NCBI GenBank assembly: GCA_012797735.1
Contig: JAAZOP010000036.1
Coordinates: forward strand, 1-38,776
Origin: Myxococcales bacterium
GTDB taxonomy: Bacteria > Myxococcota_A > Polyangia > DRWM01 > JAAZOP01
Direction of reading: 5' to 3'
Length of the DNA stretch: 38,776 bases
The translations under genes and the position numbers were made by a program. Positions within the stretch are counted from its first letter, which is position 1. Every line of letters begins with the position of its first letter. Positions 1 through 38,776 of the stretch are shown piece after piece. Below the pieces are notes generated by a model, which worked only from the letters and a program-made list of their open reading frames with translations, was not told the DNA's origin and ran no database searches.

Positions 1-1
1 C

Positions 2-40
2 CCCGCCGCCCTGCCGGACCTCGGGGCGTTGGTGGGGTAG
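2..40 (+). CDS. Possible C-terminal end of an unidentified gene (partial)
   Basis: The frame starting at base 2 reads 12 sense codons (peptide PAALPDLGALVG) and then a TAG stop. All twelve codons end in G or C, as real genes here do; the other forward frames do not show this. The gene would enter from left of the window and converge on the Fe-S oxidoreductase gene. Too little is visible to name a product, and chance is not excluded. Confidence 0.35.
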   Translation, partial: PAALPDLGALVG

Positions 41-212
41 GGCGGGGCTCCGCCGGATCGAGGACGGGTGCCGCGGCGGCCGCGGGCCGGGGCGCCGGGG
101 CCGGGCGCGATTCGCCGTCCGTCCGGGAGCCGCCGGCGGACGCGGCCTGCGGGCTGCTCGTCGAGGGTCGGGCGCTTCGCCGCGGGTCGCGGCCGATCCG
201 GAGCGTCGTCGA
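41..212. other. Short convergent intergenic region
   Basis: No credible gene is visible. The stretch is very GC-rich. It contains a small perfect hairpin (CCGCGG, 3-base loop, CCGCGG at 71-85) that could help end transcription of the two converging genes, but there is no T tract. Confidence 0.3.
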
Positions 213-2369
213 TCAGGCCGATGGATGGGTCGCGTCCGCCTGTGCGGCGCCGGCCGTGCTGTCCGCGGAAGCCTTCGCCTCCGCCCCGGCCTCCGCGTCG
301 GCGGTGCGCTGCGGGAGGCTTTGCATGACCAGCGTCGCGAGGTCGATCACCTGGAGTCTGTCGTCGAGGTCGGCGAGCTTGACCGAGTCCTCGAGCATCT
401 GCTTGCAGTAGGCGCAGCCGGTGACGATCGTGTCGGCGCCGGCCTCGGCGGCCTGGCGGACGCGCAGGTTGTTGATCCGCTCGCCGACCTTGAGGTCCAT
501 CCAGTAGTGGCCGCCGCCTCCGCCGCAGCACAGGCTCTTCTCGTGGTGGTTCCTCATCTCGAGCACGGTGGCGCCGGGGATGGCGCGCAGCACCTCGCGC
601 GGGGAGTCGTAGACCTTCTGGTAGCGGCCGAGGTAGCAGGGATCGTGGTAGACGATGCGGCGGGGCGTTCCGCGTTCCAGGCGCAACTCGCCGCTCCACA
701 GCGCCTCGTGGAGGAACTCGCTGTGGTGCACGACGTTGAAGTCGCCGCCGAACTGCCGGTACTCGTTCTTGAGCACGTTGTAGCAGTGCGGGCAGGAGGT
801 GAGCATCACGCGGAACTTGCGCTGCTTGATCCGCTCGACCTGCGCCTTGGCGATCTCCTGGAACAGCCGCTCCTCGCCCATCACGCGGGCCGGGTCGCCG
901 CAGCAGGTCTCGTCGGCGCCGAGCACGCCCCAGTCGAAGCCGCAGCGGTCGAGGAGCCGGCAGACGTCGGCGGCGATCTTCTGCTTGTTGGGGTCGAAGC
1001 TGGTGCAGCAGCCGATCCAGTAGATGATGTCGACGTCGTCGCCGGGTCCGACGACGCGGGCGCCGAGCTGCTCGAGCCAGGTGACGCGGTCTTCCTGGAG
1101 GCCGAACGGGTTGCCGTTGGCCTCGAGCATCTTCAGCGTGCGGGCCGCTTCGGCCGGCACGCGGCCCTGGATCAGCACCTCGTTGCGCCGCAGCTCCATC
1201 AGGGTGTCGACGTGCTCGATCGCCGCGGGGCAGACCTCCATGCAGGCGGTGCAGGTGCGGCAGAACCAGATGAAATCCTGGTCGAAGGCGTTGCCGACGA
1301 GGCAGGGCGCTTCGGGCGCGGCGGCGTCGGGCTTCGGCGCTTCGCCGCCGTTGCCGCCGCCGTTGGATCCGGCGGGGACGCGGGGGGTGTGCAGCAGTTC
1401 CTTCTGGCCGGCGATCAGGCGGCGCGGGGAGAACGGGTGGCCGGCCTGGGTCGAGGGGCAGATCTCGTCGCAACGGCCGCAGGAGATGCAGGCGTCGGCG
1501 TCGAGCCGCTGTTTCCAGGTCAGGTCGGTGGTCCGCTCGATGCCGACCCGGAAGTTCGCCTCGTCGAAGTCGTCGGCCGTCATCATCGCCTCGATGTCGA
1601 CCCGCGCCAGCTCGCCGCGCGGCTTGAGCTTCTGGAGGAAGACGTCGGTGGGGAGGGCGAGGAGGTGGACGAACTTGGTGTAGGGGATGCTGGCGATCCA
1701 GCCCATCGCGAACACGGTGTGGGTCCACCAGAGGACGCGGTGCATCGCGCTTCCGTCTTCCGGGGAGATGCCCCGCCAGGGGAGGCTGAACAGGAGGCCG
1801 ACGGGGGAGAGCCACGGCCACGGGTCGCCGAGGGTCGCCATGCGCAACCCTTCGGTGACGAAACCGGTGAGCACGAGCAGGGCGATCAGCGCGAGGGCGA
1901 AGCTGTCGGCGGGTCCGGTCTCGAGCGTCTTGGGTTTCCGGACGTAGCGGCGCCAGGCGGCGATGCTCACGCCGACGAGGATCAGCACGCCGGCCAGTTC
2001 GGCGGCCAGCGTGAGGAAGACATAGAGCCAGCCGCGGAAGAGGGTGGTGCCGAAGTCGTAGTCGAGGGCGACGACGGCGGTGACGCCGGCGAGGACCACG
2101 AAGGAGTAGAAGATCAGGCTGTGGAAGAAGCCGGGCAGCCGCGAGTTGCGGACGCGCTTCTGGAAGATCAGTTCGCCGAGCAACAGCTTGAGGCGCTGGC
2201 CCCACGCGGAGAACTTCTCGCCGCGCGGCCGGCCGCGACGCCAGAACTGCACGCGCTGGTAGACGCCCCAGCCGAAGATCGCCAGCGCGGCGAGGAACAG
2301 CACGTACATCGGCCACGCGGGCGAGATGTTCCACATGATCGGACGGGCAGCCTGGGAGAGATCGGGCAT
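213..2369 (-). CDS. Membrane Fe-S/CCG-domain oxidoreductase (EMO/HdrD-like)
   Basis: 718 residues. The first ~250 residues hold several hydrophobic segments resembling a NarI-type cytochrome b/quinone domain. Next come two 4Fe-4S motifs (CISCGRCDEICP from Cys294 and CRTCTACMEVCP from Cys370), then two CCG domains (about 445-540 and 573-665; key parts IGCC, ETCCGD, CPHC, DPCYLGR, LCCGGGG, TGCAYC). This order is known from membrane electron-transfer-flavoprotein:menaquinone oxidoreductases (EMO) and HdrD-like proteins, which pass electrons between a soluble flavoprotein and the quinone pool. The exact partner cannot be told because no etfAB is in the window. A Gly-rich linker separates the two ferredoxin motifs, and the C-terminus is an Ala-rich tail. 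ATG at 2369 is preferred over the upstream TTG at 2384 because GGAG sits just before it. It lies 60 bp behind the recombinase-like gene, probably in the same transcript. Confidence 0.9.
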   Translation of the reverse strand: MPDLSQAARPIMWNISPAWPMYVLFLAALAIFGWGVYQRVQFWRRGRPRGEKFSAWGQRLKLLLGELIFQKRVRNSRLPGFFHSLIFYSFVVLAGVTAVVALDYDFGTTLFRGWLYVFLTLAAELAGVLILVGVSIAAWRRYVRKPKTLETGPADSFALALIALLVLTGFVTEGLRMATLGDPWPWLSPVGLLFSLPWRGISPEDGSAMHRVLWWTHTVFAMGWIASIPYTKFVHLLALPTDVFLQKLKPRGELARVDIEAMMTADDFDEANFRVGIERTTDLTWKQRLDADACISCGRCDEICPSTQAGHPFSPRRLIAGQKELLHTPRVPAGSNGGGNGGEAPKPDAAAPEAPCLVGNAFDQDFIWFCRTCTACMEVCPAAIEHVDTLMELRRNEVLIQGRVPAEAARTLKMLEANGNPFGLQEDRVTWLEQLGARVVGPGDDVDIIYWIGCCTSFDPNKQKIAADVCRLLDRCGFDWGVLGADETCCGDPARVMGEERLFQEIAKAQVERIKQRKFRVMLTSCPHCYNVLKNEYRQFGGDFNVVHHSEFLHEALWSGELRLERGTPRRIVYHDPCYLGRYQKVYDSPREVLRAIPGATVLEMRNHHEKSLCCGGGGGHYWMDLKVGERINNLRVRQAAEAGADTIVTGCAYCKQMLEDSVKLADLDDRLQVIDLATLVMQSLPQRTADAEAGAEAKASADSTAGAAQADATHPSA

Positions 2370-2444
2370 GACCGACTCCGCCAACCCCCCGCGCCCGCGG
2401 CGCGGGCCGCCGGAGAAGCGGCGCCGTGGCGGGCGGAACGGGGA

Positions 2445-2933
2445 CTACGCGCCGGCCGGACGCCGCTTGAGCAGCGAGAAGTTGAGCCGCGCCGGACGGC
2501 TCACCCGCGCCGCATACGCCTGCTCGAGCGCCGGGACGGTGCAGACCGGGGCGAGCGGCTTGTAGTTCGGGCGGAAGTAGTGCCGCGCCTGCTGCGAGAC
2601 GCAGTCCCACAGGCAGCTCGTCGCCTCGAGCTTCCGGCCCCGGCGCTGCAACTCCTTCAGGAAGGTCTGCAGGACCGGCCACTGGCGGGAGAGCGACCAG
2701 ACCCGCTCCACCAGCACGCAGTCCCACGTCTCCTCGCAGGCCAGCAACTGCTGGATCCCCGGCCGCGAGATGATGTCCTCGTTGTAGACCTCGTCCTCGA
2801 AGAAGGCCGCGATCTCGATCCCGTTGTCCTGCGCGTACCGCCGGATCGCCTGCTTCTGCGCCTCGCGGCCGATCACCTCGCCCGTCTGCCCCAGCACGAT
2901 GTCACTCACGTACGCGACTGCCTTCTTCGTCAT
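2445..2933 (-). CDS. Degenerate serine-recombinase-like protein
   Basis: 162 residues resembling only the N-terminal resolvase domain of serine recombinases: AVAYVSD near the start, REAQKQAIRRYA at 23-34, FEDE at 45-48, RPGIQQLL at 57-64, VLVERVWSLSR at 73-83. In active enzymes the first motif is YxRxS with the nucleophilic Ser four residues after Tyr. Here Tyr8 is followed by Ser10 and Ile12, so the catalytic Ser and its Arg partner are missing. There is no recombinase or DNA-binding C-terminal domain; the tail instead holds several Cys (66, 72, 107, 111, 131). It is probably not a working recombinase and may be a regulator or partner of the downstream oxidoreductase (inference). A strong ribosome site (GGAGGAAGG) fixes the ATG at 2933; the open frame continues upstream into AT-rich DNA that I do not regard as coding. 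Confidence 0.8.
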   Translation of the reverse strand: MTKKAVAYVSDIVLGQTGEVIGREAQKQAIRRYAQDNGIEIAAFFEDEVYNEDIISRPGIQQLLACEETWDCVLVERVWSLSRQWPVLQTFLKELQRRGRKLEATSCLWDCVSQQARHYFRPNYKPLAPVCTVPALEQAYAARVSRPARLNFSLLKRRPAGA

Positions 2934-2982
2934 GGCTTCCTTCCTCCGTTTCTCCCCCGCTCGAAACTCCGCAAGGCTGTAT

Positions 2983-2999
2983 ATCAAGGAACGTGCCAA
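2983..2999 (-). promoter_or_regulatory. Putative sigma-54 (-24/-12) promoter
   Basis: The minus strand reads TTGGCACG-N4-TTGAT. The -24 block matches YTGGCACG fully, and the -12 block matches TTGCW except for A in place of C. GG and GA are exactly ten bases apart, as the sigma-54 consensus requires. Transcription would begin near 2973, giving a leader of about 40 nt before the recombinase-like ATG at 2933. A sigma-54 activator is encoded at 5252-6706. Confidence 0.5.
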
Positions 3000-3200
3000 C
3001 ACGAGCGAATGTCTGTAAACAATTTGAATCAAAGGACTTATTCGATGGCTTTGCGGTGCAACTCAAGACAAACACCAGCCATGTAGCTGTTGGTTATACA
3101 GTCATTCCTTCTGGGATCCGACGGGTAGTGTCTCCGCATTCATGTGTTGTTATATGTAGTTATGATGCACCGATGGCTGCGGACAGAGGTGGTGTGCCGT

Positions 3201-3230
3201 TTGAAGATACCTGTGTTCTTGCGATATACA
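3201..3230 (+). promoter_or_regulatory. Possible sigma-70 promoter for the sensor kinase operon
   Basis: TTGAAG (3201-3206) and TATACA (3225-3230) are separated by 18 bases and lie about 90 bases before the kinase ATG. Each box matches four of six consensus bases. In such AT-rich DNA the match could be accidental. Confidence 0.25.
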
Positions 3231-3321
3231 TTTGGCTTGACCGGGACGGGGTGAGGGGGTGAGATCGGGGTGCGGGGGTTCTTGCGGCGGTCGCACGGGC
3301 GGCCGGGAGGTCGGCAGGCGG

Positions 3322-5232
3322 ATGAACCTCGAACCGCCGGGTGAGGCGCCTGAGGAGCGGCCGAGTCGTTGGGCGTTGCTGTGGAAGCGGCTGCGGCGGT
3401 TGTCGCTGCGCACGCGGCTCGTGCTCGCCTTCGTGATCCTGATCGTCAGTTCGGCCTCGGCGACGATCCTGATCGGCAGCACGGTTTTCGGGCGGAAGGT
3501 CGACGAGATGGCGCGCGCCAGCGCCGGGCTGTACCGGAAGCTGGGGGCGCAGGTGTTCGACCTCCAGCAGGAGCGGCTGGAGACGGCGCTGCAGTCGCTG
3601 GCGCACGTGACGGACGTGGTGCTGCTGGCGGAGCGGCTACGGGCGCCGGGACGGGCGGAACTGCCGGTCGATTTCGCGGTGCGGTGGGGGCCGTCGGGCG
3701 CGGCGGTGCTGGAGCGGAAGGCGGTGGGCGGGGACCTGGCCTACGGGGTGCGGACGTTGACGGAGCGGGAGCGGCGGGAGATCGACGGGACGGTGCTCGG
3801 CGCGGCGGCGGAGCGCGCCCGCAGGCAGGGGGCGGCGATCACCGGACTGGTCGTCCTGCCGGGCGCGCAGGCCGGCTGGATCGGCCTTCCGCCGCAGGAC
3901 GAGGACCAGCTCCTGGCGGTCTCGGCGGTCCACACCTCCGCCGGCGTCACGCTGCTCGGCCGGCGCCTCAACGACAACGTCGCGCTGCTCCGGCCGATGG
4001 CGGACCTGATCCATCCGAACAGTCCGCGGTTCGGCGCCACGGTGTTCCTCGGGGCGCGGCGCATCGCGACGATCGTCGGGGGCGCCGGGGGGACGGTGGC
4101 GGACCCGCGCGTCGTCCGCACGGTCCTCGAGGAGGGCCAAGTCTACACCGGCGTGGCCGACGTGGCCGGCACCGACTACTACGCCTCGTACCAGCCGCTC
4201 CGCGACCTCGACGGGCGGATCGTGGGGATGTTCGGCGTGGGCGAGGGGATCGGCGAGGATGCCTACGCCGAGATCCGGCGCCGGACGGTGGCGTTGTTCT
4301 CGGGGCTGATCGCCGGCGGGATGATCTTCGGGTTCCTGATGACGTATCTGTTCTCCGTCTGGCTCGTACGGCCGATCCGCGAGCTGGCGGCCGGGATGAG
4401 CCGGGTGGCCGAGGGCGACCTGGGGCACAAGGTCCGGATCGAGTCGGCGGACGAGTTGGGGCGGCTGGCGCGCGCGTTCAACCGGATGGTGCGGGCGGTC
4501 AAGGAGCGCGACAACAAGCTGCAGGAGATGACGGCGGATCGGCTCTCGGCCGTCGAGCGGCAGGTCTCGGTCGGGCGTCTCGCGGCCGGGGTGGCCCACG
4601 AGATCAACAACCCGCTGACGGCGATCCTCTCGCTCTCCAGCCTGCTGCTGAAGAAGGCGCCCCCCGGCGCTCCGGAGCGGGAGGACCTGGAGATCATCGT
4701 CGCCGAGACGACCCGCTGCCGCGAGATCGTCAAGGGCCTGCTCGATTTCGCCCGCGAGCGGCCGATCGCCAAGCGGATCGTCGATCTGCGCGACGTGCTG
4801 CGCGACACGATGCGTCTCACGGCCAAGTACGAGCCGCTCAAGGCGGTGACGCTGGAAACCCGTTTCCCGGACTACCCGCTGTACGTCAACGGCGACCCGA
4901 AGCTCCTGCAGCAGGTGTTCACCAACCTGCTGACGAACGCCGCGGAGGCGTGCGAAGGGCGGGGCGCGGTGCGGCTGACGGCGGCCGAGGACGCCAGCGG
5001 GGGGTTCGTCGAGGTGCGGTTCGACGACACCGGCAAGGGGATCCCGGCCGAGCATCTGCCGCGGATCTTCGAGCCGTTCTTCACGACCAAGGGCGCGCGC
5101 AAGGGCACGGGCCTCGGCCTGTCCGTGTCGCTCGGGATCGTGCAGAAGCACGAGGGCACGATCGATGTCCGCAGCGAGGAGGGGAAGGGGACGACGGTCA
5201 CCGTGACCCTGCCGCGCTGGGAGTGGGTCTAG
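3322..5232 (+). CDS. Membrane sensor histidine kinase (NtrB-class)
   Basis: 636 residues from the ATG at 3322 (an in-frame GTG at 3259 is possible; GGGAGG lies before the ATG). Layout: one membrane helix at about 31-55, a periplasmic sensor region of about 265 residues that looks Cache-like, a second helix at about 324-348, then a HAMP linker. The dimerization/phosphoacceptor motif AAGVAHEINNPLTAIL follows with His426, and then an ATPase domain with GKGIPAEHLPRIFEPFFTTK and GTGLGLSVS. It should autophosphorylate in response to a periplasmic or membrane signal and pass phosphate to the NtrC-type regulator whose ATG lies 20 bp downstream. The ligand cannot be read from the sequence. Confidence 0.93.
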   Translation: MNLEPPGEAPEERPSRWALLWKRLRRLSLRTRLVLAFVILIVSSASATILIGSTVFGRKVDEMARASAGLYRKLGAQVFDLQQERLETALQSLAHVTDVVLLAERLRAPGRAELPVDFAVRWGPSGAAVLERKAVGGDLAYGVRTLTERERREIDGTVLGAAAERARRQGAAITGLVVLPGAQAGWIGLPPQDEDQLLAVSAVHTSAGVTLLGRRLNDNVALLRPMADLIHPNSPRFGATVFLGARRIATIVGGAGGTVADPRVVRTVLEEGQVYTGVADVAGTDYYASYQPLRDLDGRIVGMFGVGEGIGEDAYAEIRRRTVALFSGLIAGGMIFGFLMTYLFSVWLVRPIRELAAGMSRVAEGDLGHKVRIESADELGRLARAFNRMVRAVKERDNKLQEMTADRLSAVERQVSVGRLAAGVAHEINNPLTAILSLSSLLLKKAPPGAPEREDLEIIVAETTRCREIVKGLLDFARERPIAKRIVDLRDVLRDTMRLTAKYEPLKAVTLETRFPDYPLYVNGDPKLLQQVFTNLLTNAAEACEGRGAVRLTAAEDASGGFVEVRFDDTGKGIPAEHLPRIFEPFFTTKGARKGTGLGLSVSLGIVQKHEGTIDVRSEEGKGTTVTVTLPRWEWV

Positions 5233-5251
5233 GGCGTTCGCGGAGGAGGCG

Positions 5252-6706
<1,455 letters not shown>

Positions 6707-6818
6707 CCCGGCCCGTCCCGGCGGAGCGGCGGCGGCCCGGGCGTTCGCGCGACGGTTCCGGTGCGGCGGGGTGCGTCGCGGTCGAACGGCCCGTCGTCGG
6801 GCGGGGTCGCGCGAGGGG

Positions 6819-6848
6819 TGGCATCCGGCCCTCCGGATTGCGTATGCT
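6819..6848 (+). promoter_or_regulatory. Putative sigma-70 promoter of glgP
   Basis: TGGCAT (6819-6824) and TATGCT (6843-6848) are 18 bases apart, about 60 bases before the glgP start. The -10 box is good and the -35 weak. The 204-bp gap after the NtrC-type gene holds no other gene. Confidence 0.35.
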
Positions 6849-6910
6849 CGGCCCGGTCGTTGCGAACGGGCGCGACCGGCGACATCGGCAGGGGGGACGC
6901 GGAGGGTTCC

Positions 6911-9397
<2,487 letters not shown>

Positions 9398-9398
9398 T

Positions 9399-9423
9399 CC
9401 ACGACTTTCCGAATTCGTCGTGG
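9399..9423. terminator. Terminator-like hairpin after glgP
   Basis: A perfect 7-bp inverted repeat (CCACGAC/GTCGTGG) with an 11-base loop lies just after the glgP stop. A second short hairpin (GCGGCC-CCT-GGCCGC, 9485-9499) lies before the end of the converging kinase gene. Neither has a clear T tract, so either may act on both strands only weakly. Confidence 0.4.
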
Positions 9424-9507
9424 CACCCGACGAAACTCCTCGATCCTCGACTGTCCACGCGCGGCGCAGAGGTTGCGTCGAGTGGCGGCCCCTGGCCGCG
9501 CGATGAG

Positions 9508-11706
<2,199 letters not shown>

Positions 11707-11862
11707 CGACGAGCCTCCAGGTGCCGGACTGTGGCAGACGCGGTGCCGGCGCGCAACGGTCCCGGCAGCGCCGTCCCGGCGGCGATCGTCGCGGCGCCGC
11801 GGCCGGGTCGGGACCGGGGTCGACCGACCTGCGGGCGTGCGATCCGGGGCGGCCGCGGCGGC

Positions 11863-11891
11863 TTGCGCCGGCGAACGACAACGTCTATCAG
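11863..11891 (+). promoter_or_regulatory. Putative promoter of the EamA gene (possibly leaderless)
   Basis: TTGCGC (11863-11868) and TATCAG (11886-11891) are 17 bases apart. Transcription would start about 11898, two bases before the ATG at 11900, which has no clear ribosome site. The 193-bp gap between this gene and the divergent hybrid kinase contains no other gene. Confidence 0.3.
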
Positions 11892-11899
11892 GGCGCGCG

Positions 11900-12796
11900 A
11901 TGCCGTGGAGCCGCGCCGGAGAGATCGCCGCGCTCGCCACCGCCTGCTGCTGGACGGTGACGGCGCTGGCGTTCGAGCGGGCGGGGAAGCGGATCGGCTC
12001 CCTGGTCGTCAACCTGCTGCGACTGCTCGTCGCGCTCGGCCTCCTCACCCTGTTCGGCGCGCTGGTTCGCGGGGCGCCCCTGCCGGTCGATGCCCCGCCC
12101 CGCGCCTGGCTGTGGCTCGCCGCTTCCGGCCTCGTGGGTTTCACGTTCGGCGACCTGTGCCTGTTCCGCGCCTTCGTGGTGATCGGCTCGCGGCTGTCCG
12201 TGCTGCTGATGTCGCTCGTGCCGCCGCTGTCCGCGGTGCTCGGCCGGCTGGTGATGGGCGAAAGGCTGACCGCCCTGGATTGGTTCGGGATGGCGCTGAC
12301 CGTGGGCGGGGTGGCCTGGGTCGTGCTGGAGCGGCGGCCCGAGGGCGAGGGACGCCCCGGTCGGGTGCCGTGGACCGGGATCCTGCTCGGGCTGGGCGGC
12401 GCCGTGGGCCAGGCGGTGGGACTGGTGCTGTCCAAGTACGGGATGCGCGACTACGATCCGTTCGCGGCGACGCAGATCCGCGTGATCGCGGGAGCGTTCG
12501 GGTTCGCCGCGGTGTTCTCCGTCATCGGCTGGTGGCCGCGGGTCTGGGCGGCGCGTCGCGACCGGACCGCGCTCGGCCTGGTGGGTCTCGGCGGTTTCTT
12601 CGGGCCGTTCCTCGGCGTCTCGCTGTCGCTGTACGCGGTCCAGCACACGGCGACCGGGGTCGCCGCGACGCTGATGGGCATCCTGCCGGTGCTGATCCTG
12701 CCGCCGGCGATCCTGCTGAACCAGGAACGCGTGTCGCCGCGCGCCGCCGCCGGGGCCGTCCTGGCCGTGACCGGAGTGGCGGTGCTGCTGTTGTGA
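11900..12796 (+). CDS. EamA/DMT-family transporter
   Basis: 298 residues with about ten hydrophobic segments arranged as two similar halves, typical of drug/metabolite transporters. Recognisable family stretches are SGLVGFTFGDLCLFRAFVVI, VPPLSAVLGRLVMGERLT and, in the second half, VAATLMGILPVLILPPAILL with NQERVSPRAAAGAVLAVTGV. Such proteins usually export amino acids, nucleotides or related metabolites through the inner membrane; the substrate is unknown. The ATG at 11900 lacks a strong Shine-Dalgarno sequence. It ends six bases from the converging DUF202 gene. Confidence 0.9.
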   Translation: MPWSRAGEIAALATACCWTVTALAFERAGKRIGSLVVNLLRLLVALGLLTLFGALVRGAPLPVDAPPRAWLWLAASGLVGFTFGDLCLFRAFVVIGSRLSVLLMSLVPPLSAVLGRLVMGERLTALDWFGMALTVGGVAWVVLERRPEGEGRPGRVPWTGILLGLGGAVGQAVGLVLSKYGMRDYDPFAATQIRVIAGAFGFAAVFSVIGWWPRVWAARRDRTALGLVGLGGFFGPFLGVSLSLYAVQHTATGVAATLMGILPVLILPPAILLNQERVSPRAAAGAVLAVTGVAVLLL

Positions 12797-12802
12797 CGGG
12801 CG

Positions 12803-13093
12803 CTAGCGCGTCGAGCGCCGCGCCTCGCGGGTGAGCCGCCGGGTGCGGGCGTAGGTCCAGCCGCCGGCCAGCAGCACCGCGACGCCGGCGGGCACGAAGG
12901 CCCAGCCGACGACCTGGAGCGTGCCGCTCGGGAAGAAGTGCAGGAACGACACGCCGGCCACGAACAGCGTCAGCGCCGTCCGGGCGAACGCCAGCAGCGT
13001 CCGTTCGTTCGCCAGCACGGTGCGCTCCACCGCGAGGCGGTCGCGCAGCGTTGCGGTCTCGACCGGCGGGCTCCGGGGAACAGATTCGACCAT
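12803..13093 (-). CDS. DUF202 (YidH-type) small membrane protein
   Basis: 96 residues. The signature of the family is present: LAVERTVLANERTLLAFARTALTL, here read as RDRLAVERT, LANERTLLAFARTAL and two hydrophobic helices (TLFVAGVSFLHFF; GWAFVPAGVAVLLAGGWTYAR). Function of the family is unknown. A strong GGAGAGGAGG site precedes the ATG at 13093. It could share a transcript with the peptidase gene upstream on the same strand (87-bp gap), although that gap holds a possible -10 box (TATCCT on the minus strand). Confidence 0.85.
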   Translation of the reverse strand: MVESVPRSPPVETATLRDRLAVERTVLANERTLLAFARTALTLFVAGVSFLHFFPSGTLQVVGWAFVPAGVAVLLAGGWTYARTRRLTREARRSTR

Positions 13094-13180
13094 CGGGCAA
13101 CCTCCTCTCCGGCCGGGAGGATAGCCGGGGTGGGCGTGCGAGTGGTAGACGCCCGCACCGGTCCATCGATGCGTGCGAGG

Positions 13181-15340
13181 TCAGCGCAGGCCCAGCGCGG
13201 TCTCGAGGAAGGTGTAGTTGCGAACGTACTCGCGCACGGTGTCGCTGCGGCCGGTGCCGGCTCCGTGACCCACCGCGCGCTCCATGTGGAACAGGATCGG
13301 CCGGCCCGAACTGCTGGCTTCCTGGAGGCGGGCGGCGAACTTGACGGAGTGCTTCCACGAGACGCGGGTATCGCGTTCGGCGGTGGCGACGAGCGCGGCG
13401 GGGTAGGGGGTGCCGTCGCGGACGTTGTGGTAGGGGGAGTAGTCGTAGAGCCAGGCGAAGGCGTCGGGCTCGGACGGGTCGCCGTACTCCGAGATCCAGA
13501 TCTCGGCCGGGGGGAACTGGGTAAAGCGGACCATGTCGTACAGGCCGACGGACGCGACGGCGGCGCGGAAGGCGTCGGGGCAGCGGGTGAGCATCGCGCC
13601 GACGAGCAGGCCGCCGTTCGAGGCGCCGACGATCGCGAGGCGTTCGGGGGTCGTCAGGCCGGTCGTCGGCAGCCAGCGCAGGACCGCCTCGAAGTCGTCG
13701 AACACGTTGTGCTTGTTCTCGAGCATCCCGGCACGGTGCCACGCCTCGCCGAACTCCGAGCCGCCGCGCAGGACCGCCTGCGCGAAGATCCCGCCGCGCT
13801 CCATCCAGTAGAGGATGTTGCGCACGAAGCCCGGCAGCATCGGGACGTTGAAGCCGCCGTAGCCGGTGACGAGGGTCGGGCGGGGGTCGCCGGCGGCCGT
13901 GCCGGCGGGGAGGACGAGGAAGACGACGAGCGGGGTGCCGTCCCGGGAGGCGACGGTCTCGCGCCGCAGCTCGTAGCGCGACGGGTCGAAGTCGCGGCCG
14001 ACGCGGTCCAACTCGCGCAGGCCGGTCGCCGGGTCGAAGGCGTAGAGGGTCGGGGGTTGGGTGAAGGAGTCGAACTCGAAGACCACCACGTCGTCGCCGC
14101 GGTTCTCCGTCGGGCCGTCGACCGAACCGCGCGTCGGCAGTTCGATCTCGCCGCGCGGCGTTCCGTCGAGGCCGAACCGGCGCAGCCGGCTCTCGACGTT
14201 CTCGGTGAAGCGCACGACGAGGGTGTCGCCGGCGAAGGACCACGACTCGATCGTCCCTTCGCCCTCCGGCACTACCTCGACCCACGCCGCGCGGTCGGCG
14301 GGGCGGTCCAGCGGCGCGGCGACGATGCGGAACCGCGGGTGGTCCTCGTTCGTGCCGAGGTACAGGCGACCGCCGTGCACCGCGCCGGACACGAGGTGAT
14401 CGCCGCCGGCATCCACCGGCACGGGCGCGGCGTCGGGGACGGTCCGGTCGAGCAGCAGGACGTCGCTCTGCGACCAGCCGTGGAACACGTTGAGCACGAC
14501 CCAACGGTCGTCGGGCGAGACGTCGGGGGCGACGAAGTCCGTCCTCTCCGCCAGGCGGTAGACCAGCGGATCCTGTGCCGGGTCGGAGCCGAGCGCGTGG
14601 AAGAACAGGTGGGCGAAGTACGAATCGACGTTCGCGGGATCCCAGTCGGGTTCTCCTTCGCGCGGGTAGCGCGTGTAGTAGAAACCGGTCTCGTCGGCGA
14701 GCCACGACAGGCCGGTCCACTTGGTGTGCTCGATCCGCTCGGCCAGCCGTGTGTCGGTCGCGACGTCGAGCACGTGCAGCACGGAGCGTTCGTCGCCCTC
14801 GTCGGACAGGCCGTAGGCGACGTAGCGGCCGCCGGGGGACGGGAAGACCCAGTCGAGGGCCACGCGGGGGCCGAGGGCGTTGGGATCGACCAGGATCCGG
14901 GGCGCGGGGGCGTCCGGTTCGAGCACGTACAGGGCGCCCTGTTCCTGGTCGCCGTCGCGCCGGACGTAGAACGTGCGGCCGCCGGCGCGGACGGCGTCGC
15001 GGAACCAGCCGATCGACAGGAAGGCCTCTAGCCGCTCGGCGGTCGTCGGGTCGGCGTGCTCGGCGAGGTAGCGTTCGGTGAACGCCGTCTGGACCTCGAT
15101 CCAGCGCCGCGTGAGGTCATCATCGCGCTCCAGCGCGCGGAAGGGGTCGGCGACCTCGCGGCCGAAGATGGTCTCGACGACGGCTCCGGCGCGCGCCTCG
15201 GTGTTCACGGCGGCCAGGGCGGGGTCGAGCGTTCCGCCGGGGCGCGGTTCCGCCGAACCGGCGCCGCCGCACGCGATGCAGATCGCGCCCGGCAGGAAAA
15301 GGGTCCGGAGGAGGGCGGTCGAGAGGCGGATGCGGCTCAT
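13181..15340 (-). CDS. Secreted S9 prolyl-oligopeptidase-like serine peptidase
   Basis: 719 residues: N-terminal signal region, a seven-bladed propeller, and an alpha/beta-hydrolase domain. The catalytic triad is visible as Ser574 in GASNGG, Asp657 in RDTRV and His692 in VGHGAG, with spacing close to that of prolyl oligopeptidase. It should cut short proline-containing or basic peptides, here outside the cytoplasm. The N-terminus (LLRTLFLPGAICIACGG) ends in a Cys, suggesting a lipoprotein, though the lipobox is not canonical. The start is ATG at 15340, because an earlier in-frame ATG at 15355 is immediately followed by GGAGGT, which is the ribosome site of the second ATG. The gene is divergent from the thioredoxin-PPC gene. 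Confidence 0.93.
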   Translation of the reverse strand: MSRIRLSTALLRTLFLPGAICIACGGAGSAEPRPGGTLDPALAAVNTEARAGAVVETIFGREVADPFRALERDDDLTRRWIEVQTAFTERYLAEHADPTTAERLEAFLSIGWFRDAVRAGGRTFYVRRDGDQEQGALYVLEPDAPAPRILVDPNALGPRVALDWVFPSPGGRYVAYGLSDEGDERSVLHVLDVATDTRLAERIEHTKWTGLSWLADETGFYYTRYPREGEPDWDPANVDSYFAHLFFHALGSDPAQDPLVYRLAERTDFVAPDVSPDDRWVVLNVFHGWSQSDVLLLDRTVPDAAPVPVDAGGDHLVSGAVHGGRLYLGTNEDHPRFRIVAAPLDRPADRAAWVEVVPEGEGTIESWSFAGDTLVVRFTENVESRLRRFGLDGTPRGEIELPTRGSVDGPTENRGDDVVVFEFDSFTQPPTLYAFDPATGLRELDRVGRDFDPSRYELRRETVASRDGTPLVVFLVLPAGTAAGDPRPTLVTGYGGFNVPMLPGFVRNILYWMERGGIFAQAVLRGGSEFGEAWHRAGMLENKHNVFDDFEAVLRWLPTTGLTTPERLAIVGASNGGLLVGAMLTRCPDAFRAAVASVGLYDMVRFTQFPPAEIWISEYGDPSEPDAFAWLYDYSPYHNVRDGTPYPAALVATAERDTRVSWKHSVKFAARLQEASSSGRPILFHMERAVGHGAGTGRSDTVREYVRNYTFLETALGLR

Positions 15341-15359
15341 GGCGTGTACCTCCATTCTG

Positions 15360-15389
15360 CTGGCACGGCCGGCGCCGGTCGGCTATTCT
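15360..15389 (+). promoter_or_regulatory. Putative promoter of the thioredoxin-PPC gene
   Basis: CTGGCA (15360-15365) and TATTCT (15384-15389) are 18 bases apart and read as a sigma-70 promoter about 40 bases before the ATG at 15430. The same stretch also reads CTGGCACG with GC at sigma-54 spacing, but the -12 TT is missing, so sigma-70 is preferred. Confidence 0.45.
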
Positions 15390-15429
15390 CCCACAAGTCG
15401 GGCCCCGAGGGGCGCCAGGAGAAGTCGGC

Positions 15430-17142
15430 ATGGAGAACCATCGGTGGAGCGTTCGGGGAGTGGTCGGGACGGCCGCGCTCGCGCTGCTTGCGGGAGCGCT
15501 CGTCTGGCGGTGCGGTGACGACGATTCGGTCGCCAACCCGTGCACGCAGCCGTTGTGCGAGGGCGGGAGCGAGGCGTGCTGCATTCCGGCGGTGCCGGGG
15601 ACGTGGGACCCGGCGGCGATGGTCTGCAACTGCCAGCCGCCGGTCGCCGACGCGGACGCGGACGGGGACGACGTCCCGGGTCCGGACGCGGACGGGGACG
15701 ACGTCCCGGAGACGCTGGACGACGGGGCGGTGGACGAGGGAACGGATCCGTGCTGGGAGTACCCGTGCGGGAGCACGGGCACGCGGCTGGGGAATATCCT
15801 GCCCGACACGAGCTACACGGCGGTGAACACCGCGGCCGATGCGTACCTCGGGAGCGACGGTCTGCTCGGGATGCGCGACCTGTACCAGGCGAACGAGGCC
15901 CACGGCGGGACGCTCAAGGCGGTGCTGTTCTTCGTCACTGCGGTCTGGTGTCCGTACTGCGCGGAGGAGGCGGACAAGCTGAACGCGCTGTACGAGGAGC
16001 TGCGGGACCAGGGGGTGTTGCTGGTCGGGATCGTGACGGACGGCCCCACGCCGGGACGCCCGGCGACGGCGACGGAGGCGCGGACGTACGCGTCGCGGCA
16101 CGGCTGGACGTTCCCGGCGGTGATGGGCGACGTGCCGTCGAACTACTGGCCTCCGGAGGACGTGGCCTCGGGCGAGATCGGGGTGCCGCTGCACCTGTTC
16201 GTCGATGCGCGGGAAATGCGGTTGTACGGCCGCTTCGCGGGCGCCGTCGAGATGAAGATGCCGCGCTACGCTCTGGAGGAGATCGCGACCTCGCCGCACT
16301 GGCGTTCGCCGGGGGTGCGGGAGTTCGACTTCGACTGCGCCCCGGGGACCGGCAGCGAGAGCGAGCCGAACGACGGGGAGGCGGGGTACGAGGACGGGAC
16401 CGGATTCGCCGCGACGCCGTACACGTTGACCGGCGTGTTCTGCCCGCCCACGGTGGGCGACGGCCTGCTCCTGGACGTCGATGTGGTGAACCTGGGCCGG
16501 CTCGCGGCCGGTACGGCGATCGATGTCTCGATGACCACCGCCGGGAGCTCGACGTATCCGTTCTTCGAGCTGATCCCGGGGAGCAGCGCGGGAGGGTACC
16601 CGACGATGGGGCCGTCCGCGATGGGGACGGGAGCGGCGCGGCGGCAGTGGGTGATCCTGGCGGCCGACCAGTACTTCGTCGGCGGGCTGGACGGTCGCCA
16701 GATGTCGTCGTTCTACTACGGCGAGGGGGCGACGGTGCCGTTGCGGGACCAGTGTTGCGAGGGCGGGCCCGGGTACGACTACGAGATGACGATCGCGCCG
16801 TTCACGCTGGCGCCGACGGACGGCGCGGTGACGGTGGGGACGCCGGTGTCGGGCGCGTTCGCCGACGGCAGCCTCGACGTGTACACGCTCGAGATCACCA
16901 CGAGCGAGCCGCGGACGGTGCGGATGACGGCGGGGGACACGAACCGGCTGGATCCGTTCCTGGTGATCTACGACCCGGCGACCTCGACCGTCGTCGGCTG
17001 GAACGACGACGAGGCGTCCGGGAATCTCAACTCGCTGGTCCGGTTCACGCCGACGGCCGCCGGCACGCTGTACGTCGTGGCCGGCTACTACGCCGCCGCC
17101 TTCCGCTCCTCGCCCCCGGCCTACACGATCACGGTCGAGTAG
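15430..17142 (+). CDS. Secreted thioredoxin-fold protein with C-terminal PPC domain
   Basis: 570 residues. A signal segment (VGTAALALLAGALVWRC) leads to a Cys-rich stretch and an acidic linker with two copies of DADGDDVP. A thioredoxin/TlpA-like domain has AVWCPYC (Cys174, Cys177) and a later GVPLHLFVDARE strand, as in redox-active thioredoxins. The middle (about 300-450) is unassigned and beta-rich. The C-terminus (~455-570) looks like a PPC beta-sandwich (VDVYTL-like start, DPFLVIYD, GTLYVVAGYY). It probably works in the periplasm or at the surface, reducing or handling disulfides; the target is unknown. AGGAGAA precedes the ATG. Confidence 0.88.
   Translation: MENHRWSVRGVVGTAALALLAGALVWRCGDDDSVANPCTQPLCEGGSEACCIPAVPGTWDPAAMVCNCQPPVADADADGDDVPGPDADGDDVPETLDDGAVDEGTDPCWEYPCGSTGTRLGNILPDTSYTAVNTAADAYLGSDGLLGMRDLYQANEAHGGTLKAVLFFVTAVWCPYCAEEADKLNALYEELRDQGVLLVGIVTDGPTPGRPATATEARTYASRHGWTFPAVMGDVPSNYWPPEDVASGEIGVPLHLFVDAREMRLYGRFAGAVEMKMPRYALEEIATSPHWRSPGVREFDFDCAPGTGSESEPNDGEAGYEDGTGFAATPYTLTGVFCPPTVGDGLLLDVDVVNLGRLAAGTAIDVSMTTAGSSTYPFFELIPGSSAGGYPTMGPSAMGTGAARRQWVILAADQYFVGGLDGRQMSSFYYGEGATVPLRDQCCEGGPGYDYEMTIAPFTLAPTDGAVTVGTPVSGAFADGSLDVYTLEITTSEPRTVRMTAGDTNRLDPFLVIYDPATSTVVGWNDDEASGNLNSLVRFTPTAAGTLYVVAGYYAAAFRSSPPAYTITVE
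15655..15709 (+). repeat. Tandem 30-bp repeat encoding DADGDDVP
   Basis: Two identical 25-bp copies (15655-15679 and 15685-15709) with a 30-bp period sit inside the thioredoxin-PPC gene. They encode an acidic linker repeated in frame. Exact identity at DNA level points to recent duplication. Confidence 0.8.
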
Positions 17143-17210
17143 GCGCGCCGGTCCGCCGCACCCCCGGGGTTCCGCGAAGCGGTTCCGGACAGGCCGCTCT
17201 TGACACCGGG

Positions 17211-17235
17211 GGGCGGCGGTGGGACACCGCCGCCC
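17211..17235 (+). promoter_or_regulatory. Perfect 11-bp hairpin abutting a GTG start
   Basis: GGGCGGCGGTG and CACCGCCGCCC pair perfectly around a 3-base loop (GGA). The right arm ends one base before the GTG at 17236. In RNA this very stable stem would cover the region where ribosomes bind, or could act as a terminator for the upstream gene (no T tract follows). If translation instead begins at TTG 17200 the hairpin lies within the coding region. Confidence 0.6.
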
Positions 17236-18468
17236 GTGACGTACGTCGCGGTCGCCATCTTCCTGCTCACGTACGTGCTGATCGCCACGCGGCGGCTGCG
17301 GGTGTTGCGGATCGGCCGGCCCGCCGGCGCGCTCCTCGGCGCGGTGCTGATGGTGGTGGCCGGGGTGATGAGCCCGGCGGAGTCGTACGCCGCCGTCGAT
17401 CACGCCACGGTCGTCCTGCTGTTCTGGATGATGATGCTGACGGCGTACCTGGACCGCGCGGGGTTCTTCCACCGCGCGGCCGGGGCGCTGCTGCGCCGCT
17501 GCCGGACGCCGTGGGGCCTGCTCGCGGCGACGGCGGTGCTGCCCGGGTTGTTGTCCGCGGTGCTGGTCAACGACGCGGTGTGCGTGTTCTTCACGCCGGT
17601 GGTGCTCGAACTGTGCCGGCGGGGTCGGTTGCCGTTCGGTCCGTTCCTGATCGCGCTGGCCACGTCGGCCAACATCGGCTCGGCGGCCACGCTGGTCGGC
17701 AACCCGCAGAACATGATCATCGGTTCGTTCTCGGGGTACGGGTTCGGCGAGTTCCTGCTGCGCGCCGGGCCGGCCGCCGCCGCCGGGCTGGCCGTGAACC
17801 TCGGGCTGCTGTGGGTCTACTACCACCGCAAGCTGCCGGCGCAGTTCGCGGCGGGCGTCGCCGAGGCGCAGCCCGAGGCCGCGAACGGCGGGTTGCTGCC
17901 GTCGCTGGTGGTCACGGCCGGCATCGTCGTTGGTTTCTTCGCCGGAGGGGACCTCGGGTTCACCGTGCTGGCCGGGGTCGCGCTGCTGGTGTTGTGGGAG
18001 CACGACCACGAGCCGCGGGATGTGTTGGCGCGCGTCGATTGGAGCCTGCTGGTGTTCTTCTGCGGCCTGTTCGTGGTGACCGCCGGGTTGGCCAAGACGG
18101 GGCTGGTCCGCGAGACGTGGGAGGCCGCCGCCCCGTCGTTCCACCTCGGCGACGCGCCGGGGATCGCCTCGCTCACCGGGCTGCTCGTCGCGGGCTCGAA
18201 CGTCGTCTCCAACGTGCCGATGGTCCTGTTGACCGGGCCGTACCTGGGGGCGTTGGGGAATCCCGAGTTCGGGTGGGTGCTGCTGGCCTACGTCACCACG
18301 GTGGCCGGGAACCTGACCCTGGTCGGCTCGGTGGCGAACATCATCGTGGCGGAGCGGGCGCGGGACGACTACGTCCTGGGCTTCCGCGAGTACCTCCGGT
18401 TCGGTTTCGTGTCGACGATCCTGGTCTTGGCGACCGGCGTGCCGATCCTCTGGTTGACCTGCGGGTAG
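17236..18468 (+). CDS. ArsB/NhaD-type (ion transporter superfamily) permease
   Basis: 410 residues from GTG at 17236 (422 if TTG at 17200 is used), with about ten to twelve hydrophobic segments. Motifs match the ArsB/NhaD/SLC13 superfamily: LPGLLSAVLVNDAVCVFFTP in the first half, then ATSANIGSAATLVGNPQNMI, and the equivalent SNVVSNVPMVLLTGP and VAGNLTLVGSVANIIVAE in the second half. Members move arsenite, Na+/H+, silicate, citrate or other anions; no adjacent arsenic or sodium genes allow a choice. The GTG start fits the first helix (TYVAVAIFLLTYVL), but the hairpin just before it is odd. It converges on ettA. Confidence 0.9.
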   Translation: MTYVAVAIFLLTYVLIATRRLRVLRIGRPAGALLGAVLMVVAGVMSPAESYAAVDHATVVLLFWMMMLTAYLDRAGFFHRAAGALLRRCRTPWGLLAATAVLPGLLSAVLVNDAVCVFFTPVVLELCRRGRLPFGPFLIALATSANIGSAATLVGNPQNMIIGSFSGYGFGEFLLRAGPAAAAGLAVNLGLLWVYYHRKLPAQFAAGVAEAQPEAANGGLLPSLVVTAGIVVGFFAGGDLGFTVLAGVALLVLWEHDHEPRDVLARVDWSLLVFFCGLFVVTAGLAKTGLVRETWEAAAPSFHLGDAPGIASLTGLLVAGSNVVSNVPMVLLTGPYLGALGNPEFGWVLLAYVTTVAGNLTLVGSVANIIVAERARDDYVLGFREYLRFGFVSTILVLATGVPILWLTCG

Positions 18469-18517
18469 GCGGTCGGGCGGACGTCGCGGGGCGGGGCATC
18501 GAGGCGGTGGGGCGCGG

Positions 18518-20206
<1,689 letters not shown>

Positions 20207-20254
20207 GGGCAACTCCGTGGCGGCGCGGGACCGGATCCCCGCGGCGACAGCGGG

Positions 20255-20283
20255 AGGATCGCCGGTCGGCGGTCCGCCGTCAA
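20255..20283 (-). promoter_or_regulatory. Putative sigma-70 promoter of ettA
   Basis: On the minus strand TTGACG (20283-20278) and GATCCT (20260-20255) are 17 bases apart. Transcription would begin near 20248, about 40 bases before the ATG. The -35 box is strong and the -10 weak. The rest of the 264-bp gap to the divergent transporter holds no gene that I can see. Confidence 0.4.
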
Positions 20284-20470
20284 CGGTCGGTCCGTTCCTG
20301 CAGGGAGCAACAGAGATGTCCGGTGCATGAGCACTCGTGGATGTCCGCTCCTGCGGGCCGGCCGGGCATGCGGGCGGGAGGACCACGGCAGAGCAGCGGT
20401 TGGCCGAGGGAAATGCCGGCCCCCCGGCCGTTCTGTGCTACGGTCGGCGCCGGCGAAGGAGGGCGGCCGG

Positions 20471-21973
20471 ATGACGAGCGAGGCGGAGGCCGGGAAGTCC
20501 CCGGGGTTGTTGCGGCAGTTCCCGCGGACGTTCTGGGTTGCGAACGTGATGGAGCTGTTCGAGCGCGGGGCGTACTACGGCCTCAACGCGCTGCTCGGCC
20601 GCTACCTGACCGACCGGACCGGCGGGGCGCTCGGGTTCTCCGAGGACGAGGCGGGGCTGCTGCAGAGCGTGGTCTACGCGCTGACCTACGTGCTGCCGAT
20701 CCTGGGCGGCGCGCTGGCCGACCGCTACGGCTACCGGCGGATGCTCCTGGTCGCCTTCTCGTTCCTGGCGGCGGGCTACTTCGCCTCGGGGCAGGTCGAC
20801 GGCTACGGCGCCGTGTTCGCGATGCTGCTCGTGATGGCCACCGGCTCGGGGCTGTTCAAGCCGATCATCTCCGGGACGATCGCGCGAACGACCAACGAGC
20901 GGAACTCGGGCTTCGGCTTCGGCGTGTACTACTGGACGATCAACCTCGGGGCGCTCGTGGCGCCCTTCGTGGCCGGGCAGCTCCGGGATCGGTTCGACTG
21001 GAGCGCGGTGTTCACGGCGTCGTCGCTCTACTGCGCGGCGATGCTCCTCCCGACGATCTTCCTGTACCGCGACCCGCCGCGGCCGCCGAGCACCAAGACC
21101 CTGGGACAGGTGCTGGCCGGAGCGCTCGACGCACTGTCCGACGCGCGGTTCATGCTGCTGATCTTCGTCTACTCGTGCTTCTGGATCCTGTACTTCCAGA
21201 ACTTCGGCACGGTGCTGTGGTACCTGCGCGATTTCGTCGATCCCGCGCCGGTCAACGCCTTCTTCGCGCGTCGAGGCCTGGAGTTCCGCTTCGACGCCGA
21301 GCACGTGACGATGATCAACGCGGGGACGATCGTGCTGCTGCAGATGCTGGTGAGCCGGGTGGTCAAGAACGTCCGGCCGCTGCCGACGATGGTGGCGGGG
21401 ATCCTGATCGGCTCGCTGGGGTTCCTGTGCCTCGCCCTGTCTCGCGAAGCGTGGGTCTTCATCCTCGGCATCGCCGTGTTCTCCGTCGGCGAGATGACCT
21501 GCCACCCCAAGTACCTCGGGTACATCGGGCAGATTGCGCCGGCGGACAAGAAGGCCAACTACATGGGCTACGCCTTCCTCTACGGCGTGGTCGGCTCGCT
21601 GGTGGGGGCCAACGTGGGCGGCGAGGCGTACAGCGCGCTGCTCGCGCCGCTGAAGGGCGATCCGAACGCGGGACCGACCCTGCGCTGGTTCTGGCTCGTC
21701 TTCGCGGTGCTCGGGGTCGCCACCATGCTCGGGCTGCTGGTCTACGACCGCCTGTTCGGCCGGGACGCTCCGGAGACGCGACGCCGCGCCGGCCGGGTGG
21801 TGATGGCGATCTACGTGCTGCTGCTGGCCGGCGCGCCGGCGCTTCTGGCATGGGTCTGGTCCGTCCGGGGCGCGCTGCCGGTCAAGACCGCGATCCAGGC
21901 CGGGATCATGATCCTCCTCGGCGGCGGCGGCCTCGCGATGCTGCGCCGCGGGCGGGTCAGAGCAGGAAGCTGA
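20471..21973 (+). CDS. POT-family proton-dependent peptide transporter
   Basis: 500 residues, about twelve to fourteen hydrophobic segments. The family signature appears early as MELFERGAYYGLNALLGRYL, followed by YVLPILGGALADRYGYRR and the GSGLFKPIISG region typical of POT/PTR proteins. It should import di- or tripeptides with protons across the inner membrane. AAGGAGGG stands eight bases before the ATG at 20471. Its last 17 bases overlap the end of the barrel gene on the other strand. Together with the secreted peptidase at 13181-15340 it fits use of peptides as nutrients (inference). Confidence 0.94.
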   Translation: MTSEAEAGKSPGLLRQFPRTFWVANVMELFERGAYYGLNALLGRYLTDRTGGALGFSEDEAGLLQSVVYALTYVLPILGGALADRYGYRRMLLVAFSFLAAGYFASGQVDGYGAVFAMLLVMATGSGLFKPIISGTIARTTNERNSGFGFGVYYWTINLGALVAPFVAGQLRDRFDWSAVFTASSLYCAAMLLPTIFLYRDPPRPPSTKTLGQVLAGALDALSDARFMLLIFVYSCFWILYFQNFGTVLWYLRDFVDPAPVNAFFARRGLEFRFDAEHVTMINAGTIVLLQMLVSRVVKNVRPLPTMVAGILIGSLGFLCLALSREAWVFILGIAVFSVGEMTCHPKYLGYIGQIAPADKKANYMGYAFLYGVVGSLVGANVGGEAYSALLAPLKGDPNAGPTLRWFWLVFAVLGVATMLGLLVYDRLFGRDAPETRRRAGRVVMAIYVLLLAGAPALLAWVWSVRGALPVKTAIQAGIMILLGGGGLAMLRRGRVRAGS

Positions 21974-22664
21974 AGCCGACGGCGAGGTTGAACTCGAGGC
22001 TTCGGTAGCCGAAGTAGAGGTCGTCCGGATACTCCGGACGTTCGTCGTGGTCCTGTCCGTGGAACGTCATCACCACGTCCGCCAACAGCGAGATCACGAA
22101 CCAGTCGACGAGGTCGACCCCCAGGCCGAAGCCGACCTGCAGGAACGCGCCGGCGTCGCCGGTGATGTCGTACAGTTCCCACCAGCCGTTGACGATCTCC
22201 GGCCCGAGCCCCAACCGTCCGAAGAGCCAGCCCCAATCCCACAGGCCGGCCAGGCGGGCGCCGGCGAGCATCCGCATCCGGCCGGCATCCAGGTTGTCGT
22301 CGTCGTGGCTGTACGGTCCGGAAGCGAGGGGAACATCGGGGTCCCAGACCACGTAGTCGACACCGGTCTCGGGGCCGAGCAGGCAGCGACCGTTCTCGCC
22401 GCCGACCGGGAACAGCCAGGCCAGGTGCAGTCCGCCCAGGAAGGCCGGTTCCAGGGCGTCGGCATACGGAACCGCGTCCGCGCCGTAGTCCTCGAGAACC
22501 GTTCCCGTGACGAAGGCGACGGCGGGCAGGGCCGTGCCGAGGTGCGGTTCGAGCACGACGGTCGGGACGCGCTGGATCCGGCCGGCGGCCGGCGGCGCGA
22601 CCAGCAACGCGCCCGCCGCCGCGAGCAGCGCCGCCCCGAAACCGCCGGCGTCCCGTCGCCTCAC
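21957..22664 (-). CDS. Small outer-membrane beta-barrel-like protein
   Basis: 235 residues: a signal peptide (LLAAAGALLVAPPAAG), then alternating hydrophobic/aromatic strands such as GGLHLAWLFPVGG, RLGLGPEIVNGWWELYD, AFLQVGFGLGVDLVDWFVISLLADVVMTF and a C-terminal strand FNLAVGFSFLL, typical of small outer-membrane barrels. No specific family is recognised. Start GTG at 22664 overlaps the TGA of the upstream gene as GTGA, which implies translational coupling; an ATG at 22724 would overlap 64 bases and lacks a signal. The two proteins may act in one envelope complex (inference). Confidence 0.75.
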   Translation of the reverse strand: MRRRDAGGFGAALLAAAGALLVAPPAAGRIQRVPTVVLEPHLGTALPAVAFVTGTVLEDYGADAVPYADALEPAFLGGLHLAWLFPVGGENGRCLLGPETGVDYVVWDPDVPLASGPYSHDDDNLDAGRMRMLAGARLAGLWDWGWLFGRLGLGPEIVNGWWELYDITGDAGAFLQVGFGLGVDLVDWFVISLLADVVMTFHGQDHDERPEYPDDLYFGYRSLEFNLAVGFSFLL

Positions 22665-24727
22665 CACTGCACCCCGAAATGGAGGAACGGGAAGCCGAAC
22701 GGCACGTACCGCAGCACGGTCCACGCCTCTTCGAACATCGGCACCACGAACGAGACATCGCCCCAGATCGATTCCCCCATGATCCGAATACCGTAGATCA
22801 GGGTCCAGACCTCTCCGTAGGGGAAGACGTCGTCCCCCTCCTCATCGATCAGCCCCGGCGCCAGCAGCTCCGCGTTGAGCTTGACCATGCGCGACACGCG
22901 CCAGCTCCCGCCGACGCTCGGCAGGAACAGGACGAACGTGTACCGGTCGACCTCTTCGTTCGTGTCGTACCCGCCGGCGCTCCGGTCGAAGATCGTGGCG
23001 CCCCAGATCCCGAGCGCCAGGTTGAGGAAGGCGTCCGGGGAGCCGATGGTCAGCGCGGGGGTGGCGCCCCACACCAGGACCACGAGATCGATCTCGGGGT
23101 AGAGGAACCAGCAGCCGAGCTGGGTGTTGAGCCCGAGCGAGACGCTGTCGGCGACCTGCACGGTGAACCGCGCCGTGGGCGTCACGCCGACGTTCATGAT
23201 CGGGACGGTGACCGCCGCGCCCAACTCGACGTGCGGATTGAGGGTGTAGTCGAGGTTCCACATTCCGACGTCCGTGGTGCGGATGCTCCAGGTGCGCTCG
23301 CGCCGGAGCAGCGCGGTGGAAGTCCAGATCACGCGGCCGGGGTCCGGGTCCGCATAGGGCCAGCCGGCCGGCTCCTCCGGCCCCCCGGCCGGTTGCTCGA
23401 CTCCGGCCGGTCCCTCCAGCCCCTCCGGGATCGGCACCGGCGGCGGCACGGGCGGCAACGCTCCCGGCCCGGGAGCGGCCAGCCGGAGCGCCTCGCCGAG
23501 GTCCAGGACCATCCGCGAGAACTCGGAGCCCGTGGCCAGGTCCGGCGCGAAGGCGGCGCTGCGACGGCAGTCGTCGACCGCCCACTGCAGCCGGTCGAGC
23601 GCCGGGTTGCCGTTCTCCCGCCACGCCTCGAGCACCTCCTCGCGGGCGAGGAGGTTGAGGGGCATGCCGAGGCGCCGGAGGTCGCAGATCACGGTGTTCC
23701 AGTCGAGCATCGCCGCGAGGAGGGGGGCGAGGCCCGAGGCATCGGCGGCGTAGTTGCGCCGCAGCCGGCCGGTGCGCGTTCCGGCGTCGGCGGGTGCCGC
23801 CACGGCGCACGCGGTGGAGGGCGCCCCCGGCAGCGGCACCGCCGGACCCTCGGGTCGCAGCCAGCGGATGTCGATCGCCCCGGCGACGGCGGCGGCCAGG
23901 TCGTCGGTCGGCGCGGCGGCGCGCAGCGCCGCGAAGCCGGCCGCGGTCTCCACGGTTCGCATCGCCTCGGCCAGCGCGGAAGTCGGCAGCACGTACGCCA
24001 CCTCGGGGTCGTCCCGGTGCCGCATCGCCACCACGCCGACCCAGCGCCCGGCCTCGTCCAGCACCGGCGCGCCGAGCACTCCGGGCGCCGAGCGGACCGC
24101 GATCTCGCAGAGGCCGTAGACCCGCGGCTGCCGCACGGTCGCCTCGACCGGCCGCCCCGCCGCCCCCTGCGCGCCCGGGGTCACGGCAAAGACGGCGAGC
24201 CGCTGCCCGACCGTCACCGGGACGTCGGCGGCGGAGAGCGTGGCCGCCGCGGCGGGACGCGGCGCGGGGAGCAGGAACGCGACGTCGGTCGCCGGCGGCA
24301 GCGACACCCCGGCCGGTACCAGCTCCGGGGCGCCGGGCATCGCGAGCAGGACGAACGGGGCCCCGGCGACCACCGTGCGGGCGGTGACCGTCACGCCGTC
24401 GCCCGTCAGCGTGACGCCGGTGGCGACCGTGGCGACGGGGATGCCGAGCCGCTCGTCGCCGAACGGCTCGGTGCCCACGCTGCGCGGGACGATCACCGCC
24501 ACCGCGGCCGTCGTGGGCGGCACGATCGGCTCGCCGTCGTCCGGTTCCGGAACCGGTTCCACGGCCGCGGGCGGGAGAGGCGGCGCATCGGGGGGCGGGA
24601 TCGGCTCGCCGGGCGGCGCGATCTGCGCCGCCGCCGCCGCCGGCAGACAGAGCGGCAACAGGGCGATCGCGAGCCGAGCCGTCCGGGATGTGCCGGGAAG
24701 CCGCCGCCGCCGCTGCATCGGACGCAT
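22661..24727 (-). CDS. Pseudoprotease-beta-barrel fusion, exported
   Basis: 688 residues. A signal peptide (LAIALLPLCLPAAAAAQ) and a Pro-rich stretch precede a trypsin/HtrA-like domain (~75-260). At the expected triad positions it has Thr118 (TARTVV in place of TAxHVV), Asp148 (ATDVAFL) and Leu218 (GVLGAP in place of GNSGGP). The 30- and 70-residue spacing matches HtrA proteases, but His and Ser are gone, so it should bind rather than cut. A helical region and a Pro-rich linker lead to a C-terminal ~230-residue barrel-like region ending FPFLHFGVQW. Role unknown. The ATG at 24727 lacks a good ribosome site, so the start is uncertain (ATG 24718 is also possible). It is coupled to the small barrel gene by GTGA. 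Confidence 0.78.
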   Translation of the reverse strand: MRPMQRRRRLPGTSRTARLAIALLPLCLPAAAAAQIAPPGEPIPPPDAPPLPPAAVEPVPEPDDGEPIVPPTTAAVAVIVPRSVGTEPFGDERLGIPVATVATGVTLTGDGVTVTARTVVAGAPFVLLAMPGAPELVPAGVSLPPATDVAFLLPAPRPAAAATLSAADVPVTVGQRLAVFAVTPGAQGAAGRPVEATVRQPRVYGLCEIAVRSAPGVLGAPVLDEAGRWVGVVAMRHRDDPEVAYVLPTSALAEAMRTVETAAGFAALRAAAPTDDLAAAVAGAIDIRWLRPEGPAVPLPGAPSTACAVAAPADAGTRTGRLRRNYAADASGLAPLLAAMLDWNTVICDLRRLGMPLNLLAREEVLEAWRENGNPALDRLQWAVDDCRRSAAFAPDLATGSEFSRMVLDLGEALRLAAPGPGALPPVPPPVPIPEGLEGPAGVEQPAGGPEEPAGWPYADPDPGRVIWTSTALLRRERTWSIRTTDVGMWNLDYTLNPHVELGAAVTVPIMNVGVTPTARFTVQVADSVSLGLNTQLGCWFLYPEIDLVVLVWGATPALTIGSPDAFLNLALGIWGATIFDRSAGGYDTNEEVDRYTFVLFLPSVGGSWRVSRMVKLNAELLAPGLIDEEGDDVFPYGEVWTLIYGIRIMGESIWGDVSFVVPMFEEAWTVLRYVPFGFPFLHFGVQW

Positions 24728-24809
24728 CGTCGCACGAAACGGCCGCGGAGGTCCACCGTCGGCGCGGCGCGGCCGGGGGCGGCGAAGGCGCCGGGCTTCC
24801 ATCGGTGGT

Positions 24810-24837
24810 TTGCCGCGGGGCTGAAACGAGGTATTCT
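24810..24837 (+). promoter_or_regulatory. Putative sigma-70 promoter of the Cys-rich lipoprotein gene
   Basis: TTGCCG (24810-24815) and TATTCT (24832-24837) are 16 bases apart, about 65 bases before the ATG at 24902. The -10 box resembles those before other genes here (15384, 6843, 35493). Confidence 0.45.
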
Positions 24838-24901
24838 GCACGAGCGCCCGGGACGAAACACGGCGTCGGGCCGTCCTCGCCGGGCCGGGAGGGACCGGAA
24901 G

Positions 24902-26059
24902 ATGAAGCGCAACGCGATCCTGTGGACGCTGGCCGCGGCGGCGGGGTTGCTCGGAGCCGCGGGTTGCGGCGACGACACCTCGACCCCGACCGAGGACTGC
25001 ACGAACGACACCGACGACGACGGCGACGGCCAGGCCGACTGCAACGACTCCGACTGCACGGCGCACCCGCACTGCACGTCGGTGACCTCCGAGGTCGACT
25101 GCGACGACCTGCGCGACGACGACGGCGACGGGCGGACCGACTGCGACGACTCGGACTGCGCCGGAGCCGCGGTGTGCGTGCCGCGGGAGACCTCGTGCCG
25201 CAACGGGGTCGATGACGACGGCGACGGGCGGACGGACTGCGAGGACGACGAGTGCGACGGGCGCCCGCCGTGCGGGGTGACGGAGGAGACGAACTGCGAG
25301 GACGCCGTGGACGACGATGGGGACGGGCAGACGGACTGCGACGACGGGGACTGCGACGACGACCCGGCCTGCGGGGGAACCCCCGAGACGGACTGCGCGA
25401 ACGCCGTGGACGACGACGGGGATGGGCAGACGGACTGCGACGACGGGGACTGCGCGGCGGACGCACACTGCGTCCCGGAGAGCGACTGCAACGACACGGT
25501 GGACAACGACCTGGACGGGGCGACGGACTGCGACGACAGCGATTGCGCGGCGGCAGCGGTGTGCCTGCCGGAGAGCGACTGCGGGAACACGGTGGACGAC
25601 GACCTGGACGGGGCGACGGACTGCGACGACAGCGACTGCGCGGCCGACCCGGCGTGCTACGTCACCGGCAACGACAGCTGCACGAGTCCGCATGTGCTGC
25701 CGGACGATCCGAACGGGACGTGGCGGGGCGCGATCGATGCGCTGGCCAGCGACCACCGCGGCACTTGCGGCGGCAACGGCGGCCGGGACGCCGTGTTCCA
25801 GTTCACCACGACCGCCCGGGCGACGATCACCGCCTCGTTGGAGGGGAGCACGTTCGACACGGTGCTGTACCTGCGCAGCGGCGCGTGCACGGTTCCGGGC
25901 ATGACGGAAGAGGCGTGCAACGACAACGCCTCGGCCGGGGTCACCTGGTCGCGGATCAGCACGACCGAGAATGCCGGCACGTACTGGCTCGTCGTGGACG
26001 CCGCCTCCGCCGCCACGACGACCGGCACGTACGTCCTGACGATCACGGTCACGCCCTGA
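24902..26059 (+). CDS. Lipoprotein with seven Cys-rich DxDxDG repeats and PPC-like domain
   Basis: 385 residues. A clear lipoprotein signal (AAAAGLLGAAGC) is followed by seven units of about 28 residues plus short linkers. Each has four Cys and a calcium-binding-type loop DxDxDG (typical unit core: VDDDGDGQTDCDDGDC). The C-terminal ~130 residues (from NDSCTSPHVLPDD) look like a PPC-type beta-sandwich, with FQFTTT, FDTVLYLRSG and GTYWLVVDA. Such proteins are anchored in the outer membrane, with repeats that probably fold around Ca2+ and disulfides. Repeats of this sort are common in Myxococcota-like genomes; no enzyme is apparent. GGGAGGG precedes the ATG. It converges on nuoI. Confidence 0.9.
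   Translation: MKRNAILWTLAAAAGLLGAAGCGDDTSTPTEDCTNDTDDDGDGQADCNDSDCTAHPHCTSVTSEVDCDDLRDDDGDGRTDCDDSDCAGAAVCVPRETSCRNGVDDDGDGRTDCEDDECDGRPPCGVTEETNCEDAVDDDGDGQTDCDDGDCDDDPACGGTPETDCANAVDDDGDGQTDCDDGDCAADAHCVPESDCNDTVDNDLDGATDCDDSDCAAAAVCLPESDCGNTVDDDLDGATDCDDSDCAADPACYVTGNDSCTSPHVLPDDPNGTWRGAIDALASDHRGTCGGNGGRDAVFQFTTTARATITASLEGSTFDTVLYLRSGACTVPGMTEEACNDNASAGVTWSRISTTENAGTYWLVVDAASAATTTGTYVLTITVTP
24995..25657 (+). repeat. Seven in-frame Cys/Asp-rich repeats
   Basis: Units of roughly 28-35 codons lie inside the lipoprotein gene. Units 4-5 and 6-7 are almost identical in DNA, with periods of about 99 and 93 bases. This suggests growth by recent duplication or slippage. Units 6 and 7 use DLDGATDC where the others have DGDGxTDC. 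Confidence 0.85.
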
Positions 26060-26060
26060 C

Positions 26061-26074
26061 GGCTCGTCCGAGCC
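26061..26074 (+). terminator. Small hairpin after the lipoprotein gene
   Basis: GGCTC-GTCC-GAGCC begins two bases after the stop codon, in the 49-bp convergent gap with nuoI. The stem is short and has no T tract; it may serve both strands. Confidence 0.35.
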
Positions 26075-26108
26075 TCGACCTCCGGATCTCCCGGCTGCCC
26101 GGCGCGCC

Positions 26109-26639
26109 CTACTTCTTGCGCGGGTTGGCGGTGTGCACGTTGCCGGCGGTGTCGCTGATCGACAGCAGCAGGTTCCGCTCGTAGATCAGGTGCGGTCGCG
26201 CCTCGACGGGGCGTGGGTGCAGTCCGGTGTCCATGCGGATCGCGTCGCACGGGCAGGCCTCGACGCACAGCCCGCACGACACGCAGCGCAGTTCGTCGAT
26301 CCAGAACTCCACCGGGTACTTCTCGACGTGGGCCAGCGGGTGCTCCGGCGGGTACTCGCCGGCGACGATGTGGATGCACTCGGCGGGGCAGGCGGTCTGG
26401 CAGCACAGGCAGGCGGTGCAGCGGGGGGCGCCGTCGTCGCGCTGGGTGAGGCGGTGGAGGCCGCGGAAGCGCGGCGGGTAGGGCCGGCGCTGTTCGGGGT
26501 AGAGCAGCGTGACGGTGTCGCGGCGTCCGAAGACGTTGCGAAAGAAGTGGCGCAGCGTGACGCCCAGGCCGCGCACCGTCTCCGGGACGTACGACTGCTC
26601 CCAGAGGTTGCGGTCGGGACGGCGGACGACGTACGGCAT
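26109..26639 (-). CDS. nuoI: Complex I subunit NuoI (two 4Fe-4S clusters)
   Basis: 176 residues. It has two classical ferredoxin motifs, RCTACLCCQTACP and RCVSCGLCVEACP, each able to hold a 4Fe-4S cluster (N6a/N6b in complex I). It passes electrons from the peripheral arm toward NuoB. AGGAGG overlaps the nuoH stop codon and lies just before the ATG at 26639, so translation follows nuoH directly. It is the last gene of the operon: the next gene downstream is on the other strand. Confidence 0.95.
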   Translation of the reverse strand: MPYVVRRPDRNLWEQSYVPETVRGLGVTLRHFFRNVFGRRDTVTLLYPEQRRPYPPRFRGLHRLTQRDDGAPRCTACLCCQTACPAECIHIVAGEYPPEHPLAHVEKYPVEFWIDELRCVSCGLCVEACPCDAIRMDTGLHPRPVEARPHLIYERNLLLSISDTAGNVHTANPRKK

Positions 26640-26649
26640 GCCCGGCCTC

Positions 26650-27774
26650 CTAGCGCAGCGCCGCCAGCACGACGGCGGTGACGGCGATGTTGCCCAGCGA
26701 GAGCGGCAGCAGGACCTTCCAGCCGAGGTCCATCAGCTGGTCGTAGCGGAAGCGCGGCAGGGTCCAGCGCAGCGCCATCTGCAGGAAGACCATCGCGCCC
26801 ACCTTGACGGTGAACCCGAGGAGCTGGACCAGCACGACGACCCCGTGCGGCCAGTTCCAGACCCAGGTGTCGAGGAACGGCAGATCGACGTGCAGTCCGT
26901 CGGCGAACAGGAACGGAACGTCCCACCCGCCGAGGAAGAACACGGTGAGGAGGATCGCGAGGACGACGATTTCCATCAGCTCGCCGAGGAAGAACATGGC
27001 GAACTTCATGCCCGAGTACTCGAGGAAGTAGCCGGCGACGATCTCCGACTCGCCCTCGGGCAGGTCGAAGGGCACGCGCTTGCTCTCGGCGATCCCGGCG
27101 ACCAGGAACAGCAGGAACGCCAGGGGCTGCACCAGGATGCCCCAGACGTGCTGGTGCTGCCACAGGACCATCTGCTCGATGCGCAGGGTGCCGAAGACGA
27201 GGATGCAGCCGACGAGCGAGGCGCCGAGGGTCACCTCGTAGGAGATCATCTGGCTCGCGGCGCGCAGCGAGCCCAGCAGCGAGAAGCGGTTGTCCGAGGC
27301 GGCGCCGGCGAGCACCGCGCCGACGACGCCGGTGCCGGCGATGGCCAGCACGAACAGGAGGCCGACGTCGATCGTCGCGACCTGCAGCGTCGTGGCCCAG
27401 GGGCCGGAGAACAGCGGGCCCTCGTGGTTGACGGCGCCGAGATGGGCGAAGTCGAGCGTGGGGCCGAAGGGGACGACGGCGAAGGTGACGACCACCGGGA
27501 AGAAGGCGAGGATCGGGGCCAGGGCGTGCAGCAGCCGGTCGGCGCGCCGCGGGATGAAGTCCTCCTTGACCATCATCTTCAGACCGTCGGCGAGGATGTG
27601 GATCAGGCCCCACAGGCGGAACCGCCCGAGGTTGGCCCGGTGGGGGCCGACGCGGTCCTGCATCATCGCCGACAGCCGCCGTTCGACCCAGACCATCAGC
27701 GCGCCGCCGGTGAGGATGAACAGCACGAAAGCGACGATCTTCGCGACGGTCATCCAGACGAAGAAGGCGTTCAT
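26650..27774 (-). CDS. nuoH: Complex I membrane subunit NuoH
   Basis: 374 residues with about eight to nine hydrophobic helices. Conserved parts are RVGPHRANLGRFRLWG, HILADGLKMMVKEDF and the acidic quinone-chamber loop ESEIVAGYFLEYSGMKFA. NuoH forms the quinone-binding chamber where the peripheral and membrane arms meet. Its ATG overlaps the nuoG stop by four bases (ATGA), with GGGAGG upstream. The common GPNR triad reads GPHR here. Confidence 0.95.
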   Translation of the reverse strand: MNAFFVWMTVAKIVAFVLFILTGGALMVWVERRLSAMMQDRVGPHRANLGRFRLWGLIHILADGLKMMVKEDFIPRRADRLLHALAPILAFFPVVVTFAVVPFGPTLDFAHLGAVNHEGPLFSGPWATTLQVATIDVGLLFVLAIAGTGVVGAVLAGAASDNRFSLLGSLRAASQMISYEVTLGASLVGCILVFGTLRIEQMVLWQHQHVWGILVQPLAFLLFLVAGIAESKRVPFDLPEGESEIVAGYFLEYSGMKFAMFFLGELMEIVVLAILLTVFFLGGWDVPFLFADGLHVDLPFLDTWVWNWPHGVVVLVQLLGFTVKVGAMVFLQMALRWTLPRFRYDQLMDLGWKVLLPLSLGNIAVTAVVLAALR

Positions 27775-29300
27775 GGCGCACCTCCCTCCGCCGCCGGCCG
27801 GGGCAGCCGCGGCGCCACGGCCGCCCGGACGTCCGCCGCGCTGCGGAACGGCAGGCCCAGGTCCAGGCGGCGGGCCAGGCGTGCCAACAGGTCGGGAACC
27901 TCGAGCGCCTCGCCGCGGGGCGACATCGCCTGCGGAAACTCCTGCGCCTGCCCGCGGGCGTTGACGTAGGTCCCGGCCGTTTCGGCGAACGACGGGCTCG
28001 GCAGCCGCACGTGCGCCGCCTCGGGGAGCGGGCCCCGCCGCGGGGCGATCGACACCAGCGCCTCCAGCCGCAGCAGGCCGGCCGCGGCGGCGGGGCCCTG
28101 GGTCGCCGCGGCGGCGCCGAGCGCCACGGCGCCGCGGATCGAGCCCGCGGTCGCCTCATCGACAAGGCGTTCCAGGGGCTCCGGTTCGGCGCCGAGCATC
28201 GATCGTACGCCGGCGCGGTTCGGGTTCTTGTCGGCGTGGCGCAGCAGGTCGTCCGCCGTACCGGCCGTCCGCCCGGTCACGAAGAAGCGCTCGACCCCGA
28301 GCGCCTCGCGGGCGAAGGCGGCCAGCGCCCAGTTCTCCTCGCAGGAGTGCTCGGCCGAGAGCACCGCGGCCCGCTGGGTCTTCGGCACCTTCCGCAGCAG
28401 GGTCGCCGCCTCCGCCAGCGCCTCGTCCCAGGCGACCGGCCGGGCGTCGTCGCCGCGCCCCAGTTCGGGAGCGGTCAGGCGGTGGTCGTTGTGCAGGCGG
28501 AACGCCAGCACGCCGTCGTCGCAGAGCCAGCTCCGGTTGAGCGCCGGATTCTCGCGCGGGCGGAGCCGGAACGCCTCGCCGCGATGGTGATCCAGGAACG
28601 CGTTGCAGCCGGTGGCGCAACCGGGGCAGATCGTGGGGGTCGAGGCGAGGAACCAGACGCGGCACTGGAAGCGGAAGTCCCGGGACGTCAGCGCGCCGAC
28701 GGGGCAGACATGGGCGGTCATCAGCGAGTACGCATGGTCGAGGGTGCGGCCGGGGGCGACGGCGATCTCCGAGTGGTCGCCGCGATGGACTTCGATCAGG
28801 ACCGGGTCCCGGACGACCTCCGCGCAGAACCGGACGCAGCGGGTGCACATCACGCACCGTTCGGCGTCGTAGATCACGTGCGGGCCGAAGATCGCGCGCT
28901 TGCGCTTGCGGACTTTCCCCTCCTCGGACCACAGCCGCGAGGCCTTGAGGTCGTACAGCATGTAGTAGTCCTGGAGCTTGCACTCGCCGGCCTGGTCGCA
29001 GATCGGGCAATCGACCGGGTGGTTGAGCAGCAGGTACTCCATCATCGCCCGGCGCGCCTCGCGGACCTTCGGGGTGTCGGTATGGACGACCATGCCGTCG
29101 GCGGCCTCCAGCTGGCAGGACGGCTGGAGCTTGGGCTGCTTCTCGACCTCGACCAGGCACATCCGGCAATTCGCCGCGACGGACAGCTCGGGGTGCCAGC
29201 AGAAGTGGGGGATGTCGATGCCCAGCGCGCGGGCCGCCGCGATGACCGTCGTGCCCTCGGCGACCTCGATCTCCCGTCCATCGATCGTCAGCTTCCGCAT
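27771..29300 (-). CDS. nuoG: Complex I Fe-S subunit NuoG (short form)
   Basis: 509 residues. The N-terminal ferredoxin domain has the N1b pattern C-x10-C-x2-C-x13-C. Then come the N5 motif H-x3-C-x2-C-x5-C (HPVDCPICDQAGEC) and the N4 motif CVMCTRC with a later CPVGAL. The N7 pattern C-x2-C-x3-C-x27-C (starting CPGCATGC) is also complete; many organisms have lost this cluster. The C-terminal molybdopterin-oxidoreductase-like region is much shorter than in ~900-residue NuoG proteins. It would channel electrons inside the peripheral arm, normally from NuoE/F, which are absent from this operon. Spacing to nuoD is 10 bp. Confidence 0.94.
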   Translation of the reverse strand: MRKLTIDGREIEVAEGTTVIAAARALGIDIPHFCWHPELSVAANCRMCLVEVEKQPKLQPSCQLEAADGMVVHTDTPKVREARRAMMEYLLLNHPVDCPICDQAGECKLQDYYMLYDLKASRLWSEEGKVRKRKRAIFGPHVIYDAERCVMCTRCVRFCAEVVRDPVLIEVHRGDHSEIAVAPGRTLDHAYSLMTAHVCPVGALTSRDFRFQCRVWFLASTPTICPGCATGCNAFLDHHRGEAFRLRPRENPALNRSWLCDDGVLAFRLHNDHRLTAPELGRGDDARPVAWDEALAEAATLLRKVPKTQRAAVLSAEHSCEENWALAAFAREALGVERFFVTGRTAGTADDLLRHADKNPNRAGVRSMLGAEPEPLERLVDEATAGSIRGAVALGAAAATQGPAAAAGLLRLEALVSIAPRRGPLPEAAHVRLPSPSFAETAGTYVNARGQAQEFPQAMSPRGEALEVPDLLARLARRLDLGLPFRSAADVRAAVAPRLPRPAAEGGAP

Positions 29301-29310
29301 CTCCCGGCTC

Positions 29311-30513
29311 CTAGCGATCGCACTCGCCGCCGATCATGTTGATCGACCCGAACGTCGGAATGATGTCGGGCAACAGCCGCCCGCGGACCAGTTCCGGCAG
29401 CGCCTGCAGATTGGCGAAGCAGGGGGGCCGGACGCGGCACTTGTGCGGCCGCCCGCCGCCCGTCGAGACGATGTAGAACCCGAGCTCGCCGTTCGCCGCC
29501 TCCGTGTAGGAGTAGACCTCGCCTGCCGGAACCTGGATCCCCTCGGTGACGATCTTGAAGTGCTGGATCGTCCGTTCGATCGTGGTGTAGGTCTGGAGCT
29601 TGTCGGGGAGGATGACGCCGAGGTCGTCGGGGACGGCGATCGGGCCGTCGGGAAGCCGGCGCAGCGCCTGGTCGATGATGCGCGCGCTCTGGCGGATCTC
29701 CTCCAGGCGCACGACGAAGCGGTCGTAGTTGTCGCCGCGGCTGCCGACGGGGATGTCGAAGTCGAACTGGTCGTAGACGAGGTAGGGGTGGATCTTGCGC
29801 ACGTCGTAGGCCACGCCGGTGGAGCGCAGGCAGGGGCCGGTCCAGCCGTACGCCAGCGCGCGCTCGGGGGAGATCGCGCCGACGTCCATCGTGCGGTCCA
29901 TGAACACGCGGTTGCGCAGCAGCAGCTTCTCGGAGTCCTCGACCGCGGCCAGCGTCTTCTGCAGCGCCGCGCGCAGCCGCTCGTCGAACCCCTCCGGCAG
30001 GTCGTGCCGCAGGCCGCCGATGCGGCAGAACGAGTGGGTGACGCGGGCGCCGGTGACCTCCTCCAGGAGTTCGAACAGCCATTCGCGGGCCTTGACGAGG
30101 TAGAGGAAGACGGTGAACGCGCCGAGTTCCATCGCCATGGCGGCGTTGCAGACGCAGTGGTCGCAGATCCGGGCGACCTCGCCGAGGATCACGCGCAGGT
30201 ACTGGCAGCGGGGCGGGACGGTGATCCCGAGCAGTTTCTCGACGGCGAGGGCGTAGCCGATGTTGTTGAGCAGCGGGGAGGCGTAGTTCAGGCGGTCGGT
30301 GTAGGGGAAGACCTGGGTCCACGTCCCCGCCTCGCACTCCTTCTCGAAGCCGCGGTGCAGGTAGCCGATCTGGACGTCGCAGTCGACGACCTGCTCCCCG
30401 TCGAGCCGCAGCACGCAGCGCACCGTGCCGTGCATCGCCGGATGGCTCGGCCCCATGTTCAGGACCATCGGGTCCGCCGGCAGGACCAGTTCCTCTTCCC
30501 GGTACTCTTCCAT
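29311..30513 (-). CDS. nuoD: Complex I 49-kDa subunit NuoD
   Basis: 400 residues. Typical sequences include LNMGPSHPAMHGTVR near the start, IGYLHRGFEK, and a C-terminal GEVYSYTEAANGELGFYIVS with MIGGECDR at the end. NuoD and NuoB together form the quinone-reducing site. GGGAAGAGAG precedes the ATG. It is a separate gene from nuoC rather than a fused nuoCD. It lies between nuoC (33 bp) and nuoG (10 bp). Confidence 0.95.
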   Translation of the reverse strand: MEEYREEELVLPADPMVLNMGPSHPAMHGTVRCVLRLDGEQVVDCDVQIGYLHRGFEKECEAGTWTQVFPYTDRLNYASPLLNNIGYALAVEKLLGITVPPRCQYLRVILGEVARICDHCVCNAAMAMELGAFTVFLYLVKAREWLFELLEEVTGARVTHSFCRIGGLRHDLPEGFDERLRAALQKTLAAVEDSEKLLLRNRVFMDRTMDVGAISPERALAYGWTGPCLRSTGVAYDVRKIHPYLVYDQFDFDIPVGSRGDNYDRFVVRLEEIRQSARIIDQALRRLPDGPIAVPDDLGVILPDKLQTYTTIERTIQHFKIVTEGIQVPAGEVYSYTEAANGELGFYIVSTGGGRPHKCRVRPPCFANLQALPELVRGRLLPDIIPTFGSINMIGGECDR

Positions 30514-30546
30514 CTCTCTTCCCTCTCCCGGCTCCTCGCCCTTCCC

Positions 30547-31068
30547 CTAGTGCGGTCGTTCGGGGAACGGCGGCGGCTGGGGCGGAGCGTCGTCGCGCAT
30601 CGGCACGAGCGGCTGGCGCTTCTCCTTCGGGTAGTCCTTGCGCAGCGGGTGCCCCTGGAACTCGTCGTACAGCAGGATCCGGCGCAGGTCGGGGTGTCCG
30701 ACGAAGCGCACCCCGTACATGTCGAACGCCTCCCGCTCGAACCAGTTCGCCGCCGGCCACAGGCCGGAGAGCGACGGGCAGGTGCAATCCTCCTCCGGGA
30801 CGCCGACCTTGACGCGCAGCCGTTCGCTGGAGCGCCACGCCTTGAGGTGCAGCACCACCTCGAACCGCGGCTTGCGGTCGGGCCAATCGACGCAGGTCAG
30901 GTCGACGAAGAAGTCCATCGCGGTGCCGGGGGAGTCCTTGAGGAACCGGACGACCTCGAGGTAGTCCTCGCGGCGGACGACGACCGTGTCGTCGCCGCGG
31001 AAGGCGTGGGTTTCGAGGACCGCCTGGGGGAAGCGGGCGCGGACCAGATCGACGATGCGTTGCGACAT
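30547..31068 (-). CDS. nuoC: Complex I 30-kDa subunit NuoC
   Basis: 173 residues. The family signature is seen in VPEEDCTCPSLSGLWPAANW, then EREAFDMYGVRFVGHPDLRR and ILLYDEFQGHPLRKDYP. It stabilises the NuoB/D core of the peripheral arm. The Pro-rich C-terminal end (APPQPPPFPERPH) is slightly unusual. It follows nuoB by 10 bp. Confidence 0.95.
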   Translation of the reverse strand: MSQRIVDLVRARFPQAVLETHAFRGDDTVVVRREDYLEVVRFLKDSPGTAMDFFVDLTCVDWPDRKPRFEVVLHLKAWRSSERLRVKVGVPEEDCTCPSLSGLWPAANWFEREAFDMYGVRFVGHPDLRRILLYDEFQGHPLRKDYPKEKRQPLVPMRDDAPPQPPPFPERPH

Positions 31069-31078
31069 GGCGCGCCTC

Positions 31079-31633
31079 TCAGCCGGCCTTCCGGCCTGCG
31101 CCCGGTTGCTGCTGCTGCCAGCGCGACAGTTCGCCCCGGCCGACCTTCTCCTGCAGCAGCATCAGCCCTTCGATCACCGCCTCGGGACGGGGCGGACAGC
31201 CCGGGATGTAGACGTCGCAGGGCAGGATCTTGTCGATGCCCTGGACGACCGAGTAGTTGTCGTAGAACCCACCGACGGCGGCGCAGGTGCCGAAGGCGAC
31301 GACCCACTTCGGTTCGCACATCTGCTCGTAGACCCGCCGGAGCGCCGGCGCCTGCTTGTGGACGATCGTGCCGACGACCCACAGCACGTCGCTCTGGCGC
31401 GGCGACCAGCGCGGGATTTCCGCGCCGAACCGCGACATGTCGAAGTGCGCGCACATCGTCGACATGAACTCCATCGCGCAGCACGCGGTGACGAACGGGT
31501 ACTGGAACAGCGACCAGCGGCGGGCCCAGGCGAGCAGCGGGTCGAGTCTGGTGGTGAGCCAGCCGGCCTGCGGGGCGCCCGCCGGGCCGGGCGGCGGCCC
31601 GCCCGCGGGGGGACGATCGCCTACTCCTCCCAT
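31079..31633 (-). CDS. nuoB: Complex I Fe-S subunit NuoB
   Basis: 184 residues. It has the four cluster N2 ligands: the Cys pair in TACCAMEFMST, then GTCAAVGG and PGCPPRPE. N2 is the last cluster before quinone. The N-terminal ~25 residues are Gly/Pro-rich and not conserved. The start is ATG at 31633, which has AAAGGAG upstream and overlaps the end of nuoA by 13 bases. The frame stays open for kilobases upstream through opposite-strand genes, which is a shadow. Confidence 0.95.
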   Translation of the reverse strand: MGGVGDRPPAGGPPPGPAGAPQAGWLTTRLDPLLAWARRWSLFQYPFVTACCAMEFMSTMCAHFDMSRFGAEIPRWSPRQSDVLWVVGTIVHKQAPALRRVYEQMCEPKWVVAFGTCAAVGGFYDNYSVVQGIDKILPCDVYIPGCPPRPEAVIEGLMLLQEKVGRGELSRWQQQQPGAGRKAG

Positions 31634-31980
31634 CGCAACGCTCCTTTCCGGACCAGGTACAGGAGGGCCACGCCGAGCACCGCGAGGAACAGCAGCATCG
31701 CGAACAGGCCGCGCCGGCCGAGTTCCCCGAAGGCGGCAGCCCACGGATACAGGAACGCCAACTCGACGTCGAACACCACCAGCAGGATCGCCGTGACGAA
31801 GAACTTCGCCGACAGCCGGATGCCGCCCGTGCCGGTCGTCTCCGACCCGCACTCGTACGGGATCAGCTTCTCGCGCGTCGGGTTCTTCGGGCCGGTGAAG
31901 TGCCCGAGCATCCAGACCGCCACGGCCAGGAAGAGGCCGAAGGCGAGCGCCAGCAGGATCGGGAAATAGGCCGTTGCCAT
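31621..31980 (-). CDS. nuoA: Complex I membrane subunit NuoA
   Basis: 119 residues with three membrane helices (YFPILLALAFGLFLAVAVWML; FVTAILLVVFDVELAFLYPW; LFAMLLFLAVLGVALLYL). Conserved parts are EKLIPYECGSE and VFDVELAFLYPWA. NuoA lies beside NuoH at the junction of the arms. GGGAGGAA precedes the ATG at 31980. It is the first gene of the leftward nuoABCDGHI operon. Confidence 0.95.
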   Translation of the reverse strand: MATAYFPILLALAFGLFLAVAVWMLGHFTGPKNPTREKLIPYECGSETTGTGGIRLSAKFFVTAILLVVFDVELAFLYPWAAAFGELGRRGLFAMLLFLAVLGVALLYLVRKGALRWEE

Positions 31981-32057
31981 GCAGGGTTCCTCCCGCCACC
32001 CGGGTCCGGGACGGGGGCTGCGGACCGCCGCTCCCCCAGAATCCCGATCTTCCGGGG

Positions 32058-32086
32058 TTGATACGGGAAGCCCCCGGGGAAGTCAA
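32058..32086 (-). promoter_or_regulatory. Promoter of the nuo operon
   Basis: The minus strand reads TTGACT (32086-32081), 17 bases, TATCAA (32063-32058). This is the best sigma-70-like promoter in the window (5/6 and 4/6). Transcription would start near 32051, about 70 bases before nuoA. The gap to the divergent transporter gene is 229 bp. Confidence 0.6.
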
Positions 32087-32151
32087 CGGCTCTCGGCCGG
32101 ATCGGCCGGCGGGGTCCCGGAACGCGGAGAGCGACGCTCCCGATTCCCTCG

Positions 32152-32181
32152 TTGCGGCCTTCCCAGCAGTCGGGCTAGGTT
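32152..32181 (+). promoter_or_regulatory. Putative promoter of the organophosphate transporter
   Basis: TTGCGG (32152-32157) and TAGGTT (32176-32181) are 18 bases apart and about 30 bases before the ATG at 32210. Both boxes are moderate matches. Confidence 0.35.
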
Positions 32182-32209
32182 GCCGTCCCGGCGGAGGGGA
32201 CGGCGCAGG

Positions 32210-33541
32210 ATGGGCGCAGGAGAAGCGGTTCGCCGGTTCTATCGTCCCGCGGCGGCGGCCGAGCCGATCGCCGACCCGGAGCGGGTGCGCGCGGAGTGGA
32301 TCCGCTGGCGCGCGCGGATGTTCTTCGGCTTCTTCGTCGGCTACGCGGTGCTCTACTTCTGCCGCAAGAACATCTCGACCGCCCTCCCCGTGATGGCCGG
32401 CGACCTCGGGTACTCCAACACCGCCCTCGGCGTCATCGGCTCCACGCTCTACGTCACCTACGGCCTGGGCAAGTTCGTCAACGGCGTGCTGGCCGACCGG
32501 GCCAACGTGCGCGCGTTCCTCGCCACGGCGCTGGTCGTCTCGGGCGTCTGCAATCTCGTTTTCGGCTCCCTGTCCGCGTTGTGGGCGCTGTCGTTCGCCT
32601 GGGGCGCCAACGGCTGGTTCCAATCGATGGGCTTTCCGCCGATCGCGCGCGGGATGACGTTGTGGTTCCCGCCGGCGGGCAAGGCGACGCGCTGGGCGTT
32701 GTGGACCTGCTCGCACCAGGCAGGGACGGCGGCGGTGATGGCGTTCACCGCCTGGATCCTCGGCTGGGGCGGGTGGCGCTGGTGCTTCCGTCTGCCCGGC
32801 CTGATCTGCATCGGGCTGGGCCTGGCGCTGTGGTTCGTGATGCGCGACACGCCGGCCTCCTGCGGCCTCCCGCCGCTCGACCCGTTCCCCGACCGGAAGC
32901 GCGAGCCGGCGGAGGACGAGGCCGACTACCGGGCGACGTTCGTGCGGCTCGTGCTGCGGAACCGCAACGTCTGGGTGATCGGCTTCGCCGACCTGTTCGC
33001 CTACGTCGTGCGTTTCGGCTCGTTGGATTGGGTGCCGAAGTTCCTCAAGGAGGCGCGGGGCTACGAGGCGGGAGCGGCGGGCTTCTCGAGCGCGATCATG
33101 CCGTTGTTCGGGGTGGCCGGCGTGCTGCTGGCGGGTTTCGTCGCCGACCGGGTGTTTCGCGGACGGTATCGGGCGGTCAACGCCATCGCCTTCGCGGTGC
33201 TGGGACTGGCGCTGCTCGGCTTCTGGGGCATCGGGCCCGGCCACCCGCTGCTCGACCTGGCGTTGATGGCGGCGGTCGGGTTCCTGGTCGAGGTGCCGCA
33301 GTCGATCCTGGGCGCCGTCGCCGCGGTCGACGCCGGCGGCTCGGCCCGCATCGCCTCGGCCTCCGTCGGGCTGGTGGGCATCCTGGCCTACATCGGCGCG
33401 ACCGGCTCGGCCGTGGGCACCGGTTCGTTCGTCGATGCGTTCGGCTGGGACGGGGCGTTCTACCTCTGGATCGGCTGCGCCGCGGCCGGCCTGCTCCTGT
33501 GCCTGCTCGTCTGGAAGGAACCGCCGGTGCGGGGCGTCTGA
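32210..33541 (+). CDS. OPA-family organophosphate:phosphate antiporter (GlpT/UhpT-like)
   Basis: 443 residues with about twelve helices. The sequence matches the organophosphate antiporter branch of the MFS: YFCRKNISTALPVM, LYVTYGLGKFVNGVLADR, GANGWFQSMGFPPIARGM and WTCSHQAGTAAVMAF correspond to the RKN, GxxKF and GWFQGMGWPP motifs of GlpT/UhpT. Substrate is likely glycerol-3-phosphate or a sugar phosphate; which one cannot be told. The chosen ATG follows GGAGG. An acyltransferase gene starts 27 bp downstream, so glycerol-3-phosphate would make sense as substrate (inference). Confidence 0.92.
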   Translation: MGAGEAVRRFYRPAAAAEPIADPERVRAEWIRWRARMFFGFFVGYAVLYFCRKNISTALPVMAGDLGYSNTALGVIGSTLYVTYGLGKFVNGVLADRANVRAFLATALVVSGVCNLVFGSLSALWALSFAWGANGWFQSMGFPPIARGMTLWFPPAGKATRWALWTCSHQAGTAAVMAFTAWILGWGGWRWCFRLPGLICIGLGLALWFVMRDTPASCGLPPLDPFPDRKREPAEDEADYRATFVRLVLRNRNVWVIGFADLFAYVVRFGSLDWVPKFLKEARGYEAGAAGFSSAIMPLFGVAGVLLAGFVADRVFRGRYRAVNAIAFAVLGLALLGFWGIGPGHPLLDLALMAAVGFLVEVPQSILGAVAAVDAGGSARIASASVGLVGILAYIGATGSAVGTGSFVDAFGWDGAFYLWIGCAAAGLLLCLLVWKEPPVRGV

Positions 33542-33568
33542 GCCCGGGTTCCGGCAGGATCGGTTGTG

Positions 33569-34336
33569 ATGGGGCTGTTCGACGACACGGACGGGTTGAT
33601 CGGAGGCGCGAAGGTCGCGGCCGGGTGGGGCATCCTCGCCCTGGACACCACGGCGCTCGGCGTTGCCGCCATTGCGCTCTCGGCGTTGCCGGGGGGTTCG
33701 GAACGCGCCTACGCCGTCGGCCGGTTCTGGAGCCTGCTCAACCTGCGCATCCTGGGGGCCGAGTTGCGCGTGCACGGCCGCGAGCGCCTGGTTCCGGGCC
33801 GGCCCTACGTCGTGATGGCGAACCACCAGAGCCACCTCGACACGTGGGCGGTGATCGCCGCGCTGCCGATGCGGCTGAGCTACGTGATGAAGCAGGAGCT
33901 GCGATCGATCCCGATCTTCGGCTACGGTTGCGAGCGCCTCGGGATGGTCTACGTCGAGCGGGGGAACCGGGAGTCGGCGCGGCGATCGATGGCCGAGGCG
34001 GCGCGCAAGGTCGCCGCGGGCACTTCGGTCGTGTTCTACCCCGAGGGGACGCGCAGCCGGGACGGGCGCCTCGGGACCTTCAAGACCGGCGGCTTCCGCC
34101 TCGCGCTCGAGGCCGGCGTCCCGATCCTGCCGCTGTCGATCGCCGGGACGCGCGCGCTGTTTCCGGCCGACGACTGGCGCTTCCGTGCGGGCCGGATTGA
34201 CGTCACGATCGGTGAGCCGATTCCCTGCGCGGGACGGCCGGCCGCGGACCTCGAGCGGCTCGTCGCGCAGACGCGTGCCGCGATTCTCGCCGCCCTGCCG
34301 CCGGAGCACCGGCCGCACGGCGCCGGGCGAGGCTGA
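33569..34336 (+). CDS. PlsC-type 1-acyl-glycerol-3-phosphate acyltransferase
   Basis: 255 residues. One N-terminal hydrophobic segment precedes the acyltransferase domain, which has the catalytic NHQSHLD (HX4D), the FYPEGTRS substrate motif and VPILPLSIAGT. Such enzymes add the second acyl chain to make phosphatidic acid at the inner membrane. ATG at 33569 is chosen with GGAT upstream; a GTG one codon earlier is equally possible. It is probably co-transcribed with the transporter before it. Confidence 0.92.
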   Translation: MGLFDDTDGLIGGAKVAAGWGILALDTTALGVAAIALSALPGGSERAYAVGRFWSLLNLRILGAELRVHGRERLVPGRPYVVMANHQSHLDTWAVIAALPMRLSYVMKQELRSIPIFGYGCERLGMVYVERGNRESARRSMAEAARKVAAGTSVVFYPEGTRSRDGRLGTFKTGGFRLALEAGVPILPLSIAGTRALFPADDWRFRAGRIDVTIGEPIPCAGRPAADLERLVAQTRAAILAALPPEHRPHGAGRG

Positions 34337-34367
34337 CGCTTCGGGCCGACGGGACGGCCGGCGCCGC

Positions 34368-34396
34368 TTGATCGCCCGGCGCGGCGATGGTAGCAG
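34368..34396 (+). promoter_or_regulatory. Possible promoter of the PanE-type gene (leaderless)
   Basis: TTGATC (34368-34373) and TAGCAG (34391-34396) are 17 bases apart. The expected transcription start falls on or next to the ATG at 34403, which has no ribosome site. The match is weak. Confidence 0.25.
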
Positions 34397-34402
34397 CGGC
34401 GC

Positions 34403-35371
34403 ATGCGGATCGCGATCATCGGTCCGGGAGCCGTCGGTTGCACGCTCGGCGCGTACCTCTCGCGGGCGGGGCGGGAGGTGGTGTTCCTGGCGCCGGACGA
34501 GGCGGAGGCGGAGCGGCTGGCGCGCCGCGGCCTCGACGTGGAGGGCGTGCGCGGGTCGTTCCACGTTCCGGCGGCGGCGACATGCGATGCCTCCCGGGTC
34601 GGTCCCGTCGAACTGGCGATCGTCGCGACGAAGGCCTACGACACGGCGCAGGCGATGTGGCAGCACGCGGCGGTGGTGGGGCCGGCGACGATGGTCGCGA
34701 CGTTCCAGAACGGGCTGGGCAACGTGGAGGCGATCGGCGGCGTGGTTGGCCCCGCCCGAGTGCTCGGCGGCACCACCGCCCTCGGCGCCAACCTGCTCGG
34801 GCCCGGCCGCGTGCATCACGCGGGGGAGGGCGACACGTTCGTCGGCGAACCGTCGGGCGGGATCTCCGGCCGCGCCGAGCACGTGGCGCGGGTGCTGACC
34901 GAGGCCGGGATCCCGACCGCGGCCGTGCCCGACGTGACGGTGCGGATCTGGGCCAAGCTGGCGATCAACGCGGGAATCAACGCGCTGACCGCCCTGCTGC
35001 GGGTGCGCAACGGCGTCCTGGCGCGGCATCCCGAGACGCTGGCGCTGCTCGAGTCGGCGGTGCGCGAGACGGCGGCGGTGGCGCGGGCGCGCGGGATCCC
35101 GCTGGAGGCGGAGATGCTGGTCGAGCGGGCTCGCGAGGTGGCGCGGCGCACGGCCGACAACGTCTCGAGCATGCTGGCCGACGTGTTGGCCGGCCGGCGC
35201 ACCGAGATCGCCGAGATCAACGGCGCGGTCGCTGTCGCGGCCCGCGAAACGGGCGTCCCGGCGCCCGTCAACGAGGCGCTGGCGGTGTTGGTGTGCGCCG
35301 CAGAGGCGACCCGCGCCGAACGCATCGAATCCCCCGGGCCGCCGGCCGGCGCCGGCGGCCCCGCCGGCTAG
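34403..35371 (+). CDS. panE: 2-dehydropantoate 2-reductase (PanE/ApbA family)
   Basis: 322 residues. It starts with an NADP-binding loop (IIGPGAVG), has ELAIVATKAYDT with the conserved Lys, TFQNGLGN, and the C-terminal domain IWAKLAINAGINALTALL. The family reduces ketopantoate to pantoate on the way to coenzyme A, but some members act on other keto acids, so the gene symbol is by family. No Shine-Dalgarno sequence is seen. It stands alone between the acyltransferase and the Trm112-like operon. Confidence 0.9.
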   Translation: MRIAIIGPGAVGCTLGAYLSRAGREVVFLAPDEAEAERLARRGLDVEGVRGSFHVPAAATCDASRVGPVELAIVATKAYDTAQAMWQHAAVVGPATMVATFQNGLGNVEAIGGVVGPARVLGGTTALGANLLGPGRVHHAGEGDTFVGEPSGGISGRAEHVARVLTEAGIPTAAVPDVTVRIWAKLAINAGINALTALLRVRNGVLARHPETLALLESAVRETAAVARARGIPLEAEMLVERAREVARRTADNVSSMLADVLAGRRTEIAEINGAVAVAARETGVPAPVNEALAVLVCAAEATRAERIESPGPPAGAGGPAG

Positions 35372-35448
35372 ATCGGCGCGCAGGAACTCTCCGTGGCCGC
35401 CGGAGACGTCGCCGGAAGGACGCGGCGGCTTGCCGGGGGCGGGAGGTT

Positions 35449-35470
35449 GGCGGTGGGTCCGACAACCGCC
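35449..35470 (+). terminator. Terminator-like hairpin after the PanE-type gene
   Basis: GGCGGT and ACCGCC pair across a 10-base loop and are followed by TTGTT, giving a weak terminator shape. The rest of the 147-bp gap holds only the next promoter. Confidence 0.35.
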
Positions 35471-35498
35471 TTGTTCCGGAGGGCGCAGGCGATATACT
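35471..35498 (+). promoter_or_regulatory. Putative promoter of the Trm112-RR-lnt-rnc operon
   Basis: TTGTTC (35471-35476) and TATACT (35493-35498) are 16 bases apart; the -10 box matches five of six bases. The ATG at 35519 follows closely, leaving room for GGAGGAG. Confidence 0.45.
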
Positions 35499-35518
35499 GG
35501 CGCCGGAGGAGCGAAGCG

Positions 35519-35746
35519 ATGGCGCTGGACTGGCCCGAGGAACTCCTGGCGATCCTGGCGTGCCCGAAGTGCAAGGGCGGGTTGGACCGGCTGGCCGAGC
35601 CGGAAGGGTTCGGCTGCCGGAACTGCGGCCTGTTCTACGCGGTCAGCGACGGGATCCCGAACTTCCTGGTCGAGGAGGCGGTTCCGTGGGATCCGGCGAC
35701 GAGGCGCGGGAGTGCGGGCGGGGCCGCGCCGGCGCGGCCGCGGTGA
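35519..35746 (+). CDS. Trm112-like zinc-ribbon protein
   Basis: 75 residues. LLAILACPKCKGGL and FGCRNCGLFYAV give two CxxC pairs of a zinc ribbon, followed by SDGIPNFL, the hallmark of Trm112/YcaR proteins. In eukaryotes and archaea Trm112 activates several methyltransferases; the bacterial role is less clear, and no methyltransferase is adjacent here. The C-terminal ~20 residues are low-complexity. GGAGGAG precedes the ATG. It is first in a likely operon with the response regulator 13 bp downstream. Confidence 0.88.
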   Translation: MALDWPEELLAILACPKCKGGLDRLAEPEGFGCRNCGLFYAVSDGIPNFLVEEAVPWDPATRRGSAGGAAPARPR

Positions 35747-35759
35747 GGGAGGGTGCGCG

Positions 35760-36134
35760 ATGGCAGGGCCGCGGATCCTGGTGGTCGAGGACGATCCGGA
35801 CATCCAGCGCATCGTGACCACGGTGTTGTCGAAGGAGTACGAGGTCCGGACGGCGAACGACGGGCTGGAAGGGCTGATGGCGATCGAGCAGGGCTTCAAG
35901 CCCGAACTGGTGATCGCGGACATCATGATGCCCCGGCTCGACGGGATGGCCTTCGTCAAGGCGCTCAAGGGACACCGCGACACCAACCGGATTCCGGTGA
36001 TGTTCCTCACGGCGAAGAGCGCTCCGCGCGAAGTGGTCGAGGGGATCAACCTCGGGGCGCGCTACTACCTGACGAAGCCGTTCAAGGTGGACGAACTGCT
36101 GCAGAAGGTCCACCGGCTGTTGCCGCTCAAGTGA
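35760..36134 (+). CDS. Single-domain response regulator
   Basis: 124 residues, receiver only. It has the acidic pair in VEDD, phosphoacceptor Asp54 in VIADIMMP, Thr84 and Lys106 (LTKPF). With no output domain it probably acts by protein contact or as a phosphate relay, for example with the hybrid kinase in this window (inference). It lies between the Trm112-like gene and lnt. Confidence 0.92.
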   Translation: MAGPRILVVEDDPDIQRIVTTVLSKEYEVRTANDGLEGLMAIEQGFKPELVIADIMMPRLDGMAFVKALKGHRDTNRIPVMFLTAKSAPREVVEGINLGARYYLTKPFKVDELLQKVHRLLPLK

Positions 36135-36158
36135 TCGCGTTCGGCGGATGAGACGGGG

Positions 36159-37772
36159 ATGAAGCGTCGCAGGCTCGCCGACTACGCTCCCGTGGCGTCG
36201 CTCGTGGGGCTGGCGGTGTCGTCGGGCGCGCTGTACTTCCTCGGCTTCGCCGGCTTCAACCAGTGGTATCTCGCGTTCTTCGCCTACGTGCCGTTCGCCG
36301 AGTTCGTGCGCCGGGCCGGGAGCGGCAAGGCCGCGTTCTGGACCGGGTGGCTGATGGGTCTGGTGACCCATCTCGGCGGCTACTACTGGATTCCGGCGAC
36401 GATCGAGCGGTTCGGCGGATTCCCCTGGCCCCTGGCGTTGCTCTTCGACGTGCTGCTCTGCTCGTGGGGCGGCCTGTCGTTCGGCCTGCTGGCCTGGGGC
36501 CTCAAGCGCTGGTGGATGGCCGGCGGACGCCCGTTCCCCTCGCTGATCGCCGGCGTCGTCTTCATCGAGTTCGCCTACCCGCTGCTCTTCCCGTCGTACC
36601 TCGCGAACTCGTTCTGGCAGCTCCCGGTGTTCCTGCAGGTCGCCGAGATCGGCGGCCCGCTGCTGCTCTCCGCGGTCGTGGTCTCGGTCGCGACGGCTCT
36701 GTACCTGCTGCTCCGCTGGCGCCCGGGCGGCGAGAAGTTCCCCCGCATCCCCGTGCTCGTCGCGGCGGCCGCCCTGGCTGCGACGCTCGCCTACGGCGCG
36801 CTGCGCATCGAGCAGGTCGATGCCGGCCAGCGGGAGGCGGAGCCGTTGCGGGTCGGCATCGTGCAGGTCAACATGGGGACCTACCAGAAGCACGAGGAGC
36901 CGGAGGAGGGGCACCGGCGCCACGTCGCCGACTCGCTGGCGTTGCAGGCGGCGGGGGTGGACCTGATCGTGTGGCCCGAGTCGGCGTACCTGTACACCGT
37001 GCCGTGGGAACCCGGCTCGGACCTCTCCGAATACGTGACGCGGCGGGCGGACGTGGCGGGAGAGATCCGCACCCCGCTCCTGTTCGGCGCCCCGCGGATC
37101 GACCGCAGCGGCGGGGGCCGCCCGCGCCTGTACAACTCCGCCCTGCTGCTCGACGCGAGCGGCAAGGTCCTCGGCAGCACCGACAAGACCTACCTGCTCG
37201 CGTTCGGCGAGTACCTGCCGTTCGGCGAGACGTTCCCCTGGCTGTACGATCTGTCGCCGCACTCCGGCCGCTTCACGCCGGGCACGCGACTCGAGGCGCT
37301 GCCGTTCGGCGGATACCGGGTCGGCGCGCTGATCTGCTACGAGGACGTCCTGCCGGGGTTCACGCGCAAGCTGGTGAACGCCACGCGCCCGAACCTGCTG
37401 GTCAACCTCACGAACGACGCGTGGTTCGGCGCGACGACAGAGCCGGAGATCCACCTGGCCCTGTCGGTGTTCCGTGCCGTCGAACACCGGCGCTGGCTGG
37501 TCCGCGCGACGAACTCGGGCATCTCCGCCGTCGTCGACCCGGTGGGCCGCATCGTCGCGCGCAGCGGGCAGATGACCCGTGAGACGGTCCGCGCGACCGT
37601 GCGCTGGCAGTCCGGCCAGACGCTGTACGGTTTCGCCGGCGATTGGATCGGCTGGCTGTCCACGGCCGCGGTCGCCTGGGCGTTCTTCCGCCTGTGGCGC
37701 CACGGCCACCTGCGGCTGCGCTGGCGCCGCGCGAAACCGCTGCCCGGCACCAGGGTCAAGGGCGGGAGATAG
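36159..37772 (+). CDS. lnt: Apolipoprotein N-acyltransferase Lnt
   Basis: 537 residues. The N-terminal ~210 residues hold six or so membrane helices; a nitrilase-type periplasmic domain follows, and a last helix ends the protein. The triad is visible as Glu274 (VWPESA), Lys343 (TDKTYLLAFGEYLPFGE) and Cys393 (LICYED). Lnt adds the third acyl chain to lipoproteins; substrates in this window include the Cys-rich lipoprotein. It starts 24 bp after the response regulator and ends 30 bp before rnc. Confidence 0.95.
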   Translation: MKRRRLADYAPVASLVGLAVSSGALYFLGFAGFNQWYLAFFAYVPFAEFVRRAGSGKAAFWTGWLMGLVTHLGGYYWIPATIERFGGFPWPLALLFDVLLCSWGGLSFGLLAWGLKRWWMAGGRPFPSLIAGVVFIEFAYPLLFPSYLANSFWQLPVFLQVAEIGGPLLLSAVVVSVATALYLLLRWRPGGEKFPRIPVLVAAAALAATLAYGALRIEQVDAGQREAEPLRVGIVQVNMGTYQKHEEPEEGHRRHVADSLALQAAGVDLIVWPESAYLYTVPWEPGSDLSEYVTRRADVAGEIRTPLLFGAPRIDRSGGGRPRLYNSALLLDASGKVLGSTDKTYLLAFGEYLPFGETFPWLYDLSPHSGRFTPGTRLEALPFGGYRVGALICYEDVLPGFTRKLVNATRPNLLVNLTNDAWFGATTEPEIHLALSVFRAVEHRRWLVRATNSGISAVVDPVGRIVARSGQMTRETVRATVRWQSGQTLYGFAGDWIGWLSTAAVAWAFFRLWRHGHLRLRWRRAKPLPGTRVKGGR

Positions 37773-37802
37773 GCGCGGCGCGGCCGCGCGGGGACGGACG
37801 AG

Positions 37803-38537
37803 ATGGTGGAAAGAACGCGGTTGGACCTCGGCTACGAGTTCCGCGACCCCTCGCTGCTGCAGCGGGCGCTGACGCACGCGAGCTACGTCAACGAGTCGAG
37901 CGAGCCGCTGCAGAGCAACGAGGTGCTGGAGTACCTCGGCGACGCCGTGCTCGACATGCTCGTCGCCGAAGCGCTCGTGGCCTGCATGGCCGAGGCGGGA
38001 GAGGGGACCCTCACGCGGCTCCGCGCGATGCTGGTCGCCGAGGCGGGCCTGGCCCAGGTCGCCCAGGAAATCGGCCTCGGAGAACACCTGCGCCTCGGAC
38101 GGGGCGAAGAGGCCCAGGGCGGTCGCGAACGCCCCGGCCTCCTCGCCGACGCGCTCGAGGCGGTGATCGGCGCGGCGTACACCGACGGCGGCCTGGAGGC
38201 CGCCCGCACCGTGGTGAACCGGCTGTTCGGCCCGCGCCTGGCGCAGGCCGCCGCCACCGCCGGCATCGACCCCAAGAGCCGGCTGCAGGCGGTGGTCCAG
38301 GCGCACCGGCACCTCACACCGAGCTACCGGCTCCGCCGGGCCTGGGGCCCGGACCACGACCGGCAGTTCGAGGTCGAATGCCTGGTCGGGGACGACGTGG
38401 TGGGCACCGGTCGCGGACGCAGCAAGAAGGAGGCGACGATGGCCGCCGCCGCCGCCGCGCTGGAAAAGGCCGCGCCCCCTCTCGACGCGGAGCCGCCTCC
38501 GCGCCGCAAGGAACCCGCCGGAGGCGGAAAGCCGTAG
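37803..38537 (+). CDS. rnc: Ribonuclease III
   Basis: 244 residues. The catalytic domain has NEVLEYLGDAVL (Glu40, Glu43, Asp47) and LADALEAVIGAAYTDGG (Asp116, Glu119), aligned with E. coli E38, E41, D45, D114 and E117. A double-stranded-RNA-binding domain spans about 158-228 (SKKEATMAAAAAAL). It cleaves double-stranded RNA, including rRNA precursors. The C-terminal ~20 residues are Pro/Lys-rich. It is the last gene of the Trm112-RR-lnt-rnc operon. Confidence 0.96.
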   Translation: MVERTRLDLGYEFRDPSLLQRALTHASYVNESSEPLQSNEVLEYLGDAVLDMLVAEALVACMAEAGEGTLTRLRAMLVAEAGLAQVAQEIGLGEHLRLGRGEEAQGGRERPGLLADALEAVIGAAYTDGGLEAARTVVNRLFGPRLAQAAATAGIDPKSRLQAVVQAHRHLTPSYRLRRAWGPDHDRQFEVECLVGDDVVGTGRGRSKKEATMAAAAAALEKAAPPLDAEPPPRRKEPAGGGKP

Positions 38538-38567
38538 GACCCGCGGGTGGTTCTCTCCCGCAGGGTC
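38538..38567. terminator. Hairpin directly after rnc
   Basis: GACCCGCGGG and CCCGCAGGGTC pair with one bulged base around a 9-base loop, starting right after the rnc stop. A T-rich loop but no T tract follows. Confidence 0.5.
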
Positions 38568-38584
38568 TGCCCGCCCGCGCCGGC

Positions 38585-38617
38585 GGCCGGACCCGCCGGG
38601 CGGCGCCGGGTCCGGCC
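38585..38617. terminator. Second, perfect hairpin between rnc and hcp
   Basis: GGCCGGACCC and GGGTCCGGCC form a perfect 10-bp stem with a 13-base loop, just beyond the end of the converging hcp gene. It probably acts as a bidirectional terminator. Confidence 0.55.
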
Positions 38618-38621
38618 CGCG

Positions 38622-38776
38622 CTACGCCGGCGTTCCCAGGATCGCCGCCAGGTCCTGCTCCGGCGTGGTGATCGGCATCACGTGGAACTTCTCCGCCAGC
38701 ACCGCGAGGGCCGCCGGCGTCACGAACGCCGGCAGCTTCGGCCCCAGACGGATGTTGCGGATCCCCAGATGCAACA
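38622..38776 (-). CDS. hcp: Hybrid-cluster protein (Hcp), C-terminal end, partial
   Basis: 51 codons and a TAG stop are visible, entering from the right edge. The peptide (LHLGIRNIRLGPKLPAF, then VTPAALAVLAEKFHVMPIT, then EQDLAAILGTPA) matches the conserved end of Hcp, formerly hydroxylamine reductase, a Fe-S-O cluster protein that reduces NO or hydroxylamine under nitrosative stress. The catalytic cluster ligands lie outside the window. Confidence 0.85.
   Translation of the reverse strand, partial: LHLGIRNIRLGPKLPAFVTPAALAVLAEKFHVMPITTPEQDLAAILGTPA

Follow-up and report, generated by a model that had tools for sequence, protein, structure and literature searches.

Bacterial trypsin-fold pseudoproteases have rarely been described, and in the literature searched MamO is the sole worked bacterial example. 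MamO of magnetotactic bacteria is a pseudoprotease of HtrA origin that carries a membrane domain; besides binding metal it stimulates MamE, its active relative, and there are independent cases in three magnetotactic taxa (Hershey et al. 2016, PMC4794232). No paper on bacterial pseudoproteases with barrels was found in the literature search. An earlier note on the DNA studied here had proposed that a gene of a Myxococcales bacterium encodes a catalytically dead HtrA-like domain fused to a beta-barrel, and that no described system has this shape. The latter statement holds only in part, since MamO is a described pseudoprotease with a membrane domain, although the domain to which it is joined is a different one.

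MamO is the nearest precedent for the protein described here. In both, an HtrA-derived trypsin-like domain without catalysis is followed by a C-terminal membrane domain and appears to have arisen beside an active relative, and a role by binding, as in MamO, is proposed here. MamO keeps the catalytic His and Asp and has Thr in place of Ser, whereas the present protein has lost His and Ser. The membrane part of MamO is a TauE-like transporter domain and that of the present protein a predicted outer-membrane domain; Pfam gave no match to the MamO type of membrane domain. MamO also carries a surface di-His metal site in its protease domain, while residues 74-260 of the present protein contain one His (residue 237). 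The HtrA, DegP, DegQ and AlgW proteases (S1C) are related in the protease domain, but the present protein lacks their catalytic His and Ser, has no PDZ domain and is fused to a predicted barrel. The trypsin-like autotransporters of type V secretion (SPATE proteins) also combine a trypsin-like domain with a C-terminal barrel. Two further proteins found in the survey (L013 and L014; G001:C105 and G003:C5) resemble the present one in having an exported trypsin domain before a barrel-like C-terminal end that closes on Trp, but their triad is active and they contain Cys-rich repeats (DUF7107). Their C-terminus was not detectably related to the barrel domain studied here (hhalign probability 0.5%).

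The window, i.e. the whole stretch of DNA analysed, comprises 38,776 nucleotides. The pseudoprotease-barrel reading frame (24727-22661, minus strand) encodes an exported protein of 688 amino acids. The GC content at its codon positions 1, 2 and 3 was 0.75, 0.55 and 0.94, and a long plus-strand reading frame overlapping it showed the mirror GC pattern, as in an antisense frame; this supports coding on the minus strand. Translation probably begins at Met4 (24718), because the ortholog described below begins with the equivalent Met. The following features were recognised:

24626..24718, minus strand: signal peptide, residues 4-34, likely start at Met4 (sequence; start of the ortholog)
24509..24625, minus strand: proline-rich segment, residues 35-73 (sequence)
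23948..24508, minus strand: trypsin-like pseudoprotease domain, residues 74-260 (Pfam Trypsin_2, Thr/Asp/Leu columns, hhalign, dN/dS)
24376-24374, 24286-24284 and 24076-24074, minus strand: codons of Thr118, Asp148 and Leu218
23477..23947, minus strand: helical region, residues 261-417 (common to the active siblings)
23348..23476, minus strand: proline-rich linker, residues 418-460 (sequence; low conservation)
22664..23347, minus strand: C-terminal predicted beta-barrel domain, residues 461-688, ending in FGVQW (family evidence)
21957..22664, minus strand: downstream gene, 235 amino acids, GTG start, signal peptide, small predicted outer-membrane protein

Homology of residues 74-260 to trypsin-like proteases was established by several comparisons. 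The Pfam family Trypsin_2 matched this region over the whole profile (1-144 of 144) with an E-value of 1.6e-6 and 29.3 bits, the curated cut-off being 27.6 bits. Single-sequence searches of the PDB found AlgW and MucD at 7e-4 to 3e-3, and a profile of the pseudoprotease family together with its active siblings found DegP-like structures at 1e-24, which is mostly the signal of the siblings. When the close active siblings were left out of both profiles, hhalign still aligned the profile of the dead pair (the protein and its ortholog) with 20 active but distantly related proteases from the class at 98.8% probability over 179 columns. At the level of sequence comparison, retention of the trypsin fold is well supported. 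The full-length protein was also modelled with AlphaFold2 from a two-sequence alignment with its ortholog, giving a pLDDT of 31, and the model was discarded. The description as HtrA-like applies to the protease domain but not to the overall architecture, as Trypsin_2 was the only family found when the whole protein was searched against Pfam at E-values up to 10 and a PDZ domain was absent.

In the alignment with active relatives, Thr118, Asp148 and Leu218 stand exactly where the others have their catalytic His, Asp and Ser. The assignment of these residues in the earlier note is borne out, and by the Trypsin_2 match the domain is more than a chance spacing of residues. The ortholog has Ala, Asp and Leu in the same columns, and the GNSGG motif has become GVLGA in the pseudoprotease. 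Among the loci taken, 30 of 32 distinct trypsin domains carry His, Asp and Ser, in the same columns and none shifted, and the two exceptions are the dead protein and its ortholog. The homologs with a shifted active triad that the earlier note had named as a refutation were thus not seen in this sample. The catalytic His and Ser have been lost, and loss of catalysis with the trypsin fold kept, as the earlier note had suggested, is well supported. It is very improbable that catalysis persists through shifted or unusual residues. Asp148 is kept and Ser residues such as S213 lie nearby, but the nucleophile position has no Ser, in the ortholog Ala replaces the catalytic His, and the single His of the domain, H237, lies beyond the Ser position; for this last reason no alternative triad was apparent on inspection of the sequence.

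The ortholog was found in a second genome of the genus (G002; locus L015, contig JAFGHH010000548.1, which is evidently identical with G002:C117) and is 76% identical; the pseudoprotease was seen in these two genomes of one genus. An active sibling, cut by a contig end, is present in the same genome as the dead protein (G000:C185), and full-length counterparts of it occur in two more genomes of the genus, G002 and G001. The active siblings (L002, L005, L011) share with the dead protein an export signal, the trypsin domain and the same helical region, the latter at 25-39% identity. Their His-Asp-Ser triad, however, is intact, and in the full-length ones the C-terminus, also of membrane type, is a different one that lacks the barrel domain. 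A maximum-likelihood tree groups the dead pair with the active siblings as sisters (support 99/97). The stem of the dead pair is 2.35 changes per column long, while its tips measure 0.14 and 0.10 compared to about 0.10-0.16 for the active siblings. Between the two dead orthologs, dN/dS was 0.31 for the pseudoprotease, 0.30 for the helical region and 0.36 for the barrel; for the active protease, compared across the two genomes concerned, it was 0.26. Purifying selection is evident from these values, estimated for the pseudoprotease from one pair of genomes. The least constrained part is the signal peptide with the proline-rich segment (dN/dS 0.76), and residues 421-459 of the proline-rich linker are 59% identical in the ortholog. 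The strands past the Ser position are among the best-kept parts of the pseudoprotease, with 18 of 45 residues identical to the active sibling and with PG..G and GVV..R.RD retained.

The long stem, the ordinary tips and the dN/dS of 0.31 point to fast change followed by renewed constraint. The protein is a true pseudoprotease, and judged from one genome pair it arose by duplication, then diverged rapidly and came under constraint again. The very long stem branch would also suit a gene in decay or an assembly error, but this explanation is largely refuted: the frame is intact both here and in the ortholog from a different genome, the tip branches are as short as in the active siblings, and dN/dS is 0.31.

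The C-terminal domain (461-688) had no credible relative in Pfam, NCBIfam or PDB profile searches performed with the barrel family. For the class, 15 of 318 genomes contained its family, and for the phylum 46 of the 379 that were sampled, with the whole domain aligned in most. Most members are stand-alone proteins consisting of a signal peptide, a proline-rich stretch and the domain, and among about 40 distinct members examined the trypsin domain was fused only in this lineage. The C-terminus is modular in this sense, and by its distribution the domain behaves as an independent module. Other N-terminal modules were also observed in the barrel family: L012 carries a repeat-like one (HEAT by eye), and L101 and L106 have a further exported domain, an unnamed one.

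In many family members the last strand shows hydrophobic alternation and the final residue is Phe or Trp. The family profile showed alternation with the beta period at z 3.1, a value reached by about 2 in 1000 shuffles, and no helical period. In the same test, neither the trypsin region nor the helical region gave a beta alternation signal. With an earlier alignment and the octanol scale the beta alternation was not significant (z 1.2), compared to z 3.1 with the wider alignment and another scale, and for this reason the alternation is regarded as moderate evidence for a barrel. An AlphaFold2 model of the domain from a two-sequence alignment with one ortholog reached a pLDDT of 29 and was discarded. 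The barrel-like C-terminus claimed in the earlier note is consequently backed by the family evidence but not confirmed by structure. Residues 461-688 are likely to be an outer-membrane beta-barrel, the closure of which we infer.

The GTG start of the downstream gene (22664) overlaps the stop of the pseudoprotease-barrel gene by four nucleotides (GTGA, 22664-22661), and this junction is kept in the ortholog, in agreement with the proposal of a second, translationally coupled barrel gene. The downstream protein is small and exported, shows beta alternation (z 2.5) and is predicted to be located in the outer membrane; no relation between it and the barrel domain was detected. The gene pair is conserved, lying between a POT transporter gene and the nuo genes both here and in G002, while in G004, a genome of the same order, no such pair adjoins the POT gene. 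No promoter- or terminator-like consensus was seen in the region. The family of the downstream protein has tandem copies elsewhere in the same genome: at L084 (G000:C567:1768-3149) two tandem, overlapping paralogs stand beside an MFS transporter gene. Tandem MFS-adjacent paralogs occur also in G002, whereas G001 yielded just one relative.

The pair is adjoined by NADH dehydrogenase genes (26109-29300, minus strand; nuoI-, nuoH- and nuoG-like by eye). A divergent gene (24902-26059, plus strand) encodes a predicted lipoprotein of about 385 amino acids with tandem DDDGDG Cys-rich repeats, recognised by eye. Lipoproteins of this kind are often seen in myxobacteria.

The reading that best explains the whole, to which we give a probability of about 0.5, is that of an exported pseudoprotease tethered to the outer membrane and serving as a non-catalytic binding or scaffold module in the periplasm. 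An active trypsin-like protease would have been duplicated together with its helical region, and the copy would have been joined to an independent outer-membrane-type domain. It would have lost His and Ser of the triad, changed fast, and become conserved again. The protein would be exported through Sec and inserted into the outer membrane by its C-terminal domain, with the pseudoprotease and the helical region hanging in the periplasm on the proline-rich tether. There they may function as a binding part that holds on to a peptide, an unfolded protein or a partner protein. The co-translated small outer-membrane protein would be the first candidate for such a partner, followed by the active sibling. 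The loss of two catalytic residues from a domain that is still conserved, with the strands past the Ser position among its best-kept parts, is best explained by a binding or scaffold role. It is tempting to go further and picture the pseudoprotease groove on the barrel as a periplasmic ligand or client binder, with the co-translated small barrel as its client or channel partner. We consider this more detailed version rather unlikely, but if true, a dead protease would form the basis of a device for assembly or transport at the outer membrane.

The periplasmic location is itself inferred from topology. The N-terminal extension of an even-stranded barrel is normally periplasmic, and for this reason a periplasmic adaptor is favoured over the surface receptor considered in the earlier note, which now seems the less likely of the two. 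A surface receptor or adhesin would result if the pseudoprotease passed through the barrel as in autotransporters, and the order of the parts (signal, passenger, linker, C-terminal barrel) does resemble type V secretion, where trypsin-like passengers exist in the SPATE proteins. However, no autotransporter barrel or IgA-peptidase family match was found in Pfam with either the whole protein or the C-terminal domain, and the passenger is absent from most members of the barrel family, so that such display appears improbable. Somewhat less improbable, yet still doubtful, is a regulator comparable to MamO or iRhom, in which the dead copy would bind and control the active sibling (G000:C185) or the substrates of that sibling. 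Dead and active copies co-occur in both genomes having the dead one, and MamO, which activates the protease MamE without catalysis of its own (PMC4794232), followed the same path of duplication and subsequent catalytic loss. On the other hand, the genes are unlinked, the sibling in G002 lying by mutS and a kinase gene and the dead copy by the nuo genes, and G001 (79% complete) has the sibling with no dead copy detected, so the sibling may not need it. The kept strands past the Ser position would be expected for any binding role too, including that of the periplasmic adaptor.

As the active sibling is found in the same genome and the loss can be placed on the tree, the path from an enzyme to a binding module is directly testable in this lineage. 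If the reading as an outer-membrane-tethered adaptor is true, the outer membrane would be a new location for a pseudoprotease.
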